IMG/VR virus record: IMGVR_UViG_3300044846_005309
Location: 1 to 64,000 of that record
Direction: 5' to 3' (one strand)
DNA from: a virus
Length of the DNA stretch: 64,000 nucleotides
Every line of letters starts with the position of its first letter. Within the stretch, counting starts at the first letter, position 1. Below, one piece after another: positions 1-64,000 of this stretch. The notes beneath the pieces are model-generated. The model saw only the letters and a list, made by a program, of their open reading frames with translations, was not told the origin of the DNA and made no database searches. A program made the position numbers and the translations under genes.

Positions 1-3000
1 TTGATTGCCTTGATTGCCTTGTGCGCCTTGATAGCCTGAATAACCAGATCTACCAGAATAACCACTAATACCAGAATACCCACTTATACCGCTATAACCG
101 GATATACCAGAATAACCACTAATGCCTGAATAGCCTGAATAGCCAGATACACCTTGTACGCCTGCAGCGCCTTGGTTGCCTTGGTTGCCTTGCGCACCAG
201 CTGCTCCTTGGTTGCCTTGCGCACCAGCTGCTCCTTGGTTGCCTTGATTGCCCTGCGCGCCCGCACCTCCTTGGTTACCTTGATTGCCTTGAGCTCCTTG
301 ATAGCCGGAATATCCAGATACACCTTGAACACCAGTAGCGCCTTGGTTGCCTTGGTTGCCTTGGGCGCCAGCGGCGCCTTGGTTACCTTGATTGCCTTGA
401 TTACCTTGAGCGCCTGCTGCTCCCTGATTACCTTGGTTGCCTTGAGCGCCTTGATAGCCGGAATAACCGGATCTACCAGAGTACCCACTTATACCGCTAT
501 AACCGCTTATACCACTATATCCTGAAATACCAGAGTAGCCACTAATACCCGAATAACCTGAATAACCGGACACGCCTTGTACGCCTGTTGCGCCTTGATT
601 ACCTTGGTTGCCTTGGTTGCCTTGTACTCCTTGATAGCCTGAATATCCAGATACGCCTTGTACACCGGTAGCACCTTGGTTGCCTTGGTTACCTTGAGCT
701 CCTTGATAACCGGAATAACCGGACACCCCTTGTACACCAGTAGCACCTTGGTTGCCTTGATTACCTTGGTTGCCTTGATTGCCTTGAGCGCCAGCTGCTC
801 CTTGATTACCTTGATACCCTGAATAACCTGAAATGCCTGAATATCCTGAGTAACCTGAAGCAGCTGCTCCGCCAGCTTGACCAGAATATCCTGAAATGCC
901 TGAATATCCTGAATATCCTGAGGCAGCGGCACCTCCGGCTTGACCAGAATACCCTGAATAACCGGATGTACCTTGTACGCCCTGCACCCCGGTTATTCCT
1001 TGATAGCCAGAATAACCTGATACACCTTGCACACCGGTAGCACCTTGATTGCCTTGATTGCCTTGATTGCCTATTGCTCCTTGATTACCTTGATTGCCTT
1101 GATTACCTTGATTACCTTGGTTACCTTGAGCTCCTTGATAACCGGAATAACCAGATCTACCAGAATATCCGCTTATACCACTATATCCTGAAATACCAGA
1201 GTAACCACTAATACCCGAATAACCTGAATAGCCAGATACACCTTGTGCTCCAGCGGCGCCTTGGTTGCCTTGGTTGCCTTGGTTGCCTTGAGCGCCTGCT
1301 GCTCCTTGGTTGCCCTGGTTACCCTGATTGCCTTGGTTACCTTGAGCGCCTGTACCAGTTGCCCCTTGAATGCCTTGATAACCTGAATAACCCGAATAGC
1401 CAGATACGCCTTGTACTCCGGTAGCGCCTTGGTTGCCTTGGTTGCCTTGGTTGCCTTGAGCGCCTGCTGCTCCTTGGTTGCCCTGGTTACCCTGATTGCC
1501 TTGGGCGCCTTGGTAGCCTGAATAGCCGGACACTCCTTGCGCGCCTGCTGCTCCTTGGTTGCCTTGATTGCCTTGCGCGCCCGCCGCGCCTTGATTGCCT
1601 TGATTGCCTTGTGCTCCTTGATAGCCTGAATAGCCGGATACGCCTTGCGCGCCTGCTGCGCCTTGATTACCTTGATTACCTTGATTACCTTGAGCGCCTG
1701 CTGCTCCTTGATTACCTTGATTACCTTGGTTGCCTTGATAGCCGGAATAACCGGATCTACCAGAGTACCCACTTATACCGCTATATCCTGAAATACCGGA
1801 GTAACCGCTAATACCGGAGTAACCACTATACCCACTAATACCTGAATAACCAGAATACCCAGATACGCCTTGTACACCGGTAGCCCCTTGAATGCCTTGA
1901 TAGCCGGAATACCCAGATACACCTTGTACCCCAGTAGCACCTTGGTTGCCTTGATTACCCTGGTTGCCTTGGGCCCCAGCGGCGCCTTGATTGCCTTGAT
2001 TACCCTGATTGCCTTGATTGCCTTGGGCTCCTTGATATCCTGAATAACCGGATACCCCTTGTACCCCAGTAGCGCCTTGATTGCCTTGGTTGCCTTGGGC
2101 ACCGGCTGCGCCTTGGTTGCCTTGGTTGCCTTGGTTACCTTGGGCCCCGGCGGCGCCTTGATTACCTTGGTTGCCTTGATTACCCTGAGCGCCTTGATAA
2201 CCAGAATAGCCAGATACACCCTGTACCCCAGTAGCACCTTGGTTGCCTTGGTTACCCTGTGCCCCAGCAGCGCCTTGGTTACCTTGATTACCTTGATTGC
2301 CTTGCTCACCTTGATAGCCAGAATAACCTGATCTACCGGAATAACCACTAATGCCACTATAACCGGAATAACCACTTACACCAGAATAACCAGAATAGCC
2401 GCTTATACCGGAATACCCTGAATAACCGGACGCACCTTGTGCCCCGGCCGCTCCTTGGTTGCCTTGGGCGCCGGCTGCGCCTTGGTTGCCTTGGTTGCCT
2501 TGTGCCCCTGCAGCGCCTTGGTTGCCTTGGTTGCCTTGGGCTCCTTGATAGCCTGAATAGCCAGATACACCTTGTACCCCGGTTGCACCTTGATTGCCTT
2601 GATTGCCTTGATTGCCTTGATTGCCTTGATTGCCTTGTGCACCGGCTGCGCCTTGATTGCCTTGGTTGCCTTGGGCACCGGCTGCGCCTTGGTTGCCTTG
2701 GTTACCTTGGTTGCCTGAATAACCTGAATAACCAGATACACCTTGAGCGCCAGCTGCTCCTTGATTGCCTTGGGCGCCAGTTGCTCCTTGATTGCCTTGA
2801 TTACCTTGCGCGCCTGCAGCGCCTTGGTTGCCTTGGTTGCCTTGGGCACCAGCTGCTCCTTGGTTGCCTTGGTTACCTTGATTGCCTTGGGCACCTTGGT
2901 TACCTGAATAACCTGAATAACCAGACACACCTTGTGCCCCGGCCGCTCCTTGGTTGCCTTGGGCGCCAGTTGCTCCTTGATTGCCTTGATTACCTTGCGC

Positions 3001-3420
3001 GCCTGCAGCGCCTTGATTGCCTTGATTACCTTGCGCGCCTGCAGCGCCTTGGTTACCTTGATTACCTTGCGCGCCTGCAGCGCCTTGGTTACCTTGAGCG
3101 CCTTGGTTGCCTGAATAACCTGAATAACCAGATACACCTTGAGCGCCAGCTACTCCTTGGTTACCTTGAGCGCCTTGATTGCCTGAATAGCCTGAATAAC
3201 CGCTTATACCACCTTCTCCGGCATAACCAGAATAACCGGAATAACCGCTTTCTCCAGAATAGCCGGAATACCCACTAGTGCCTCCTTCACCGGCATAACC
3301 ACTGTAACCAGAATAGCCAGACTCTCCGCTGTATCCGCTATACCCACTAGTGCCTCCTTCACCGGCATAACCAGAATAACCGGAATAACCAGAAATACCT
3401 GAGTAACCAGACGCGCCGGT
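1..3420 (-). repeat. Collagen-like Gly-X-Y coding repeats
   Basis: Nine-base-multiple coding repeats read on the minus strand as Gly-X-Y triplets. Two flavours alternate. One is Gly-Tyr-Ser (sometimes Gly-Ile-Ser or Gly-Arg-Ser) in runs of about 4-12 triplets. The other is rich in Gly-Asn-Gln, Gly-Ala-Gln and Gly-Ala-Ala. Proline is almost absent, unlike animal collagen. Gly, Asn and Gln codons are mixed, so the repeat appears to be kept at protein level rather than being a fresh simple repeat. The strict periodicity keeps several other frames on both strands open, and these are not genes. Confidence 0.9.
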
Positions 3421-3990
3421 TTGACCTGTTACGCAAATTACTACACCACTTTGAGTTTTATAATTAGGATTTTGAGAATCTGTAATTGTTGCGCTTAGTC
3501 CGCCAGTTACTGAATCATAAGAATTAACCAACATGACCTGCCCGATATCATCAGCTGGAGCATATACGGATAATACTTGACCAGCAGACCATGCCATTCC
3601 TGCATACGAAAGACCGTTGTAGGATTGACCTACATTTTGAAAATAATAATCACCTGCTAAGAACGGAGTGCAAAGTAAAGGTGTATAACCACTAATACCT
3701 GAATAACCACTATAGCCAGACTCTCCGCTGTATCCGCTATACCCACTAGTGCCTCCTTCTCCGGCATAACCAGAATAACCAGAATAGCCAGAATAACCAC
3801 TCTCTCCAGAATAGCCGCTTGTACCGCTTTCTCCAGAATAGCCAGAATAACCGGAATATCCGCTTATACCACCTTCTCCGGCATAACCAGAATAACCGGA
3901 ATAACCGCTTTCTCCAGAATAGCCAGAATAACCGGAATATCCGCTTATACCACCTTCTCCGGCATAACCAGAATAGCCGCTTGTACCACT
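1..3990 (-). pseudogene. Downstream part of interrupted collagen-like fibre gene (runs off left edge)
   Basis: This is an open frame with no stop codon from the TAA at 3993-3991 to the window edge, in the same phase as the fibre N-terminus at 3991-4668. From its 5' side it encodes Gly-Tyr-Ser repeats with Ala-Gly-Glu-Gly-Gly spacers, then a globular segment (about 3700-3420, containing GDYYFQNVGQSYNGLSYAGM and APADDIGQVM), then more than 1,100 residues of Gly-X-Y repeats that alternate GYS blocks with Asn/Gln/Ala blocks such as GNQGAQGAAG. The first ATG after the stop is at 3597, inside the globular segment, so independent translation looks unlikely. It is either the tail of a fibre broken by one stop, or is read through. 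The stop coincides with a tiny inversion and may be recent or an assembly error. Confidence 0.75.
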
Positions 3991-4063
3991 TTAAGCGGAT
4001 ATTCCGGTTATTCCGCTTGTACCACTTTCTCCAGAATAGCCAGAATAACCGGAATATCCGCTT
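3977..4063. repeat. 36-bp duplication with a 20-bp inverted segment that creates a stop
   Basis: Two 16-bp direct copies of CCGCTTGTACCACTTT lie at 3977-3992 and 4013-4028. The 20 bases between them (3993-4012) are the exact reverse complement of 4044-4063. The unit is 36 bp, so the reading frame is kept, but the join creates a TAA on the minus strand at 3993-3991. The inverted stretch codes Gly-Ile-Thr-Gly-Ile-Ser where Gly-Tyr-Ser repeats are expected, which is what reversing GYSGYS codons gives. Confidence 0.85.
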
Positions 4064-4668
4064 ATACCACCTTCTCCGGCATAACCAGAATAACCGGAAT
4101 AACCGCTTTCTCCAGAATAGCCAGAATAACCACTTGCGCCGCCTTCTCCGGCATAACCAGAATAACCGGAATAACCGCTTTCTCCAGAATAGCCAGAATA
4201 ACCACTTGCGCCGCCTTCTCCGGCATAACCAGAATAACCGGAATAACCGCTTTCTCCAGAATAGCCGGAATAACCGCTTTCACCGGAATAGCCAGAATAA
4301 CCACTCGAACCACCTTCTCCCGTATACCCACTGTAGCCAGAATAGCCAGAAACTGAAACTATTGTTCCATTATTTAAAAAATTTCCAGTAATATTAAGGT
4401 CGCCTTGTATATCAAGTTTATACTCCGGTGTTTTACCTATACCGACATTATCTCCTGAAAGTATAATACTATTATTAGTTGTAAAACCTCTATTTCCGTA
4501 TATATCTGAAGTAGGGATGTATTTATACCCAGAACTCCCGCTAGGAACTCCTAAATTAGGCTCTGCGTTAGGTAAGCCTAAAAATTGATAACGCTCAGGG
4601 TCCGCACTTAACGGCGGCACTACCGGTGTTCTATCACTAATAAGCTGAGGTTTATTATAAGTAGCCAT
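3991..4668 (-). CDS. Collagen-like tail fibre protein, N-terminal portion ending at in-frame stop
   Basis: 225 residues before the stop. The first 120 or so residues are non-repetitive and include a motif typical of phage fibre proteins (NVGIGKTPEYKLDIQGDLNI, about residues 80-100). The rest is Gly-Tyr-Ser collagen-like repeat broken by Glu-Gly-Gly spacers. The start ATG overlaps the stop of the upstream gene (TAATG), which implies translational coupling. The frame continues past the stop for at least 1,330 codons of similar repeats, so the natural product is probably a fibre of more than 1,500 residues. Host binding is inferred from the fibre-like N-terminus and from neighbouring fibre genes, not shown. 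Confidence 0.7.
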   Translation of the reverse strand: MATYNKPQLISDRTPVVPPLSADPERYQFLGLPNAEPNLGVPSGSSGYKYIPTSDIYGNRGFTTNNSIILSGDNVGIGKTPEYKLDIQGDLNITGNFLNNGTIVSVSGYSGYSGYTGEGGSSGYSGYSGESGYSGYSGESGYSGYSGYAGEGGASGYSGYSGESGYSGYSGYAGEGGASGYSGYSGESGYSGYSGYAGEGGISGYSGYSGYSGESGTSGITGISA

Positions 4669-5015
4669 TATTGGGTGTTAACAGCTTCTAGAACACTTAT
4701 AGTAAAATTTACAGAACTATTTGCGTCAGCTGATATTATAAGTTGATCGGCAGTTCCTAATACTAATTTTCCTACTGCAATATTAACTGCATCCTTAGCG
4801 GGTATAGTAAAATTTTTTACTAGTTCATATAAAGAATTTGGCGTACCATTTGCAGAAACTGAAACAGTAATTACCTGGTTAGTTGCAGATAAATTAGTAG
4901 CTACTGCGGATAAAATAATACCTGCTCGACTAGAAGGGGCAGTATATACTACTGTAGGGGTTGTAGTTACTGCTATGCTAACTCTTCTAAAGAAATTTAA
5001 TGGTATCGAGGCCAT
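4668..5015 (-). CDS. Small virion structural protein, probable fibre accessory
   Basis: 115 residues, beta-rich and Ser/Thr/Ala/Val-rich. No family is recognised with certainty. It resembles small fibre-associated or decoration proteins found between structural genes of marine T4-like phages. The last base of its stop codon is the first base of the next ATG, so it is coupled to the collagen fibre. A late-promoter-like ACTAAATA ends six bases before its ATG and there is no ribosome-binding site. A structural role is inferred from position only. Confidence 0.6.
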   Translation of the reverse strand: MASIPLNFFRRVSIAVTTTPTVVYTAPSSRAGIILSAVATNLSATNQVITVSVSANGTPNSLYELVKNFTIPAKDAVNIAVGKLVLGTADQLIISADANSSVNFTISVLEAVNTQ

Positions 5016-5020
5016 ACTAT

Positions 5021-5028
5021 TATTTAGT
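5021..5028 (-). promoter_or_regulatory. Late-promoter-like octamer ACTAAATA
   Basis: Matches the T4 late consensus TATAAATA at six of eight positions. The last A is six bases before the A of the ATG at 5015, so T4-like initiation would start at the start codon itself. Confidence 0.5.
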
Positions 5029-6567
5029 TTACTCTAATGCTAACGTCAACGGGGTAACTAAAGATAATATTGAACGATTAAACGTTTCTCCTTCAATAGT
5101 TCCAGTTGATTGTACTACTTTAAATCCAGCACCTACTTTAAAATCTCCTTCTTGGTTAGTGCTTGTCCAATAAACAGCCCCGCCTCCAGATGCCACTGCT
5201 TCTAAATCCGGATTACCTACACCGCCTAAAGCAGGAACAGCTGTAACTAATTCTACCCCAGAGCCGACGTATTCCATAGTATGCGAGCTTGATGTAATTG
5301 TACTTCTTATGTAAAAACTTACTGTAGCTCCAGCAGATAACCCAGCAGTTAACCTATTAGTTGCTGCTATAGAATATTTGTAGTTAATTACATCGGTTGA
5401 AGTTACACTATCAATAGTGTAAAGAGTGTCGTCCCCAGTAATTTTAAATACTAATCCTAAATAAGGACGGTCAACAGGTAGACTATAAGTTGGATATGTT
5501 CTCGGTGTAATAGCACTAACCGAGATTGTATCGGTACCGTCGGTAGTTACAGCTAAAGTACCCGTTAATACAGGCGCTGAAGAATAGCCTACTGCAACTA
5601 GTCCTGAAAGTCCAAAAGAACAATTGGATGTATTAATTGAACAAGTACCGCCATTGTCAGCTATTACTCCTTCAGTGCAGCAAATTGTAAAGGTTGAAAC
5701 TAATTGAGCGTATCCATCGTTTGTAATATGTATACCTTTACCGCCCTGGTTAAATTGAGTAAAAGAGTCAGTAACAAAACTTCTCAAGTAACCCGCAGCA
5801 AGGCTACCATCTACTCTTATTCCGCAACCTGCGCTTAAACCCCCTGTACCGGAAGTAATTGAACTACAACCTTGTATATACGGACTTGTAACTATAAATG
5901 GCTTAGTTGTAGGGGCGGTAATTTCATTACCAGCAGTATTGAACGCAATTGCAGTTAAAGCTGCATTAGTTAAATTAGGAAAAGCGGCTGCAGCAGACGG
6001 CTCAAGATGATTTCTAAATGTAAAACCCCACACATATACGCTATTACTACACCAAAGTATATCATACTGAGGGTTAGCTGGTAGTATATTTGTTCTTCTT
6101 AAATTGTCCCCAATTAAAGATACATTGGAATTAAGAAAAACCGGGTTTTGCTCGGTATAGTCCCCGGACGAAACAAAAATAGTATAACGAGTAGGGGCAT
6201 TTGCAGCGGCTATTGCAGCAGCCTTTTTTATAGTGAGTAAAGATTCAGAAATAGTACTTCCTGAATTGCTATCATTACCGTGTTTGGAGACAAATAACCG
6301 ATTTGTTTCAAGAGTAGCGCTAGGAACGACTAATACTAAATCGCTATCACTCGTACCGTTTTTATACCAGTATTTGTACGGGGTACCGGCTATTATAAGA
6401 CGTACTTCTAAAGATTGAAAACGGACGCCCTCCGGTATAGCAGCATTTGCTGCAGCAATTGCTGCAGCTTCATTTGCCCCTTCATAAGGACCAGACCAAG
6501 TATCAACCGGTACAGCATTTACTGGCTGTATTCCATATGGTATTTCTAGTCCGGGTGTTAGTGGCAT
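5029..6567 (-). CDS. Tail fibre/spike protein with pectin-lyase-like beta-helix
   Basis: 512 residues. Around residues 90-165 it has the signature of right-handed beta-helix phage proteins: LFVSKHGNDSNSGST, then an Ala-rich helix, then TIFVSSGDYTEQNP and VSLIGDNLRRTNI. The rest is Ser/Thr/Gly-rich with repeated short strands, as expected for a trimeric fibre or spike. Proteins of this type recur in the fibre clusters of cyanophage-like T4 relatives. Enzymatic cleavage of polysaccharide is possible but no catalytic residues can be assigned. It lies one base after the 6569-8164 gene on the same strand. Confidence 0.7.
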   Translation of the reverse strand: MPLTPGLEIPYGIQPVNAVPVDTWSGPYEGANEAAAIAAANAAIPEGVRFQSLEVRLIIAGTPYKYWYKNGTSDSDLVLVVPSATLETNRLFVSKHGNDSNSGSTISESLLTIKKAAAIAAANAPTRYTIFVSSGDYTEQNPVFLNSNVSLIGDNLRRTNILPANPQYDILWCSNSVYVWGFTFRNHLEPSAAAAFPNLTNAALTAIAFNTAGNEITAPTTKPFIVTSPYIQGCSSITSGTGGLSAGCGIRVDGSLAAGYLRSFVTDSFTQFNQGGKGIHITNDGYAQLVSTFTICCTEGVIADNGGTCSINTSNCSFGLSGLVAVGYSSAPVLTGTLAVTTDGTDTISVSAITPRTYPTYSLPVDRPYLGLVFKITGDDTLYTIDSVTSTDVINYKYSIAATNRLTAGLSAGATVSFYIRSTITSSSHTMEYVGSGVELVTAVPALGGVGNPDLEAVASGGGAVYWTSTNQEGDFKVGAGFKVVQSTGTIEGETFNRSILSLVTPLTLALE

Positions 6568-6568
6568 A

Positions 6569-8164
6569 TTATGAGCGGGTTACTTGGTGTCTATGAGAGA
6601 ATGAATAAGGTAAACTATTAGTCATTGCATAAACTTTATAAGTTATAGGGGTACCTAAATAATCATTTACACCAAAAGATGATAGTAAATAGTTTGAAGT
6701 AACATTAAGATTTAAAGCATCTAAATCTAAAACTTGAGTAAGCGTGTTACTGGTAGGCATAGCAACAGTAAATATTTTATAAGTAGTGCCTGTATTTAAT
6801 GTAAAAGGATTGCTCAAGCTATTTGTAAAGTCGCGAGATCCTAAATTTCTTACATCAGCTGAAGTAGCTGGTAAAGCAGAAATAGGACCATAGAATATAA
6901 GACTATTAAAGTTTACTGTAGTTGTAGTATTTGCGTTACTAGCAAGATAATCTTGGTACGTATCTGTAACTAGTGCTCTATATGCAATGCTTGTTGCGGC
7001 ACTTAAAGTAGTATTGTCGTGTCTGTAGCTGCTTATTGTAGCGGACCCACCATAACCAGTAAGAGGTATAGAAGTTAAAGAGGTCCAAGCTGACCAAGAA
7101 CCTGTAAATGCGCGGAATTCTAAAGTATAGTTAGAAAGAGGTACTAACGGGCTATTGCGAGTTATGCCGCTACTAATATTTGAACCAACGTTACCCTTTT
7201 CTCTGTTTGTATTAGTTTCTGGGGAATAAAGAGCAGAAAGAGCAACAACCGGTAAACTAATAGATGGAGCTACATACGGGGTAGGCGTTATATCAACATA
7301 ACCTGTTCCAGCTCCTCCTGCACTATCTGTAACTATATAGCGGTAATTAAAAAGAGCTGTGTTAAAATTAGTGTCAGTGTAAACATGCACTGCAGAAGGT
7401 ATAAGACCGGCTGAAAGAGTCGTCCAGCTACCAGTATTATTTCTTCTCCAAGATAGTGTGCCGCTTACAAGAGACGGCACAGGGAAAGAACTTGGGTTTA
7501 CTGTATAGCTTGTAAAAATTTCATTATTAATAGCAGTTTGGTTAAACTGTATAGTGCTTGTAGAGGAAAGAGAGACTATAGGGCTTAAAGGCTCATTAGA
7601 CGCTAAAAGTATTACTTCACTAGGAGTCTTTCCTATAGCAGGTATTATGTCTCCGTTTATATAACGACCAAAAGTCTTGCCAGTGCTTAAAACTACTACT
7701 ATATCGTCTGTAAAAACGTCCGCAGCGCCAGAATAACCTGAAAACCCCGAATAACCAGAATACCCTGACGACCCGCCACTACCACTATCTCCTTTTGCGC
7801 CGGAATAACCAGAATAACCAGAATAACCACTAAAACCGCTATATCCACTATAACCACTAATTCCGCTATAGCCACTATAACCAGAGCCAGCAATAGTACC
7901 AGGGATACCAGAATACCCAGAATATCCTGAAGCACCGTCTGTCCCGCGAAAGCCACTGAACCCCGATCTTCCGGAATATCCGCTAAAACCGCTATCTCCG
8001 CTAAAACCACTTATACCGCTAAAACCACTTACACCACTAAAACCAGAATAACCAGAATAACCAGAAGCTGAAGCAACGCCTGGTTGTCCAGAGTATCCTG
8101 AATACCCCGAAGAGTTATCCAGGCCGGTTATCATCGAAGTATGGACTCTGTTTAGATTAGGCAT
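6569..8164 (-). CDS. Collagen-like fibre protein with GYSG repeats and beta-rich C-terminus
   Basis: 531 residues. Residues 18-145 are Gly-Tyr-Ser / Gly-Phe-Ser collagen-like repeats, including a GSGGSSG hinge. The remaining 380 or so residues are a non-repetitive beta-rich region with Ser/Thr-rich strands (for example SGTLSWRRNNTGSWTTLSAG) that could be Ig-like. The repeat coding resembles that at 1-4340, so the two genes could exchange repeats by recombination. It is two bases downstream of the 71-residue gene and is probably part of one fibre operon. No enzymatic motif is seen. Confidence 0.7.
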   Translation of the reverse strand: MPNLNRVHTSMITGLDNSSGYSGYSGQPGVASASGYSGYSGFSGVSGFSGISGFSGDSGFSGYSGRSGFSGFRGTDGASGYSGYSGIPGTIAGSGYSGYSGISGYSGYSGFSGYSGYSGYSGAKGDSGSGGSSGYSGYSGFSGYSGAADVFTDDIVVVLSTGKTFGRYINGDIIPAIGKTPSEVILLASNEPLSPIVSLSSTSTIQFNQTAINNEIFTSYTVNPSSFPVPSLVSGTLSWRRNNTGSWTTLSAGLIPSAVHVYTDTNFNTALFNYRYIVTDSAGGAGTGYVDITPTPYVAPSISLPVVALSALYSPETNTNREKGNVGSNISSGITRNSPLVPLSNYTLEFRAFTGSWSAWTSLTSIPLTGYGGSATISSYRHDNTTLSAATSIAYRALVTDTYQDYLASNANTTTTVNFNSLIFYGPISALPATSADVRNLGSRDFTNSLSNPFTLNTGTTYKIFTVAMPTSNTLTQVLDLDALNLNVTSNYLLSSFGVNDYLGTPITYKVYAMTNSLPYSFSHRHQVTRS

Positions 8165-8166
8165 AG

Positions 8167-8382
8167 TTAACGCGGCACTACAAGTACATTAGTAAATTCT
8201 GGAGGCGGCTCTACAAACGTTATAGTTTTATTTGGTAAACTAACACTATAATTTGTATTGGGAATTTGAGTAACTCCATCAACTGTAACAGTATAATTAT
8301 TGGCATCAGACGAAGTTATATCTGGGGTAGAAAAAGTTGTGGTTACCCCGTCTCCGACAAAAGTATAATATGAAGCTGCCAT
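8167..8382 (-). CDS. Small fibre-associated protein (71 aa)
   Basis: 71 residues. The opening YYTFVGDGVTTTFSTPDI followed by NYTVTVDGVTQIPNTNYSV is the short beta motif often found in phage tail-fibre and tail-needle proteins, where a strand pair with a VTVDG turn repeats along the shaft. Here it forms a stand-alone gene. It fits a small adaptor or trimerisation module in the fibre operon, since the intergenic gaps are only 2 and 7 bases. Function is inferred from the motif and neighbours. Confidence 0.6.
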   Translation of the reverse strand: MAASYYTFVGDGVTTTFSTPDITSSDANNYTVTVDGVTQIPNTNYSVSLPNKTITFVEPPPEFTNVLVVPR

Positions 8383-8389
8383 ATGTTTG

Positions 8390-9145
8390 TTAAGTTGTTG
8401 CTGCTGCGCTTATAACTTCTGCAATTAAATAATCTACTGGAATATCATAATCTCCAGAAGTGTAAAGCTCAGTAGGAACATTTGATTCTTGTTGTACATA
8501 TTTATCAGAAGAAACGTTTGGATCGCGGTCTAAATAATTACTTGTATCATATAGTTCCTGTATTTCTATTGTGAAAGTTTTTGATATATCCGGTAGTAAA
8601 GGTAAAGCGTCTAAGATATTAGGGTCAGTTATCGTAAGACTTGTAATTATAGATGCAGTAGCTGTAGTTTTGCGAGTAAAAGCGTTAAGAAGATATGTAT
8701 AAAATAAGCGCTCTAGCGAAACGTTAGTGCCTACCAAATTATATTTTAACTTAGTGTAACCGATTTGATTGCGTTTACTAGATAAATAAACCGCAATATC
8801 TTTCATACGCCGAGCATATGCTACAATTACTGCTTGAAGGTTTGTATTGTTATCAATTACTATATTTTCAAAAAATAATTTCTCAGCTGGGGTGCGCGGC
8901 GCTATACCAACTTCTAATAAAAAATTTTTGTAATAATTTTTAATTACATCTACAACTTTAATTTGTTGTTGGTTATTATTAATATACCAATTGTTTACAT
9001 AAGCAGTATAAAGTTTAAAAGTATCGTTAGTTGCTGTATTTTCGTTGCGAGATTTCCAGTCCTGAAAAGAATACGGTTTAATTCTATCTCCCGGGTCAGC
9101 GGTGGTAGAGTTACTTGCAGCGGTAATTAAAGTTGATGAAGCCAT
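8390..9145 (-). CDS. Putative baseplate/structural protein
   Basis: 251 residues with no recognised domain. The N-terminal half is mixed helix (YSFQDWKSRNENTATNDTF, then several Tyr/Asn-rich helices). The C-terminal third is acidic and ends with a stretch that could pack as a beta hairpin. It sits between the PKD-containing gene and the fibre genes, in the interval where T4-like phages often place baseplate wedge and fibre-attachment proteins. That position is the only evidence for a baseplate role. The start ATG follows the previous stop by one base. Confidence 0.5.
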   Translation of the reverse strand: MASSTLITAASNSTTADPGDRIKPYSFQDWKSRNENTATNDTFKLYTAYVNNWYINNNQQQIKVVDVIKNYYKNFLLEVGIAPRTPAEKLFFENIVIDNNTNLQAVIVAYARRMKDIAVYLSSKRNQIGYTKLKYNLVGTNVSLERLFYTYLLNAFTRKTTATASIITSLTITDPNILDALPLLPDISKTFTIEIQELYDTSNYLDRDPNVSSDKYVQQESNVPTELYTSGDYDIPVDYLIAEVISAAATT

Positions 9146-9146
9146 A

Positions 9147-11618
9147 TTATTGAATTAAGCCTAAGCCTTTATGTATATTAAAACTAAAAATTTGTTCGAG
9201 TTTACCGCCGTCTTTTACCCAGTCAACATTAGAAGAAACATGCTCGGATAAAGTTGTGTAATCGTCATCCCAATTTATTACGCCTTCTGCTTGAGTTAAA
9301 TTAGGGGTAGGGTCGTAAATATAAAACTTATAGTACTGTTTTATGGGAGTTTGTAACCCTGCTCCAAAAAATGCACTTAAAGGATAAGAAGACAACGGGT
9401 ATGTATTAATCGGAAAAGCAGTAGTGGGAAATAAATATTGTAAATTAAGAGCGGTTACTACTGAATACGAAGTAATAAAAGGTACTTCAATAAGTTCAAA
9501 ATACTGAGGGTTAGTTAAACTATTTGCTACTATTTTTTGCCCGGCTGAAACTATAGCTGTATTTATATTATAAGCGGTTAACACTCTACCTAAATTAGTA
9601 TGGGCTGATAGACTAAAGTCTCTATTAAATAAAGAACGAGAGCCCCAAAGTTTACTTTGTGGTATAGAAAACGTATCAAACACTTGTCTTAAAGCAGGCG
9701 GGGAGTTAAAATTATAGTTGTCGTATTCTACTTGCAAAGATTTAGCTATAGAATAAAATTCATTCACATTACATGTTATAGGGTCAGAAACATTAGCTGT
9801 AAAATTAGCTATTTTTTCGTATATTTTAGCTCCAAAATTTTCATCAACTTCTGCGCTAGATCCTGCTACTATAGTTAAATAGCTATCAAAGAATACCGAG
9901 TTTTCATTAATAGTTGGCTGTAGAGCGTATTGTTTTAAAATTGGACCATAATCAAAACCCTCATTAAATTTACGCGAATATAAAGTGTTGTAATAATCGA
10001 TTACTTGTATTGGGGTGCTAGCGCCAGAAACAGGCACTGTAATTATACTACCAGGTACAACTAAAGTATTTGGATTAAAACCGCTTAAAGGACTTGCAGA
10101 TGGGTCTAATACATAGGTTATACCGCCTTCGAGTGTTGAGGTATTAATAGGCGCTATACCTGAAAGTTGCATAGTACCTATTGAGTACGGCGTAACAGTA
10201 GTTTCAAACCAGCCACCTGTATAGTTTCCGACATTATTGTATCGAACAAATACCCCAGACGCAGTATTGCTTAATACTGCTATTGTACCTATAGGGTTTG
10301 CACTTAAAGACAACGGTCTATTATTAAAAGTAACTATAGCTGAATTAGAAGGAGAGCTATTAGCAGAAAGACTAATGTTAACTATATTACCAGTATTAAA
10401 CTCATTAATTAAACCTACATAAGGCAATTGTAGCAAAGGTTTATTGGATAAATACGCTCTTGTATCGGTATAGATAGGGCTATTAACTGTTGTAATAAAC
10501 TTACTTTCAACCTGTGGCCAGTATGTTGTATATAAGGGTAAATAACCGTCAAGAGTAAAAGAAATATGATCTGGTATTAATGCTTGTATGTAGTATTGAC
10601 TAGAAAGAGTTACAGAAGCATTAGAATACGAAGGTAAAGTACCATATTCAAATTTTTGTGGGTTATGTATTTTTTCAGTATTATATATGACCCATAATGT
10701 CGGGGCATTTATACCTGCTGATAAAGTATATACGTAGCCTAAACTACTATCATAAGTAGTTAAAGTAGTTGTATATTGAGAAGGTAGATCGTCAATATAA
10801 TAAAAATATATTGTACCGGTATGTCCTACTAAAACCCCGTTATCTGAACGTGCTCCAGAAGACAAAATACGAACCTCAGTACTTGTTAATGGAGTGTAAG
10901 AAGTAAAAATATTTCCATCATCAGTATCTACACTAGGTACAGTAGTAAACCGCCATTGGGGTCTCAATCTGCTATACTGAGACGGTAAAACTTCAGTAGC
11001 CGGCTGGGAAAAAGATTTTTCAGAATAAAAATCAAAAACAATACTGCTTAGTACTGTATTGTTTATAGTAAAATTAAATGCTAATGGGATAGCACCGCTA
11101 GCAGTACCAGATTTGCATGATTGATAACCATGCCAAACTGCTCCATAGGTACTAGGCGTTCCAGAACTTAAATCTGGCCATGCGGTATAATTCCAGGCAA
11201 GATTATCAGTTAAAAAGTTACCCGCAGTTACAAGTGTAGAAAACGTTATTTGCTGAATACCCGGGCCAATTAAATTAAAATCGGTATTACCTATACGTAA
11301 AAGTAAAGATGAAAGAGGGTCGGTACCTGAACTACCTGAAACTGAGATAGTACTGTTATTAAAATTAAAAGCTCCAAGTTTAACTTCATATATACCAGGC
11401 CAATCATATGTATGTTGTACATTATAACCTAATTGGTATGTACCATCTCCAAACCACCATATTAAATAATATGTTTGTGTTACAGATGCTTCATTAAACC
11501 CTTCATTAGGTATAACGGAACAAGTAAAAGGGGTTGCCTTAGTAAAGCCGCTTAGCGGTAAACTAGAAAGACCCGTTACCGAAATACCTGATATGCTATT
11601 ACTCTGTAATAAAGCCAT
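9147..11618 (-). CDS. Large structural protein with PKD-like domain
   Basis: 823 residues. Residues of about 48-90 carry a clear PKD-type motif (WWFGDGTYQLGY, then VQHTYDWPGIYEVKL), a beta-sandwich usually involved in binding surfaces or spacing domains. The remainder is Ser/Thr/Tyr-rich beta structure without catalytic motifs. It lies directly downstream of gp6 by two bases and upstream of other structural genes, so it is probably a baseplate-associated protein occupying the position of a large wedge or adaptor component. A specific T4 equivalent such as gp7 cannot be claimed. Confidence 0.6.
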   Translation of the reverse strand: MALLQSNSISGISVTGLSSLPLSGFTKATPFTCSVIPNEGFNEASVTQTYYLIWWFGDGTYQLGYNVQHTYDWPGIYEVKLGAFNFNNSTISVSGSSGTDPLSSLLLRIGNTDFNLIGPGIQQITFSTLVTAGNFLTDNLAWNYTAWPDLSSGTPSTYGAVWHGYQSCKSGTASGAIPLAFNFTINNTVLSSIVFDFYSEKSFSQPATEVLPSQYSRLRPQWRFTTVPSVDTDDGNIFTSYTPLTSTEVRILSSGARSDNGVLVGHTGTIYFYYIDDLPSQYTTTLTTYDSSLGYVYTLSAGINAPTLWVIYNTEKIHNPQKFEYGTLPSYSNASVTLSSQYYIQALIPDHISFTLDGYLPLYTTYWPQVESKFITTVNSPIYTDTRAYLSNKPLLQLPYVGLINEFNTGNIVNISLSANSSPSNSAIVTFNNRPLSLSANPIGTIAVLSNTASGVFVRYNNVGNYTGGWFETTVTPYSIGTMQLSGIAPINTSTLEGGITYVLDPSASPLSGFNPNTLVVPGSIITVPVSGASTPIQVIDYYNTLYSRKFNEGFDYGPILKQYALQPTINENSVFFDSYLTIVAGSSAEVDENFGAKIYEKIANFTANVSDPITCNVNEFYSIAKSLQVEYDNYNFNSPPALRQVFDTFSIPQSKLWGSRSLFNRDFSLSAHTNLGRVLTAYNINTAIVSAGQKIVANSLTNPQYFELIEVPFITSYSVVTALNLQYLFPTTAFPINTYPLSSYPLSAFFGAGLQTPIKQYYKFYIYDPTPNLTQAEGVINWDDDYTTLSEHVSSNVDWVKDGGKLEQIFSFNIHKGLGLIQ

Positions 11619-11620
11619 CT

Positions 11621-13447
11621 TTAGAAGTTAATAATAGATGTTGTTTGGCTTAGTCCTGGTACAATTACAACTCTAGCCATTATTTCCTCTATTTTGTCTA
11701 AATAGATGGTTTGAAATTCGGGTAAGGTGAAAGTTTTAGTAGTTACTGTAATATCTTGTTCCGGATAAGACGGGTTCCACACTATTAAAGACACTCCGTT
11801 TGTAACTACTCCGTTGTTTTCTGTAGTGACTGTTTTAACACCATCAATAGAAAGAATTTGATTAGTTAATGCATTAGGGTTAACTGTTGAACCTAAAACC
11901 GCGCTTATTGGGTCAAAATATGTTGCAAAAACAGTTTTAACTTTATCTTTAATCACTGACGGTATAATTTTAGTGTTATCGTTTAACGTGACAACTAAAG
12001 TAGAACTTGCAACGTCAGTTAAGGTTAGTTGCTGGTATTGAGTACCTACAGAAACGGCTTTGTAAACCGGGTCCATTATAATGACCTGAGATGTAAGCAT
12101 TTTTTTATCTTCTACATTAGAAATAATAAGCTGTTTTTGCGCGGGGGTTAAATAGCTAACGTAATTAACGTTTAGAAGTTTTGTTGCTCTAGGTAAAGCA
12201 TAAACATAAACATTATTAAAATTACAACTATCCGCAAAATTAACTTGGTTGTATAAAACTCTATAATCGCTACCTGGGTTCGTAAGACCTATATCATAAA
12301 GATATTTTATATGGTTAGTAATATAACTGTTATTATTATAAACTTTAACGTCGTTAATAATATTAGCAAAAGCAGATTTTATATAAGATACAAAATCTTT
12401 AGGGGTTACTAAGCGAAACTGAGATTTAAATGAGGCAGGAGCGTATTTGCGTATGTTTTCTACTGTTTCTATAGGCGTATAAGAAGTAGAAAGATTGTCA
12501 TTGGCGTAGTTTAAATAAGCTATACTAACATCAGTGAGTAAAGTTAAATCTGAACTTATTACATCAGCCGTTATTTGATTAAATTGTATAGTGTTATAAA
12601 GAGCTATTTGGCGACCATTTATTGCACCTGTCCCTACTTCTCCTGCGGAGCCGAGTGTTTCTAAATAATAAACTGCAACTATATCGTTAAGTTTTAATTG
12701 GCGGCCGTTAATATCGTCTCCAAATTTAATTTCGTAATTTTTATTTTCATTTAATCTTACTTCAAATTTAGTATCGGCCGCATTTTCTAAATAAAGAGAC
12801 TCTGTACGAGTCCATTGAGACCAGAGCCCAGTATCTATATCTTTTACATAAACATCTATATTAAAATGATCTATAATATTATTATTACCTGGAACTATAA
12901 AAACTATTTCGTTAGATTCTCCTCTAGCGCTATAAAGAGGGTATTCAACATATTTGCCTTGATATAAAAGGTATTGATTACCTACTTCAGTTAAAACTTG
13001 TACTCCCGTTATCGTTTTTGTAAAAGTAATATCAGTATTAAATGAATATGGTGTGTTACCTGCTCTAATAAATGTATAGCGAGGTATAGTATAAGTGTTT
13101 ATATCTAACTGGGATGTAGCTGAAACTGAAAAACTTAATGTAGGGGCTTGGGCTCCAACAGGCGAGTAATTAAGCTGTTTAACAATACGGTTAATGTTTT
13201 CGTACAACTGTGCTTCATTGAACATGCTTTCAGTCGCGGTTTGGTTCATGTAATACATTAACGTATGAAACGAATACGAAATAATATTGTTTATCGCATT
13301 AAGATTAGAACCTTCGTAAGCCTGGTCAGTAAAGAGTTCGCTATTAGATAGCTTTGCACGAATAAATTCTTTTAACGAAACAGCATCAAATGCAACGTAT
13401 TCGTTTTTACCTATATTAAGATCTACTGAATCGTTTGCTGTATTCAT
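11621..13447 (-). CDS. gp6: Baseplate wedge protein gp6 (baseplate J-like)
   Basis: 608 residues, close to T4 gp6 (about 660). The N-terminus (FDAVSLKEFIRAKL, then LNAINNIISYSFHTLMYYMN) and the central KYAPASFKSQFRLVTPKDF segment match the gp6/baseplate-J family, whose members form the inner ring that joins wedges of the contractile baseplate. It follows gp25 by one base, the conserved gp25-gp6 order of contractile phages. The C-terminal region with VTTENNGVVTNGVSL resembles the family's dimerisation domain. Translation is probably coupled to gp25. Confidence 0.85.
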   Translation of the reverse strand: MNTANDSVDLNIGKNEYVAFDAVSLKEFIRAKLSNSELFTDQAYEGSNLNAINNIISYSFHTLMYYMNQTATESMFNEAQLYENINRIVKQLNYSPVGAQAPTLSFSVSATSQLDINTYTIPRYTFIRAGNTPYSFNTDITFTKTITGVQVLTEVGNQYLLYQGKYVEYPLYSARGESNEIVFIVPGNNNIIDHFNIDVYVKDIDTGLWSQWTRTESLYLENAADTKFEVRLNENKNYEIKFGDDINGRQLKLNDIVAVYYLETLGSAGEVGTGAINGRQIALYNTIQFNQITADVISSDLTLLTDVSIAYLNYANDNLSTSYTPIETVENIRKYAPASFKSQFRLVTPKDFVSYIKSAFANIINDVKVYNNNSYITNHIKYLYDIGLTNPGSDYRVLYNQVNFADSCNFNNVYVYALPRATKLLNVNYVSYLTPAQKQLIISNVEDKKMLTSQVIIMDPVYKAVSVGTQYQQLTLTDVASSTLVVTLNDNTKIIPSVIKDKVKTVFATYFDPISAVLGSTVNPNALTNQILSIDGVKTVTTENNGVVTNGVSLIVWNPSYPEQDITVTTKTFTLPEFQTIYLDKIEEIMARVVIVPGLSQTTSIINF

Positions 13448-13448
13448 T

Positions 13449-13892
13449 TTAAGCTAATAAAGAAAAACCTTCTTTGTTAAGTGTTCCCACTACTTGTAAA
13501 TTTTTATTAAGAGACGGCACTGAAATACTTAATGTAATTATATACATTTGCTCGTCAGTATTTAAATCCATATTAACGTTTAGCACTCTTACTCGTGGTT
13601 CATAAATTGAAACTTCTTTAACTATCTTGGCACCTATTAACCGCGCAATAGTTGGGGATACTGGCTCAAACAAGAATTGTAATAGATTTAATCCATAAGT
13701 AGGATTTAATAAGTTTTGACCGGGTAGAGTATTAAACAGAGTTTTGATAGAATTTGTTATGGAAATCATATCATAATCTGCTTTAATATCCGTGTTTACT
13801 GGATTATTAAATTTTAAATCTAAATCTGAATATAAATACTTGTTAGTAGTTATTTCAGTTTTTTTAAAAACATTAAAAGTAATGCTTGCCAT
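13449..13892 (-). CDS. gp25: Baseplate wedge protein gp25
   Basis: 147 residues, near the 132 of T4 gp25. It shows the family features: SITNSIKTLFNTLPGQNLLN followed by YGLNLLQFLFEPVS, then EPRVRVLNVNM in the C-terminal beta sheet. Gp25 is a conserved sheath-initiator-type wedge subunit in contractile tails. It is the first gene of the minus-strand structural run. A CCTAAGTA octamer ends seven bases before its ATG, with no Shine-Dalgarno site, which suggests a late promoter and a nearly leaderless mRNA. Confidence 0.88.
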   Translation of the reverse strand: MASITFNVFKKTEITTNKYLYSDLDLKFNNPVNTDIKADYDMISITNSIKTLFNTLPGQNLLNPTYGLNLLQFLFEPVSPTIARLIGAKIVKEVSIYEPRVRVLNVNMDLNTDEQMYIITLSISVPSLNKNLQVVGTLNKEGFSLLA

Positions 13893-13898
13893 TTTTAA

Positions 13899-13906
13899 TA
13901 CTTAGG
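13899..13906 (-). promoter_or_regulatory. Late-promoter-like octamer CCTAAGTA for gp25 operon
   Basis: The last A lies seven bases from the gp25 ATG, in the spacing seen at several other late genes here. It diverges from a second octamer at 13923-13930. Confidence 0.5.
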
Positions 13907-13922
13907 AATAGATAATAAAAAC

Positions 13923-13930
13923 CATAAGTA
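13923..13930 (+). promoter_or_regulatory. Late-promoter-like octamer CATAAGTA
   Basis: It lies 15 bases before the ATG at 13945, on the opposite strand from the gp25 promoter, giving a divergent late promoter pair within about 50 bp. Confidence 0.45.
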
Positions 13931-13944
13931 ATATTACATATTTT

Positions 13945-14958
13945 ATGAAGAATAGCAAATTCGTTCCTCTCTATGAGACTATCTACAATCGCTTTAAGCA
14001 AGGTCATGGATTCCTTGAGGGGGATGTCGTAAAACTTAAAGACGGTTATAAATCAGTTGATTGTTATAAGGAATTGCCTGAAACTATTAAGCAGCGTTTA
14101 GAAGATATAGCCAAATCTGGCATGAATATGCGCTTAGGCAGACTACACACCCCTCATACTCAGTACGGGGCTCTTGGTCATTTAAGTTTACCTGCTACTC
14201 ACGCTGATTTGTATCAAGAAGTAGCTCCTGGTAACTTCGGCAATTTAGTTACTGTACCTTTGGATATTGTTGAGACTGTTGATACCGGGGTAAACCTACC
14301 TTCAGTTTCTGATGCAGTTAAAGGAGATTCCAAAAACACTACATATCAAAAACCTACCAAAAAGTCTTCAAGAAAAAATCCAGCAACTGACGAACAAACT
14401 AAAGTAGGGGAAGATCAAACCCACGCAAAGAAAGGGGATTATAAGTTACCTGAAAAAAACACTAATAGGCTTCCAGGCGCTAACAAATATAACGACGAAA
14501 AGCCATCTAAGTTTAAAGCATTACCAAAAAATCAAACTAAGCCAAAAACATTAAAAGAAAATGTAGAAGCTCTAGAAAACATTTATATACAAATTCTTAC
14601 TGAAGATACAGCTGTTGCAACCGGGGATGTTTCCGAAACAGAAGACAAATTACTTTTCGGTAAAAGACAAACAGTAGAAGAAAATATGGTAAAACCAGAA
14701 TACTGGAATAGAGAAGCTAAGACCGCTATTGATGAATGCTGGAATGAAGATGGATCATTAAAAAATGAATGCCGTATGGAAGAAAATTCTGAAAAAGTAG
14801 CTTTAGCAAGTAAATTATCCAGACAGGCTTTAGGGCTAGAGATAGATGAAACCGGAGAAGCTTTAACTAAAGAAGCTCCTGTAAAACCAGGTAACCCTAA
14901 CGACCCTTTTTATAACTGGCCGCCTTGGGCTACTACAGAAGCTGAGCCAGAGCAATAA
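13945..14958 (+). CDS. Conserved phage protein, possibly virion-associated
   Basis: 337 residues. The first 120 (KFVPLYETIYNRFKQ, FLEGDVVKLKDGYKS) form a compact domain of a type found in other marine T4-like phages but without known function. Residues of about 125-200 are Lys/Pro/Asn-rich and probably disordered. The C-terminus is acidic and ends in a Pro/Trp-rich stretch. The N-terminus contains L-Y-E near residue 11, which could be a prohead-protease site, but the match to the other putative internal proteins is weak. The 3' end overlaps the convergent gp44 gene by 26 bases. Confidence 0.6.
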   Translation: MKNSKFVPLYETIYNRFKQGHGFLEGDVVKLKDGYKSVDCYKELPETIKQRLEDIAKSGMNMRLGRLHTPHTQYGALGHLSLPATHADLYQEVAPGNFGNLVTVPLDIVETVDTGVNLPSVSDAVKGDSKNTTYQKPTKKSSRKNPATDEQTKVGEDQTHAKKGDYKLPEKNTNRLPGANKYNDEKPSKFKALPKNQTKPKTLKENVEALENIYIQILTEDTAVATGDVSETEDKLLFGKRQTVEENMVKPEYWNREAKTAIDECWNEDGSLKNECRMEENSEKVALASKLSRQALGLEIDETGEALTKEAPVKPGNPNDPFYNWPPWATTEAEPEQ

Positions 14959-15877
14959 GACAGCTGAAGAAATTAATTTCTTGATCCATCACTAAAGAAC
15001 TTTTATAGAGACTTTCAGAGACTTGCAGTAATGCAAGTCTTTTTTTATCTTCAGGTAATGAACTTTTATAGACAGCATTAAATAGATCTTTAAGTAGCTT
15101 AGGATAATCATTACCAAACGTCTGCTCACTTTCAATAACAATTTTACGCAAAGACATAAGGTCTTCTCTTTCTAAAACTTTATTTAGAATTTCTTGAGCA
15201 AATTCTTCATTATTAATAGTATCTTTAATGCCTAATTTGCCGTCTATAACGTTACGTTGAACGTAATTAATAATTCTACGCAAATCAGGGTAGTTATAGC
15301 GTATTACTTCTTTAAGACGTTCAACTTGCTCTCCATCAAAAGATATTTGCTCATTTTGGAGAATAAAGACTATTCTTTTAGCATATTCTCTGATAGGGGG
15401 TGTAAAGTCGGTAAAGACCTGACAGCGAGATTGAATGGGCTGAATAATACGATGTAGATAATTACCGGTGAGAATAAAACGAGTATTACCGGCATACTCT
15501 TCCATAACATTACGCAATGCTCTTTGACCAGCGTCAGTGAAATTATCAAATTCATCCAAAAAGATAACTTTAATCTTTCCATCGATACTTTTAGTTTGCG
15601 CAAACGATAAAATAGACGTACGAACCTCGTCAATACCGTTCTTTTCGCTAGCATTAATATATAAATACTGCGCGTCTAAAATTTCATTAACAATTATTTT
15701 AGCGAGTGTGGTTTTACCTGTTCCTGCATTACCTACTAAAAGTAAGTTTGGTATTTCTCCTTTACGTTTACACTCTTCTACAAAAGAGCGCATTGTATCA
15801 GACAAGACCATATCGACCAGTTTAGTTGGTCGATATTTTTCTACCCAAATATTTTTGAGTTGTTCGTTAATAGACAT
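14933..15877 (-). CDS. gp44: Sliding clamp loader large subunit gp44
   Basis: 314 residues, as in T4 gp44 (319). AAA+ ATPase with Walker A GNAGTGKTT (residues 49-57), Walker B VIFLDEFD (104-111), a sensor segment TRFILTGNYL and the SRC arginine-finger motif (150-152). With gp62 it loads the gp45 clamp onto primer-template DNA. The partner gp62 is encoded 20 kb away at 36070-36456. Its ATG overlaps the dUTPase stop (TAATG). The gene end overlaps the convergent plus-strand gene by 26 bases. Confidence 0.92.
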   Translation of the reverse strand: MSINEQLKNIWVEKYRPTKLVDMVLSDTMRSFVEECKRKGEIPNLLLVGNAGTGKTTLAKIIVNEILDAQYLYINASEKNGIDEVRTSILSFAQTKSIDGKIKVIFLDEFDNFTDAGQRALRNVMEEYAGNTRFILTGNYLHRIIQPIQSRCQVFTDFTPPIREYAKRIVFILQNEQISFDGEQVERLKEVIRYNYPDLRRIINYVQRNVIDGKLGIKDTINNEEFAQEILNKVLEREDLMSLRKIVIESEQTFGNDYPKLLKDLFNAVYKSSLPEDKKRLALLQVSESLYKSSLVMDQEINFFSCLIALAQLL

Positions 15878-16326
15878 TATTTTTTATCAGAAGAGCCAAA
15901 GCCTTTTTCGCCGCGAGCCGACTCAACTACTTGATCAGTCCATTCTACATCTGCTTGAATAAGAGGATAAACAATAAGTTGTGCCACTTTATCCCCGGGC
16001 TTAAAGATTTGATCTTCGGTGCCGAAATTATAGAGCTTAATGCCCATATCTCCACGATAAGGGTTATCAATAATGCCAAAATGCGGAAAAATATGCTTTT
16101 TAAACCCTACACCAGATCGACCTTCAACTCGAATCCAGTAGCCTGGAGTAATATAGCCAAGCTTAAGGCCAACAGGTGCAATAGCCCAGCTCTTCGCAGG
16201 CACGGTAACCTCGCTAACTGCAGTAACGTCTAGACCTGAGTCTCCAACATAAGGATCGTTATGGTTACACTTAGGTAATACTGCTGCATCATGAGTCTTT
16301 ACAAATTTAATAGTTACAGGAAACAT
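15877..16326 (-). CDS. dut: dUTP diphosphatase
   Basis: 149 residues from the ATG at 16326. A longer reading from a TTG at 16362 adds 12 residues unlike the family and is not preferred. All five trimeric dUTPase motifs can be seen: SGLDVTAV, then GRSGVGF, then HFGIIDNPYRGDMGI, then PGDKVAQLIVYP, and the C-terminal RGEKGFGSS arm that closes the active site. It hydrolyses dUTP to dUMP, keeping uracil out of DNA and feeding thymidylate synthesis by ThyX. It is coupled to the clamp loader gene by a stop-start overlap. Confidence 0.93.
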   Translation of the reverse strand: MFPVTIKFVKTHDAAVLPKCNHNDPYVGDSGLDVTAVSEVTVPAKSWAIAPVGLKLGYITPGYWIRVEGRSGVGFKKHIFPHFGIIDNPYRGDMGIKLYNFGTEDQIFKPGDKVAQLIVYPLIQADVEWTDQVVESARGEKGFGSSDKK

Positions 16327-16369
16327 ATAGATATATAGTAAAGTATAAACTTGATAAATCAATCCTTGC

Positions 16370-16377
16370 CATAAGTA
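16370..16377 (+). promoter_or_regulatory. Late-promoter-like octamer CATAAGTA
   Basis: The last A is seven bases before the ATG at 16384. No ribosome-binding site lies between them. Confidence 0.5.
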
Positions 16378-16383
16378 TTCTTA

Positions 16384-16968
16384 ATGAATCCTCCTCTACC
16401 TGATAATCAGCCTTCTGATAATCAGAATGTTATTAATCAGATAGACAATTTTATTGCTGGTTTAAGCAAACCTGCAGATACTACTATTGCAACTGCAGTA
16501 GTTACTAGAACCAGTACTGTTACTACTGCAGAGGAAGTAAAAATCGATGTTCCTAGAACTGATACAGAAATACAAGAATTTATTTTAAAAAACTCTGCTA
16601 AGCTTGCTGAATTAAGTATAAAAAGTGTACAAGAATTACAAAAAGTTACCGTAGCTACTGGAGATCCCGAACAGATGGCTGGGCTTGCAAGTTTAATTAC
16701 GGCCGGGGCGGGAGCAATAGAAGCAATAAACAAAATACATATCCAAAATAAAAAAGCAGAAGTTGCAAAAGATGTTAAAAAACTTGAAATAGAAGGTAAA
16801 AAAGAAATACAGAAAATTAAAAACGACGGCTATCTTAATTTACCTCAAGCTGGTACTAACATATTAATCGCGACTCGAGAAGAAATAATAAAAGAACTAA
16901 CTGGTAAAGTTAAAAATAAGCCTGTTGAAGATGTAATTGAAGTTCCTACGCTAAGTTCAGGTTCTTAA
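16384..16968 (+). CDS. gp16: Putative small terminase subunit (gp16-like)
   Basis: 194 residues; T4 gp16 is 164. The central region (about 60-140) has the family layout: a helix with NSAKLAELSIKSVQELQ, a VATGDPEQMAGLASLIT turn-helix, then AIEAINKIHIQNKK and a Lys-rich coiled coil. In T4-like phages gp16 forms rings that regulate the gp17 packaging motor. The acidic, low-complexity N-terminus is unusual. Gp17 is not in the window, so there is no neighbour support. A late-type octamer ends seven bases before the ATG. The 3' end overlaps a convergent gene by 23 bases. Confidence 0.5.
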   Translation: MNPPLPDNQPSDNQNVINQIDNFIAGLSKPADTTIATAVVTRTSTVTTAEEVKIDVPRTDTEIQEFILKNSAKLAELSIKSVQELQKVTVATGDPEQMAGLASLITAGAGAIEAINKIHIQNKKAEVAKDVKKLEIEGKKEIQKIKNDGYLNLPQAGTNILIATREEIIKELTGKVKNKPVEDVIEVPTLSSGS

Positions 16969-17986
16969 GTTTTTCTTTTATTTTACCTTTTAATTCCGGC
17001 ATATCTTTAATCCAGTCTTCAATTACCGGGCCAAGTTCAGCCTTAAATTTATCTGAGCCTATTTTACTCTTAGTTTCTTCTATACTACCTACTAGTCTAT
17101 CAGCAAGCTCTTTTTCTACTAATTCACTTTTATGTGTAAGGTAGAGTTTATAAAGTATGCCCGCTACAATAAACAGCCCTATAACTACCGCTGCAGTTAT
17201 AATAGCCCACATAGGTAGGGTTGCTATAAAAATACTTAAGCCAAAAGCACCCATAGAAGCTAATGCAAGTACCAAGCTTCGTGTTGCATAAGCTCCAATA
17301 GCCCCTCCTACACCGATACCGACAAATATCTTTATCAGGTATTTTATAAGCTCGGCTTTTTCTTGTTCGTGTTTAAGTCTTTCTTCGAGCTTTGCTTTTT
17401 CTATAGAGTCTTTTTCAGCTTTAGCATCAGCTAAAGCCAACAGGGCGGTAGCTTTATCAGCATTAATATTGTCAAGTTCTTTCTTTTTTGTAATAATTTC
17501 GTTTTGTATTTTCTCTATAGTCTCTTTGTCTGCCTTAGCTTGTTGTAATGCTACATCATATTTTTTCTGTAGATCTTGTAGAGTAGTATTTTTATCGTCA
17601 AGTTCTTTTTTTAACTCTTCATTAACTCGTAGTAATTCCTCTGTAGTTAAATTAGGTAAGCGGGTAACTAGCTCTTTAGATTTAAAATTTAACAATGTAT
17701 CTGGTCTTGTTCTTTGGTCAGTAGGCTTGAGCTCGCTTATCTGTAATATACCATACGCAAGACCTGATGCTTTTTGTAAGTTAGCTGCTTGAGCTGTTTC
17801 TTTTTCTTTTACCTTAGCTTCAATCTCTGTTACCGTCTTTTTAGTTTTTTCATCATACTCTTTAATGAGAGCGGTTTTTTCCTGTTCCCAATGACGCTTT
17901 GATACAAAAGTAAGATTATCAGGTAGTAAATTGCAACCGGTTAAAAATAATAATCCTAATGTTGCAAGTATACCTGTTGTCTTCAT
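16946..17986 (-). CDS. Lipoprotein with long coiled coil and membrane segments; possible spanin-like protein
   Basis: 346 residues. The N-terminus is a lipoprotein signal with lipobox FLTGC (Cys18). Residues of about 30-215 are mostly charged heptad-rich coiled coil. Residues of about 216-285 hold two or three hydrophobic helices. The C-terminal 60 residues are charged. An outer-membrane lipid anchor joined by a coiled coil to inner-membrane helices is the layout of unimolecular spanins, which fuse the membranes at lysis, though known ones are much shorter. A TGTAAGTA octamer six bases before the ATG suggests late expression. Superinfection exclusion is the main alternative. Confidence 0.6.
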   Translation of the reverse strand: MKTTGILATLGLLFLTGCNLLPDNLTFVSKRHWEQEKTALIKEYDEKTKKTVTEIEAKVKEKETAQAANLQKASGLAYGILQISELKPTDQRTRPDTLLNFKSKELVTRLPNLTTEELLRVNEELKKELDDKNTTLQDLQKKYDVALQQAKADKETIEKIQNEIITKKKELDNINADKATALLALADAKAEKDSIEKAKLEERLKHEQEKAELIKYLIKIFVGIGVGGAIGAYATRSLVLALASMGAFGLSIFIATLPMWAIITAAVVIGLFIVAGILYKLYLTHKSELVEKELADRLVGSIEETKSKIGSDKFKAELGPVIEDWIKDMPELKGKIKEKLKNLNLA

Positions 17987-17991
17987 TTAAT

Positions 17992-17999
17992 TACTTACA
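17992..17999 (-). promoter_or_regulatory. Late-promoter-like octamer TGTAAGTA
   Basis: The last A is six bases before the lipoprotein ATG at 17986, immediately after the hsp20 terminator. Confidence 0.5.
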
Positions 18000-18000
18000 A

Positions 18001-18029
18001 TAAAAAAGGGAGAGATTTCTCTCTCCCTT
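18001..18029 (-). terminator. Intrinsic terminator after hsp20
   Basis: Ten-base stem AAGGGAGAGA / TCTCTCCCTT with a GAAA loop on the minus strand, followed by a run of T (18007-18001). It ends the hsp20 transcript just before the promoter of the lipoprotein gene. Confidence 0.85.
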
Positions 18030-18050
18030 GGGTATCAATTGGCAGAACGA

Positions 18051-18473
18051 TTAACTAATATCGATAATCTTCTTGCCACCGTTTTCCACTTTGTTTTTAG
18101 GAAATACCAAAGTAAGAACGCCATCTTTTTGTTCAGCCTTAGCTTTATCTAGATTGTAAGAGTTGGCAACTGTGAAGCTGCGACTAAAGGTTTCCTCTTG
18201 TGATCCGCCTTTATGGATCACTTTACGAACTCCTTCAATCGAAACAACTCTACCCTCTACTGAGACGGTTGTTTTATCCTTGGATACCCCGGGAAGATCC
18301 ACCTCTACAGTGAGTTCGTCCCCCTCTTTAAACCTTACAGTGTCCCCTGTACGGCTTACGTCACCCCAAAAGAAAGGGTGTTCGAATGGATCTCTATTGA
18401 AGAATGCATCAATAAGAGATGTTGTAGTTCTATACGTTGTTGGATTACTATTGTAGTTAGTTAGTTTTGTCAT
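18051..18473 (-). CDS. Small heat shock protein (Hsp20/alpha-crystallin)
   Basis: 140 residues. The alpha-crystallin domain spans about residues 48-140, with ELTVEVDLPGVSKDKTTVSV, SRSFTVANSYNLDKAKAEQK and the conserved DGVLTLVFPK strand near the end. The N-terminal arm carries an aromatic DPFEHPFFWGD patch. Hsp20 genes are a hallmark of many cyanophage-like T4 relatives, where they may help capsid assembly or protect proteins under stress. The gene has its own terminator downstream and a 10-base palindrome TTGCGCGCAA ten bases before the ATG. Confidence 0.93.
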   Translation of the reverse strand: MTKLTNYNSNPTTYRTTTSLIDAFFNRDPFEHPFFWGDVSRTGDTVRFKEGDELTVEVDLPGVSKDKTTVSVEGRVVSIEGVRKVIHKGGSQEETFSRSFTVANSYNLDKAKAEQKDGVLTLVFPKNKVENGGKKIIDIS

Positions 18474-18482
18474 AGTATGCGC

Positions 18483-18492
18483 TTGCGCGCAA
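18483..18492. promoter_or_regulatory. Palindrome TTGCGCGCAA upstream of hsp20
   Basis: Perfect 10-base palindrome ten bases from the hsp20 ATG, GC-rich in an AT-rich background. It could be an operator or a restriction-type site. Chance cannot be excluded. Confidence 0.3.
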
Positions 18493-18524
18493 TAATAATT
18501 ATAAAATTAAAACTAAAAAATCAA

Positions 18525-20177
18525 TTAAGATTCACAACTATAACACGTTAAGATAGAACGAGCTAGCTCTTGAGCGGGATTTGCTGAGCGTTGATAATAA
18601 AGGCTCTTAATACCGTTTTCCCAAGCAAATATAAGCAAGTCGTTTACATCCTTTGGCTTAGTATTGGGTGGTACCATTAAGTTAAGGGATTGACCTTGAT
18701 CGATATACTTCTGGCGAGCAGCTGCCTGAATAACGATTTCTTTTTGACTGATTTCACCGAATGTCTTAAACACGTCCTTTTCTTCTTGAGAAAGAAACTC
18801 GAGATGCTGAACGGATCCGCCTTTTACAAGTATAGACTTCCAAGTGCTATCTGTATTTTTGTCTTTCTTTTCGAGAAGCGCTTCAAGGTAAGGGTTTTTA
18901 TAAGTGAATTTACCCTTAGCGAGATCCTTTACAAAGTAGTTCGAATTAAGAGGCTCTACTGAAGGAGATGCTTGGCCAAGTATAAATGAACTTGAGGTAG
19001 TAGGCGCAACAGCAAGCGTAGTTACATTGCGACGCTTGTATCCTTTCAACAAAGGCGGCTCTCCAAGCAGAGTAGCTAGCTTTTCAGTAGCTTCATCAGC
19101 TCTAGCACGCACAAACTTCCAAATACGATTATTGAGAAGCTTAGCTTCCATAGACTCAAACGCAATCATATTAGACTGTAGATAAGTATGCCAACCGAGT
19201 GCGCCAATACCAAGAGCTCTTTGATTGATAGCAAAGTTTCTCGGATGAGCCATAAACTTCATCTTTTCAGTCTTATTAATAAACTCAGTCATTACCGAGT
19301 CAAGGAAGTAAACAAGAGTCTCTACAGCATCTGTATCTTTCCATTCGTCCCACTTTTCGAAATTGAGCGAGGAAAGATCGCATACAAACGACTCATCAGT
19401 ACCGTTTGAAAGCATAATTTCAGTACAGAGGTTGCTGTGATGAATTTTAAGATTCTTATCCTTATACACTTCAGGGGCCTGCTTATTAGCATTATCCGTA
19501 AAGAAGATATAAGGGTAGCCCGACTCAAACCGCTTCTTAATAACTAGTCCCCAAATGCGACGCTTTTCCTTATCTCCGTCAACCATCTCCTTAAACCATT
19601 TATCGTCTACGCATACCCCTATAGAAAGGTTTTGAATAGTATCTCCTTCTTTACGAATGTTAAGAAACTCTTCAATGTCTTTATGATCGACGGGTAGATA
19701 TGCAGCAAATGACCCACGACGGACATTACCCTGAGAAATATAATCGGTAAGAGATTCAAACACTGTAAGCTGGTGATGTACCCCGGTTGATTCTCCGCCA
19801 GAGCTAATCTTAGCTCCACGTGGGCGTATAGCTCCAAAGAAACCGGAAGTACCGCCACCGGCCTTGGACATAGTTCCTACCTCTGAAATCTTATACAAGA
19901 TAGCGTCCATGTCGTCGTCGACATATGAACCGAAGCACGAGATTGGTAGCCCACGCTTACGACCAAAGTTTGCCCAAATAGGAGAAGCAAGGGAATAGAA
20001 TCCCTTGTGCATATACTTCTCAAATCTGTCCGCAAACCCTTTCATGTCAAGATATTTCTCTGCAGCTTCTGCGATATCTCTAATACGTTGTTCCGCTGTC
20101 TCATCTTCTAGAAGATAGCCACGAGCGAGAAACTTTCTTGAGTCGGTATTCAGCCAATAAATGTCCTTGTTAGTCAT
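18525..20177 (-). CDS. nrdA: Ribonucleotide reductase, class I large (alpha) subunit
   Basis: 550 residues. It has the active-site Cys in LPISCFGS (near 81), the catalytic N-x-C-x-E set in HSNLCTEIML, the loop MSKAGGGTSGFFGAIRPRG and the C-terminal redox pair CYSCES. It reduces ribonucleotides to deoxyribonucleotides with NrdB. The protein begins directly at the catalytic region and lacks the N-terminal ATP-cone found in most host enzymes, so dATP feedback at that site should be absent. nrdB lies 31 bases upstream in the same operon. Confidence 0.94.
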   Translation of the reverse strand: MTNKDIYWLNTDSRKFLARGYLLEDETAEQRIRDIAEAAEKYLDMKGFADRFEKYMHKGFYSLASPIWANFGRKRGLPISCFGSYVDDDMDAILYKISEVGTMSKAGGGTSGFFGAIRPRGAKISSGGESTGVHHQLTVFESLTDYISQGNVRRGSFAAYLPVDHKDIEEFLNIRKEGDTIQNLSIGVCVDDKWFKEMVDGDKEKRRIWGLVIKKRFESGYPYIFFTDNANKQAPEVYKDKNLKIHHSNLCTEIMLSNGTDESFVCDLSSLNFEKWDEWKDTDAVETLVYFLDSVMTEFINKTEKMKFMAHPRNFAINQRALGIGALGWHTYLQSNMIAFESMEAKLLNNRIWKFVRARADEATEKLATLLGEPPLLKGYKRRNVTTLAVAPTTSSSFILGQASPSVEPLNSNYFVKDLAKGKFTYKNPYLEALLEKKDKNTDSTWKSILVKGGSVQHLEFLSQEEKDVFKTFGEISQKEIVIQAAARQKYIDQGQSLNLMVPPNTKPKDVNDLLIFAWENGIKSLYYQRSANPAQELARSILTCYSCES

Positions 20178-20208
20178 AAAGCGTAAATTCTACTTATAAC
20201 CGGTTTAA

Positions 20209-21180
20209 TTAAAATATATCGTCTTCTGAAAAGCTTTGAGACTTTTTTGAATACTCGACAGGGCGAGAGTGAAAGAAGTCGGTCATATTATTACCGAGAA
20301 GCTCTTCATTGAACCATTGCGTCTCTTTAAGCAGTTTAGGGTCTGTATCAAAGGCCGCAGGAAAGTTAACTCCGCGGAGAGATTCATTAATACGGTCCTT
20401 AATAAACTCTTTAAGGTGGGCGGCAGTAAGACCTTCTTCCTTCACGCCATTGACCATCCAGTCAACAATCTTAGCTTCACTATTATAAGCTTCAATTGCT
20501 TCAGACAAAATTCTCTCTTCAAGCTCCTTATCAAAGAGTTCTGGGTACTCTTCTCTAATGGTGTTAATAATCTTCATACCAACAAGAGCGTGTATGTTTT
20601 CTTCGTTGCGCGTGTACTTAACTTGCTGGTCGGTGTCTTTGAGAACATTTTTATTACGCGCGAACCAGTTAATAATATAAAACTGGCTCATTAGCGAAAC
20701 GTTCTCTACGAAAAGCGTAAAGAGAATAATCGCATAAAGGTATTGCTTTCTAGAATCCTTATAATATCGATGTGTGTACTTCTTGAGATACTTTACACGT
20801 CCCTGAATCCATTCAAGCTTAAGATTTTCTTCAAATACATCTTCTAGCTCAAGCACGGTGAGAAGTCTTTCATAAGCGTTATTATGAATGACTTCTGTAT
20901 TAGCCATAACATATCCAAGATCTTGTAAAGCAGGGTGCGGGAGATTTTCCCCAAGCTTAGCCCAGAAGGTCTTTACTGCGACCTCTATTTGCCCAATAGC
21001 TGATAGAGTACGAATAATGATCTCTCTTTCTTGTTCAGTAAGATTAACCTTAAACTGCTGTACGTCGGATTTAAAACTGAATTCTTTATCAGTCCAGAAA
21101 CCATTATGCATGGATTCAATAAAATCTTCGGTCCAGGGATAGCGATTAGGCTTACGAGAGATCTGTTCGTCGAAAATCAT
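20209..21180 (-). CDS. nrdB: Ribonucleotide reductase, class I small (beta) subunit
   Basis: 323 residues. Ferritin-like helices carry the metal ligands: Glu and His in NTEVIHNNAYERLL, with the radical Tyr four residues after that His, then Glu in FVENVSL and Glu/His in RNEENIHALVG. At the position of the first ligand, usually Asp, I read Glu in GQIEVAVKTF. The acidic, Phe-ending tail (SFSEDDIF) is the expected NrdA-binding peptide. It precedes nrdA. A TCTAAATA octamer lies about nine bases before the ATG. Confidence 0.93.
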   Translation of the reverse strand: MIFDEQISRKPNRYPWTEDFIESMHNGFWTDKEFSFKSDVQQFKVNLTEQEREIIIRTLSAIGQIEVAVKTFWAKLGENLPHPALQDLGYVMANTEVIHNNAYERLLTVLELEDVFEENLKLEWIQGRVKYLKKYTHRYYKDSRKQYLYAIILFTLFVENVSLMSQFYIINWFARNKNVLKDTDQQVKYTRNEENIHALVGMKIINTIREEYPELFDKELEERILSEAIEAYNSEAKIVDWMVNGVKEEGLTAAHLKEFIKDRINESLRGVNFPAAFDTDPKLLKETQWFNEELLGNNMTDFFHSRPVEYSKKSQSFSEDDIF

Positions 21181-21252
21181 AGGTATATTATTTAGAATAG
21201 TGTATACTCTTTTTTCTTATTTTCTCGGTTCAAAATAACTTTTCTAATTATT

Positions 21253-22023
21253 TCATTTTGAGTTACTATACAGATTTAGCTTTTTAACAATGAATTTTAC
21301 AATTTCACTACGAACTATATCCTCTTCTGTAAGATAAAAAACATGAATACCTTGTTTACGACTTTCTTCATCGTTAAACACATTACACATTTTTTCAAAA
21401 CCTGACTTACCATTAATATCTGATTGCATAGGATCACCACAAACAAAAAGTTTACTGAAATGTCCTACACGAGTTAAAAGAGTGGTAAGTTCTTTAAACG
21501 TACTGTTTTGAGCTTCATCCATTATAATGCCTTTAGCATTCCAGCTTAAACCGCGAAGATACCCTGTAGGTTTGCCGTCTATCCGTTTTTCTTTTATCAA
21601 TGCATTGACATCTGCTGCAAATAAAAGCTCATCCAATTTTTCCATTAGTGGCTCAAGATACGGGGTCAATTTTTCTTCAGCATTACCGGGAAGATACCCA
21701 AGTTTGTTGTCGCTACTTTCTACTATACTGCGTATGTATATTAAATCACTAACTTTTTTAAGATTCATTAGCTCAAGTACAGCTAAAGTAGCTAAAAAGC
21801 TTTTACTGCTTCCAGATGGGCCTGAAAGAAATATAACTTTAGTATTATTATCTAAAGCTAATTTGAGGAAGTCTTTTTGTTTGTTTGTTAAATCCGGTCT
21901 TTGTCGTATAGTTACCGGTCTTTCTAGTTTTTGGGCCTGATGGACTATTGGACTTTTGTCTTTGGCATTTTCGTTATTGTGAGCTTGTTGTTTCTGTTTC
22001 TGTAAACGTTTTTTCTTACTCAT
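21253..22023 (-). CDS. phoH: PhoH-like P-loop ATPase
   Basis: 256 residues. A basic, Gln/Lys-rich N-terminus of about 45 residues precedes the PhoH domain, with Walker A FLSGPSGSSKS (about 71-80), YIRSIVESSDNKLGYLPGN, Walker B GIIMDEAQN and the CGDPMQSD motif. PhoH is very common in marine phages. Its role is unsettled; RNA helicase/nuclease and phosphate-stress functions have been proposed. It is divergent from the plus-strand gene at 22059. Confidence 0.92.
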   Translation of the reverse strand: MSKKKRLQKQKQQAHNNENAKDKSPIVHQAQKLERPVTIRQRPDLTNKQKDFLKLALDNNTKVIFLSGPSGSSKSFLATLAVLELMNLKKVSDLIYIRSIVESSDNKLGYLPGNAEEKLTPYLEPLMEKLDELLFAADVNALIKEKRIDGKPTGYLRGLSWNAKGIIMDEAQNSTFKELTTLLTRVGHFSKLFVCGDPMQSDINGKSGFEKMCNVFNDEESRKQGIHVFYLTEEDIVRSEIVKFIVKKLNLYSNSK

Positions 22024-22030
22024 CTATTTA

Positions 22031-22038
22031 TATTTACT
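22031..22038 (-). promoter_or_regulatory. Late-promoter-like octamer AGTAAATA upstream of phoH
   Basis: Eight bases before the phoH ATG. A TATAAATA overlaps downstream of it but is too close to the ATG to act as a promoter. Weaker than the other candidates. Confidence 0.3.
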
Positions 22039-22044
22039 AATAAA

Positions 22045-22052
22045 GATAAATA
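22045..22052 (+). promoter_or_regulatory. Late-promoter-like octamer GATAAATA
   Basis: Seven of eight bases match the T4 late consensus. The last A is seven bases before the ATG at 22059. Confidence 0.55.
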
Positions 22053-22058
22053 ATATAT

Positions 22059-22370
22059 ATGTTTAAAAAATTTGATGCTAAAGTTAATAATCTTTTAAAA
22101 GAGTTTACAGAGTCTTTTCCAGTGGAAGTACAAGAAAAGAAAGGGGCTCGCTGTACTAAGGCAACCGGGCAGCAAACATCGACTCGCTCAGATAAAAAAT
22201 ATATGCGCTGTACTCGCGTAGGGGGTAAACTTAAAAGAGTACATTACGGAGATCCTAATTTACGTATTAAAAAATCGAATCCTAAAAAGCGTAACGCGTT
22301 TAGAAAACGTCACAAATGTTCTACTGCTAAACCTGGCACTCCGAAATTCTTTAGTTGCAAAAACTGGTAA
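22059..22370 (+). CDS. Small basic phage protein, putative internal head protein
   Basis: 103 residues, strongly basic. The N-terminus KKFDAKVNNLLKE ends in L-K-E at 13-15 and resembles the putative capsid-targeting segments of several other genes here. The C-terminal half has VHYGDPNLRIKKSNPKKRNA followed by RKRHKCS, a Cys/Arg/Lys-rich domain recurring in T4-like phages that could bind nucleic acid. A late-type octamer lies seven bases before the ATG. If cleaved by gp21, the mature basic domain would sit with the packaged DNA. That role is inferred. Confidence 0.6.
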   Translation: MFKKFDAKVNNLLKEFTESFPVEVQEKKGARCTKATGQQTSTRSDKKYMRCTRVGGKLKRVHYGDPNLRIKKSNPKKRNAFRKRHKCSTAKPGTPKFFSCKNW

Positions 22371-22386
22371 CCTATTTTAAAATAGG
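22371..22386. promoter_or_regulatory. 16-base palindrome CCTATTTTAAAATAGG
   Basis: Perfect palindrome starting directly after the stop at 22370 and ending three bases before the glf ATG. It could be an operator or an RNA hairpin controlling glf. No T-run follows, so it is not a normal terminator. Confidence 0.4.
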
Positions 22387-22389
22387 TAT

Positions 22390-23487
22390 ATGTATGATTA
22401 CCTGATTGTTGGTTCAGGTTTATTTGGTTCTACGTTTGCATATGAAGCAACAAAACGTGGTAAATCTTGTATTGTTTTAGAAAAGCGAGCACATATAGGC
22501 GGTAATGTATATACACGAGAAGATAGTGGTATACATATACATGAGTATGGCATACACGTGTTTCATACTTCTAATAAAGAGATTTGGGATTATGTAAATC
22601 AGTTTGCTAAATTTAATAATTTTATTAACAGGCCCCGGGTAAGTTATAAAAATAAAATATACTCGTTTCCTATTAATCTTCTTACTTTACATCAACTCTG
22701 GAAAGTTAATACGCCAGAAGAAGCAATAAATAAGCTTAATGACAGTAAGATTAAAATTGATAACCCCTCTAATTTAGAAGAGTGGTGCTTGTCTGAAATC
22801 GGTACAGAATTATATGAAACTTTTATTAAAGGCTACACGCAGAAACAGTGGATGACTGATCCTAAAAATTTGCCTACTTTTATAATTAAACGCATACCTA
22901 TACGTACAAACTTTGATGATAATTATTATTTTGATACATATCAAGGCGTACCGGAAGGTGGCTATACTCAAATATTTGAAAAAATGCTTTACGGTTCGTG
23001 TGTATTACTTAATACAGACTATTTTGCTAACAAAACTATGTGGGATGCCCACGCTAAAAAAGTTATCTATACTGGCCCTATAGACGAGTATTTCAACTAT
23101 TGTTATGGAGACTTAGATTATCGCACAACTAAATTCGAACATATAAAGTTAGACAAGGTTAAAGACTATCAAGGGGTAGCACAAGTAAACTATACAGACT
23201 TAGAAACCCCATATACTCGAATTATTGAGCATAAGCACTTTGAATTTGGTAAACAGGATTATACAGTTATAACAAAAGAGTACCCTGATGAGTGGTGTAG
23301 ATCTAAAATACCCTACTACCCAATTAATAATGGAAAAAACAATGCTCTTTATAAAAAATATAAAGAACGGGCTGACCAAGAAAAGAATATAATTTTTGGC
23401 GGTCGTTTAGCTGAATATAGATATTACGATATGCATCAGGTTATAGGGGCCGCGTTGCATTTAGCTAAACAAGAACTTGATAAATAA
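22390..23487 (+). CDS. glf: UDP-galactopyranose mutase
   Basis: 365 residues, the usual length. It has an N-terminal FAD-binding Rossmann motif (YLIVGSGLFGST, 4-15), LEKRAHIGGNVYT, the conserved HEYGIHVFHTS, the flavin-site KGYTQKQW segment, and the C-terminal GGRLAEYRYYDMHQVI. It converts UDP-galactopyranose to UDP-galactofuranose, a donor for Galf in bacterial surface polysaccharides. It is rare in phages. Other sugar genes are scattered at 26-28, 37 and 52-62 kb. A bidirectional terminator follows. Confidence 0.93.
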   Translation: MYDYLIVGSGLFGSTFAYEATKRGKSCIVLEKRAHIGGNVYTREDSGIHIHEYGIHVFHTSNKEIWDYVNQFAKFNNFINRPRVSYKNKIYSFPINLLTLHQLWKVNTPEEAINKLNDSKIKIDNPSNLEEWCLSEIGTELYETFIKGYTQKQWMTDPKNLPTFIIKRIPIRTNFDDNYYFDTYQGVPEGGYTQIFEKMLYGSCVLLNTDYFANKTMWDAHAKKVIYTGPIDEYFNYCYGDLDYRTTKFEHIKLDKVKDYQGVAQVNYTDLETPYTRIIEHKHFEFGKQDYTVITKEYPDEWCRSKIPYYPINNGKNNALYKKYKERADQEKNIIFGGRLAEYRYYDMHQVIGAALHLAKQELDK

Positions 23488-23489
23488 GA

Positions 23490-23519
23490 AACCCGCCCAT
23501 TTCTGGGCGGGTTCTTTTT
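23490..23519. terminator. Bidirectional intrinsic terminator between glf and gp23
   Basis: Ten-base stem AACCCGCCCA / TGGGCGGGTT with a four-base loop, followed by TTCTTTTTA on the plus strand and by T-rich sequence on the minus strand. It serves the convergent glf and gp23 genes. Confidence 0.85.
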
Positions 23520-23544
23520 AAAACACCTCTTAGGTGTAGTATTC

Positions 23545-24993
23545 TTAGAGGAATACTGACTGCGTACCTGGTGTGAAGGATGTACCTAGACCAGTTACAA
23601 TGATGAGGTGGTAATAGAGGTTTGCACCAAAGATGTGGTCAATGACGCCGTAACGGGTCATTAAGCCTACACGTGGAGCAAAGTCATTAGGACCGATGGT
23701 GCGTTGTACCAATACTGGGATGTATGGGCAGTAAACGATACCAGTGTCATAATACTCAGTACCCTTGTAGCCGAGAAGTGCATACTCAAGAACAGTACCG
23801 CGGGTACCTACTTGGTATTGAGCTTCAGTGCGTGTATCGCGGTAAACGTTGAAACGTCCGCCTACGGTACCAACCTTAGCGATGCCAACAGGTTGTGTGT
23901 TGACATTGCCTTGTACTGGGAACCATTGGAACTCAGGAAGCATTTCAAGCATTGCGCAAACACGTGGGGTAGCAACGATGAAGTTTGCAGCGCCACGACG
24001 GTTACGGATAGCAACGCGATTTGCCTCAACGATTAAGCGGGCATAGAAGTCGCGATTGCGCTCACCTAACCAACGGCCGTCAGCAGAAACTGGAGACCAT
24101 ACTGAGTAACCCTGACCAAAGCCTGCATTGATTGCAACTTGGCACATACGGATTACCATTTCACGGTCAATTTCAGCCTGAATTTCGTAGCTCATTGCGT
24201 TTGTGAGCTCGTTATCGATGTCGATACCGTTCATGTTCTTGAGGTCTTGCTCAAGTTCGACGGACCAACGAGCTGCTAGACGACGGGTACCAGCTTCAAC
24301 TGCTGTCTTTTCGAAAGCTACAACCATCTGTGGGATGTTTGAGCTTAATTCGAAGTTAGCAAGAAGATTTGCTACACCCTGGTCGTTTCCAACGATGTTG
24401 AAGGCTTCGGAACCGGTGATTGCTGTTGCACCACCTGAGAGCCAGCTTGCGGATGTACCGGTAAAGCGGGTGTTAAGGTAGTTCCAACCTACTTCAGTTC
24501 CATCAGATGCTACTGTCCAACCCTGTGGGGTATTGGAAGCGGCACCGTAAGCGCCGTCTGGACTTGTTGCACCGAGAGGATCTGACTCGTACTTATAGCG
24601 GAGAGCGAAGGCTAGGCCTACTGGACCGCTCATTGGCTGTACACCTACGATTTCGTTGGTGATAAGCTCTGGGAAAGTACGACGGATCATCGGGATGAGG
24701 ATCTTTGGTAGGCGAGCGTCACCAGTAGCGTAGAAGTCGCTAGATGGTCTACCACCAAAGCCCATGGAAGCTGTACTACCGAATACGCCACCGGCGCCTG
24801 CAGTGTTACTTGCTTCGTTTAAGCACCACTGCTCTTGGTTCTCAAGAAGAATGGCGGTATTTAGACGTGTGTGATCGTCCTTGATTGCTGGAGTTGCTTC
24901 ATCAGCATGATCGAGCAACGGGGCCCACTTTTTGAGAAGGCTTGCGGCACGATCTTGATTGATGTAAGATTGTGAAGGTTTAACTTGTTTCAT
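23545..24993 (-). CDS. gp23: Major capsid protein gp23
   Basis: 482 residues. The N-terminus (SLLKKWAPLLDHADE) and the MGFGGRPSSDFYATGDARLP region continue as in T4-type gp23, with PKILIPMIRRTFPELI and GPVGLAFALRYKYE. Codons are more GC-rich and uniform than those of its neighbours, as expected for the most highly made protein. A likely gp21 cleavage site is after Glu60 in WCLNE-ASNTAG, giving a mature protein of about 422 residues. It is isolated by a terminator on each side and has its own promoter and leader. Confidence 0.96.
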   Translation of the reverse strand: MKQVKPSQSYINQDRAASLLKKWAPLLDHADEATPAIKDDHTRLNTAILLENQEQWCLNEASNTAGAGGVFGSTASMGFGGRPSSDFYATGDARLPKILIPMIRRTFPELITNEIVGVQPMSGPVGLAFALRYKYESDPLGATSPDGAYGAASNTPQGWTVASDGTEVGWNYLNTRFTGTSASWLSGGATAITGSEAFNIVGNDQGVANLLANFELSSNIPQMVVAFEKTAVEAGTRRLAARWSVELEQDLKNMNGIDIDNELTNAMSYEIQAEIDREMVIRMCQVAINAGFGQGYSVWSPVSADGRWLGERNRDFYARLIVEANRVAIRNRRGAANFIVATPRVCAMLEMLPEFQWFPVQGNVNTQPVGIAKVGTVGGRFNVYRDTRTEAQYQVGTRGTVLEYALLGYKGTEYYDTGIVYCPYIPVLVQRTIGPNDFAPRVGLMTRYGVIDHIFGANLYYHLIIVTGLGTSFTPGTQSVFL

Positions 24994-25024
24994 AACTAAA
25001 TGTTTGTTTTAACTGACATACCTC

Positions 25025-25042
25025 AAGTACTTGACAGTACTT
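25025..25042. promoter_or_regulatory. Inverted repeat in the gp23 leader
   Basis: AAGTACT / AGTACTT with a four-base loop, located in the 58-base leader expected from the promoter at 25058-25065. It may stabilise the abundant gp23 mRNA. Confidence 0.4.
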
Positions 25043-25057
25043 CAACGTTTGAAATAA

Positions 25058-25065
25058 TACTTATT
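25058..25065 (-). promoter_or_regulatory. Late-promoter-like octamer AATAAGTA for gp23
   Basis: It directly abuts the T-run of the gp22 terminator and lies 65 bases before the gp23 ATG. It is the only clear late-type site here with a long leader. Confidence 0.5.
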
Positions 25066-25094
25066 AAAAAAGCCCTCATTTCTGAGGGCTTTTT
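25066..25094 (-). terminator. Intrinsic terminator after gp22
   Basis: Eight-base stem AGCCCTCA / TGAGGGCT with a GAAA loop on the minus strand, followed by a T-run. A-rich on the other side, so it could act in both directions. Confidence 0.85.
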
Positions 25095-25115
25095 GCAACT
25101 TTTTTATTTAGCTTT

Positions 25116-26063
25116 TTAATAAAGCTTTTTAGTCAATTCGCTTACGTAGGCTTTTGCAACGAAATCCGCTCCATCAACGTCAGCGGAAGAAAAAGACTTA
25201 GATTCGTTAAGTGTTTCTTTCTTTTCAGTACCTACATCTACACCTTTCGACTTTGGTGAGGTGGATTCTCTAAGAACCTCAACATCGTCGGATTCTTTCT
25301 TATCGTACATTTCAGATACGTAATTAAAGTTTTCTTTAATTGAACTTAAAGACTTTTCAGAAAGAACACGTTGCATATACTCTTTCTTAGCAGCTGGGAA
25401 GTTTTCAAGTTTCTTTTCTAAGAAAAGATTCTTTTCAGCAACTGCAGCCTTCTCAGTAATAAGTTTAAGTTGTTTTTCGACTTCAGATGTTCTAACATTA
25501 GCTTCGTCAATCTGCTTCTTTCCGTCTAGTAGAGCTTCTTTAATACTTTCGTTTACAAATTCATCACTTAATCCTACAAGGCGCTTTACTTCATTTACAA
25601 TTTTACGGGAACGAGCATTTTCAGTAGCTTCACGAATTTGCTCGGCAGGAATAGCTTTATCAATATAAAGATCGATATAATTTGAAAGCTGTTCAACTAA
25701 TGTATTCTTAAACTGCTCAGCTTCATTCTTAAGGGCATTTTCATAGAGCTTTACAAGCTTTACTAGCTTTACACTATGGGTTTCGTCGAGAGTCTGCATA
25801 ACATGCTGGAACTTAGCAGCATGAGATTCATCAATACGCGCCACAATTTTATCTAACTTCTCAGTATGATCGGCATCAATGGCTTCTAATACCTTTTCAA
25901 GTTTATTTGCATACTCTTCGTCTTGCTTAACAAGGGCTGATTCAACGGCTAGTTGTACCTTTTCTTCAGCTTTCTTTTCTACAGCTTCAGCAATGGCCTT
26001 GAGGCTTTCCTCGGATAAAAGGTCCTTAGTTGCTTCCTTTAAAAGATTGGTGATGTCGTTCAT
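25116..26063 (-). CDS. gp22: Prohead core scaffolding protein gp22
   Basis: 315 residues, Glu/Lys-rich and almost wholly helical, as expected for the scaffold. Family features include AEQIREATENARSRKIVNEV and LVGLSDEFVNESIKEALL, and a C-terminal disordered Ser/Asp segment. Several (L/I)-x-E tripeptides such as LKE and LSE near the N-terminus fit the repeated gp21 cleavage that clears the core. Order gp21, small core protein, gp22, gp23 matches T4-type head clusters. A CATAAATA octamer lies 13 bases before the ATG. Confidence 0.88.
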   Translation of the reverse strand: MNDITNLLKEATKDLLSEESLKAIAEAVEKKAEEKVQLAVESALVKQDEEYANKLEKVLEAIDADHTEKLDKIVARIDESHAAKFQHVMQTLDETHSVKLVKLVKLYENALKNEAEQFKNTLVEQLSNYIDLYIDKAIPAEQIREATENARSRKIVNEVKRLVGLSDEFVNESIKEALLDGKKQIDEANVRTSEVEKQLKLITEKAAVAEKNLFLEKKLENFPAAKKEYMQRVLSEKSLSSIKENFNYVSEMYDKKESDDVEVLRESTSPKSKGVDVGTEKKETLNESKSFSSADVDGADFVAKAYVSELTKKLY

Positions 26064-26075
26064 ATGGTATAGAAT

Positions 26076-26083
26076 TATTTATG
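26076..26083 (-). promoter_or_regulatory. Late-promoter-like octamer CATAAATA for gp22
   Basis: Seven of eight match to the T4 late consensus, 13 bases before the gp22 ATG. Implies a leader of about seven bases. Confidence 0.55.
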
Positions 26084-26109
26084 GAAACCGGGCTTAGTTT
26101 ACAATATGT

Positions 26110-26262
26110 TTACTTATTATTTGTAAGTTTAGAGTTAGCGGTTTGTATACGAGCCTTTAATTTTTCATTAACAACCGCGGATAAAAAATTATTAGCTTCC
26201 TTAAAGTTATTGTTTGATACACTTTGTACAAACTTAATGATATTAGCTTTTTGTTGGTTCAT
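26110..26262 (-). CDS. Small prohead core protein (50 aa)
   Basis: A 50-residue frame from the ATG at 26262, one base after the gp21 stop. It reads FVQSVSNNNFKEANNFLSAV then VNEKLKARIQ. The helix with F-x-x-A-N-x-F-x-x-A-V then V-x-x-K-[IL]-x-x-R-[IL] is like the small prohead core proteins (gp67/gp68-type) that lie beside gp21 in T4-like head clusters. The amphipathic helix, position and same-strand spacing make it a real gene although it is very short. The exact T4 equivalent is uncertain. Confidence 0.7.
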   Translation of the reverse strand: MNQQKANIIKFVQSVSNNNFKEANNFLSAVVNEKLKARIQTANSKLTNNK

Positions 26263-26263
26263 A

Positions 26264-26923
26264 TTACTTTAAACTGTTAATAAACTTAAGAATGTTTTCT
26301 CTTAAATACATATCTACGTCTTTACGTGGTAATTTAGAAAGAGCGGTTTCGAGCTTATCGTATACTTCTTCAAACCTACCGTCGGTACTAATGATAAAGC
26401 TTTTTGACTCTAAAATACCATTAACAAATGCGCCCGGAGCGGAAGGATCAGCTACCGCATCAACGCAAATAAGTTTCATATTTTTGACGTAGTTAACTCC
26501 TCCCTTGTCTTCTAGTTGGCCTAATGCTCGAGAAGACATACCCATTTTAACACCGTCAAGAATTAAAGATCTCATTATTTCGCCCATTGGGGTGCGAAGT
26601 ATTTTACTTTTACCTTTAACAATATTATCATCCATTCTGAGCTCGGTTACCATATGACATGCGCGTTCGCTGTTTACTGTTGCGCTTTGTGGATGCTCAA
26701 GTTCTCCTAACGCGCGGTTTTTAGTGACGAATTCTTCATTATATCTAGCTACTTCTTTAGCCATTTCATCTCTACTATAAATACGATTGTTGCGGTTTTT
26801 TTCATCAGCAACCATATATACACCCGTGATGTATATATTAGAAGGCTTGTCCTTATTACCTTCTTCAATAAGAACGTCCAATCCTTCAGTAATAGGGGTT
26901 TGAGTAATGAGTTTTAAAACCAT
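26264..26923 (-). CDS. gp21: Prohead core protein protease gp21
   Basis: 219 residues from the ATG at 26923; a TTG one codon upstream is less likely. The herpesvirus/T4-type prohead protease signature is clear: GVYMVADEKNRNNRIYSRDE, ALGELEHPQ with the catalytic His, then GVKMGMSSRALG with the nucleophile Ser. It cleaves prohead proteins after (L/I)-x-E. An ACTAAATA octamer ends seven bases before the ATG, so the mRNA may be almost leaderless. The next gene begins one base after its stop. Confidence 0.9.
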   Translation of the reverse strand: MVLKLITQTPITEGLDVLIEEGNKDKPSNIYITGVYMVADEKNRNNRIYSRDEMAKEVARYNEEFVTKNRALGELEHPQSATVNSERACHMVTELRMDDNIVKGKSKILRTPMGEIMRSLILDGVKMGMSSRALGQLEDKGGVNYVKNMKLICVDAVADPSAPGAFVNGILESKSFIISTDGRFEEVYDKLETALSKLPRKDVDMYLRENILKFINSLK

Positions 26924-26929
26924 CAATAT

Positions 26930-26937
26930 TATTTAGT
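26930..26937 (-). promoter_or_regulatory. Late-promoter-like octamer ACTAAATA for gp21
   Basis: The last A is seven bases before the gp21 ATG at 26923. Agreement with this spacing supports that ATG over the upstream TTG. Confidence 0.5.
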
Positions 26938-26979
26938 CAAATTATTGCATTTTCTATGTAGTTTTGTATAATATTGACA

Positions 26980-28035
26980 ATGATAGCAGAAAACGTGACC
27001 GCTACAGTTTCTACAAAAGGTCGTTTTAATACTACTTTGCCTCTAGTGTTGACGTCGCTTGCAAACCAAACCGTAAAGCCGAGTACGCTGTTTATTTACG
27101 ATGATAATCCAACTCTAGAGGATTTGCGAAATAACGATATATACAAAAATTTATTTACCCTTTTAAATAGAGTCGGTATTAATTGGGAAGTAAAAGTAGG
27201 CGGTAGAGTAGGTCAAGTAATTAACCATAACCGTGCTTTGGAAGAAGTAAAAACAGATTGGATATGGCGGTTAGATGATGATAATATAATGGAAGCTAAT
27301 ACTTTACAAAGATTAAGCGAGTTTGCGTTCAATAATACTAAAATTGGCGCAGTAGGACCATTAATACTAGATCCTAAGAATACTTTTGCATATAGCGCAT
27401 TAGGTTCTAACAAAATAGAAGATATTTTTATAGGTTTAAATATCCAGTGGATGGAAAAGCATGCTCAGAAAGTAATAGATGTTGATCACTTGCAAGGTAG
27501 TACGTTTTTGTTTCGTAAAGAAGCTGGTAAGCATGGATATGACTCTAGATTGTCTAAAGTAGGTCACAGAGAAGAAACAATTTTTACCCATGAAATGAAA
27601 AGAGCTGGTTGGAGATTGTCAGTATTAACTGACGTAAAAACATGGCATATGCGGTACGGAGCAGGGGGTATACGCAGTCAAAATGAAGCTAAGTTTTTTG
27701 AACAAGATGAAAAAGTATTTTATGAGTATTTAAAAAAATGGAAAGTGCCTATAGCTAAGATTAAAGTAATACCTCTAGATGGCGGTATAGGAGATCACTA
27801 TGCATTCCGTTCAACTGCACTACCTGCAATAAAGAAAAAATATTTCGATCATAGAATTATTATTGGAGCATGCTATCCTGAAATATTTGAAGAAGATGTA
27901 GGAATTGAAATTGTTAGTTTAGCTGAATCTTGTATGTTGGTTAATAAGGATGAAAATAATATTTACGCTTGGATGGACAAGCATAATTGGAGTAAAACAT
28001 TGGGGGAAGCATATAAAACAAAATACACTTCATGA
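26980..28035 (+). CDS. Glycosyltransferase: GT2 domain fused to N-terminal half of a GT9-like domain
   Basis: 351 residues from the ATG at 26980; a TTG two codons upstream is less likely. Residues 5-225 are a GT-A fold family 2 transferase with DWIWRLDDDNIME (metal-binding DDD) and DVKTWHMRYGAGG. Residues of about 255-345 read KVIPLDGGIGDHYAFRSTAL then HRIIIGACYPEIFEED, as in the first Rossmann half of GT9 heptosyltransferase-like enzymes. The second half appears to be the next gene, coupled by an ATGA overlap. A TATAAT lies eight bases before the ATG. It sits opposite to the head genes. Confidence 0.75.
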   Translation: MIAENVTATVSTKGRFNTTLPLVLTSLANQTVKPSTLFIYDDNPTLEDLRNNDIYKNLFTLLNRVGINWEVKVGGRVGQVINHNRALEEVKTDWIWRLDDDNIMEANTLQRLSEFAFNNTKIGAVGPLILDPKNTFAYSALGSNKIEDIFIGLNIQWMEKHAQKVIDVDHLQGSTFLFRKEAGKHGYDSRLSKVGHREETIFTHEMKRAGWRLSVLTDVKTWHMRYGAGGIRSQNEAKFFEQDEKVFYEYLKKWKVPIAKIKVIPLDGGIGDHYAFRSTALPAIKKKYFDHRIIIGACYPEIFEEDVGIEIVSLAESCMLVNKDENNIYAWMDKHNWSKTLGEAYKTKYTS

Positions 28036-28502
28036 AAACAGTTTTGATAAGCCCATACGCGCAACTACTACGAAACGGAAAAGAGAATCCAAAAAACTTT
28101 CCTTATTGGATTGAATTAGTTTCGTTATTAAACAATAGTGGTTTAAAGTTAATACAAATAGGTGCTAATAAAGACAATTCTATACCAGGTATAATGGATT
28201 TCAGGCAAGAGTTAAAATTATCTCAAATAAGAAAAATTTTAGAAGAATGTGATACATGGATTTCAGTTGATAGCTTTTTACAGCATATGAACCATAATTA
28301 TAACCGCAAACAAGGGGTTGTAATATTTTCTCAGTCTAATCCTGACATATTTGGATATAAAGAAAACATTAATTTACTTAAACATAAAAAATATCTAAGA
28401 GAGAAGCAATTTTGGCTGTGGGAACAATGCGAATACAATAAAGACGCGTTTGTTACTGCTGAAGCCGTGCATGCTGCAGTATTAAAAGTATTACGGATGT
28501 AG
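28032..28502 (+). CDS. C-terminal half of a GT9-like glycosyltransferase
   Basis: 156 residues. The layout is that of the nucleotide-sugar-binding half of GT9 (heptosyltransferase-type) enzymes: FPYWIELVSLLNNSGLKLIQ followed by IGANKD, then a CDTWISVDSFLQHMNHNY segment and GVVIFSQSNPDIFGYKENIN. No acceptor-binding N-terminal half is present in this gene, but a matching half ends the preceding gene. The stop and start overlap (ATGA). The pair may act as a split enzyme, or a frameshift may have divided one gene. Confidence 0.7.
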   Translation: MKTVLISPYAQLLRNGKENPKNFPYWIELVSLLNNSGLKLIQIGANKDNSIPGIMDFRQELKLSQIRKILEECDTWISVDSFLQHMNHNYNRKQGVVIFSQSNPDIFGYKENINLLKHKKYLREKQFWLWEQCEYNKDAFVTAEAVHAAVLKVLRM

Positions 28503-28508
28503 TAAATA
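28501..28508 (+). promoter_or_regulatory. Late-promoter-like octamer AGTAAATA
   Basis: It overlaps the stop of the preceding gene and lies nine bases before the ATG at 28517. Confidence 0.45.
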
Positions 28509-28516
28509 TTGTAGAT

Positions 28517-29395
28517 ATGGCGACGAATACTATTGGCCCTTCTGCATTTTTATCTACAAATTTAAACTCTCGCATAACATCATATGATTTGCTTGCTGAA
28601 AGAATATTTTTTCAGCTAGGGGCGCCATTAATTAATTTAGAAGTAGCTTGTGTCGCTACATATGACTCTATTGCATATGCCTGTGAAATGTACTCTCGAT
28701 TTGTGCCAGGCACAGAAGAGCTTTTAGTGTTTAGTAGTGATTTGTACACTTACGGGAAAGGTATAAAGATAGATACATTAATAAACAGTACTTTAAACCC
28801 GGAAGTTTCGGCTTTGAGTTCTACTTTTCAGTCTGGCTGGGATCAAGATTTAGAGACATGGAGAAAAGTACAAGACGTTACTTCTTTCTCTGTAGGCACT
28901 AATGAAGGTGTTAATACCCTGTTTACAATAGAACAATCATTAGCTCAACAAATGCATTTTGCGTACTCTTTAGGTAGTAAAGCATTTGATGTAATTTCGT
29001 GGCATATCTTAAAAGACTGGCTGAAGACACGTGAAAAAGTCTTCGCGATGCAACCTTATTTTAGATTTGATCCACGTACTCAAGTATTACGTATTACTCC
29101 AGATCCTGCTGCGCGAGGGAAAGACCGTTATTGGGCTATAATTGCATGCAAATTAGAGCGTCCTATTAAAGATCTAGTAAAAGAACGCTGGGTGTTTGAA
29201 TATGCTAAAGCTTTAGTTAAAATATCACTAGCTAATACGCGCGGTAAGTATCAAGGTACTGCATTATTTGGTTCAGGTACTATAGCCTATCAGGACTTAA
29301 TGTCTCAGGGTACTACTGAGAAAAAAGAATTAGAAGAACAGTTATTGAACGGCAAACAAGAAGATCAAGAGCCTCCAATGTTCTTTATGGGGTAA
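28517..29395 (+). CDS. gp13: Neck/head-completion protein, gp13-like
   Basis: 292 residues; T4 gp13 is 309. Matches to the gp13 pattern: an N-terminal LLAERIFFQLGAPLINLEVA, a central WHILKDWLKTREKV with the FRFDPRTQVLRITPDP strand, and a C-terminal RWVFEYAKALVKISLANTRG followed by KYQGTALFGSG and an acidic EKKELEEQLLNG helix. Gp13 joins the portal to the tail after packaging. It lies head to head in order but convergent with the portal gene; the two stop codons abut. A late octamer precedes it. Confidence 0.6.
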   Translation: MATNTIGPSAFLSTNLNSRITSYDLLAERIFFQLGAPLINLEVACVATYDSIAYACEMYSRFVPGTEELLVFSSDLYTYGKGIKIDTLINSTLNPEVSALSSTFQSGWDQDLETWRKVQDVTSFSVGTNEGVNTLFTIEQSLAQQMHFAYSLGSKAFDVISWHILKDWLKTREKVFAMQPYFRFDPRTQVLRITPDPAARGKDRYWAIIACKLERPIKDLVKERWVFEYAKALVKISLANTRGKYQGTALFGSGTIAYQDLMSQGTTEKKELEEQLLNGKQEDQEPPMFFMG

Positions 29396-31216
29396 TTATG
29401 CTGTTGGTAATGCACTAGCCGGGCCTCCAGCTGGTTGCGGGCCAGCTGCTGGTGCACCAGCTTCAGCACCACCTGCAGGAGCGCCTCCTTCAGGGGCACC
29501 AGCTTCAGGTCCCGGGGTGCCACCAGACGGGCCTGGTCCGAATGAAGGTATACCCCCGCCGCCGCCCGGCATAGCAGGTGCACCACCGCCACCAGGAGCT
29601 GCTCCGCCACCAGCAGTTAAGCCCTCTCGCCAGTTCGGTCCAGCATTAGTAATTTGATTAAGTTCAAATACAAATGCAGCATCTTTCTTCTGCCACTCTC
29701 TATTAGCTTTAACTTCTTCGTCAGTCCAGCCCATGAACTTTTTCAATGCGTAAGTCTTAGATACTGCTTCAGTACCAGTTAAATCAGAGAAAGATTTAAA
29801 CTTAAGCTCTTCAATTTGAGCCTCTCTTGCTACATGGAAATAAGAAGGAGGGTTAAGTGTAATACTAACATCTGACTCTCTAAGTTTATATTGATCCCAA
29901 AGGCCTTTTAACTTTAAATGTGTAATGAAGGTTTCTTTGATAGTTGAAGCAAACTGACGCTGTAATCTAATAATAAGCTTAGCAAATTTAAGTTCTTCTC
30001 TAAGAATTTCTGCACCATCAGCAAATTTAGTTTCAGGATTAAGACGGCTTGTAGGTACTCTTAATGCTTTATAGAGTTTGTTAACAAAATAGTTAAGATC
30101 ATCTAGCTGACCTAAATTTTGGCCTCCCGCTAAAGTGGTTACATCGGTGCCGGAGCCATCTGGGCGTTTAGCAAACCAATAACTATCTAACATGCTCTGC
30201 GGGTCGTAAACATTAATAGAATTACCTTGTGTAGAATCATATGTTCTACGAGACCAGTAGGACTGCATTAAGCGTTTAATATAAGCTTCTGCCTTAGGGG
30301 CAGGCATATTACCTACGTCTACTTTAAATACTAAACGCTCTGGCGCTCTTACTAAACGATAAACAACAATACTATCTTCAATAAGAGAAAGTTGCTTATA
30401 TGCTCTACGAGCTATTTCTATATAAGGAAGACGAATAGTTTTGTGCTCATTCCAGGTGCCAGAATGAAAATAAGTTACTTGATGGCGGTCTAAAGGTATA
30501 AGTTCTTGTTTAGCGGTGTAACGATTATTTGTAGAAGTGTCAATTACAGGTTTACGTAGCATAAACCCCTTTATTAACATGTTTTGTACGTTATCGTAAA
30601 TAGGGTTAATGTGCTCAGTGGGAATTTGAACTACCCCAATAACACCTGCGTCTTTTTTCTTCTCATTAATTACATTCTCAAAAAAGAGCTCAGCATCTAT
30701 CAATATAGCTCTAAAATATTCAAATCCCTTATTTTCGAGATTAAACATTTCTACAATCTGACTAAAATTTTTCTGTAATTCTTTTACAATAATTTCATCT
30801 TTGCTATCTGCAACTTTTAAATTAGCGTACTTACCTCTTTCGTCTTTTACTAGCATTTCATCGCAAATTTCATCTAGAGCAGCACTAATTTCTGCATAAG
30901 AAGCCATAATACGATAATCCGCTAGTCTTTTTGGTTTATCGGTATCAATTAAAGCGTAAAGAAAATCATGATAGGATTTATTAATAACAATACCATCTAA
31001 AGTAGGTATGTTAACGTTATTTTTGTCGTGAGATGTTGAAACTGCTTGGTTATAAAGCTTTTCTTTAGCAGAAGAACTTACCTGATAGAAGGTTTCAAAT
31101 TTAGGGTTAAGACTTTTAATATCCGTAATAACCTGTGTATTACTTGTATAAGGAAGCTTACTTACAAAGCTATCAAAAGCTTTAGTAAAAAAATTAGGTT
31201 TTACGTCGTCGGCCAT
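29396..31216 (-). CDS. gp20: Portal vertex protein gp20
   Basis: 606 residues, near T4 gp20 (524) plus a tail. Family signature: RLADYRIMASYAEISAALDE (a conserved wing segment), then GFEYFRAILIDAELFFENVI, IPTEHINPIYDNVQNMLI and NYFVNKLYKALRVPTSRLNP. The last 70 or so residues are Pro/Gly/Ala-rich low complexity, absent in T4. It forms the dodecameric DNA entry gate. A TGTAAATA octamer ends seven bases before the ATG with no Shine-Dalgarno site. Confidence 0.93.
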   Translation of the reverse strand: MADDVKPNFFTKAFDSFVSKLPYTSNTQVITDIKSLNPKFETFYQVSSSAKEKLYNQAVSTSHDKNNVNIPTLDGIVINKSYHDFLYALIDTDKPKRLADYRIMASYAEISAALDEICDEMLVKDERGKYANLKVADSKDEIIVKELQKNFSQIVEMFNLENKGFEYFRAILIDAELFFENVINEKKKDAGVIGVVQIPTEHINPIYDNVQNMLIKGFMLRKPVIDTSTNNRYTAKQELIPLDRHQVTYFHSGTWNEHKTIRLPYIEIARRAYKQLSLIEDSIVVYRLVRAPERLVFKVDVGNMPAPKAEAYIKRLMQSYWSRRTYDSTQGNSINVYDPQSMLDSYWFAKRPDGSGTDVTTLAGGQNLGQLDDLNYFVNKLYKALRVPTSRLNPETKFADGAEILREELKFAKLIIRLQRQFASTIKETFITHLKLKGLWDQYKLRESDVSITLNPPSYFHVAREAQIEELKFKSFSDLTGTEAVSKTYALKKFMGWTDEEVKANREWQKKDAAFVFELNQITNAGPNWREGLTAGGGAAPGGGGAPAMPGGGGGIPSFGPGPSGGTPGPEAGAPEGGAPAGGAEAGAPAAGPQPAGGPASALPTA

Positions 31217-31222
31217 TTAGAA

Positions 31223-31230
31223 TATTTACA
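31223..31230 (-). promoter_or_regulatory. Late-promoter-like octamer TGTAAATA for gp20
   Basis: The last A is seven bases before the portal ATG, the favoured spacing of this genome. Confidence 0.5.
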
Positions 31231-31307
31231 ATTACGTTCTTATTATAAACTATATTTTTAATATTACCAATTCTTAATTGCTAATTTAATTTATGTTATG
31301 TTTATTG

Positions 31308-32150
31308 TTAAGTAGTGGTAGGGGTAGGGGTTGTGGTAGAGGTAGGCGATGGGGTAGGGGTTAAGGTTGTAGTAGTACTAGGGGTTGGAGTGGTAGTCGG
31401 TGTTGTAGTATTAGTAGGTGTTACTGTAGGTGTTGGGGTAGGGGATGGAGACGGAAAAAACCATTTATTAATTAAGTACTGAGAAGATTCTTGTATTTCA
31501 AGTGTTGTTAAAATTCTGTTATACACTAATACTTCAAATATATCCCCGACAAATGATCCTTTTGCAGGTAATAAACCACCAACTCCAAAATAACCTTGGT
31601 CTTTAGTAAGAGAAAAATTCCCTGTAAGAGTTGAATTAGTATAAAACTCTCCTGAATTAGCTGAAGTGAAAGTAGAGCTTATAACATAAGGCTTATCCAG
31701 CTCCATTGCGCTAGTAGATTGAGTAGTTACTGTTCCGCCATAAGTACCCCAGTTAGTAAAGCTTAAATCATTATTATTATCAGTTATAGCTAATATTGTA
31801 GCTCCGCATCTGTTATAATTATACCATGAACTATACAGCCCCATCCATGTATTGTTCCAAGCCGGGCCACCTCGGCGTGCGCAAATTAATACGGTTAAAT
31901 TTGTATAATTAAGATAATTTAAAATATTTCTTGGTGTTAAAACCCCAGTTTTAAACCGAAAAGCCGGTTTATCATATAAAGCATCGTATTTAAGAATACA
32001 ATCATACCCGTCAATACCATACCACCCTGCTGAATCAACAGTGTCTGGTAAAAACGCACCCACTATATTTTGTCCATCAACAAACTGCCCTGAATTTTGT
32101 ACATACTGGGCGTCTAATTGATTAACTAATCCTTGAGTTACTAAAGGCAT
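31308..32150 (-). CDS. LamG/concanavalin-like virion protein with Pro-Thr tail
   Basis: 280 residues. The first 230 resemble a LamG-type beta-jelly-roll used by phage surface proteins to bind carbohydrate (GDIFEVLVYNRILTTLEIQE near the end is a typical closing segment). The last 50 residues are a nearly pure Pro/Thr/Ser repeat, a stiff mucin-like linker. It follows the gp15-like gene by three bases. It is probably a displayed adhesin or decoration protein. Binding target unknown. Confidence 0.7.
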   Translation of the reverse strand: MPLVTQGLVNQLDAQYVQNSGQFVDGQNIVGAFLPDTVDSAGWYGIDGYDCILKYDALYDKPAFRFKTGVLTPRNILNYLNYTNLTVLICARRGGPAWNNTWMGLYSSWYNYNRCGATILAITDNNNDLSFTNWGTYGGTVTTQSTSAMELDKPYVISSTFTSANSGEFYTNSTLTGNFSLTKDQGYFGVGGLLPAKGSFVGDIFEVLVYNRILTTLEIQESSQYLINKWFFPSPSPTPTPTVTPTNTTTPTTTPTPSTTTTLTPTPSPTSTTTPTPTTT

Positions 32151-32153
32151 AAA

Positions 32154-33266
32154 TTAAACAACTTGTATACCCGACACATAAGGGTATTGTGTGGTAAAAT
32201 TGGGGTTATATGAACCAGTTGATAATTTTGTATAGCCAGCGTCGTTAACAACTATAATATCAAAAAAGCCTGTTGCGCTTGGAGCTTGGTAAGTTATAGT
32301 CATTTTATTATCACTAACCACGTAATAATCTAGCGCTGCTGCTACCCCTGTTAAGGCTGGGTACGAGGCTGAGAGACTAGTTGAAGCTGAAAAAGGATTA
32401 ATAGTGGTTGTGTTTGCGAACATACCTGAACTACCGCTGAGATATACATTATTAGTATGGGTGTACATATCTCCATATATCTCTACTGTACCTGATAGAG
32501 ATCTTGGCGCAAACCAAGTTGAGCTATACGCTACAACAGGAACAGCTGAAATAGTAAAAGATTCAGTTAATTCAGGATTGACTAAATAATCTATATTTTG
32601 CGGGGTAGGTGTACCCGAAACAGGGTAAAAATTTGTATCAATTTTAAATATTCTACCTACAGGGTTTGCATCATACTTAAATAGCCACCCCTTAATTGTG
32701 AAGCTTGTGTCGCAAATAACTCGAGTCGGTTGAGTGCTTTGCTGTTCAATGGGGTAAGTCATTGCAAGACTGCCACTCCATAAAACTTCTGAGCGTATTT
32801 CTAGACCCGGCATTCCATCTCTTGTCCACGAAATAATAAAATAAGGGTCGCTATATGGAACAAAATTACTAAGAATTTGATCCATATCTGTTTGAAATCT
32901 AGTTAATATACTAACGCTAACTTCTATGTTAACCGGGACCGGTTGTAAGTTTTTATCTGAAAAACTAGTATTATAAACAGAAGTAGTAGTATTAGTCCAA
33001 TATTGCCCTTCAAGTTTATTAAAAACTCTATTATTATCTCTACTTATAGCTGTAATCCAAAAAGAAATAGCCGGTAAGGTAATATGCTGCGCTTTGTTAA
33101 CTAAATCATGCAACACTCTCTGCTTAGGGGCATACACATATCTAACAGCGACGTTATTACCAGCAACGCGTGCATTATCATACCGTTTTACTATAGCCCC
33201 GTCAAAGGCCTGTAAAAATTGGGTTAATAAATCCTTTACTTCCCAGTGAAATGTATACTTCTGCAC
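32154..33266 (-). CDS. gp15: Tail sheath terminator/stabiliser, gp15-like
   Basis: 370 residues; T4 gp15 is 272. Residues 1-150 follow the gp15 pattern: LTQFLQAFDGAIVKRYDNAR, VRYVYAPKQRVLHDL, ITLPAISFWITAISRD, then VPVNIEVSVSILTRFQTDMD and QILSNFVPYSDPYF. Gp15 caps the tail tube and sheath and joins the neck. The C-terminal 150 residues add an Ig-like beta region ending in FFDIIVVNDAGYTKLSTG. The start is GTG, chosen because the overlapping ATG is out of frame and a TGTAAGTA octamer lies six bases before the GTG. Confidence 0.6.
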   Translation of the reverse strand: MQKYTFHWEVKDLLTQFLQAFDGAIVKRYDNARVAGNNVAVRYVYAPKQRVLHDLVNKAQHITLPAISFWITAISRDNNRVFNKLEGQYWTNTTTSVYNTSFSDKNLQPVPVNIEVSVSILTRFQTDMDQILSNFVPYSDPYFIISWTRDGMPGLEIRSEVLWSGSLAMTYPIEQQSTQPTRVICDTSFTIKGWLFKYDANPVGRIFKIDTNFYPVSGTPTPQNIDYLVNPELTESFTISAVPVVAYSSTWFAPRSLSGTVEIYGDMYTHTNNVYLSGSSGMFANTTTINPFSASTSLSASYPALTGVAAALDYYVVSDNKMTITYQAPSATGFFDIIVVNDAGYTKLSTGSYNPNFTTQYPYVSGIQVV

Positions 33267-33271
33267 ATTAT

Positions 33272-33279
33272 TACTTACA
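33272..33279 (-). promoter_or_regulatory. Late-promoter-like octamer TGTAAGTA
   Basis: The last A is six bases before the GTG start at 33266. It supports the GTG as a true start. Confidence 0.5.
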
Positions 33280-34882
33280 TTATACGGTCTAAGAAGTGTT
33301 TAGGTAAAATATGTCTATTTTCTATAATAGTTTTAGCTGAAACACCATCTAATATATAGGTTATACTTTCATCCTCTGCACTTCGTGTGCACCGACCACA
33401 AGCTTGAATAAGAGAGATAAACATTTTCATTTTATACCATTTTGGATCTACTTCGAAGAGTTTTTTTATTCTCTTACTTGCTAAAGACGGATACGGCATC
33501 TTTATAATAACTTGCCATTTACCTAAATCCCCTTTAAGATCTAGACCCATAGTAAGAGAAGGACTTACGAGAACGGTATCGTCCTTACGAATGCCGTGTT
33601 CTTTAATAATAGTTTCGTTAGTAGTACCTTCTTCTCTGTATAAAAAGCGTTTACCCTTAAGCCTCTTTTGCACAGCTTGGGTAATATTGAAAGAATGAGT
33701 ATGTATAATACCCTTCTCGCCTTTATGACTTTCAGCGATAGTGTGTGCAATTTCAACTACATTAGGTAGGTGAGTATCTAGAGTTTTGTAATTAAGAGGG
33801 TATTTGCTATGACAATAAATAGGGCTCTTCTTAGGATCAAAAGTAGAGTCAAACTCAACATACTCAAAATCTTTAATACCTAATGTTTTTGCAAAAATAT
33901 TCTTATCTACTATAGTCGCGCTCATCAATACAATAACGTCCGCGTAATCAAACAAACAATGTGTAAGAGTGTCAATTTTAAGCGGTGTAAAGATAGCTTT
34001 TTCCACGTCTTTTTCAATTATATACTGAGTTTTATCCCAATGATCAATAATGTTAATAATTGACTCGTAAAGGTCCTTTCTAAACTGCTGTTTAATAAGT
34101 TCTATTTTATTATTTTCATATCGAGCGCGTCCTTTATGCGCTTCAATAACTTCTTTTACAGACTCAGCAAGATCAGTCAACCAACCAAGCGCTTTAGCAG
34201 GCGTTTCACTAGTTAATTTATCATATTCAATTCCATTAACAGTTAATCGCTTGTAATCAATAACAGCTGAGTAGTATTTTACTATTTCGTCTTCTAGCTC
34301 TGAACATTCGTCTGCAACAATTATTTGTCGCTTTTTAAGATGGTCAGGTAGATTAAAAAATGAAGCGTAATTTAGTACCGTGAAGTTTTCAATTAATGCG
34401 CTATTACGCGCTTCATAGTACGGACAGCAATGTTGATCCCAGCATTCTTTTTTCTGCGCTGGAGCAATCAAACACGGAGCGTGCTCTGTAGTAAAGCTAG
34501 TATCGACTTCACACTGGTAATTACTCTTACCTTTAAAAATAGAAGACTCATTAAATAAGTCTTTATACTGATTCTGCAATGCTTTAGTGGTAGTAAGAGC
34601 AAACAGCCCGTGAGACGGCAACTTCGCTATAGCTCCAGCGTAGTCTTCGTCATAAGCATGGTAATTAAATACTAGCTGCTCATAATCTTTATGACAGCAA
34701 TTAGTAGTATTTGAAAGCGTCTTACTAATAAACGACTTACCTGAACCAGTCGGTGCTTGAACTATAATAAATTTTGCGCCTTTATTGACAGCGGCTTCTA
34801 TTTTTTCTAAGCCCTGTACCTGGTGGCTCCTTGGTGTAAAGCCGGCAGGAAAATACTCTATCAAAGGCTTAGTAAGTTTCAT
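33275..34882 (-). CDS. DinG/XPD-like superfamily 2 DNA helicase
   Basis: 535 residues. Helicase motifs: HQVQGLEKIEAAV, Walker A VQAPTGSGKSFISK (about 42-55), DEAH-type IIVADECSE, LMSATI, then VSPSLTMGLDLKGD and QACGRCTRS. Between motifs Ia and II lie four or more Cys (YQCEV, HAPC, ECWDQHCCPYY), the place where DinG/XPD enzymes bind a 4Fe-4S cluster. It would unwind 5'-3' on DNA or RNA-DNA hybrids. Start ATG has a rare Shine-Dalgarno-like TAAGG three bases upstream. It is different from UvsW at 49.5 kb. Confidence 0.85.
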   Translation of the reverse strand: MKLTKPLIEYFPAGFTPRSHQVQGLEKIEAAVNKGAKFIIVQAPTGSGKSFISKTLSNTTNCCHKDYEQLVFNYHAYDEDYAGAIAKLPSHGLFALTTTKALQNQYKDLFNESSIFKGKSNYQCEVDTSFTTEHAPCLIAPAQKKECWDQHCCPYYEARNSALIENFTVLNYASFFNLPDHLKKRQIIVADECSELEDEIVKYYSAVIDYKRLTVNGIEYDKLTSETPAKALGWLTDLAESVKEVIEAHKGRARYENNKIELIKQQFRKDLYESIINIIDHWDKTQYIIEKDVEKAIFTPLKIDTLTHCLFDYADVIVLMSATIVDKNIFAKTLGIKDFEYVEFDSTFDPKKSPIYCHSKYPLNYKTLDTHLPNVVEIAHTIAESHKGEKGIIHTHSFNITQAVQKRLKGKRFLYREEGTTNETIIKEHGIRKDDTVLVSPSLTMGLDLKGDLGKWQVIIKMPYPSLASKRIKKLFEVDPKWYKMKMFISLIQACGRCTRSAEDESITYILDGVSAKTIIENRHILPKHFLDRIM

Positions 34883-34910
34883 CAGCCTTACATAATAGAG
34901 TAGGTTACAA

Positions 34911-35246
34911 TTAATTCAATTTATTAATTGCAAGTACTGCGTTATAAAATTTGCTGTTTTTAATTTTCGATGTTGATTTTAAATTTACCAGTAATTCAAA
35001 ATCTTGCTCAGCTAAAGTTTCAAGCCGATAATCAAAAATAATTTGATTATTTTTTTCTTCTAGAGCAAAAGGAAACGGCACTTCAAAAGTTTCTCTCTTT
35101 TTTTCAGTGTTAACAATAAAAGCAATGTAACAGCCAGACAAACGATAATTGATAAGCTTACCTTTTTTGTAGGGTTTGTTTTTTAAAGAAAATATTACAT
35201 CTTTAAGAAAGTAAGGTTTAATAGCTTTATCTAAATTATCATACAT
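34911..35246 (-). CDS. Hypothetical protein
   Basis: 111 residues. No family recognised. Mixed alpha/beta, basic N-terminus (KPYFLKDVIFSLKNKPYKKG), and then several short strands. It follows the 127-residue gene by one base and precedes the DinG-like helicase, all on the minus strand, so probably the same transcript. The two-domain, small and charged character would suit an accessory DNA-processing protein, but nothing proves it. Confidence 0.5.
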   Translation of the reverse strand: MYDNLDKAIKPYFLKDVIFSLKNKPYKKGKLINYRLSGCYIAFIVNTEKKRETFEVPFPFALEEKNNQIIFDYRLETLAEQDFELLVNLKSTSKIKNSKFYNAVLAINKLN

Positions 35247-35247
35247 A

Positions 35248-35631
35248 TTATTTGTCCATAAACTGTTGTTTATCAGTTGCAGACATCTTACTTAATACCT
35301 CACTGAAGTATTTCCAGAACTCATCCGGAGGGGTTGTCGGTATAACACTAACCACCTCTACGGATTCTGAAGGTACTAGCCTGTAATCTTGCATAAATAT
35401 ATCCCATGTCAGTACTAATCCTTTTTGTTGAGGATTAAACTTAAGTCTACCTGAAGCAGGTTTAAAATTTAATGCTACTCTCCCTTCTGTACTATTTAAG
35501 AGTAAAGTATCATTAGTTGCAAGCATTCTACGGGTAGGGGGTGAGCCGGCAATAGGACGACGCCGTAGAAATCTAAGTTCTACGGCGTTTTTATTAAGTA
35601 AAGCTGTTAAAGCTGTTTGGGATACTCTCAT
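35248..35631 (-). CDS. Hypothetical protein
   Basis: 127 residues. No family recognised with confidence. It is basic at the N-terminus (LRFLRRRPIAGSPPTRRMLA) and then has a beta segment (GRLKFNPQQKGLVLTWDIF). The start overlaps the stop of the GroES-like gene (ATGA), and the next gene begins one base after its stop. Being coupled to the clamp-loader and co-chaperonin genes suggests expression with the replication set. Function unknown. Confidence 0.55.
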   Translation of the reverse strand: MRVSQTALTALLNKNAVELRFLRRRPIAGSPPTRRMLATNDTLLLNSTEGRVALNFKPASGRLKFNPQQKGLVLTWDIFMQDYRLVPSESVEVVSVIPTTPPDEFWKYFSEVLSKMSATDKQQFMDK

Positions 35632-36083
35632 TTAGTTTCTTCAGGCTCAGCAACACCAAAAATACGGTCTTCGTTTAAGAAGACGATATGTCTAAGATTA
35701 TTTATGTTGCTAGCCTTTAGACCAAATGTGCTCGGAAAAATAACGTGCTGGCCTGGTTTAACTTTAGCACGAGGACCTGCTAAAAGCACTTTTGCAACAC
35801 GCCAAGCTTGCTGAGTAACATTGATAGGTACAAAAATCCCGCCACGCATAATTTGCGTGCCATCTTCGTTAGTATCAGCAAATTGACACATTAAAATGTC
35901 GTCTAATACAGCGGTCAAGCGCCAACTAGCAAGATTAAGATCACTACCGGTATAGTCCTCGAGTCGCACCATACCTTTAGTCAAATTAGTACCCACGTCT
36001 TCATAAGCCTGAAACGCTTTTTCGCGATCAGACTTACTCATATCTTTTGTTGCTTTTTCTAAAGCGATTTCACTTTTTTTCAT
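35628..36083 (-). CDS. Putative GroES/gp31-like co-chaperonin
   Basis: 151 residues. The C-terminal 110 residues have the Cpn10 layout: an AVLDDILMCQFADT strand, a loop with GGIFVPINVTQQAWRVAKVL where GroES has its mobile loop and the GxV strand, then AGPRAKVKPGQHVIFPS, and a closing NEDRIFGVAE. T4 gp31 is a 111-residue functional GroES replacement needed to fold gp23. The extra N-terminal helix here (about 40 residues, Lys/Glu-rich) is not in gp31. Coupled to genes on both sides. Confidence 0.55.
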   Translation of the reverse strand: MKKSEIALEKATKDMSKSDREKAFQAYEDVGTNLTKGMVRLEDYTGSDLNLASWRLTAVLDDILMCQFADTNEDGTQIMRGGIFVPINVTQQAWRVAKVLLAGPRAKVKPGQHVIFPSTFGLKASNINNLRHIVFLNEDRIFGVAEPEETK

Positions 36084-36456
36084 TTGGTAAATTTAAATTA
36101 AATTGTTCTATATACAAACTTACCTCTCTACTGGAAATTTCAAGATTGTTAGCAACTTTTTGTATAGTTTGTTTTTGTACGGATTTACTTTCAGTATCTT
36201 TCTTCTTCTTTATGTAATTAATACGTTTAAATCTAGTTTTAGGTACAACACTATGTAGATAGTTAAACCATTCAGAATTACTCTGTAACGTAGACCAATG
36301 AACATTGCTTGTCTGGTTAAGCAATACAGTTACTTCAGGGGAGTACATACTGCACCATCGCTGCACCAGATACGGCTGAAATTCAGAGTTTTCATCTAAA
36401 TTAGCCGTATCTGGAGTCTTAGTTTTAAATAAAATCTTATTTAAAAAATCAAACAT
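36070..36456 (-). CDS. gp62: Clamp loader small subunit gp62
   Basis: 128 residues; T4 gp62 is 187 and marine relatives are shorter. It shows the family's FDFLNKILF start, the FQPYLVQRWCSMYSPEV core with conserved Arg-Trp, and the FNYLHSVVPKTRFKRINYIK segment. It forms the loader with gp44. Its ATG overlaps the stop of the DUF366 gene, and its end overlaps the co-chaperonin start by 14 bases. gp44 is encoded far away (14.9 kb). Confidence 0.75.
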   Translation of the reverse strand: MFDFLNKILFKTKTPDTANLDENSEFQPYLVQRWCSMYSPEVTVLLNQTSNVHWSTLQSNSEWFNYLHSVVPKTRFKRINYIKKKKDTESKSVQKQTIQKVANNLEISSREVSLYIEQFNLNLPNEKK

Positions 36457-37037
36457 TAAACGATAACTTTAGTGGTAGCAATAAAAATATTATCTACCAT
36501 GCTATAAAACTGATGCATTACTTCATTTTGGAATTTTACGGTCTGTTCGGGAGAGAGGTTAGTACTAAATGCAAAGGCGGGGGCCTTTTTACCTGCAAGA
36601 ATGTTAATACCGGTATGACCGATAGCTACATTTTCTTTAGAATAGGTAATGCTCACAGATGCTTTGCCTTTAGTCTGATGAATACCTCCTTGATTATGAT
36701 CTGCATGGATCATGATATCGTCTCCTTTCATCTCAATAGTCTTATTGATTTGCTTATAAAGAATATTAGCAATAGAAGTGTTAAACAGTCGCTGAAAGCA
36801 TACAGCCCCAAAAGGATCTAGGTTAGGGATCTCCCAGCAAAAATTTACCATAGATTCGCTATAAATGTAATCTTTTTCGAGTGAATCCTCTAAGTCAATA
36901 AGATTCAAAGTAACTTCTACTGGAGCTACAAAAGAAACAATATTACCAATAGGTAGAGTCTTGTCTCTAAAATACTTGTAAGCAAAACGCTTATGAATAA
37001 AAGAACCGTCGTATATTTTTTGATCGTTAATAATCAT
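36456..37037 (-). CDS. DUF366 family protein
   Basis: 193 residues. The DUF366 pattern is visible along the whole length: KIYDGSFIHKRFAYKYF, then NIVSFVAPVEVTLNLIDLED, SESMVNFCWEIPN, QRLFNTSIANILYKQ, the conserved GDDIMIH, then KGKASVSITY, HTGINI and a C-terminal IATTKVIV. The family has no established function; it occurs in archaea and bacteria. Several QueC/D/E genes lie within 9 kb, which is suggestive only. Coupled to gp62. Confidence 0.65.
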   Translation of the reverse strand: MIINDQKIYDGSFIHKRFAYKYFRDKTLPIGNIVSFVAPVEVTLNLIDLEDSLEKDYIYSESMVNFCWEIPNLDPFGAVCFQRLFNTSIANILYKQINKTIEMKGDDIMIHADHNQGGIHQTKGKASVSITYSKENVAIGHTGINILAGKKAPAFAFSTNLSPEQTVKFQNEVMHQFYSMVDNIFIATTKVIV

Positions 37038-37052
37038 AGTGATATTATACTA

Positions 37053-37739
37053 TTAAATTAAATATTTTCCATTCTTAACTTTGTCTAAAAACCATACTTG
37101 GCCTGAAAGCCATTCATCAGTAAAAGAGCGAAGACCGTGAGAGTTATGTACAACGTTTATGTCTACTGTACCTAATTTTAATTTTTTGCTGTTACACGTT
37201 AAGCTAAAATCTATATCGTAAAAATGAGCTACGCAAGGGTTAGATTCATCGAAAAATGCCCCGGCTTGATACACTCGCTTAGAATTAAAAGCTAGAAATA
37301 GCCCATCAAGTATAAGAACTCTTCCGTGTTTACCAAAATAGGTAACAAATGTACCGCTGCCTCCGTCTGATACATGACTAACTTTACCTCTATGGTCTTC
37401 TTTAGAGCTCATTAGGTGCCACAGACACGGCTCAGAAATTTTTGCACTTGAAGTGCCTGCTAGACCGATTACATCATATTTTTCTAAATTGTTATTTATT
37501 TTTTCTAACCACCCCTCATCGTTTATCAAAACATCATCATGAACAAATACAACATTATAGTCTTCGTCTTTTATCCACTCATTATATTTTTTAGGTAGAG
37601 GTTTTGTATTAGAAAATATCTTTACGCACTCTATTTCTTTCAAACGCGGAGATTTTAAAATATGATATTTACCGTATCTCTCATTAAGTTCTTTTTCGTT
37701 CAAAACTTGAGAACAAAACACTAAAACTGTTTTTTTCAT
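37053..37739 (-). CDS. Glycosyltransferase-like protein (GT2-related)
   Basis: 228 residues. It shows a GT-A-like fold motif set: NVVFVHDDVLINDEGWLEKI (DD as the metal-binding pair), then VIGLAGTSSAKISEP, a GTFVTYFG strand, and AGAFFDE followed by HFYDIDFSLTCNSKKLKLGT near the end, as in the small family of HDD-containing transferases. Sugar and acceptor unknown. Its start overlaps the stop of the 89-residue gene (TAATG) and it lies 15 bases from the DUF366 gene. Confidence 0.7.
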   Translation of the reverse strand: MKKTVLVFCSQVLNEKELNERYGKYHILKSPRLKEIECVKIFSNTKPLPKKYNEWIKDEDYNVVFVHDDVLINDEGWLEKINNNLEKYDVIGLAGTSSAKISEPCLWHLMSSKEDHRGKVSHVSDGGSGTFVTYFGKHGRVLILDGLFLAFNSKRVYQAGAFFDESNPCVAHFYDIDFSLTCNSKKLKLGTVDINVVHNSHGLRSFTDEWLSGQVWFLDKVKNGKYLI

Positions 37740-38008
37740 TAATCGGTAATAATATCGCTTTGAGGTAAATTAGAAAATTTTTCGCAAAGAAGTGCGGTAA
37801 TCTTATCAGGTACAATAGGTGTGTCTTTATAAAGATAGATATTATGCAAATTGGGTTTATCGAATTTAACATTAAGACTTTCAGCTAAATTTACCATTTT
37901 AATTCTTTGAGCATCAGTATGTTCTGAGCATACGTCGGTGCCTGCAGTAAACAGCAAAGACTCTATAATTAATTGGACTTCTTCTAAATTAAAATTAATA
38001 CTCTTCAT
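37739..38008 (-). CDS. Hypothetical protein (89 aa)
   Basis: 89 residues. Mainly helical, beginning with a FNLEEVQLIIESLLF helix; acidic C-terminus. No recognised domain. It lies 34 bases after the membrane protein at 38043 and overlaps the glycosyltransferase start by one base. Confidence 0.5.
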   Translation of the reverse strand: MKSINFNLEEVQLIIESLLFTAGTDVCSEHTDAQRIKMVNLAESLNVKFDKPNLHNIYLYKDTPIVPDKITALLCEKFSNLPQSDIITD

Positions 38009-38042
38009 TTCAAGAGTATTTTAAAATATAATTTTATTAAAT

Positions 38043-38441
38043 CTACTTACTTTTTTTAACCGGTGCAGGGTTAGTCACATTAACCTGATCGAGTTTTTCT
38101 AATACTTGTTGTAACAATTCATCGTGTTTATTAGATGTAAAATGTATAACAAGAGAAGTAAGACTGGATAATAAAGCAGCTACGACTACTGCTTTAAACT
38201 GCCAAGACAAATTTGTGCTCTCTAAATTAGTTTTTTTTATGTTGTCCACGCTTTCGGTTAAATCGTTTAATTGTGCAGTAAGTTTAACATCTAAATGAGA
38301 TATTTCATTATGAAGAGTTGCAACCTGTTGTATAAGACTTGGTTGACCATTACCGTCCCGTACTAATTTGCTAATAGTTTGGAGTTCACTTTTTACGTTA
38401 ACTATATCTCTATTAATATAATCAATTGCTTCATTACCCAT
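38043..38441 (-). CDS. Membrane protein with coiled coil (XhlA/holin-like)
   Basis: 132 residues. An N-terminal heptad-rich segment of about 75 residues (VKSELQTISKLVRDGNGQ, then LHNEISHLDVKLTAQLNDL) leads to one hydrophobic helix at about residues 82-101 (FKAVVVAALLSSLTSLVIHF), then a short Lys/Pro tail. This is the layout of haemolysin XhlA-like and some holin-associated proteins that act in lysis. No second transmembrane helix is seen. A lysis role is inferred only. Confidence 0.6.
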   Translation of the reverse strand: MGNEAIDYINRDIVNVKSELQTISKLVRDGNGQPSLIQQVATLHNEISHLDVKLTAQLNDLTESVDNIKKTNLESTNLSWQFKAVVVAALLSSLTSLVIHFTSNKHDELLQQVLEKLDQVNVTNPAPVKKSK

Positions 38442-38449
38442 ACATATAT

Positions 38450-39106
38450 TTATAAAATAAAGTAGGGAGAATTAAAGTTATAACTCTTGATGTATTTTAT
38501 TTTTGCGTCTCGTGTGTAAAGATTATTATATTTTATATTAAAAAGCATTTTTTCTTCAAGTGGCTCGCTATTTTCAAACTCTGTTGAAGAAAAGTCTCCA
38601 GTAATCCAGTTTACGAATAACGTACATGAATTACGAACTAAATAGAGATTCTTAGTACGTGTATTAAACGCCCAAAACGCAAATGTACCTTCTAGTTTTT
38701 CGGGACCATTTTCTATACCAAACACATCTAACATACGAGGAATAATGCAGCTATCTGTTTTTCCTGCAAAATCTTCTTCAGGATAGTGTTGTTTAGTTAA
38801 TTTTTCAAAATTACTAATAATACCGTTATGAGCTACAGCCCAGTCTTTATAGAAAAAAGGGTGATTATTGTCTTCTTCAAAACCTTTAGTTTCTACAGTA
38901 GGTCCTCGCGAATGGTAAAGATAATATATTTTAGTGTAGTTATTTGAACTAAACGGCGTTTTAAAATCCCCTAAAACTTTTTTATAGGCCTGCACCCCTG
39001 TATCATCTAGTAACATAGAACCAGAGCTATAAAAGCCTCTATTAAGGTTATCTTTATAGAGTTTATACGCTCTATCTTTATCAGTTGAGCCTGCAATACC
39101 GCACAT
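38450..39106 (-). CDS. Class II glutamine amidotransferase
   Basis: 218 residues. The Cys2 nucleophile follows the start Met (MCGIAGS). Other N-terminal nucleophile (Ntn) features are RGPTVETKGFEE, AVAHNGIISNFEKL with the oxyanion-hole Asn-Gly, and the KTDSCIIPRMLDVF and LEGTFAFWAFN segments. It releases ammonia from glutamine. There is no synthetase domain on the same protein, but queC starts just upstream with a gap of three bases, so the two probably act together. In crenarchaea and some phages these two domains are fused as Gat-QueC. Confidence 0.85.
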   Translation of the reverse strand: MCGIAGSTDKDRAYKLYKDNLNRGFYSSGSMLLDDTGVQAYKKVLGDFKTPFSSNNYTKIYYLYHSRGPTVETKGFEEDNNHPFFYKDWAVAHNGIISNFEKLTKQHYPEEDFAGKTDSCIIPRMLDVFGIENGPEKLEGTFAFWAFNTRTKNLYLVRNSCTLFVNWITGDFSSTEFENSEPLEEKMLFNIKYNNLYTRDAKIKYIKSYNFNSPYFIL

Positions 39107-39109
39107 AAC

Positions 39110-39820
39110 TTAGTATGGCTTACAATCAAATTTACTCCACGGTATTTCTTTTGCGTATTTAATTGGGTCTATAGTTTTATTATCTATAAAAGCTTTAATA
39201 CGCGCTGCGCATGATACGCATTCCCCGCAGGCTACTTCTTTACCTTCATAACAAGTATGGGTATGTGCAAAATTAACATTCAAATCAATACCTTCTTTTA
39301 CAACTCGATCTTTAGACCACGTCATGAATGGAGCATTTACTTTAATTGTATTTTTACGGTTAAGATTATATACATCATTGACTTTGTTTAGGAACAAAGA
39401 AGTACAGTCCCAATAACCAGAAAAGTCATCCGTTTGCACAGCCCCGTAAAATAAATCATTAGCTCCAATACTTTCAGCCCAGCCCGCAGCGGTTGTTAAA
39501 AGCAAAAGATTTCTAAAAGGTACATAACTCAAAGGCTGAGCGTTACCGATATCTTCTCGAGCCTTAGGAATCTTAAGATCAGTATTAGTAAGAGCGGACA
39601 TTTTGGATATCTCTCTAAAGAAATCCATATTGATGAGTTTATGTTCAGTCACGCCTACGTTTAGAGCTTGTGTTTTTGCACAATCAACTTCTCGGATAAT
39701 CCGTTGCCCGTAATTAAATGTAATAGCATACACTTCATTGTATGCAAGTCGTTTTGTAACATGGTGTAAAAGAATAGTACTATCCATGCCACCTGAAAGG
39801 ATGACGAGCGCTTTAGACAT
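39110..39820 (-). CDS. queC: 7-cyano-7-deazaguanine synthase QueC
   Basis: 236 residues, the family length. PP-loop SGGMDSTILLHHV (9-21), FNYGQRIIREVDCA, the substrate-side PFRNLLLLTTAAGWAESIGA, and the Zn site with CYEGKEVACGECVSCAARIKAF. It converts 7-carboxy-7-deazaguanine to preQ0 using ATP and ammonia. QueE and QueD, the two preceding steps, are encoded at 44.5-45.8 kb. The adjacent amidotransferase may supply ammonia or make an amidine derivative. Confidence 0.94.
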   Translation of the reverse strand: MSKALVILSGGMDSTILLHHVTKRLAYNEVYAITFNYGQRIIREVDCAKTQALNVGVTEHKLINMDFFREISKMSALTNTDLKIPKAREDIGNAQPLSYVPFRNLLLLTTAAGWAESIGANDLFYGAVQTDDFSGYWDCTSLFLNKVNDVYNLNRKNTIKVNAPFMTWSKDRVVKEGIDLNVNFAHTHTCYEGKEVACGECVSCAARIKAFIDNKTIDPIKYAKEIPWSKFDCKPY

Positions 39821-39862
39821 ATGTTTATAATAAAATATAACCTTAGAAATTCAAATGTTTTT

Positions 39863-39870
39863 GATAAATA
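39863..39870 (+). promoter_or_regulatory. Late-promoter-like octamer GATAAATA
   Basis: Seven of eight match to TATAAATA, nine bases before the ATG at 39879. It lies between the queC gene and the poly-glycine gene. Confidence 0.55.
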
Positions 39871-39878
39871 ATAGTATT

Positions 39879-40703
39879 ATGTCAAAGTTTGCAAATACAT
39901 TTCTTAAATCCCTTAACGAAGAAGCTGAAAAACTTCATGGCGGACAAAAAAATATCGATGTAGCAGCTCCTAAAGGCAAAATTACAGGTGCAGATTTTGC
40001 GGCTCTTCGCAAAAAGAAAGGTCTAAAGAAAGAAGGCGGTGGCGGCGGTGGCGGTGGTGGTGGCGGCGGAGGCGGGGGTGGCGGTGGTGGTGGAGGTGGA
40101 GGTGGTGGCTCATGGGAAGAAAGTGGTCGTATGAAACGAGGATTAAAGAAAGAAGAAGCAGAAGGCAATGCATTCAGCAAAGCCGTACAAGACGCAAAAG
40201 CGGCTGGCAAAAAACCAGGAGATAAAATTAAAGTAGGGGATAAGGACGTAACTCTTCGCGAAAAAAATAAAATGGCGGATAAAAAGAAAAAAGCTATGAA
40301 GGAGAATTATGAAATGGAAGCGGCGCCAGCTCCTTCAGGTGGGGAAATGTCTGATGAAGAAGCGTATAAGCGTTCGCTAGACAAAGGCACTAACCCTAGA
40401 GACTTTGATGTAGCAGACAATCCTCAGCTTAAAGTGGACTCCTCAGGGGTTGACGCGGCGCGTAATTGGATTTCTAAATTAGAAGAAATGGCTGACTTTG
40501 TAAACGGTACTGGACCGGAAAGCCTTAACTCTCAAATCAATCAACTTGAAATTAAAAACTCAATACCGTTTCGCGGAGTTGTTCGTCGGGAAGAAAAACG
40601 TATTACTAAATTAGCAGAAAACCTCCGCGGTTTAGCAGAGGTCTTCAAATCAGTCGTAATTACTTCTGAAAAGAAAGTTAAAGACGCTTCTACCCCTCGT
40701 TAA
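39879..40703 (+). CDS. Poly-glycine protein, putative internal head protein
   Basis: 274 residues from the ATG at 39879, preferred to an ATG at 39855 because the promoter-like GATAAATA lies between them. The first 14 residues (SKFANTFLKSLNE) resemble the putative capsid-targeting segments of other genes, ending L-N-E. Then comes a run of 25 Gly (40035-40109) coded by mixed GGN codons, Lys-rich stretches, and a helical C-terminus of about 90 residues. The function is unknown; a late, packaged protein is inferred. The 3' end overlaps the convergent thyX. Confidence 0.6.
   Translation: MSKFANTFLKSLNEEAEKLHGGQKNIDVAAPKGKITGADFAALRKKKGLKKEGGGGGGGGGGGGGGGGGGGGGGGGGSWEESGRMKRGLKKEEAEGNAFSKAVQDAKAAGKKPGDKIKVGDKDVTLREKNKMADKKKKAMKENYEMEAAPAPSGGEMSDEEAYKRSLDKGTNPRDFDVADNPQLKVDSSGVDAARNWISKLEEMADFVNGTGPESLNSQINQLEIKNSIPFRGVVRREEKRITKLAENLRGLAEVFKSVVITSEKKVKDASTPR
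40035..40109 (+). repeat. Run of 25 glycine codons
   Basis: 75 bases encoding 25 consecutive Gly using GGC, GGT, GGA and one GGG. It is a sharp GC-rich island in an AT-rich genome. Mixed codons argue against recent triplet slippage. Confidence 0.9.
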
Positions 40704-41391
40704 CGTTTAATTCATTAATAGCTTTAAAGGTCTCAGGAAATAACCCTTCGAGGCCTTTTTTTATGTCTAGAGCTATTTCTCTATGCTCTTTTTGTGTGCC
40801 CTCCGCGCAACGAAGATCAAGATAGTGAATCCAGCTACGCAAAGTACCTGACATATAGATTCTTGTTTGGGTATTCAGAGGTAGTATGATTCTTGCACAT
40901 TCTTTTGCAATACCTTTTTCAATTAATGCATTATACGCAGCTAATGACGTTTCCTGCGCGACTTTAACAATTTCTTGAAGTTCAGGAGATAGTACAACAG
41001 GATCATCTCCTACCTGTCTGTTTGTTTTTCCTTGCATTCTCCACTCTGGCGCTTCAAGCCTTGTGGCTGTAGCATATCTCTGGCTAAACTCCTGAAACGT
41101 AAATGATCTATGGCGTAGAATTTGTGCAGCAATAGCTCTAGACGTCCAAATCTCAAAAGTACAACTTACATGCTCAAAGGGGCTCCAATGCTTATGCTTA
41201 ATAAGATAGCGAATAAGCTTATGACCGGTTTCGGTGTTCATCTGGTTAGCCGGATTACTTACCCGGGCTATATACACTATAAATTGCTCCGGAGTCATAT
41301 TGAAATGGCCGTTACCGGGGTGAGGGTTCCTGAAACCTTCAGGAACCATAGGGACAAACGGCTGAGTGATTGCGATTAATTTTGTTTGCAT
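40690..41391 (-). CDS. thyX: FAD-dependent thymidylate synthase ThyX
   Basis: 233 residues. The ThyX motif appears as RHRSFTFQEFSQR, preceded by HWSPFEHVSCTFEI and followed by the nucleotide-binding ILPLNTQTRIYMSGTLRSWI. It converts dUMP to dTMP with methylene-tetrahydrofolate and FAD. The dUTPase and ribonucleotide reductase in this window supply its substrate. The final 14 bases overlap the convergent poly-glycine gene, and the upstream primase gene overlaps it by 16 bases. Confidence 0.94.
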   Translation of the reverse strand: MQTKLIAITQPFVPMVPEGFRNPHPGNGHFNMTPEQFIVYIARVSNPANQMNTETGHKLIRYLIKHKHWSPFEHVSCTFEIWTSRAIAAQILRHRSFTFQEFSQRYATATRLEAPEWRMQGKTNRQVGDDPVVLSPELQEIVKVAQETSLAAYNALIEKGIAKECARIILPLNTQTRIYMSGTLRSWIHYLDLRCAEGTQKEHREIALDIKKGLEGLFPETFKAINELNVNEG

Positions 41392-42401
41392 TTGATTTGT
41401 GAAAATTTAATTAAACCTTTCATACCTGTATACGTATGCTTAACTATTATATTCCAATCTAGTTCATCTTGCTTGGTGTGCACGCATAAATCGTTAATAT
41501 CTTTAAACCTTTCGAGACCAGCTGGCCATAGAAAAACTTTTTCTCCTTTATCTAAAAGAGACTTAGTAACATCGTAAGAAGTGCTATCCACCCATTGATT
41601 ATCAGGTACATATACTAAAGTGTGCATAGGGAACAACGTTTGCAGACGCTCTACCTGGCCTTCAGTAGGGTTAATACCAGCCAAGGCTACACTATTGCGT
41701 AAAAACATGGCGTCAATAGGGCCTTCCTGTAAAAATATATACTCAATATCAGGTATAATCTTATCTATATTAAATATACCTTTATCTGAATTGGCTTTAG
41801 ATAAATACTTAGCTCTATCCTCGTCTACCTTATAAAGAGCGCGAGATTGATAAAATTCTATTTTAGCGCCTCCGTTGGGGCTGTAAAACGGAAACACGAC
41901 TCTATTCTTGTGCGTGTAATCTGTTAAACTTAACCACAAAGCTTTAGGACGATTAACAGCAGTATTGAGCCTTCTTTTGTTAATGAAATCTAAAGCGTCT
42001 TTGACTGTTACATTTGCGCTATAAAATGAAGTTTGATTATTATCAAATAAATTTATACTGTCATCGGGCAAACTCTTAGGGTTATATTTTTTGTATACAG
42101 AAGAGCGTTTAATAATATCTTCTATGGTGTCTGTCCGCAATTCGGACTCTGCAAGTATATCTTTTAAAGATAGACCTGTCTGTTCTTTTACAAAACTAAA
42201 CCCGTCAGTACTAGCCCCGCAATTATGACAGTAAAGATGATCTTCTTCAGGTATATAAAAAAACCGTCTCTTTTTGCCAGTGCTTTTTCCTTCATGGCAG
42301 TACGGACACTCCCCGTTATATGTACCGGTAGTTTTTTTGAATACTGGACGTTTGCAGTATTGAAAAAAAGTATTGATAACTAAATTTTGAGATATTTGCA
42401 C
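41376..42401 (-). CDS. gp61: DNA primase gp61
   Basis: 341 residues, like T4 gp61 (342). An N-terminal zinc ribbon (ECPYCHEG, then YCHNCGAST), then a helical linker, then the TOPRIM-type core with IFLQEGPIDAMFLRNSVALA and LVYVPDNQW. With gp41 it makes the RNA primers for lagging strand synthesis. The start is GTG at 42401; no ATG fits. The stop lies inside the thyX gene start (overlap of 16 bases). Confidence 0.88.
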   Translation of the reverse strand: MQISQNLVINTFFQYCKRPVFKKTTGTYNGECPYCHEGKSTGKKRRFFYIPEEDHLYCHNCGASTDGFSFVKEQTGLSLKDILAESELRTDTIEDIIKRSSVYKKYNPKSLPDDSINLFDNNQTSFYSANVTVKDALDFINKRRLNTAVNRPKALWLSLTDYTHKNRVVFPFYSPNGGAKIEFYQSRALYKVDEDRAKYLSKANSDKGIFNIDKIIPDIEYIFLQEGPIDAMFLRNSVALAGINPTEGQVERLQTLFPMHTLVYVPDNQWVDSTSYDVTKSLLDKGEKVFLWPAGLERFKDINDLCVHTKQDELDWNIIVKHTYTGMKGLIKFSQIKCKQN

Positions 42402-42402
42402 A

Positions 42403-42410
42403 GGTAAGTA
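42403..42410 (+). promoter_or_regulatory. Late-promoter-like octamer GGTAAGTA
   Basis: Eleven bases before the gp4 ATG at 42421, inside the short divergent gap to gp61. Confidence 0.4.
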
Positions 42411-42420
42411 ACTATAGTAT

Positions 42421-42879
42421 ATGGCCTACCCTAAAAATAACAAGTACTTTCAGGGGCTATACACCCCAATAAATAAAGACAAATACAAAGGCAGTACAAA
42501 TCCATCCTACAGGTCTTCATTAGAAAAAAACTTTTTCTTATATTTTGATAAAAATCCAAACGTAGTTGCTTGGGCCAGCGAATCAATAGTTATACCTTAT
42601 TACAACGATGTAGATAAAAAAGTGCACAAATATTATATAGATCTTATAGCTGCAATAAAGAACCCAAACGGGGAAGTACAAAAGTATTTAATTGAATTAA
42701 AACCATACGCACAGACCCAGCCACCTAAGCAGTCTAACAAAAAGAAAAGTAGTACAGTATTGTATGAAAACTTAATGTACCATCAAAATCAGTGCAAATG
42801 GAAAGCCGCGCACGAATACGCGGCTAAAAAAGGTATGAAATTTATTATACTAACCGAAAAATTTCTTACAATTCATTAG
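42421..42879 (+). CDS. gp4: Head completion nuclease gp4 (TnsA-like)
   Basis: 152 residues, the length of T4 gp4. Family motifs: PSYRSSLEKNFFLYFDKNPN, VAWASESIVIPYY, then YYIDLIAA and YLIELKPY, which supply the Glu, Asp and ELK catalytic residues of a TnsA-like endonuclease. It processes DNA ends or stabilises the filled head. A GGTAAGTA octamer lies upstream. The end overlaps the convergent gene by 14 bases. Confidence 0.88.
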   Translation: MAYPKNNKYFQGLYTPINKDKYKGSTNPSYRSSLEKNFFLYFDKNPNVVAWASESIVIPYYNDVDKKVHKYYIDLIAAIKNPNGEVQKYLIELKPYAQTQPPKQSNKKKSSTVLYENLMYHQNQCKWKAAHEYAAKKGMKFIILTEKFLTIH

Positions 42880-43408
42880 GATCAAATGTGCTGTCTAGAT
42901 CCTCTTCGTCATCATAATCGCGACGCATCATACGGTCATATTTGCTAGAAAGTTCATCTTTACCAAGCTTGTCAATATCAGACAAAGAAGGTTCTTCTGG
43001 CCCTAATTCTCCTGCGCCTGGCTCCATTGAGGTTTCTTGATCAACAATTGCTTTAACTACTGCTGGGTCAAGATTAAGAGGGGTCTCTTCAGTGCTATCG
43101 ATTGCAATTGCATCAATAATTTCATCGACTGACGCATCTGGGTTATGCGCGATATAGTCCGCGACAGCAAGACGGGTGCGTTCAGTAGCCGGATCTTTAC
43201 TTAAAGTGCTGATTTCTGGCTCAGCAGACGGCTTGGAAATAGGGCCTGTAGCTCCAAGTCCAGCTTTCTTGTCTCGTTGCATTTTATAAAACTTATAATG
43301 TGGTACTCCAGGATTTTCTACTTTCCACTTTTGGAATTCTGGATTAGGCTTACGAGCTTCCGGCATGAAGTTCTCGTTAATTTGATTCGCGAGTTTGTCA
43401 AATTTCAT
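42866..43408 (-). CDS. Acidic protein, putative internal head protein
   Basis: 180 residues. N-terminus KFDKLANQINENF contains I-N-E at 10-12, resembling a capsid-targeting segment. Next is EFQKWKVENPGVPHYKFYK, then a Pro/Ser-rich linker, a small helical domain around residues 78-110 (ADYIAHNPDASVDEIIDAI), and a very acidic tail. No known family. An AATAAGTA octamer is 15 bases before the ATG. Packaging in the head is inferred from the N-terminus only. Confidence 0.6.
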   Translation of the reverse strand: MKFDKLANQINENFMPEARKPNPEFQKWKVENPGVPHYKFYKMQRDKKAGLGATGPISKPSAEPEISTLSKDPATERTRLAVADYIAHNPDASVDEIIDAIAIDSTEETPLNLDPAVVKAIVDQETSMEPGAGELGPEEPSLSDIDKLGKDELSSKYDRMMRRDYDDEEDLDSTFDPNEL

Positions 43409-43422
43409 AATAAGTATGTTAT

Positions 43423-43430
43423 TACTTATT
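43423..43430 (-). promoter_or_regulatory. Late-promoter-like octamer AATAAGTA
   Basis: It lies 15 bases before the ATG at 43408, next to the end of the kinase-like gene (43429). Confidence 0.4.
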
Positions 43431-44139
43431 ACTTTTTGTGCAAGTTTTTATTGGATAATCCTAGTTGTTCTGAAAGAAAAGCTTGTTCATTAATGTCTTT
43501 AGTGATAAGGCTTTCGCTTTCCCCATAGAATTCACACTTCTCATTAATATACATTTTTAACATAGCTATTCTTTCTAGCGGATTACCGTAGATCGGTATA
43601 ATCGGCGGGCAGTCTTCATTATCGAAGAATTTAGAGCCGCCTTTTTGCCATGCTTTGTATAGCATTTCAAATAACACACCTATTTCCCCTCTATAAACCG
43701 GATCAATATCTCTATGCTCTTTAACAGTTAAAGTTACATCATTTTCTCTAACTAAAGGAAGATAAAATAAAACAGAATAAAATTTAAGCGCATGTCTAAC
43801 CGTAATTACGCATTTGTCAATAAAAGCTTCATCAATATCCGAAGTTTGTTTATCGTATAACCATAAAGAGTAAACCAAATTATCTAGAGGGGTACGGTCG
43901 AAAATCATTTTTTTAGATCCAACATTACCCATAGCTTCGTCAACAAGAAAATTAAGTATCGCTTCCTGAGACTCTTTAGTACCGTGCTTATTAATCGGTA
44001 GATTCTTTTCTTTAATTAAATCTCTATAAGTCTTAGTAGGGCGCTGCAACTGAGGCCATTGTAAAGTCATATCCTCAATAAGAGTACTCTTACCCACACA
44101 TTGTGTACCAATAACCCCTATCTTTTTTAATTTTGTCAT
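43429..44139 (-). CDS. P-loop NTPase (AAA_28/nucleotide kinase-like)
   Basis: 236 residues. N-terminal Walker A GTQCVGKSTLIED (11-23), then MIFDRTPLDNLVYSLWLYD with the kinase-like DRTPLDN, and a lid-like region with EHRDIDPVYRGEIG. It is similar to small phage kinase-like AAA_28 proteins, whose substrates (nucleotide, NMN or other) are not clear. The start overlaps the stop of the 75-residue gene (ATGA). It ends the minus operon that begins with queD. Confidence 0.7.
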   Translation of the reverse strand: MTKLKKIGVIGTQCVGKSTLIEDMTLQWPQLQRPTKTYRDLIKEKNLPINKHGTKESQEAILNFLVDEAMGNVGSKKMIFDRTPLDNLVYSLWLYDKQTSDIDEAFIDKCVITVRHALKFYSVLFYLPLVRENDVTLTVKEHRDIDPVYRGEIGVLFEMLYKAWQKGGSKFFDNEDCPPIIPIYGNPLERIAMLKMYINEKCEFYGESESLITKDINEQAFLSEQLGLSNKNLHKK

Positions 44140-44363
44140 TCTAACGACTTAGGCTTTTCCGTATCATTATCAACGTAGTCTAAATGGGCATTTTCAGGTG
44201 GAAAATACCCAATACCTTTTGTAAAAAGCTCGAACTGTTCGATAAGCTCGGTAAGATTTACATCTCCGCTTAAAACTATCTCAAGCTTGCGCGGTACACT
44301 ACTACAACTTTCTAAAGTAGGGGATTGCTCAACTTCGTATATAAATTTAATTACGGTTTTCAT
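44136..44363 (-). CDS. Hypothetical protein (75 aa)
   Basis: 75 residues, with a beta-alpha-beta feel (TVIKFIYEVEQSPTLESC, then VLSGDVNLTELIEQFELF). Unknown family. The start follows the stop of the small membrane gene with no gap, and its stop overlaps the kinase start. It may be a small partner of the kinase-like protein. Confidence 0.55.
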   Translation of the reverse strand: MKTVIKFIYEVEQSPTLESCSSVPRKLEIVLSGDVNLTELIEQFELFTKGIGYFPPENAHLDYVDNDTEKPKSLE

Positions 44364-44522
44364 TTATATAATTTCTTCCGCTATACCAATAATTTCAGCC
44401 AAAATCAATAATAGCCCGCCAGCAACTATATTACCCCCTATAAAAGCCGCCCCTGCAATAATACGCAGTATACTTTTAATAATACTAAGCTTAAAATGCC
44501 ATTCTGGATTAGGTGCTTCCAT
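44364..44522 (-). CDS. Small membrane protein (52 aa)
   Basis: A 52-residue frame from the ATG at 44522 to a TAA directly before the next ATG (44363). It reads EAPNPEWHFKLSIIKSILR followed by a hydrophobic helix (IIAGAAFIGGNIVAGGLLLI) and ends EEII. Zero-base spacing to the next gene and four bases after the QueE stop make it a likely true gene. It resembles small one-helix proteins with a PEWHFK-type head found in other T4-like phages. A role in lysis or membrane binding is not shown. Confidence 0.65.
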   Translation of the reverse strand: MEAPNPEWHFKLSIIKSILRIIAGAAFIGGNIVAGGLLLILAEIIGIAEEII

Positions 44523-44526
44523 AATT

Positions 44527-45330
44527 TTATACCTTTAAGGCTTTGTCCCAGATTTGCAAATGCATACGATTGCTAAATTTGAAACAATACTTCTTGCATA
44601 TCTCAGCTACCACCGGACCGACTTTAAGTAGTTCCTCTCGAGAGCCGCACATAGGCATAATCCAGACTAACTCGCTAGGTACCGCAACATCAGGATTGTT
44701 TACGTACTTTTCTAGTACTTCAGTAAGATCAGATTCTTGCTTAGCAACAAATTTAAAGCACGCTCTCTTATCAACAAGATTACGAAGTACATCTGGTTTA
44801 AAACGCTTTTCTTCAGGGTCTCCGTTACTAGAGAGTTTAGGGGACGTGGTATAGGATACAACGCAACCTAGTTGATGCCACATTTCATCTGGCATGATAG
44901 TACCATTAGTTTCAAAGTCAATTTTAAGTACCGGCTCTTGAGGCTCTGCAGCCATAAAGTCGAATTCGTTTTCTAAGTTAAAAAAACCCCAGCGGTCTAT
45001 AATGAATCTAACAAACTCAATAAGATTCTTTTGTTGAATAAAAGGCTCTCCACCGGTAAGCTTGAGAATAGCGCCCTGCTTAAGCATCTCATGATAGTCA
45101 TGCTTTTCAAAAAGCTGGGCTATTTCTTCAAAAGTCATTCTGTTCTTTTTAGACCAGCTTACATAACTATCACAACCGAAAGGAGCATCCTCACTCTTAA
45201 ACCCAATACAAGTGAGGTTGCACATAGATAGTCTCATAAACACAGAAGGATAACCGATGTATCGGCCTTCCCCCTCGAGAGTATAAAAGACAAAATCGTC
45301 AGAAAGAAAAAGAGTTTTATCAGCGCTCAT
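44527..45330 (-). CDS. queE: 7-carboxy-7-deazaguanine synthase QueE
   Basis: 267 residues. Radical-SAM enzyme with FYTLEGEGRYIGYPSVFMRL, then a cluster motif of spaced Cys (MCNLTCIGF and FGCDSY) and KLTGGEPFIQQKNLIEF (the GGEP SAM motif), then IDFETNGT. It converts carboxytetrahydropterin to carboxy-deazaguanine. The third cluster Cys is 11 residues after the second rather than two. queD is two bases upstream and the small membrane gene is downstream. Confidence 0.9.
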   Translation of the reverse strand: MSADKTLFLSDDFVFYTLEGEGRYIGYPSVFMRLSMCNLTCIGFKSEDAPFGCDSYVSWSKKNRMTFEEIAQLFEKHDYHEMLKQGAILKLTGGEPFIQQKNLIEFVRFIIDRWGFFNLENEFDFMAAEPQEPVLKIDFETNGTIMPDEMWHQLGCVVSYTTSPKLSSNGDPEEKRFKPDVLRNLVDKRACFKFVAKQESDLTEVLEKYVNNPDVAVPSELVWIMPMCGSREELLKVGPVVAEICKKYCFKFSNRMHLQIWDKALKV

Positions 45331-45332
45331 AG

Positions 45333-45785
45333 TTAAATATTAAAGTACTTTTGATAAATTGCACTGTTTTGTTCGTGCTCCCAAACTTCTACTTTTTCAC
45401 ACCAGCAACGATTATCAGTCATATTTCTGACATAAGAATCAGCAAGATCGCAGCAAAGCTCAGCAAACTTCTCTATGCCTACCCCGCCATGAAGCACAAC
45501 TAGTTCAATCATTCCCTTACTCTCAAGTAGGTAAAAAGTTTCAAGATCAGGATCTTTACCCCATACTACGGTTTTATGATCAAATGTATTTTCAAGATCT
45601 CTCTTTAGTTCCTTTAGACCACCAAAATCAACTACCCAGTTGTTTTGATCTAGTTCATTGCATACAAACCAAAATTTAGCCTGTAGCCGATAACCGTGAA
45701 TATATTTGCAATGGCTTTTCGCATGAGGTTGGCGGAATGCACATGAACCTAGAGGAATTACTTTAGTGGAATAAAATTTGCCCAT
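45333..45785 (-). CDS. queD: 6-carboxy-5,6,7,8-tetrahydropterin synthase QueD
   Basis: 150 residues. Family features: the zinc and active-site region FRQPHAKSHCKYIHGYRL with the catalytic Cys and His, NNWVVDFGGLKELKRDLENT followed by FDHKTVV, and the C-terminal catalytic Glu in WCEKVEVWEH. The canonical H-G-H appears as H-G-Y, as I recall in other phage QueD proteins. It makes carboxytetrahydropterin from dihydroneopterin triphosphate, the step before QueE. FolE (the first step) was not found in the window and may come from the host. Confidence 0.88.
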   Translation of the reverse strand: MGKFYSTKVIPLGSCAFRQPHAKSHCKYIHGYRLQAKFWFVCNELDQNNWVVDFGGLKELKRDLENTFDHKTVVWGKDPDLETFYLLESKGMIELVVLHGGVGIEKFAELCCDLADSYVRNMTDNRCWCEKVEVWEHEQNSAIYQKYFNI

Positions 45786-45823
45786 ACTTATAATAGTATA
45801 AAATTAATCTTTAATTTCAACTA

Positions 45824-46177
45824 TTAAAGTAAGTTATCTATGTTTTTTTCTATCCACAATTCTAAGCTTCGCTCTTCAATATCCGCCGGGCTGCATAAAA
45901 ATGCATTACTATCTTCTGGATTAAAAAAAATACTTTTTTGTAAAGACTTCTTTTCAATAAGCTCATCAAAACTTATATAAATGCGCGCTCTTTTATCTTT
46001 TATAACTGTATTGCCTGCGAGTATAACGTATACAGAAGGTATTTCTTTAAATTCGTTAATTAACGAGTTATTAGCTAAAAAATCTATAAATTCGTCTTTT
46101 TTAGAAGAATCTTTAAAATAAAAAAACAAAGGCACGTCATCACTACTATATATTTTGTTGCGGTATTTAACCTTCAC
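45824..46177 (-). CDS. Hypothetical late protein (117 aa)
   Basis: 117 residues, alpha/beta, charged, with KYRNKIYSSDDVPLFFYFKD and VILAGNTVIKDKRARIYISF. No family known. The start is GTG, supported by a TATAAGTA octamer that ends eight bases before it. This octamer overlaps, on the other strand, the promoter of the lysozyme gene. Confidence 0.5.
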   Translation of the reverse strand: MKVKYRNKIYSSDDVPLFFYFKDSSKKDEFIDFLANNSLINEFKEIPSVYVILAGNTVIKDKRARIYISFDELIEKKSLQKSIFFNPEDSNAFLCSPADIEERSLELWIEKNIDNLL

Positions 46178-46184
46178 TAGTAAT

Positions 46185-46192
46185 TACTTATA
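46185..46192 (-). promoter_or_regulatory. Late-promoter-like octamer TATAAGTA
   Basis: Last A eight bases before the GTG at 46177. It overlaps the plus-strand TATAAATA by four bases, making a back-to-back promoter pair. Confidence 0.5.
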
Positions 46193-46196
46193 AATA
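46189..46196 (+). promoter_or_regulatory. T4 late promoter TATAAATA before lysozyme gene
   Basis: Exact match to the T4 late consensus. The last A is seven bases before the ATG at 46203. Confidence 0.65.
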
Positions 46197-46202
46197 TATA
46201 AT

Positions 46203-46832
46203 ATGAGACACGGAATTAATAAGAAAATAACTTTAAATAATGAAGTAGGGCCAATTACCGTGAATATTCCGCCTCCCATACCGGCTCAAGTTCAGACAGT
46301 AGAACCTCGAAACACTGCCCTAAGAGGTTCTTTTAAGGATTTTTATCATAGCGATATCAAATCCTTTGCTCCTACAGGAAGCTCTTTCGTAGAAAGAGCG
46401 GCTAACTATATAAAGCGTAATGAAGGAGTAAAGAATAAAATGTACCGGGATAAGGGGTTTTGGTCTATAGGTATAGGGCATTTAATAACCCCTCAAGAAT
46501 ATAATTTTTATAAAAATAGAATTCTAAGTGACAAAGAAATTTTAGATTTGTTTAATAAAGATTTGAACAAAAAAATACAATTAGCTAAAAGTCATTTTGG
46601 AGCAAAATTTGATTCTTTTTCAGAGAATTTAAAAATTGCGATTATTGACGGATATTTTAGAGGGGACCTTTCCGGTTCGCCTCGCGCAAGAGAGTTATTA
46701 CGAAGAGGGAACTACCAAGCAGCTGCAAAAGAATATTTGAATAATAAGGAATATAAAGACGCGTTAGCCTCGGGTTCAGGAGTTGCAAAACGTATGCAAC
46801 GTAATGCTGAAATAATGGCTAGAGAAAATTAA
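46203..46832 (+). CDS. GH24-type lysozyme (muramidase)
   Basis: 209 residues. Residues 62-209 form a T4-lysozyme-like domain: KRNEGVKNKMYRDKGFWSIG then IGHLITP gives the catalytic Glu, Asp and a Ser where T4 lysozyme has Thr26. The end has GVAKRMQRNAEIMARE. The first 60 residues are a Pro/Val-rich extension without a signal peptide, which could anchor it in the virion or serve another purpose. It hydrolyses peptidoglycan, either for infection or lysis. It has an exact late consensus promoter. Confidence 0.85.
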   Translation: MRHGINKKITLNNEVGPITVNIPPPIPAQVQTVEPRNTALRGSFKDFYHSDIKSFAPTGSSFVERAANYIKRNEGVKNKMYRDKGFWSIGIGHLITPQEYNFYKNRILSDKEILDLFNKDLNKKIQLAKSHFGAKFDSFSENLKIAIIDGYFRGDLSGSPRARELLRRGNYQAAAKEYLNNKEYKDALASGSGVAKRMQRNAEIMAREN

Positions 46833-47218
46833 TCTATTTTAGCAGGATTAAGCCTGTTAATAATACTAGCTAGTTTCTTTTCTATTTCAGAAGCATTTTC
46901 AATAGTCACTTCATCATCAGCAAACACCCCCATATCAGAATCATCCATAGACTTAGGATCGATTTCTAAGGCTCTTCTAATTAAGTCTACTAAAAACGCC
47001 CGACCTGGAGAAGATAACGGCTTAGGTTTTTGCTCTTTCTCCGGGTCAGGTATATCTGCTGGCATAGGAGCAGGAGCCGGTGCTGCGGGAGGCGCCATGG
47101 GAGGCTGGCCCTGAGGGCCACCGGTTTGATCTAACCCTGGCGGTGGAGCTGGTGGGGCAGGCTGCTCAGTGAGCAGATCGGTAAATACTCTGTTAACTAT
47201 AGAATCAAATTTTTTCAT
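46829..47218 (-). CDS. Pro-rich protein, putative internal head protein
   Basis: 129 residues. N-terminus KKFDSIVNRVFTDLLTE (L-T-E at 16-18), then about 45 residues rich in Pro, Ala and Gly (PAPPAPPPGLDQTGGPQG), then a helical C-terminus (RAFLVDLIRRALEIDPKSMD). The first 18 residues are like those of the genes at 22059, 42866 and 48810. It follows the 47221-47595 gene by two bases and overlaps the convergent lysozyme end by four bases. Capsid packaging is inferred. Confidence 0.6.
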   Translation of the reverse strand: MKKFDSIVNRVFTDLLTEQPAPPAPPPGLDQTGGPQGQPPMAPPAAPAPAPMPADIPDPEKEQKPKPLSSPGRAFLVDLIRRALEIDPKSMDDSDMGVFADDEVTIENASEIEKKLASIINRLNPAKID

Positions 47219-47220
47219 TA

Positions 47221-47595
47221 TTAAAGGGTACCACCTAAAGGTGAACTAGCACTTGATGTACTCGCGCCTTTTATTGTCGCTTGAAGAGCTTTAATTCTAT
47301 CATTCATCATCTTTTGTTGAGCTGGAAAATCATTCGCAGCTTTTTGTAATGCAGCTAACTCAGCTTGAGCAGCTTTAGCTTGAGCCTCTTTAGCTTTTTT
47401 AGCAGCGGCTTGCTGCATGGCTACTACCTTAGGATCAACACCCCCTGTAGCTGCTCCTGGTTGAGGTGTTACCGGTAAAGTGCCTGGATTAGCGCCAGCT
47501 GGAGTAGATGTAGTTGGTTGCCCGCCCATATTATATTCTTCCAACATCTTAAAAAATTTACTCTTGGCTTTAACTTTTTGATAAATCTTATCCAT
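47221..47595 (-). CDS. Ala/Gln-rich helical protein, putative internal head protein
   Basis: 124 residues. N-terminus DKIYQKVKAKSKFFKMLEE (L-E-E at 18-20), a Thr/Pro/Gly/Ala linker of about 35 residues, then a long Ala/Lys/Gln helix (KVVAMQQAAAKKAKEAQAKA continuing), then a Ser/Gly tail. No known family. An AGTAAGTA octamer is nine bases before the ATG. It appears to share an operon with the Pro-rich gene at 46829. Confidence 0.6.
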   Translation of the reverse strand: MDKIYQKVKAKSKFFKMLEEYNMGGQPTTSTPAGANPGTLPVTPQPGAATGGVDPKVVAMQQAAAKKAKEAQAKAAQAELAALQKAANDFPAQQKMMNDRIKALQATIKGASTSSASSPLGGTL

Positions 47596-47603
47596 ATTTA
47601 TTA

Positions 47604-47611
47604 TACTTACT
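47604..47611 (-). promoter_or_regulatory. Late-promoter-like octamer AGTAAGTA
   Basis: Nine bases before the ATG at 47595, in a short region free of other genes. Confidence 0.45.
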
Positions 47612-47661
47612 AGTTTCTAACTATTTTGTAAACTCTTAGTTGATTTTTTTGTATATGATTT

Positions 47662-47784
47662 TTATAATCTCTTAGGGGGAGAAAGGAGAGGCTTGTTTAC
47701 ATGGTAATGTAAACGTTTGTATTGTATAAGGTTCTTTTTGTAGGTAACTTTTTTAAGGCTCACTTCGTTCGCCTTATATACCAT
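47662..47784 (-). CDS. Possible small basic protein (40 aa)
   Basis: A 40-codon frame (start VYKANEVSLKKVTYKKN, end HVNKPLLSPPKRL) in an otherwise empty 216-base gap. It is very basic. It lies 27 bases after the stop of the gene above on the same strand. No ribosome-binding site or late octamer is seen, and it spans two inverted repeats, so it could also be an untranslated region. Confidence 0.3.
   Translation of the reverse strand: MVYKANEVSLKKVTYKKNLIQYKRLHYHVNKPLLSPPKRL
47695..47714. repeat. Inverted repeat GTTTACAT-GGTA-ATGTAAAC
   Basis: Perfect eight-base arms with a four-base loop, in the gap between the genes ending at 47812 and starting at 47595. A second small hairpin AAGGC/GCCTT lies near 47754-47775. 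No T-run follows either, so terminator function is uncertain. Confidence 0.45.
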
Positions 47785-47811
47785 ATATAATATATATCTC
47801 AAGTGGATTTT

Positions 47812-48258
47812 TTAATTAAATGGCTGGATTTTATACTTGTCGTGGAATGCAGCCGCCTTTTGTCTGGTGTATTTGCTATAATCAAAATTAAATCTAGTTG
47901 TCTTAACCCCTTCTATGATTTCTTTTGACTCTCCTTTATCGGAGTCAATCCAAACAAAATCTATATTGCCGTAATGTACTATAAACGGGAAATGTTTAGT
48001 AATAATGCTTAGATATGGATTCTCTTTAGCATTGTTGACATAAAAAACAATATTTCTATTATTACCGTTTTCCTTTAAAACATTAAACATGTATTTTGTA
48101 TAATGATAAAGACGTAGCCGGTCTTTTTCTTTATCTTTTAATGTTTCTTCCAATATACCCCAGTCGTTTAATTGCTGGTAGTAATCTTTACTAGCGTTTT
48201 CTTCTATCCAAGTAAAATCAATTATTAGAAGATTCAGAGCTGTTCTGTAAAAACGCAT
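47812..48258 (-). CDS. Hypothetical protein
   Basis: 148 residues from the ATG at 48258; a longer reading starts at 48294 but would overlap the upstream nuclease gene more. It begins RFYRTALNLLIIDFTWIEEN, and then has a helical region and YGNIDFVWIDSDKGESKEII, an alternating alpha/beta pattern. No family recognised. Its start is within the last 41 bases of the nuclease gene, so the two are probably translated from one mRNA. Confidence 0.5.
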   Translation of the reverse strand: MRFYRTALNLLIIDFTWIEENASKDYYQQLNDWGILEETLKDKEKDRLRLYHYTKYMFNVLKENGNNRNIVFYVNNAKENPYLSIITKHFPFIVHYGNIDFVWIDSDKGESKEIIEGVKTTRFNFDYSKYTRQKAAAFHDKYKIQPFN

Positions 48259-48796
48259 CACAGTACAGTTTATAGTTATCTTGATTAAGAGCAACTATAG
48301 CTTCTTTGTTCTTTTCAAAAAAGCCTTCCATCTTAACTATAATATAACAACCCATAGCTGCACTATCCTTTTTAGTGACCCAATAATTTAAATAGCTACC
48401 TTCAACTATTAATTTATCTTTAATACTAGAAGGAAATACTACAAAACCACCTTTACGGTTAATTTTAAATAAAACAAAAGGAATTTTACCAACTACAGAT
48501 GCTTGCTCAATCCATCCATCGAGTTGTTGGTTGTTAATAAGTAAACTTTCAAAATTAAAATCTTTATAAAATTTACCTTCAAGAGTTATATGAGATAAAA
48601 ATCGGGGCAGGATAATGTCTCCTGAAGCTAGTAACAGCTGCTCAGGGGTTAGATTTGCAATGCGGTTAGCATTAAACCCACCTACAAACGCGCCACTATT
48701 GGGTACTCTTTGAAAATTTACCTTGTATATTGCAGTAAGATGTTTTGCAATTTCTCGCTCCCAGCTCTTACCTTTATTCTTACTTGCATTAGCCAT
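48218..48796 (-). CDS. PD-(D/E)XK nuclease, Holliday-junction-resolvase-like
   Basis: 192 residues. It opens with KNKGKSWEREIAKHL and RVPNSGAFVGG, then SGDIILP and ITLEGKFYKDFNFESLL. Glu, Asp and the ExK of a PD-(D/E)XK nuclease are in order and at normal spacing, as in archaeal-type resolvases. It might resolve recombination intermediates before packaging. An AATAAGTA octamer lies eight bases before the ATG, which would make it a late gene. Confidence 0.7.
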   Translation of the reverse strand: MANASKNKGKSWEREIAKHLTAIYKVNFQRVPNSGAFVGGFNANRIANLTPEQLLLASGDIILPRFLSHITLEGKFYKDFNFESLLINNQQLDGWIEQASVVGKIPFVLFKINRKGGFVVFPSSIKDKLIVEGSYLNYWVTKKDSAAMGCYIIVKMEGFFEKNKEAIVALNQDNYKLYCDAFLQNSSESSNN

Positions 48797-48803
48797 TTCT
48801 GAC

Positions 48804-48811
48804 TACTTATT
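48804..48811 (-). promoter_or_regulatory. Late-promoter-like octamer AATAAGTA
   Basis: Eight bases before the nuclease ATG at 48796, overlapping the end of the 86-residue gene. Confidence 0.5.
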
Positions 48812-49070
48812 ACATCCCGGGAAAACTTCTACGTATCATCTTACCCTTTTTAAATCCCGGGGGTTTAAATTTAGACTTTTTACCTTTTTTAGCTTTCCCG
48901 CCAAATATATTACGAGCATCTTCTGGGGCATAAAAACCGCCACTCTTACCTATTTGAGTTGGATGAGCTTGACCGGAGCCAAAGGCTGTAGTCGTTGTAT
49001 TACCTGCGGCACCTGCATCAGCTCCAACATCTTCTAAAATTTGTTCCATTCTTTTATTGAATTTTTTCAT
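48810..49070 (-). CDS. Small basic protein, putative internal head protein
   Basis: 86 residues. N-terminus KKFNKRMEQILED (I-L-E at 11-13), almost the same as that of the gene at 46829. Then Gly/Ala/Thr-rich linker, then a Lys-rich end (GGKAKKGKKSKFKPPGFKKG) that could bind DNA. No known family. It is divergent from uvsY. A packaged DNA-binding protein is the inference. Confidence 0.6.
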   Translation of the reverse strand: MKKFNKRMEQILEDVGADAGAAGNTTTTAFGSGQAHPTQIGKSGGFYAPEDARNIFGGKAKKGKKSKFKPPGFKKGKMIRRSFPGM

Positions 49071-49106
49071 GTTGATTATTGTATAATATACTTTATACTT
49101 AGTAAT

Positions 49107-49508
49107 ATGGAATCATTGGTTTTAGATAATCTTTTTGATATATATCAGAAAGAAATAGCTGAGGACATTAAAGTCGATGAGTTGTCTTTGAAAGACAAAG
49201 CAATGCTAGTCCCTACCATAAAACATAAGTGGGTAGGTCGGTTAATGAACCACAAAATGCAGCTTAAAAAACTTAATGATACAAAAAAGAAAGCTGTAAA
49301 AAACATGATCAGTAAATCGCCTATACCGCTTTCAAAGACCACATTAGAACAAGCTGCATCAAATGACGAAAACATAATTAAAATACAGGAAAGTATCGAT
49401 AAACTCGAAACTATTATAGAGTATTTAGAAAAAGTTGAAAAACTCACAAGTTCTTTAACTTGGGATTGTAAAAATCTTATAGATCTTCAAAAACTTGAGA
49501 CAACGTAA
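49107..49508 (+). CDS. uvsY: Recombination mediator UvsY
   Basis: 133 residues from the ATG at 49107, close to the 137 of T4 UvsY. An earlier ATG at 49041 would overlap the divergent gene and add a hydrophobic run unlike the family. It is almost all helix, with the conserved IKHKWVGRLMNHKMQLKKL. UvsY helps UvsX load on single-stranded DNA coated with gp32. It is followed by uvsW with a TAATG stop-start overlap. Confidence 0.8.
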   Translation: MESLVLDNLFDIYQKEIAEDIKVDELSLKDKAMLVPTIKHKWVGRLMNHKMQLKKLNDTKKKAVKNMISKSPIPLSKTTLEQAASNDENIIKIQESIDKLETIIEYLEKVEKLTSSLTWDCKNLIDLQKLETT

Positions 49509-50971
49509 TGAGAGTAGAGTTTAATTACGATCCTAAGAGAAAAGAAGTTAAAATTGTTTCTGATTTTTTCAGTAACATTAAAGAACGTTTTTCGGTTCGT
49601 AATAAAGCCGCTCATTTCAATAAATTTGGCAGATTCATGCCGCAAAGAATATATGCAATTACCCCAGCCGGGTATTGCGGGGTCGGGTTGGTACCAGAAA
49701 TAATAAAGTACCTAAAAACACTAGATATACCCTTTGACATAGTGTTTAATGGAGATCTTATAAAATTATATAACGATGTACATATAGTTGTACCTGGCCC
49801 GATTATAAAAAAATTAAACTGTAATTTTGAGCTACGAGATTATCAAACTGAAGCCATAGGTCGCGCGTTAGAACGCGGATACGGTATTATCGAGGTTGCT
49901 ACCGGGGGTGGTAAAACATTTATTATTTCAAATTTAGTATATGGTGCTTTACAATATATAGATTACACTCAAAAAGTATTGATAGTTGTGCCAGATATAG
50001 GGTTAGTAGAGCAAACTTATAAAGACTTTACTTCATATAACTTTCCTATGAAGTTAGTTACTAAATGGACAGGTAGTAATGAACTAGATCCTAATTGTAG
50101 AGTTATTATTGCTAATATGGGCATACTTCAATCAGAAAAATCTGATTTATCTTGGTTTGCAGAGGTAGGTTTTTTAATTGTTGATGAATGCCATAAACTC
50201 CGCCGCGGCAATAAAATATGTAAACTTCTCGACAAGATACCTACATTAAGACGTATAGGGTTTACAGGTACTCTACCGGAAGACGATATAGATAAATGGA
50301 ATATATTCAATTATATAGGGCCAGTCATTTACAAAAAGACCACAACTGAATTAAGAGAAATAGCTGGGGATAAGTATATTGCAAACGCTCAAGCTCTTTC
50401 TATAATCTTACAGTACGATAGAGTACCTGATTACACGTCAGTTTCGTCAATGCAAAAGTACCGTCTTGAGTTAGATTTTATACATAGTAATGAGTATAGA
50501 AATAAAATTATAAAGAATGTTGTTGAGAAACTAAAAAATAACTGTCTAATTCTGGTTGATCATATTGATCACGGCCAGACTTTGTACAACAATCTAGTTA
50601 CTATTGAAAACAAACAAGTATACTTTATACAAGGTAGTGTAGAATTAGAAGATAGAGTAAAGATACAGCAAATGATGGAAGCACATGACAATGTAGTTTG
50701 TGTCGCGATAAGCAAAATTTTCTCTACCGGTATTTCAATTAAAAATATACACTATATCATGTTTGCAGCTGGTGGTAAGTCAAAGATTAAGACTCTTCAA
50801 TCAATAGGCCGCGGACTCCGCACTCACGAAAACAAATCAATATTAACTTTAATAGATATAGTTGACGATTTAGTTTACGGAAAAGCTCATTATAATAAAC
50901 GTAAAGAATTTTATGCCCTTGAAAAAATCAAAATTACCGAAAAAAACGTTACCGAAGGCAGCCCCGGCTGA
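49508..50971 (+). CDS. uvsW: DNA/RNA helicase UvsW
   Basis: 487 residues, near T4 UvsW (503). An N-terminal SAD-like domain (about 1-100), then superfamily 2 motifs: LRDYQTEAIGRAL, VATGGGKTFIISN, IVDECHKL, FTGTLPEDD, then AISKIFSTGISIKNIHYIM and QSIGRGLRTHE. It reverses forks and unwinds D-loops, and in T4 also helps shut off early origin use. The 3' end overlaps the gp55 start by 59 bases. Confidence 0.93.
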   Translation: MRVEFNYDPKRKEVKIVSDFFSNIKERFSVRNKAAHFNKFGRFMPQRIYAITPAGYCGVGLVPEIIKYLKTLDIPFDIVFNGDLIKLYNDVHIVVPGPIIKKLNCNFELRDYQTEAIGRALERGYGIIEVATGGGKTFIISNLVYGALQYIDYTQKVLIVVPDIGLVEQTYKDFTSYNFPMKLVTKWTGSNELDPNCRVIIANMGILQSEKSDLSWFAEVGFLIVDECHKLRRGNKICKLLDKIPTLRRIGFTGTLPEDDIDKWNIFNYIGPVIYKKTTTELREIAGDKYIANAQALSIILQYDRVPDYTSVSSMQKYRLELDFIHSNEYRNKIIKNVVEKLKNNCLILVDHIDHGQTLYNNLVTIENKQVYFIQGSVELEDRVKIQQMMEAHDNVVCVAISKIFSTGISIKNIHYIMFAAGGKSKIKTLQSIGRGLRTHENKSILTLIDIVDDLVYGKAHYNKRKEFYALEKIKITEKNVTEGSPG

Positions 50972-51431
50972 AAAAGTAGCGCCACCTAAAAAAGAAAAGA
51001 AGTTAAGCGCATCTGCGCAAGCTAAAAAAATTTATTATGTAAGCCCTAAAGAGTTTACAGATGAACTTAAAATGTACTATGAGAGTAATGTTATTACCGA
51101 TAAGCTTGCTTTGATGATAAAAAATATTGCTTATGGTTTAGCACATGCCCCTAATTTTATTAATTATACATTCAAAGAAGAAGCAATAGGGGATTCTTTA
51201 ATAAACATGTTTAATGCCATTAAAGAGAAAAAATACAAATTTGACCGTGGCTTTAACCCGTTTTCATACTTTAATTCTATAGCGTTTAACTGCTGGAGAT
51301 CTCGTATTAAGAAAGAAAAAAGAATGCGAGATACGTTAGCAGCTTATCAAGAAGAAGTTTATAGCGTGATCGGCCCGCAAGTAGGAGTTGATGACCCTAT
51401 AAATCCAATACACAAAAATAATGACATTTAA
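50913..51431 (+). CDS. gp55: Late-transcription sigma factor gp55
   Basis: 172 residues; T4 gp55 is 185. Residues 45-150 match: SPKEFTDELKMYYES, then NFINYTFKEEAIGDSLINMF, then RGFNPFSYFNSIAFNCWRSR followed by IKKEKRMRD. The PFSYFN core is the sigma region 2-like part that reads the late promoter. The first 44 residues are a Lys/Pro/Ala-rich extension coded within the end of uvsW. The presence of gp55 fits the TATAAATA-type octamers found in the window. Confidence 0.88.
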   Translation: MPLKKSKLPKKTLPKAAPAEKVAPPKKEKKLSASAQAKKIYYVSPKEFTDELKMYYESNVITDKLALMIKNIAYGLAHAPNFINYTFKEEAIGDSLINMFNAIKEKKYKFDRGFNPFSYFNSIAFNCWRSRIKKEKRMRDTLAAYQEEVYSVIGPQVGVDDPINPIHKNNDI

Positions 51432-52479
51432 AATTTATAACTCTGAAATTGGTATTTTTTCAGACCCACATTACGGAGTACATCGCAACAGTGAAACATG
51501 GCATAAGATTGCTTTAGATCACGCGAAGTGGGCTTGTGAACAATTCAAACAAAGAGGCATAAAAGATATAATAATACCCGGAGACATTTTTCATGATCGC
51601 AACGATATTGCTGTTAACACTCTTCACATTGCTACTGACATATTCGATATACTTCGCGACTTCAATATCATTATTACAGTCGGCAATCACGACGCTTATT
51701 ATCGTGATAATTCTACCGTTAACTCCGTCTCCGTACTTAGAGGCTGGTCTAACATTACTGTTATTGATACTCTTCAAGTTGTTAACCTCCAAGGAAAGAC
51801 GATAGCTTTTTGCCCGTGGGGTCAAGATATAAATGAAGTACCTAAGTGTGACTTAATTGTAGGACATTTTGAAATTAATAGTTTTAAAATGAATTCTTTT
51901 AAGGTCTGCACTAACGGTCTTAAATCCGCTGATCTTACCAGTAGAGCGCCGCTTACTATTTCAGGACATTTTCATCATAGAGAGGAAAGAAAATACAGCG
52001 AAGGTACTATTCTTTATGTAGGTTGCCCGTATCAGCAAGACTGGGGAGATTATAATACTACTAAAGGGCTTTATATTTTAGATTTAGATACTCTTTCGTA
52101 CGAGTTTATTGAAAACAATATTTCTCCGCGTTACAATAAGATTTATTACTCTGAAATCTTTAGCGGTAAACATACCGCTACAGTTATCAAACAGTTAATT
52201 GCAGGCAATATAGTAAAATTTATTATAGATAAGCAACTAGAACCAAGCTTGGTAGATGCTATTGTACGTAAGTTAGTCTCAGTAAAGCCTGTAGAGCTGA
52301 CAATAGATTATGACTATACTGAAATTAGTAAAATTAATAATGAACTTGCTAATACTAAGAATTTTAGCGTAAGTGTCGAAACTTCTATATCTGAATTTAT
52401 TGATTTTTTGGACATTAAAGATAAAGATAAAGTAAAGGCGTACGTTAATGACTTGTATTTACGCGCTAATAAAATATGA
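51421..52479 (+). CDS. gp47: Recombination endonuclease subunit gp47 (Mre11-like)
   Basis: 352 residues, near T4 gp47 (339). Metallophosphoesterase motifs: FSDPHYG, IIPGDIFHDRND, VGNHDAYYRD, and the late SGHFHHRE. With gp46 it forms the Mre11/Rad50-like complex that resects double-strand ends for recombination-dependent replication. In T4 the pair is close together; here gp46 is 6.9 kb away. The start overlaps gp55, and the stop overlaps the carbamoyltransferase start (ATGA). Confidence 0.93.
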   Translation: MTFKIYNSEIGIFSDPHYGVHRNSETWHKIALDHAKWACEQFKQRGIKDIIIPGDIFHDRNDIAVNTLHIATDIFDILRDFNIIITVGNHDAYYRDNSTVNSVSVLRGWSNITVIDTLQVVNLQGKTIAFCPWGQDINEVPKCDLIVGHFEINSFKMNSFKVCTNGLKSADLTSRAPLTISGHFHHREERKYSEGTILYVGCPYQQDWGDYNTTKGLYILDLDTLSYEFIENNISPRYNKIYYSEIFSGKHTATVIKQLIAGNIVKFIIDKQLEPSLVDAIVRKLVSVKPVELTIDYDYTEISKINNELANTKNFSVSVETSISEFIDFLDIKDKDKVKAYVNDLYLRANKI

Positions 52480-54056
52480 GAGATATGAAACAAACATTAA
52501 GTATATACGGGGCTCATGATTGTAGTGCGGTATATATAGATAAAAATGAAGATCTAAAAATATTAGAATATGAGCGTTTAGTTAAAAAGCGTTATGCTGC
52601 GTTTTCAGATAAATTAGACACAAGAGAAGGTATAGGCTCTAACTTAGAAGAACGAAAAAAATTTTTAAATTATATTAAAGAAACATGTTATCATATCACA
52701 AAAGTACTACATAATGAAATTTCAAATACTGATATAGAGTTAATTAAAGATTTTTTTCCAGATGCGACTTTTTTTAAAAAAGACCACCATTTTTCTCATG
52801 CAATCTGTGGTTATAGACTATCCGGTTTCAAAGAAGCAATAATACTATCTATTGACGGTGGCGGTATAGATAGTAATGAAACTGTTTACACTAGAGTCTA
52901 TCACGCTAAAGATAATGATATTAAAACTGTTGAGACTTATAATATTAATTTAGGGGTACCTTACAGTTTTATAGCTAGTCCAATCTCTGAAATCAAACCT
53001 GGGCCCGACGACAGGTATCATTCTCTTGTATATGCAGGTAAAGTAATGGGATTATGCGCATATGGTCAAATAAAAAATGAATGGATAGAGCCGCTTAAAA
53101 AATTCTATATAACTAATAATAGTTCAAAGCTGGGACGAGATATCAATCTTAATCTGTCTTATAATGCTCTGTCTGGGCAATCTGGTTATGATTTAGCTGC
53201 AACTTCTCAAAAAGTGTTTGAAGAATATGTGCATGCTTTGCTAACTTCTGTGCTTAATCGATTTAATCATGATATAATTTTAGTAGGTGGTTGTGCATTA
53301 AACGTACTTTCAAACCAAAAAATTTATTCATGGCTTAAAAATAATAAGCCAAATATTAAGCTTTATGTACCGCCCAACCCGAACGACTGCGGACTCGCTT
53401 TAGGTCAATTTTTAACTGATCACCCAGAAGCAGTAAAGAAAGCTAATACATATTGCGGTTGGGATATTTTAGATAAAGATAAGTTTACTAACTATATAGA
53501 AGAGCGTAAAGCAACACCAGTAACTATTACAGAGATAGTAAATTTAATTAAATCAGGTAAAATTATTGGTATTATTGATGGTTGTTCAGAGGTCGGACCG
53601 CGAGCGCTAGGCAATAGAAGTATTATTTGTGACCCTACTCTTTCTGATATGAAAGATGTGCTTAATTTAAAAGTAAAGTTTAGAGAATGGTATAGGCCTT
53701 TCGCGCCGGTATGTAGGCTTGAAGATAAAGATTTATACTTTGAAGAAGCACCAGAAGCAGTTTATATGAGCTATGCTCCGAAAGTAAAAGAAGAATACAG
53801 AAACGTACTAAAAGCAATAACCCATATAGATAACACTTCAAGACTACAAACAGTCACGGAAAAACAACACAAGTTATTTTACAATATATTAACTGAATTA
53901 AAAAACCGCAATCAAATAGCGGTAATATTAAATACTTCTTTTAATATTAGAGGAAAACCCATACTGACCACATTACAAGATGCTTTGTATGTATTAGACA
54001 ATACGCAACTTGATTATGTTACTTCAAATGGATTTTTATTTAAAAAACAATTATGA
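52476..54056 (+). CDS. Carbamoyltransferase (NodU/CmcH/TobZ family)
   Basis: 526 residues. N-terminal ASKHA-type domain with GAHDCSAVYID, KKDHHFSHAICGYRLSGF and LSIDGGGIDS, then LVGGCALNVLSNQKI. C-terminal YrdC-like part has GCSEVGPRALGNRSIICDP and KFREWYRPFAPVC. It transfers a carbamoyl group from carbamoyl phosphate through an adenylate to a hydroxyl. In bacteria such enzymes decorate Nod factors or antibiotics. Neighbouring glycosyltransferases suggest a sugar hydroxyl, although a modified DNA base is possible. Confidence 0.9.
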   Translation: MRDMKQTLSIYGAHDCSAVYIDKNEDLKILEYERLVKKRYAAFSDKLDTREGIGSNLEERKKFLNYIKETCYHITKVLHNEISNTDIELIKDFFPDATFFKKDHHFSHAICGYRLSGFKEAIILSIDGGGIDSNETVYTRVYHAKDNDIKTVETYNINLGVPYSFIASPISEIKPGPDDRYHSLVYAGKVMGLCAYGQIKNEWIEPLKKFYITNNSSKLGRDINLNLSYNALSGQSGYDLAATSQKVFEEYVHALLTSVLNRFNHDIILVGGCALNVLSNQKIYSWLKNNKPNIKLYVPPNPNDCGLALGQFLTDHPEAVKKANTYCGWDILDKDKFTNYIEERKATPVTITEIVNLIKSGKIIGIIDGCSEVGPRALGNRSIICDPTLSDMKDVLNLKVKFREWYRPFAPVCRLEDKDLYFEEAPEAVYMSYAPKVKEEYRNVLKAITHIDNTSRLQTVTEKQHKLFYNILTELKNRNQIAVILNTSFNIRGKPILTTLQDALYVLDNTQLDYVTSNGFLFKKQL

Positions 54057-54850
54057 AAATTGGAGCTGCAATTATAGCCTGTGATAGAGTAGACTTTACA
54101 GAGCAATGTATAGACAGTATACTTGCTAATAAACAAGATTTAAATGAACTACTAGTTATTAATGACGGCTTACCGTGGTATTGCAATAAAAATATAGAAA
54201 TTAAACAAAATTTACCTTCTTATCAAACCGTAGGTGTTGCTAAAAATAACGGTATAAAAGAATTAATAAATAGAGGTTGTGATCATATATTTCTTATAGA
54301 AAATGATATGATTATTAAATCTTCTTCTATTTTTAAAAAATATATAGAAACTGCTAAAGCTACAGGTATAACTCATTTAAACTTTGGCTATCATGGGCCG
54401 GCTAATAGAACTAGAGACTACTCTAAGCCTAATCCACGCTATATAGTAGAGTATCCAAAAAATATAAAAGTCGCTTTAAATACACATTCGGTAGGAGCTT
54501 TTTCATATTTTGATAAACGCTTTATCGAGGAAGTGGGTATACACGATACATATTTCAAAAATGCCTGGGAGCATGTTGAGCTTTGTCAGCGCGGTATTAA
54601 GAAAGGTTTATTACCTGCTTTTTGGTGGTTTCCAGATGTAGAAGGTAGTAGCGACTTAATAGAGGAAATACCTCTTTCCATTCAAAAAAGTTCTATTACA
54701 CATACTGAGGAATGGACAGCAAATATGAAAAAAGGCGCTGAATATTATAAAAAACAACACGGTTGGATACCCATTCATACTCCAGACACTTCCCTTGATA
54801 CAGTATTAAACAATCTTAAAATTATTTATAAAAAATACAAAAGTGTGTAA
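54053..54850 (+). CDS. Glycosyltransferase family 2-like
   Basis: 265 residues. A GT-A fold with AAIIACDRVDFTEQCIDSIL, then LLVINDGLPWY, then HIFLIENDMIIKSSSIFKKY (END in place of DxD), and the late HDTYFKNAWEHVELCQRGIK. The end has AEYYKKQHGW. The sugar and acceptor are not known. It starts within the carbamoyltransferase stop (ATGA overlap) and is followed after four bases by the GT10-like gene. Confidence 0.75.
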   Translation: MKIGAAIIACDRVDFTEQCIDSILANKQDLNELLVINDGLPWYCNKNIEIKQNLPSYQTVGVAKNNGIKELINRGCDHIFLIENDMIIKSSSIFKKYIETAKATGITHLNFGYHGPANRTRDYSKPNPRYIVEYPKNIKVALNTHSVGAFSYFDKRFIEEVGIHDTYFKNAWEHVELCQRGIKKGLLPAFWWFPDVEGSSDLIEEIPLSIQKSSITHTEEWTANMKKGAEYYKKQHGWIPIHTPDTSLDTVLNNLKIIYKKYKSV

Positions 54851-54854
54851 CAGT

Positions 54855-55658
54855 ATGATTAAAATACCTCTTAAAGATAAAACTTTCGGTCACTGTTTAT
54901 ATAGTAATAACCCGCAACCCCCCACTTCATTTTCAAAATTTATAGACTGGGAAAGAAATGTAATAAATGAAAAGACAGTTTATACAGATTTCTGTATAGA
55001 AGAGGCTCCCACTAATGCAGTGGTATGGCTTATAGAACCAAGAGATTTAATACCTCATATATATTCATACGTAGAAAAAAACGCTTTTAAATTTAAAAAA
55101 ATCTGGACCCATAACACAGACATTTTACAAAAATACCCTCACGCAGTTTTTTTGCCTCTCGGGGGGTGCTGGATAAAAAATGAAGACCAAAAAATTTATA
55201 ATAAAACTAAATCTTTTTCTATTATTGCTTCTGGTAAAAGACAGCTTTCAGGTCATAAATTAAGGCATGAAATTATTTTAGCGAGTGATAATAAAATAGA
55301 TGTGTATGGTAATGGTTATAATCCTATACCATACAAATTAGAAGGTTTAAGAGATTACCGTTATCATTTTGCTATAGAAAACTGCAAGAAAGATTTTTGG
55401 TTTACTGAAAAACTTATTGACTGTTTAAACACAGGCACTATACCTATTTACTGGGGCTGTCCTTCAATTCATAAATATTTCAATACAGAAGGTTTTATTA
55501 TTTTTGACACACTGCCTGAATTAAAAGAAAAACTTAAATTATGTACTCCAGAATACTACGAAAGTAGATTACCTTTTATAAAAGAAAATTTCGAACGAGC
55601 ACAGAATTTTATTTTAGCAGAAGATTGGATATATAAAAATAAACTTTATTTAATTTAA
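54855..55658 (+). CDS. GT10-like fucosyl/colitosyl-type transferase
   Basis: 267 residues from the ATG at 54855; a GTG at 54843 is less likely. The GT10 signature is clear: LRDYRYHFAIENCKKDFWFT followed by EKLIDCLNTGTIPIYWGCPS. The family transfers L-fucose, and also related deoxy sugars such as colitose, from GDP donors. The following two genes may make GDP-colitose, so colitose is the suggested donor here. The N-terminal acceptor domain has WERNVINEKTVYTDF. Confidence 0.75.
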   Translation: MIKIPLKDKTFGHCLYSNNPQPPTSFSKFIDWERNVINEKTVYTDFCIEEAPTNAVVWLIEPRDLIPHIYSYVEKNAFKFKKIWTHNTDILQKYPHAVFLPLGGCWIKNEDQKIYNKTKSFSIIASGKRQLSGHKLRHEIILASDNKIDVYGNGYNPIPYKLEGLRDYRYHFAIENCKKDFWFTEKLIDCLNTGTIPIYWGCPSIHKYFNTEGFIIFDTLPELKEKLKLCTPEYYESRLPFIKENFERAQNFILAEDWIYKNKLYLI

Positions 55659-55671
55659 AATTAAATATAAC

Positions 55672-56598
55672 ATGCAAACTAAAATTTTAGTTACTGGTGG
55701 TACAGGCATGGTAGGTCGCCATTTAAGAGATTTAGGTCTTTCTGCAATTTATGTAGGCTCTAAACAAGCAGACTTAACAAAATATAATGAAGTAGATGAA
55801 TTATTTAATTTTATCAGGCCCACTACTGTAGTGCATTTAGCTGCAAAAGTGGGTGGTATATTAGATAATATTAAAAACCCTATAAGTTTTTACGAAAACA
55901 ATATAGATATTAATACAAATGTAGTTAAATGCGCCTACAAGTATGGGTGTACACGTTTTGTCGGGGTGCTCAGTACTTGTATATACCCCGATAACTTAAA
56001 TCCAGACTGCTACCCTTTAACAGAAGATAAAATACATGACGGACCTCCAACTATAACTAATTTTTCATATGGTTACGCTAAACGTTGTTTAGATGTACAT
56101 CTTAAGTGTTATCAAAAACAACATAATTTGCAGTATAATAGTTTAATACCATGTAATCTTTATTCAGAGTACGATCATTTTGAAGGGGATAAAGCTCATT
56201 TCGTGACTAGTCTTGTACGTAAAATAGCCTTAGCGAAAATCAATAAAAAAGATAGTATAGAACTGTACGGTACGGGTAAGCCTTTAAGACAATTCATGCA
56301 TGCTGAAGATTTTGCAAGAGCAATTATACAGTATACAAAAGGGGAATATTATGCGGATTTAAACATAGCAACACCTGAAGTTTATACTATTAAACAAATA
56401 GCTGAAATAGCTCTTGAAGCATGTGATGCAACTTCTTTAAAAATTAACTGGGATAGGTCTAAGCCTGACGGGCAACACAGAAAAGATGTCACTGATAATA
56501 AGTTTAAACAATTTTTTCCACACTTTAAATATACTACTTTAAAGGATGGTATAAAGAGAACTTTTGATAATTATTATCATGGTATGGTTATTAAATGA
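55672..56598 (+). CDS. GDP-L-fucose/GDP-L-colitose synthase-like epimerase-reductase
   Basis: 308 residues. NAD(P)-binding VTGGTGMVGRHL (8-19), then VVHLAAKVGG, the STCIYPD and YGYAKRCLD catalytic triad (Ser, Tyr, Lys), and PCNLYSEYDHF, all as in GDP-fucose synthase Fcl. ColC of colitose biosynthesis is a close relative with the same motifs. The next gene looks like ColD, which favours the colitose reading. The end overlaps the ColD-like gene by 20 bases. Confidence 0.82.
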   Translation: MQTKILVTGGTGMVGRHLRDLGLSAIYVGSKQADLTKYNEVDELFNFIRPTTVVHLAAKVGGILDNIKNPISFYENNIDINTNVVKCAYKYGCTRFVGVLSTCIYPDNLNPDCYPLTEDKIHDGPPTITNFSYGYAKRCLDVHLKCYQKQHNLQYNSLIPCNLYSEYDHFEGDKAHFVTSLVRKIALAKINKKDSIELYGTGKPLRQFMHAEDFARAIIQYTKGEYYADLNIATPEVYTIKQIAEIALEACDATSLKINWDRSKPDGQHRKDVTDNKFKQFFPHFKYTTLKDGIKRTFDNYYHGMVIK

Positions 56599-57757
56599 AT
56601 CTAATTTTACTTGGAAGGACCGTCTTAAGATTTGCGCGTTCTTCTTAAACAAAAAGAAATTCTGGACAATGGCAGATGAGGTCTCAAAATTTGAGACTAG
56701 AATGGCTGAGTATGTTGGCAGTAAATATGCTATTTTTGTATCGAGTGGCTCAACTGCGAACACTTTAATAGCTATGCACTTAAAAGATAGGTTAAGGGCA
56801 GAAGGAAAAAATATCGTTATTTTTCCTTCTACTACATGGATTACTTCAGTTTCCCCGTTTCTTAGAGAAGGCTTTACCCCGCACTTTATAGATATTACTT
56901 TAAAAGACTTAAGTTTAGATTTAGAAAAACTCGAAGAATATTTAAAACTTAACTGCAATAAAGTTGCATGTGTATTTGTAACGAGCTTATTAGGTTTCAG
57001 TCCAAATATAGATAAACTTTATGATTTAAGTGTAAAATATGGAGTCAAAATAATGTTAGACAACTGCGAGTCTACTTTCACTCGTTATAAAGAACGTAAT
57101 ATTTCTTTTTATTTTACCTCTACTACTAGTACATATTTTGGTCATCAAATACAAAGTGTAGAGGGCGGTTTTGTGTTTACAAACTGCAAAAAAGAAAGGG
57201 ATTACTTTCTTATGGCCAGAAATCACGGAATGGTACGCAGTCTTTCTACGGAAGAAGATAAAATTCCTTTCCGCAATCTAGATGTTGATAGTCGTTTTGA
57301 TTTTAATTTATTAGGAAATAATTTTAGAAATACTAATATTAACGCATACATTGGTCAGTTAGACATTAAAAGAGCAACCAAATATACTAAAAAAAGAAAA
57401 GAATTGTATAGTTTTTATTTAGATAAAGTAAAAAATATTTCCCTTTTACAAACAATTGAAATGAGAACAGGATTATACGAAGATGTACCTTTTTCTTTTC
57501 CTATAATTTTTACCGAAGGTGGAATAAAAAAAGATATTGAAACCCGGGTACTCGGTGCAGATATTGAAACTAGGCCTATTATTTCAGGCAATCTTTTAAG
57601 ACAAACTTGTCTTAAAGAAATTGCAGATGCTAGGTCTTTTCCAGTAAGCGATTTTATACATAAAAATGGTTTTTATGTAGGGCTACATAATAGAGTTACT
57701 AAAAAACACGTTACTGAGCTTGTAGAAATTCTAAAAACCGGCCTGTCATATTTTTAA
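56579..57757 (+). CDS. colD: ColD-like PLP-dependent sugar 3-dehydratase
   Basis: 392 residues from the ATG at 56579; ColD of E. coli is 388 as I recall. It is a DegT/ArnB-fold enzyme with KYAIFVSSGSTANTLI, then IMLDNCEST, then TYFGHQIQSVEGGFVFT, where the usual catalytic Lys is His. Replacement by His is diagnostic for ColD, which removes the 3-hydroxyl of GDP-4-keto-6-deoxymannose. The late segment IETRPIISGNLLRQT and HKNGFYVGLHNR also fits. No iron-sulfur Cys cluster is seen, unlike the E1 (RfbH) type. Confidence 0.75.
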   Translation: MVWLLNESNFTWKDRLKICAFFLNKKKFWTMADEVSKFETRMAEYVGSKYAIFVSSGSTANTLIAMHLKDRLRAEGKNIVIFPSTTWITSVSPFLREGFTPHFIDITLKDLSLDLEKLEEYLKLNCNKVACVFVTSLLGFSPNIDKLYDLSVKYGVKIMLDNCESTFTRYKERNISFYFTSTTSTYFGHQIQSVEGGFVFTNCKKERDYFLMARNHGMVRSLSTEEDKIPFRNLDVDSRFDFNLLGNNFRNTNINAYIGQLDIKRATKYTKKRKELYSFYLDKVKNISLLQTIEMRTGLYEDVPFSFPIIFTEGGIKKDIETRVLGADIETRPIISGNLLRQTCLKEIADARSFPVSDFIHKNGFYVGLHNRVTKKHVTELVEILKTGLSYF

Positions 57758-58561
57758 CCAACTCTCTGGTATTACATCTTTGGGATCAATAACACCTTCA
57801 TAGGCAGGTCCAAACCATTTTTTAGGCCCGACCACTATTTTTTTAGGGTTAATATTTAACCAAGCAGCCCACCAGCTAAATGAACTGTTAGCTATTACGT
57901 TATGCGCGCACATACTCATTGCACACATATCTTCAAAAGGATTAGTAAGCGTAGAAAAAAATACTCTTGAATCTTGTGCAAAAGCTTGTTTGCACCATTC
58001 AATATCATCAGAGAAAATTAAATAATATTTAGTTTTAATTGACTTACAAGCTTTTATATAATACTCCTGCGGCATAAGTGGGTGATGTTCTTGTTTATGT
58101 ACGTAATCCCCTCTACGTAAATGTAAGGAGGTCGTATTTTCAGGCTCTATATTTAACTGCTTAAACAATTGCACAGCTTGTTCCTTAATTTCAGGCTTGA
58201 ATTGAAAATTGTCTATAATGTAATTTTTATTATGAATGAAATATTTTTCACTTTGAAAATAGCCAGCTAAATCAGTATTATCAGGCTGTTCTAGTACTTT
58301 ACTATCATAATGAAACCAGCGCTCATTATAAACGTTTAATTTCATCTGGCCTAGTTCTTCTATAGTTATAGAAGGAGTTTTAATAATAAAACCTTCTGCT
58401 ATAGATCTGTTCATACAATTATAATTAATATCAAAGTATGAAGGCCTTAAAGGAATTTTTACTTCATACCCTTTACTTTTACCTAAAGACAATAAAACTG
58501 CATACTGAAACATAGAATTGCCTATGTTACCGTGCACCCCCAATTTAGAGTATGTTATCAT
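57746..58561 (-). CDS. GT11 alpha-1,2-fucosyltransferase-like
   Basis: 271 residues from the ATG at 58561; a TTG at 58591 lies in the upstream gene. GT11 motifs: GNIGNSMFQYAVLLSLGKSK, SLHLRRGDYVHKQEH (GDP-fucose site), YLIFSDDIEWCKQAF, and NSSFSWWAAWLN. It transfers L-fucose or a similar GDP-6-deoxy sugar to a galactose-type acceptor. It is convergent with the ColD-like gene, with ends overlapping by 12 bases, and 12 bases after the GT7-like gene. Confidence 0.85.
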   Translation of the reverse strand: MITYSKLGVHGNIGNSMFQYAVLLSLGKSKGYEVKIPLRPSYFDINYNCMNRSIAEGFIIKTPSITIEELGQMKLNVYNERWFHYDSKVLEQPDNTDLAGYFQSEKYFIHNKNYIIDNFQFKPEIKEQAVQLFKQLNIEPENTTSLHLRRGDYVHKQEHHPLMPQEYYIKACKSIKTKYYLIFSDDIEWCKQAFAQDSRVFFSTLTNPFEDMCAMSMCAHNVIANSSFSWWAAWLNINPKKIVVGPKKWFGPAYEGVIDPKDVIPESWLKI

Positions 58562-58572
58562 TTTAAAAAAAA

Positions 58573-59325
58573 TTATTCTATCCAATTCCAATTTTTAATT
58601 TCTTGTTTTAATTCTTCTTTAGTTAATTTTGAAACTCTGTTGTATTCATTTAAGTTAGAAGCAATATATGGATTGTGGTTATAAGAAGTATCTTTTCTTT
58701 CATGAGTTAAGTGCAATAAAGGATCTGAGACTCTACCAAACTTATAACCAAGTCGGCTGAATCTTGTATAAATTTCATTATCTTCATACCCCAGCCCTTT
58801 AAAGTTTTCGTTGGCGCCACCGCCCTCCCAAAAAACAGAAGCATTAAAAAAGACCGCTCCACCAACTGAATGCGGGTTAAATAAAGTGCAATGCTCTAAA
58901 GTAACATGTTCTGTACTTGCTGTACTTTTAATTTTTTCATGAAATTGTTTAGGTACATCGTAAAACCGACCATCATATGGATAAACAATATCAGCATCCT
59001 TATTCATAATAATTTTTGTAGCTTTTTTAAGCTGGTTAGGAGTAAACAAAACGTCTGCATCATAATGCGCGATTATAGAGGTTTTCGCGTATTTTGCAGC
59101 TAAATTTACACCCCGTTGCCTATTAAAAAATTCTTCTGTTTTACAAAAAACGTACCCGCAGTTGTATTTATTTGCTAATTTAGGGGATACGTCTTGCTCA
59201 CAAAGCACAATATTTGTGTCAAAGTTGGTTTGCAAATATGGGATAGTAATATCTAAATTTTTAACTCTATCTTCACTATCTACTTTAATTGCAATTAAAA
59301 ATGTAACGTTTTTTAAGTCTACCAT
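58573..59325 (-). CDS. Galactosyltransferase-like glycosyltransferase (GT7/GT2-type)
   Basis: 250 residues from the ATG at 59325; an ATG at 59388 would overlap the divergent gp46 start. Motifs: VTFLIAIKVDSEDRVKNLDI, NRQRGVNLAAKYAKTSIIAH followed by YDADVLF (DAD), then GGAVFFN and GGGANENFKGLGYEDNEIY, TRFSRLGY. The last of these is the C-terminal GT7 signature. The donor may be UDP-Gal or UDP-GalNAc. Divergent from gp46 with a short gap. Confidence 0.78.
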   Translation of the reverse strand: MVDLKNVTFLIAIKVDSEDRVKNLDITIPYLQTNFDTNIVLCEQDVSPKLANKYNCGYVFCKTEEFFNRQRGVNLAAKYAKTSIIAHYDADVLFTPNQLKKATKIIMNKDADIVYPYDGRFYDVPKQFHEKIKSTASTEHVTLEHCTLFNPHSVGGAVFFNASVFWEGGGANENFKGLGYEDNEIYTRFSRLGYKFGRVSDPLLHLTHERKDTSYNHNPYIASNLNEYNRVSKLTKEELKQEIKNWNWIE

Positions 59326-59373
59326 ATTTTTATTTACAGTAGATTTAAAATTATTACACTCTAATATTAGCAT

Positions 59374-61197
59374 ATGCGGTATATTCATTTTAAGAGGCTT
59401 AAAGCTACTAATTTTCTTTCTATTGGTAAGAAGCCTGTTGAAGTTGTATTCCGTCCCGGTCTTAATATTATTACCGGCCGTAATTTTGATAAAGCTGATC
59501 GAGCTAACGGAGTAGGCAAATCAACTATTGCAGATGCAATGCATTTTGCATTGTATGGAAGCACCATAAGAGAACTAAAGAAAGAAAACATAGTAAATGA
59601 TCAAGCCCCGGATAGTCTTTGTGAAGTAGAACTCGAGTTTGTTTGCATACAAGGAGAAACTAGTAACACTTATAAGATAGTAAGAACGCTCAATCCAACC
59701 AAATGTTATCTCTTTATGAACGATCAAGAAATAACTCGTTCAGGGGTACCGCAAACTACTGAGTATATTGTTGATATAATTAAAACTTCTTCTGAAGTTT
59801 TCCAGAATAGTGTAGTAATGACTATTAACAACACTGTACCTTTTATGGCGCAGAAAAAAGTTGAAAAGCGCAAATTCATTGAAGGCATACTCGGGCTTGA
59901 AGTGTTCGGTAATATGCTGCTTTTTGCACGTCATGACTACAATGAAACCAAACGTAATCTAGAAGTAGAAACAACTAAATTTGAAGAGATAAATCGCTCT
60001 TTACAGGATAATATAAAACAAAAAGAACTTTACGACGCAAACAAAGAAAAGAGACTTGAAACGCTTAAAGTACGTCAAACTAATAATAGTAATGAGCTTT
60101 TTCTGCTTAAAGAAAAATTAGATAAGTTTGAGCCGGTAGATAGTGAAGCTAAAGCAAAACTAGAAGAAGAGCTTAAAAATTTTACTAATGCTAAAAAAAT
60201 ATTAGCCGGAAATTTGCTAGAAACGGAAAGACTTATTACCGAGGCTAACACCCATATTAAAATTAATACCGATCGTAATAAAAAAATAAAAAAAGTAAAC
60301 AGTCTATGCCCCCATTGCGGAAAAGATTTGGCCGAAGCTGTCAATACTCAATACGAAAAAGATAAAAATGATTGTATAAGAGAAATTGAAAAGTACGAAG
60401 AAGTACTAAAAACTAATACCCCTAAACACAAGGATATTACTAGTAAAATTAGTAAATTAGAAGAAAATTTAATTAAACTGCAAAACAGGTTTAACGAGTT
60501 TGTTATACGCAAAAAAGAAATAGAAAATATAAATTCAAGAATTACCCAGTTAGACGCATGGCAACAGCAACTATCTATAGATATAGACAATCTTAATAAG
60601 GATTCAAATAATTTTGAAAAGATTATTCTAGATATAACGTCCCGCATAAACGAAACCAAAACTGGTATAACCGCTTTGCAGACACGTATTGAAATAATTG
60701 AAAACGCTAAACTAATAGTTTCAGAAGAAGGAGTAAAATCCTATATAGTTAAGAAGATTATTGAAGTATTAAACACTAGATTAGGGTTCTACTTGAAAAA
60801 ACTTGAAAGTAACAGTATTGTGCGTTTTAATGAGTTTTTTGAAGAAATTATTACTAACGAGCGAGGCAAAGAATGTAGCTATTTTAATTTTTCAGGAGCT
60901 GAGCGTAAGGCTATAGATCTAGCCATGCTTTTTACTTTTCAGGATATAAGAAGAGCACAGGCTCAAGTATGTCTTAATTTATCTATGTTTGACGAGCTTT
61001 TTGACTCGTCTTTGGATGAAAAAGGTATTGAGTTAGTACTTGATATTCTTAAAGAAAGAGTAGATAACTATAATGAAGCTATTTATATTATTTCTCACCG
61101 TAAAGAAAGTAAAAAGTACTGTATAGGCGGAGAAATAATCTTCTTAGTAAAGAAAAACGGCATTACCACACGAACAACTAACTATGACTTATCCTAA
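59374..61197 (+). CDS. gp46: Recombination endonuclease subunit gp46 (Rad50-like)
   Basis: 607 residues; T4 gp46 is 560. N-terminal LKATNFLSIG and Walker A NGVGKSTIADAM, two long coiled coils separated by a zinc hook CPHC (in SLCPHCGKDL), and a C-terminal lobe with NFSGAERKAIDLAML (signature), LSMFDELFDSSLD (Walker B) and IISHRKE. It forms the Mre11/Rad50 complex with gp47. Its partner gene is separated by the sugar cassette. The end overlaps the next gene by 14 bases. Confidence 0.94.
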   Translation: MRYIHFKRLKATNFLSIGKKPVEVVFRPGLNIITGRNFDKADRANGVGKSTIADAMHFALYGSTIRELKKENIVNDQAPDSLCEVELEFVCIQGETSNTYKIVRTLNPTKCYLFMNDQEITRSGVPQTTEYIVDIIKTSSEVFQNSVVMTINNTVPFMAQKKVEKRKFIEGILGLEVFGNMLLFARHDYNETKRNLEVETTKFEEINRSLQDNIKQKELYDANKEKRLETLKVRQTNNSNELFLLKEKLDKFEPVDSEAKAKLEEELKNFTNAKKILAGNLLETERLITEANTHIKINTDRNKKIKKVNSLCPHCGKDLAEAVNTQYEKDKNDCIREIEKYEEVLKTNTPKHKDITSKISKLEENLIKLQNRFNEFVIRKKEIENINSRITQLDAWQQQLSIDIDNLNKDSNNFEKIILDITSRINETKTGITALQTRIEIIENAKLIVSEEGVKSYIVKKIIEVLNTRLGFYLKKLESNSIVRFNEFFEEIITNERGKECSYFNFSGAERKAIDLAMLFTFQDIRRAQAQVCLNLSMFDELFDSSLDEKGIELVLDILKERVDNYNEAIYIISHRKESKKYCIGGEIIFLVKKNGITTRTTNYDLS

Positions 61198-62359
61198 TTT
61201 CGGCAATGTATTTGGAGCTCCGCAACTACCATTTGGCGTACCAGCTGTCGGTAACCCTATGGTCAACGCAGCACCTCAACAGGTTATGCAACACGGTGGG
61301 ATGCCTAACGGCTTAGATCGAGCTATTAGTTTTGCTGCCGACCATCAAGGTTGCGGGTTCTGGAGAATGCATTGGCCGGAATTACTAATTAACGGGCAGC
61401 AACTTGGAATTATTAACAATAATAATTTCATGATTTTGCAAGAGAACTTTTATGGTGGTATTAAGAGCGTACGTGTTCAAAGACAGGTAACCCCTACTCA
61501 GCTGCAATTTGTAAAGTTTTTAAGAGAGCTTTCTAATAAAACTAACAAATTTAAAATTTATTACGAAATTGATGATGTTATTTTTCCAGAAGATATTCCT
61601 GTGTATAACAAGGCTCGAGAGGCATTTGTAGACCCAGTTATAGGGGCTACAGCTATAGAAATAATGAAACATTGCGATATGATTACTACCCCGACTGCCT
61701 ACATGTCTCAGTATTATCAAAAAAGAAGCGGGGTACCTGCAATAGTACTACCTAATTATATACCTAAGTTTTGGCTAGATAGATTTTATACAAAATCTAA
61801 AATAGTTGAAAATTTTGATAGAAATAGAAAGCGGCCACGGGTAGGTTATGTCGGTAGCCCTACTCATTTCAATATTGCAAAATTACCCGGGGTTCAAGAT
61901 GACTTTAAAGGTATTGTAGAAGTTATTATTAAAACAGTAAAAAACTTTAAATGGGTGTTGATGGGGGGTCTCCCACAAGAACTTGAACACTATGTGCGTA
62001 CCGGAGAAATTGAATACCAGCCCTGGGCTCGTATTTTTGATTACCCTTCAGTCTATGATAGTTTGAATCTTAATGTAGCTATTGCACCTATTCAAAATAA
62101 TCCTTTTAATCTGGCAAAAGCTAATATTAAATACATTGAAGCAGGGGCGTTAGGTATCCCGTGTGTATGTCAAGATCTCGAGCCGTATAAAATTGCTCCT
62201 TTGCGTTTTAACACAGGGGATGAAATGATTGATAAAATTAAAAAATTGACTTCTGATAGAAAAACTTACCTCACCGAATCTGATAATGCCCGCAAAGTTG
62301 CATGTAAATACTGGCTGGAAGATCATATTGATGAGTACGTAAAGCTATATTTTACTTGA
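61184..62359 (+). CDS. Glycosyltransferase family 4/1-like protein
   Basis: 391 residues. The first 50 residues are Pro/Gly/Asn/Gln-rich. Then comes a GT-B fold: KIYYEIDDVIFPEDIPVYNK, CDMITTPTAYMSQYYQ, RPRVGYVGSPTHFNIAKL, WVLMGGLPQELE, and LNVAIAPIQNNPFNLAKANI followed by KYIEAGALGIPCVC, which corresponds to the donor-binding Ex7E-like end. Related genes occur in other T4-like phages near gp43/gp46. The sugar is unknown. The start lies in the end of gp46. Confidence 0.75.
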   Translation: MTYPNFGNVFGAPQLPFGVPAVGNPMVNAAPQQVMQHGGMPNGLDRAISFAADHQGCGFWRMHWPELLINGQQLGIINNNNFMILQENFYGGIKSVRVQRQVTPTQLQFVKFLRELSNKTNKFKIYYEIDDVIFPEDIPVYNKAREAFVDPVIGATAIEIMKHCDMITTPTAYMSQYYQKRSGVPAIVLPNYIPKFWLDRFYTKSKIVENFDRNRKRPRVGYVGSPTHFNIAKLPGVQDDFKGIVEVIIKTVKNFKWVLMGGLPQELEHYVRTGEIEYQPWARIFDYPSVYDSLNLNVAIAPIQNNPFNLAKANIKYIEAGALGIPCVCQDLEPYKIAPLRFNTGDEMIDKIKKLTSDRKTYLTESDNARKVACKYWLEDHIDEYVKLYFT

Positions 62360-62370
62360 ACTTTATGTAA

Positions 62371-62390
62371 GGTCATACGACAATATGACC
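62371..62390 (+). promoter_or_regulatory. Hairpin at the gp43 start, candidate translational operator
   Basis: GGTCATA / TATGACC arms with a six-base CGACAA loop, ending one base before the gp43 ATG (62392). In T4 and RB69 gp43 binds a hairpin at its own ribosome-binding site to repress translation. Sequence is different here; the position is comparable. Confidence 0.55.
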
Positions 62391-62391
62391 T

Positions 62392-64000
62392 ATGTACCGT
62401 AACGTTTATTATAGCTCTCGAGACGGGTTGATCCATCTCTTTACTTGGAATGATAAAGGAGAGCGAGTTATCAAGAAGATGGCATTTCAGCCGTATTTTT
62501 ACGTTGAGACGAATTCTGATAACGTAGACGCTGTATCTATCTTTAATACTAAACTAAAGAAAAAGGTTTTTCGCAATAGTTTTGATCGTAATAAAGCTGC
62601 GCAAGATGGAGCTATCAAGCGGCTTTACCATAATATTCAAGTAGAGCAGCAATTTTTAATAGATCAATTTAGTGAACAATACGATAAACCCGAATTTACT
62701 GCTAACCCTATTAAGGTGTGTTTTCTGGATATCGAAGTATTCAGCCCTGATGAATTTCCGGAAGCTAAAGATGCAAAGCACCCTATCAATCTAATTACCA
62801 TCTATGATAATTTATCTAAAACGTTTTACACATGGGGAACTAAGCCGTATACCTCTAAGCGTCAAAATGTAGTATATACAGAATGCTCGAGCGAAGCCGA
62901 TCTTCTAGAAAAGTTTTTAGAGTTTTGGGAGAATGGGTATTACCCGGACATTCTATCAGGGTGGAATACGGACTTTTTCGATTTTCCGTATTTAATTAAC
63001 CGTATTACTAACTTACTCGGGGAAGATGCCGCAAAGCGGTTATCCCCGCTTAAGAGTCTGTGGTGCCGGAAAGGTATTTTTGTAAAGGGTCAAGAACTAG
63101 ACCGCTGGTATATTCATGGCCTTGCAGCTATGGACTATCTTGAAGTCTACAAAGGTTTCGCTCGCGGGTTGCTTGAGTCATATGCTCTCAACTTTGTTGC
63201 GCAGCACGAGCTAGGAGAAGGTAAGTTGGCTATTAACGCAACTAATCTAGCTACTCTTTCAGAGTCTGATTGGAATAATTTTGTAGATTATAACATTCAA
63301 GACGTTGACCTACTTGTGCGTATGGAGAACAAGCTTCAATTCTTTAAGATTATACGTATGTTAGCGTATAAGGGATTAACTAATTTCGAAAGCGCGCTTG
63401 GTAAAGTCTCTATTGTAACTGGCTGCGTCTCCCTAGAAGCCCGTAAACATGGTATGGTTATACCTACGTTTGTAGAAGGGCCCACAAGAGAAGCTATTGA
63501 AGGAGGTTATGTAAGAGATCCTGAACGAGGTCTTAAGACTGCTGTAGTTAGCTACGATGCTAACTCACTATATCCTAATACTATCATTACTCTTAATATC
63601 TCCCCCGAAACTAAGGTAGGTAAAATTGTTAGTAGAGATAATGAAAATACCAACATACTTTTAACGAGTGGTAAAGAGTATAAATTACCTAATGCTAAGT
63701 TTGAACAATTTGTAGCTTTGGAAAAACTGGCTATTTCTAAGGCTAATGTGTTATACACTCAAAAGAAGAAAGGAGTTGTGCCTTCTCTTATTGACGGGCT
63801 ATATGCAGAACGAGTTGCTAACAAAAATCAGTACGTAGAGTATAAGAAAAAACTCAGTAAGTTAATTCCAGATACTGATGATTATAGAGCGTGTAAGACT
63901 TTTATGGAAAGAGCGGATACTATTCAATACGTTATCAAAATTTTGCTTAATTCTATTTATGGTGTTTTTGCTAATAAATTTTCTCCTATTTGCGATAGTG
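62392..64000 (+). CDS. gp43: DNA polymerase gp43 (family B), N-terminal part
   Basis: 536 codons present, cut by the window end; T4 gp43 is 898. 3'-5' exonuclease motifs: VCFLDIEVF (about 105-113), SGWNTDFFDFPYL and YNIQDVDLLVRM. Polymerase motif A is SYDANSLYPNTI and the motif B end is ILLNSIYGVFANKF. It is the replicative polymerase with proofreading. The start ATG is chosen because an earlier ATG at 62384 meets a stop at once. A hairpin precedes the ATG and no clear Shine-Dalgarno site is close. Confidence 0.95.
   Translation, partial: MYRNVYYSSRDGLIHLFTWNDKGERVIKKMAFQPYFYVETNSDNVDAVSIFNTKLKKKVFRNSFDRNKAAQDGAIKRLYHNIQVEQQFLIDQFSEQYDKPEFTANPIKVCFLDIEVFSPDEFPEAKDAKHPINLITIYDNLSKTFYTWGTKPYTSKRQNVVYTECSSEADLLEKFLEFWENGYYPDILSGWNTDFFDFPYLINRITNLLGEDAAKRLSPLKSLWCRKGIFVKGQELDRWYIHGLAAMDYLEVYKGFARGLLESYALNFVAQHELGEGKLAINATNLATLSESDWNNFVDYNIQDVDLLVRMENKLQFFKIIRMLAYKGLTNFESALGKVSIVTGCVSLEARKHGMVIPTFVEGPTREAIEGGYVRDPERGLKTAVVSYDANSLYPNTIITLNISPETKVGKIVSRDNENTNILLTSGKEYKLPNAKFEQFVALEKLAISKANVLYTQKKKGVVPSLIDGLYAERVANKNQYVEYKKKLSKLIPDTDDYRACKTFMERADTIQYVIKILLNSIYGVFANKFSPICDS

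Follow-up and report, generated by a model that had tools for sequence, protein, structure and literature searches.

Short-range template switches have been described as four-point events, in which a reverse-complement copy is left near its source by closely spaced switch points (Loytynoja and Goldman, PLoS Genet 2021, PMC7954356). In the class termed '4 before 1' the return point lies before the point of departure, which results in a direct duplication, and in great apes such events look like one large insertion (PMC7954356). Template switches that make perfect hairpins have also been described (PMC8794818). The locus reported here shares with the '4 before 1' class the nearby reverse-complement copy, the close switch points, the direct duplication and the appearance of one large insertion, but it lies in a tandem-repeat gene of a phage, its template is ambiguous among three identical copies, and the result is a nonsense allele. 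Quasipalindrome-associated template switches of E. coli resemble it in their bacterial setting and in the perfect inverted repeat that is left behind; those mutations, however, arise where an imperfect inverted repeat already exists (PMC7202029), while here all inverted repeats of at least 14 bases found nearby involve the insertion itself. The affected gene resembles the collagen-like phage tail fibres (PHROG families 6320, 5073 and 1806) in its Gly-X-Y repeats, its match to tail-fibre families and its neighbourhood of tail genes, but differs from them in that it is interrupted at codon 226, while the fibre frames of the relatives are open.

The stretch of DNA analysed, referred to as the window, comprised bases 1 to 64,000 of the 119,783-base virus record IMGVR_UViG_3300044846_005309. 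On the minus strand a frame runs from an ATG at 4668 to the contig edge at base 1. It was counted at 1,556 codons with one stop, the TAA at 3993-3991, in agreement with the original prediction of a lone stop in a frame of at least 1,555 codons. The product of this giant gene (1-4668, minus strand) looks like a collagen-like tail fibre, with an N-terminal head of about 108 amino acids, followed by a long tract of Gly-X-Y repeats (GYS, later NQG/AQG). It matched tail fibre and collagen-like families of PHROG, and the gene is placed behind tail and baseplate genes. Its N-terminus is 51-55% identical to those of the fibres in the syntenic position of three other contigs (L012, L013 and L060). The record breaks within the collagen repeat at base 1, so the gene is cut by the contig end and the length of the frame is a minimum. 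The shaft contains one internal non-repeat domain at about 3420-3690 (minus strand), which is nearly identical in the closest relative found, L074 (IMGVR_UViG_3300046010_012123), and 47-79% identical in other contigs. As the latter carry it within different collagen arrays, these similarities suggest that the domain has been exchanged between fibres. A tblastn search with the domain against named phages gave no match.

The TAA (3991-3993, minus strand, codon 226) adjoins the edge of a reverse-complement segment at 3992-4013, the core of an insertion. The predicted exact reverse complementarity between 3993-4012 and 4044-4063 proved correct, and the exact inverted match was found to be longer, 22 instead of 20 bases, with three partners instead of one. 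The identical 22-mers, all within the minus-strand frame, are located at 4043-4064, 3926-3947 and 3845-3866. The first of these is the nearest candidate template, 29 bases away, and forms a perfect 22-bp hairpin with 3992-4013 (fold z about -6.6, as RNA or DNA); the other two are alternative templates. The two 16-base direct repeats said to flank the segment at a distance of 36 bases were also present, with the sequence CCGCTTGTACCACTTT at 3977-3992 and 4013-4028 (minus strand). The copy at 4013-4028 is synthesised first in the coding direction, and that at 3977-3992 would stem from the return switch. The 36 bases that can be deleted have 17 equivalent offsets, one of which places the insertion at 3977-4012 (minus strand). 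They amount to 12 codons, and the downstream frame is kept, as had been stated. The reverse copy of the GYS codons still encodes Gly-X-Y (GIT GIS), and the return junction gives GCT TAA.

A comparison with related phage genomes, which the original prediction had proposed as a check, showed the empty site in L074. When the window flanks were joined in silico, 72 of 80 bases matched L074 5728-5807 without a gap. Over 633 bp, L074 and the window were 90.8% identical; this shared block opens at window base 3992, where the reverse-complement segment has just been passed in the coding direction, and extends through the internal domain. The fibre frame of L074 is open over 2,085 codons, and the syntenic fibres are likewise uninterrupted (2,384 codons in L012, 2,270 in L013 and 1,135 in L060). 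As L074 has the empty site and the fibres of all four relatives are open, the 36 bases appear to be an insertion in the lineage of the window. L074 is a relative and another strain, with an upstream collagen array that differs from that of the window, and the putative orthology of the two sites is based on the flanks next to them and on the block downstream. A search with the DNA pattern of the empty site matched only this known relative.

All four-point solutions were enumerated from the empty site. One four-point event rebuilds the window allele with zero mismatches, the allele being the empty site up to point 1, followed by a reverse copy of 20-22 nt and by the empty site from point 4. Point 4 lies 14-16 nt before point 1, and eight solutions are equivalent. 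The locus thus consists of an exact left part, an exact reverse complement and an exact right part, with the state before the event preserved in L074. Quite likely, a single short-range template switch within the Gly-Tyr-Ser repeat of the phage gave rise to a recent null or truncated fibre allele. Synthesis in the coding direction would reach ...AAAGTGGTACAAGCGG and then jump to a reverse template, from which 20-22 bases of the repeat unit would be copied in reverse, the nearest source being 4064-4043. This source would already have been made before the departure point, so that folding back on the nascent strand would be possible; if one of the other copies was the source, or if synthesis ran the opposite way, the polymerase might have to change strands. 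The polymerase would then rejoin the original template 14-16 bases behind the departure point, and the product would be a 36-base insertion composed of the reverse-complement copy and a 16-base duplication. The 22-bp hairpin would be a by-product expected of this class of template switches. Template switching at a repeat had been proposed in the original prediction and is strongly supported by the empty site in L074 and the exact one-event rebuild. The term microinversion, used in the same place, did not hold: strictly, the event would be a reverse-copy insertion and not an inversion in place, because the source copies have been retained.

In 1,000 codon-preserving shuffles of the fibre gene the longest inverted repeat had a mean length of 11.1 bases and never exceeded 16. 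The whole 64-kb window contained three 22-base and four 14-base pairs when inverted repeats of at least 14 bases within 300 bp were considered; all seven involve segment 3992-4013, and none independent of the insertion was found. A survey of 185 non-redundant collagen-like phage tracts (148 kb, 69 loci), which included the window's own tract, asked whether reverse copies diversify such fibres. No other inverted repeat of at least 14 nt was found in these tracts, and codon shuffles predict virtually none of 22 nt. Fibres of this kind thus do not commonly diversify through reverse copying, or the resulting copies are removed.

With the TAA in place the fibre would end at residue 225, before most of the shaft, and the truncated product would consist of the head plus a portion of collagen-like shaft of about 120 residues. 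Decay has not yet set in over the remaining frame: the 1,330 codons downstream of the TAA contain no stop. Since 5.2% of single substitutions in this part would be nonsense, three stops are expected at 1.5% divergence, and none is present. Together with the perfect 22-bp arms, this suggests that the insertion allele, if real, is probably young. Of the four explanations offered in the original prediction, a recent null allele fits best. The only start codon between 3990 and 3597, and hence the first possible in-frame restart, is the ATG at 3597 (frame 1-3597, minus strand). It lies inside the internal domain, the matching ATG is internal in L074, and an AGGA directly abuts it, which leaves no plausible ribosome site; it is therefore probably not used.

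An assembly error, one of the other three explanations, is unlikely but has to be weighed. A chimeric read, arising from template switching during library preparation or amplification, could have been taken into a contig of low coverage, and the real phage would then have an intact fibre. The public virus record, classed as viral by IMG/VR, ends in the fibre repeat gene, so the assembly was strained there; the stop is present in the window record only, the relatives being intact; and the junction was found in no other record when viral and genome contig collections were searched with exact DNA patterns, a type of search that near-identical records may escape. The same applies to the DNA pattern of the window's N-terminus, which was likewise found in no other record. 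Repeats at the junctions, however, are short. The longest stretch of the junction region repeated elsewhere measured 16-22 bases, compared with 72-107 bases in the flanks, in a comparison that covered 84 kb (the 64-kb window and 20 kb of the record). For this reason assembly at k above 22 would require at least one real read over each junction, which favours the view that the reads at the junctions are real. Moreover, the allele requires two switches and an exact in-frame return to the flank, unlike a one-way chimera. The event probably took place in the phage and not during sequencing or assembly.

A template switch in the phage could also be read in ways that give the allele a function. If slippage between the exact 16-base repeats removed the 36 bases, the frame would be restored exactly, so the event that breaks the gene would itself lay down the repeats that enable its repair. 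There is a slim chance that the template switch produced a spontaneously revertible fibre-off allele of this kind; if so, fibre-off variants could be transient in the population. That the insertion and its repeats act as a phase-variable switch, with the 36 bases lost and regained, is very improbable. To regain them a new rare template switch would be needed, which would make cycling one-way; 148 kb of related tracts contain no similar element, and the relatives have no conserved switch. Nor was a second allele of the window virus present in the searched contig collections, and the phase-type switch that had been suggested found no positive support. Least credible of all is a bypass of the TAA in translation, by recoding, read-through, frameshifting or, as in T4 gene 60, hopping between the direct repeats, although the in-frame gap, the identical codons at both ends and the 22-bp mRNA hairpin would suit it. 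TAA is the commonest terminator in the window and ends 34 of the 47 frames of at least 200 codons, which also disfavours the recoded stop of the original prediction. In T4 gene 60 the stop directly follows the take-off codon. No such arrangement, with a landing codon that matches the take-off codon, was found here; the codon before the TAA is GCT, while the landing repeat, AGT GGT ACA AGC, has no GCN codon. The stop is located at the hairpin's 3' base and is thus not followed by the hairpin; L074 simply lacks the element. Recoding, frameshifting and bypass were rejected on these grounds, and no evidence was found for a programmed switch either.

What is seen here is thus most likely one unremarkable, though elegant, mutation of a kind already known, and an artefact is the less likely reading. 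Read as a template switch, it provides an unusually clean footprint of such an insertion in a phage genome, and the empty site is known from a relative. The tract survey suggests that surviving fibre genes very rarely carry footprints of this kind. The case also serves as a warning for giant repeat genes of metagenomic viruses, in which a stop can be the outcome of one local event and need not mark where a gene ends or a codon is recoded.

Profile matches in the window included a major head protein (phrog_138), a portal protein (phrog_213) and a baseplate wedge protein (phrog_219), and in tblastn the tail protein neighbouring the fibre matched Synechococcus and Prochlorococcus phages at less than 60% identity. 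On the basis of these two sets of matches, the gene content points to a tailed phage that is distantly related to the T4-like cyanophages. The window also encodes an SbcC-like subunit of a palindrome nuclease (phrog_77; 59374-61197, plus strand). An SbcC-like nuclease could act on hairpins such as that of the insertion. A Nol-like carbamoyltransferase (phrog_1601) is encoded at 52476-54056 (plus strand). Predicted proteins with runs of about 24-28 glycines were noted at 40026-40142 (plus strand) of the window and at 15202-15318 (minus strand) of contig L009. Both glycine runs are coded by mixed GGN codons and are not homopolymer DNA.

Follow-up and report, generated by a model that had tools for sequence, protein, structure and literature searches.

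The 7-deazaguanine genes and their genome

The stretch of DNA analysed here (the window, 64,000 bases) corresponds to bases 1-64000 of a linear viral record of 119,783 bp. Its source is an uncultured T4-like phage, with a T4-like major capsid protein whose nearest named relatives stand at about 35%. Within the window lie queD, queE, queC and a gene for a stand-alone glutamine amidotransferase, here called gat, and the record continues past the window with a transglycosylase gene, a formyltransferase gene, a kinase-like gene, queF and folE (Table 1). The four genes inside the window had been placed at these positions by a first-pass annotation made from the sequence alone, and profile matches confirm all four. 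The record also encodes several glycosyltransferases; a Glyco_tranf_2_5 gene is found near gat within the window and adjoins gat in one other contig (L111).

Table 1. Genes of the 7-deazaguanine route in the record; positions above 64,000 lie beyond the window, in continuous numbering.
Gene	Position	Strand	Assignment
gat	38450..39106	-	stand-alone class II (Ntn) glutamine amidotransferase, 218 aa
queC	39110..39820	-	7-cyano-7-deazaguanine (preQ0) synthase, 236 aa, Gat-paired type, YWDC motif
queE	44527..45330	-	QueE (phrog_2076, 1.2e-40)
queD	45333..45785	-	6-carboxytetrahydropterin synthase, 150 aa (PF01242, PTPS, 1.3e-17; phrog_2389 QueD, 6.8e-36)
dpdA	64953-65762	+	DpdA-type transglycosylase
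formyltransferase	65985-66578	+	PurN-like
kinase-like	66568-67137	+	AAA kinase-like protein
queF	67134-68060	+	reductase-type QueF
folE	75350-76078	+	FolE (1.1e-47)

The first-pass annotation correctly saw no transglycosylase in the window and named DpdA/TGT and FolE as the homologues to look for in the rest of the genome, where both are found. The dpdA gene starts 953 bp beyond the window end, and the full genome does not lack a transglycosylase, an absence that the annotation had said would tell against it. Its 7-deazaguanine route to modified DNA is thereby filled out by genes past the window: with FolE, QueD, QueE, QueC, QueF and DpdA all encoded in one record, no step between GTP and DNA is missing.

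QueC and its neighbouring amidotransferase

QueC is an N-type ATP-pyrophosphatase that takes ammonia as its nitrogen donor, with the canonical motifs YxQxHxxE and YPDC, the YPDC loop sitting at the mouth of the pocket (PMC13329287). The window protein belongs to this family by its match to Pfam PF06508 (207 bits), by its score of 178 bits against TIGR00364, above the NCBIfam equivalog cut-off of 150, and by its SGGxDS, VPxRN and zinc Cys motifs. It departs from both canonical motifs, reading YGQRIIRE (H to I) and YWDC (P to W), and retains the essential Tyr residues.

Gat has what defines a class II (Ntn) glutamine amidotransferase: the nucleophile Cys2, the HNG oxyanion motif, Asp118 and the Ntn fold. 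It matches Pfam GATase_6 (1.5e-11) and phrog_12378 (1.8e-10), and its AF2 model (pLDDT 92) finds the glutaminase domain of GlmS as its best PDB matches (1.5e-11). In an alignment of 35 Gat relatives, C2, N94, G95 and D118 are invariant; the expected glutamine-binding Arg67 is kept in the clade of the window and is Gln in 20 of the 35. The protein carries no attached synthase or isomerase domain. A contig scan for the split Gat in cellular genomes turned up no relatives, a weak negative given its single degenerate pattern. The corresponding protein of phage nt-1 escapes Pfam GATase_6, a likely reason why it is still labelled "hypothetical".

A conserved gene pair

queC and gat are two separate open reading frames on the same strand, queC upstream, with a gap of exactly 3 nt, as the first-pass annotation had read them. 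The arrangement recurs widely. Among 60 QueC loci of the window clade, gat is the next gene in all 57 contigs that run past queC, and in the one contig checked for it (L082) no long plus-strand reading frame is hidden between the two. In KVP40/nt-1-type Vibrio phages the two genes overlap by 1 nt, Gat being a 202-aa "hypothetical protein" in about 50 records, and in Vibrio phage 2.275.O and Pseudomonas phage pf16 queC-gat lies downstream of QueF. A search seeded by dpdA, independent of Gat, recovered operons of the order queE-folE-dpdA-formyltransferase-kinase-queF-queC-gat-queD. The pair therefore occurs with two types of transglycosylase, both with and without QueF. A queC-gat order kept in 57 of 57 contigs, and again in cultured phages from several further groups, did not arise by chance, and this conserved pairing supports the functional coupling of the two proteins that had been proposed.

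The closest cultured parallels are the KVP40/nt-1/6E35-1A cluster (Schizotequatrovirus, Mylasvirus) and pf16, T4-like phages with preQ0 genes, and often QueF, in which queC is directly followed by a class II Gat of about 200 aa (phrog_12378). These phages differ from the window record in using a DpdA2-type transglycosylase and in having no formyltransferase in the clusters read, and their Gat is just 26% identical to that of the window, with HVQAPT in place of HSRGPT.

A proposed third class of QueC

The QueC that stands beside Gat has a sequence signature of its own. Two samples of loci give unbiased tests of the link between motif and Gat. In the sample selected by Gat, the paired QueC reads Y[W/H]D at 64 of 64 loci; in the sample selected by dpdA, the same holds for 17 of 17 loci that have Gat, and YPDC is found at all four (4/4) that lack it. 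A further 80 loci were picked by a YPDC pattern, and so can show only that YPDC-type QueCs lack Gat and never the reverse; the search patterns for window-clade QueC themselves contained YWD. Neither W nor H occurs at the Pro position of YPDC in any readable lone QueC from an isolate; that of BSTP12 is YPDC by alignment, and that of Motura was unreadable by the automatic motif expression. The fused Gat-QueC proteins read YPDN (or FGDN). In the QueC tree every Gat-paired QueC falls into one clade (100/98) and every fused one into another (100/100), and the single clade of paired QueCs argues for one ancient change that was faithfully kept, and not for many independent events.

The first-pass annotation had taken the pair for a split form of Gat-QueC, noting correctly that coliphage 9g has the fused protein and dG+ in its DNA (PMC6884629). 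The fused systems of 9g, Vid5 and crenarchaea likewise combine a class II Gat with a QueC in a DNA-base pathway, with FolE, QueD, QueE and DpdA encoded in the same phage. However, the fused protein has its Gat at the N-terminus, whereas the two genes of the window stand in the reversed order, queC then gat; and the fused QueC has YPDN and YGxRA where the window QueC, in its separate clade, has YWDC and YGQRIIRE. Judged by this reversed order, the separate QueC clades and the differing active-site motif, queC-gat is not a split Gat-QueC.

What the pair does is suggested by its architecture. Asparagine synthetase is built in this way, from a class II glutaminase and an N-type ATP-pyrophosphatase, and by this analogy the simplest reading is that Gat would supply QueC with ammonia. 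In asparagine synthetase B and in the archaeal two-subunit GMP synthetase, too, an N-type ATP-pyrophosphatase is given ammonia by a glutaminase domain or subunit, and in the archaeal GMP synthetase the two partners can be split over adjacent genes; AsnB differs from queC-gat in being fused, GMP synthetase in having a class I glutaminase, and the substrates differ. With moderate confidence, we propose that queC-gat would be a two-subunit, glutamine-dependent preQ0 synthetase, a third and unrecognised class of QueC (Y[W/H]D) beside the lone (YPDC) and fused (YPDN) classes, spread through T4-like phages with different transglycosylases and end bases. Gat is not chemically required for QueC: lone phage QueCs reach about 30% dPreQ0, and phages of the immuto type have the same downstream genes without Gat, so it must be optional.

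It is also conceivable that Gat has nothing to do with QueC and takes part in a different amidation, for instance in making amino sugars for the glycosyltransferases of the record. The GlmS glutaminase domain is its best match in both sequence and fold, and the nearby Glyco_tranf_2_5 gene would fit such a role. Yet Gat lacks the attached synthase or isomerase domain, gat keeps its place next to queC in lineages that differ in their transglycosylase, whether or not QueF is present, while the glycosyltransferase is an inconstant neighbour, and the paired QueC has its own motif; we regard this explanation as very unlikely.

The genes past the window

The dpdA product shares 47-48% identity with a Flavobacterium phage immuto protein named "DNA guanine transglycosylase" and about 40% with a protein of Campylobacter phage CP220. 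It was located by reading all open reading frames and confirmed by tblastn and by fold, as Pfam TGT (PF01702) matches neither this protein nor anything else in the record. In its AlphaFold model (pLDDT 91) it has a TGT-type barrel whose top Foldseek/PDB matches are all TGT, the DNA preQ0 insertase DpdA 7ui4 among them, and D53, D84, Q118 and D211, the catalytic Asp residues among them, are invariant in 34 relatives; together with the homology to phage DpdA, this identifies the protein as a DpdA. Cui et al. are said to have described, in 2023, a DpdA3 subfamily with CP220-type members, and reportedly also named a dPreQ1 formyltransferase, DpdN, and the base fdPreQ1.

QueF carries both domains of its family (PF14819, QueF_N, and PF14489, QueF), the NADPH motif ESKSMKLY and the catalytic Cys/Asp region SNCKITKQPD, and scores 214 bits against TIGR03138, under the cut-off of 293. 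Because it has both domains, the NADPH motif and the catalytic Cys/Asp, it should be a preQ0 reductase and not the archaeal QueF-like amidinotransferase. The formyltransferase matches Formyl_trans_N at 1.6e-7, with the NGH...D residues present and a score far below the PurN cut-off. This PurN-like enzyme probably formylates preQ1, an assignment made from 41% identity to an unassayed gene and from the reported DpdN.

The order dpdA-(small ORF)-formyltransferase-kinase-queF is common to phage immuto and related contigs. Immuto resembles the record closely in these genes (DpdA 47%, formyltransferase 41%, kinase 35%, QueF 40% and FolE 57.5%); unlike the window, it has a lone QueC with the YPDC motif, and no Gat was found in it.

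The predicted base

The DNA of Vibrio phage 6E35-1A contains dPreQ1 at 15% of dG by LC/MS (PMC12028318). Its genome has the order queD-folE-dpdA2-queF-queC-gat, queC and gat overlapping by 1 nt; gat is listed there as a conserved protein whose function is unknown, and the word "amidotransferase" is absent from the main text of the paper (PMC12028318). Phage nt-1 has queC-gat and no QueF, and its DNA holds 232 dPreQ0, 72 dADG and 44 dG+ per million nucleotides; the authors trace the dG+ to an ArcS homologue (PMC6884629). The fused Gat-QueC of 9g, together with DpdA, yielded dG+ at 9-18% of G, and CAjan and Rosebush reach about 30% dPreQ0 with a lone QueC (PMC6884629). Among the phages measured, the product tracks QueF and not Gat.

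These data bear directly on the amidine (G+) base that the first-pass annotation had expected from the two-gene arrangement. The pair would then be a two-subunit archaeosine-type synthase, in which preQ0 receives ammonia from Gat and becomes G+, and the DNA of the phage would contain dG+. That the fused form of the same two activities yields dG+ in 9g, that traces of dG+ occur in nt-1, itself a split-pair phage, and that a profile comparison links Gat to the Gat domain of the fusion (hhalign 98.9%) speak for it. However, the record encodes a formyltransferase and a QueF that has the NADPH motif, and these point to a base derived from preQ1 rather than to an amidine; the combination of split pair and QueF yields dPreQ1 in 6E35-1A; in nt-1, which lacks QueF, dPreQ0 exceeds dG+ fivefold, and the dG+ is credited to an ArcS homologue; and gene order, clade and motif all differ from those of Gat-QueC. 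The cultured split-pair phages carry dPreQ1 or mainly dPreQ0, and not dG+ as the main base (PMC12028318, PMC6884629). The inference of an amidine base is not supported, and this reading is unlikely.

The pathway that we favour, with reasonable confidence, runs from a Gat-fed QueC through QueF, the formyltransferase and DpdA to formyl-dPreQ1, swapped for guanine in DNA as a defence against restriction. FolE, QueD and QueE would convert GTP to 7-carboxy-7-deazaguanine (CDG), and QueC, aided by its neighbour, would convert CDG to preQ0; Gat would hydrolyse glutamine and pass the ammonia to QueC, making the two a two-subunit analogue of asparagine synthetase. QueF would turn preQ0 into preQ1, the PurN-like enzyme would probably formylate it, and the DpdA-type transglycosylase would put the modified base into the DNA, guarding it against host restriction. 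The analysis itself establishes which genes are present, the families and folds of their products and the conservation of the pairing, whereas the ammonia transfer, the formylation, the final base and the anti-restriction role are inferred. The prediction of formyl-dPreQ1 follows from the reductase-type QueF, the gene order common to immuto and the reported activity of DpdN.

The pathway might instead end at dPreQ1, with the formyltransferase serving some other pathway, perhaps in the metabolism of purines or folate. dPreQ1 is the base measured in 6E35-1A, which has QueF and queC-gat, and the formyltransferase, far under the PurN cut-off, has a merely predicted activity. Against this, the gene follows dpdA and lies just upstream of the kinase and queF in two divergent operon types, a position that argues for action on the base; we consider an end at dPreQ1 doubtful. 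Formyl-dPreQ1 (323.12 Da) is the most likely final base, with dPreQ1 next.

Significance

The novelty lies in the recurrent two-gene glutaminase-QueC unit, the underlying 7-deazaguanine pathway being already known. No description of such a unit was found in the literature searched; key sources on DpdA3 and DpdN lie outside that search, so the novelty is unproven.

When phage DNA modification is predicted from gene content, a Gat adjoining QueC is taken to mean dG+, whereas the widespread split pair goes with preQ0/preQ1 chemistry, and the Y[W/H]D, YPDC and YPDN motifs offer a simple sequence rule for separating the three QueC classes. The analysis also proposes a role for a protein that about 50 sequenced phages carry under the label "hypothetical". 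If the two-subunit synthetase is correct, it would be the first glutamine-fed QueC known to us, and would suggest that phages shed dependence on free ammonium during the rapid modification of their genomes.

Active-site and cluster motifs of Gat and QueE

In the stand-alone class II glutamine amidotransferases encoded directly after queC, the arginine expected to bind glutamine is replaced by glutamine (HVQAPT) in 20 of the 35 sequences of alignment A5, those of KVP40-type phages included; the clade of the window reads HSR, with the arginine following the first conserved histidine. The QueE of the window has the radical-SAM cysteine spacing CX3CX11C rather than CX3CX2C, a spacing kept throughout the QueE proteins of its clade (CNLTCIGFKSEDAPFGC and variants). 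Another spacing, CX3CX8C, was seen in a single QueE, that of L271, a contig resembling Flavobacterium phage immuto.

Gene surroundings and further features

An opposite-strand gene separates queC from gat in the T4-like contigs L082, L089, L111 and others similar to them, and in L111 a glycosyltransferase and a DnaB helicase come after gat. The arrangement in Achromobacter phage Motura is possibly another independent pairing of QueC with an amidotransferase.

Features of the window, of a later part of its record (L003) and of Motura (L332)
Feature	Position	Remarks
Tail or structural proteins	window 3991-8164	many SGYSGYSG repeats
gat	window 38450-39106	
ORF with glycine run >25 residues	window 39855-40703	opposite strand; between queC and thyX; simple-repeat DNA
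queE	window 44527-45330	
Heme oxygenase family protein	record 89047-89574 (L003:5047-5574)	PF01126, 1.9e-19
IMP dehydrogenase/GMP reductase family protein	record 91994-92950 (L003:7994-8950)	phage-encoded; PF00478, 3e-52
Short QueC, immediately followed by AsnB-like protein and TGT	L332:2492-4378	Motura

The long mechanical ORFs in frames neighbouring the SGYSGYSG-repeat proteins (1173-3278) are probably not genes. The phage, not obviously a cyanophage, carries a heme oxygenase family gene. Its IMP dehydrogenase/GMP reductase family protein is possibly tied to the guanine nucleotide supply of the 7-deazaguanine base pathway.
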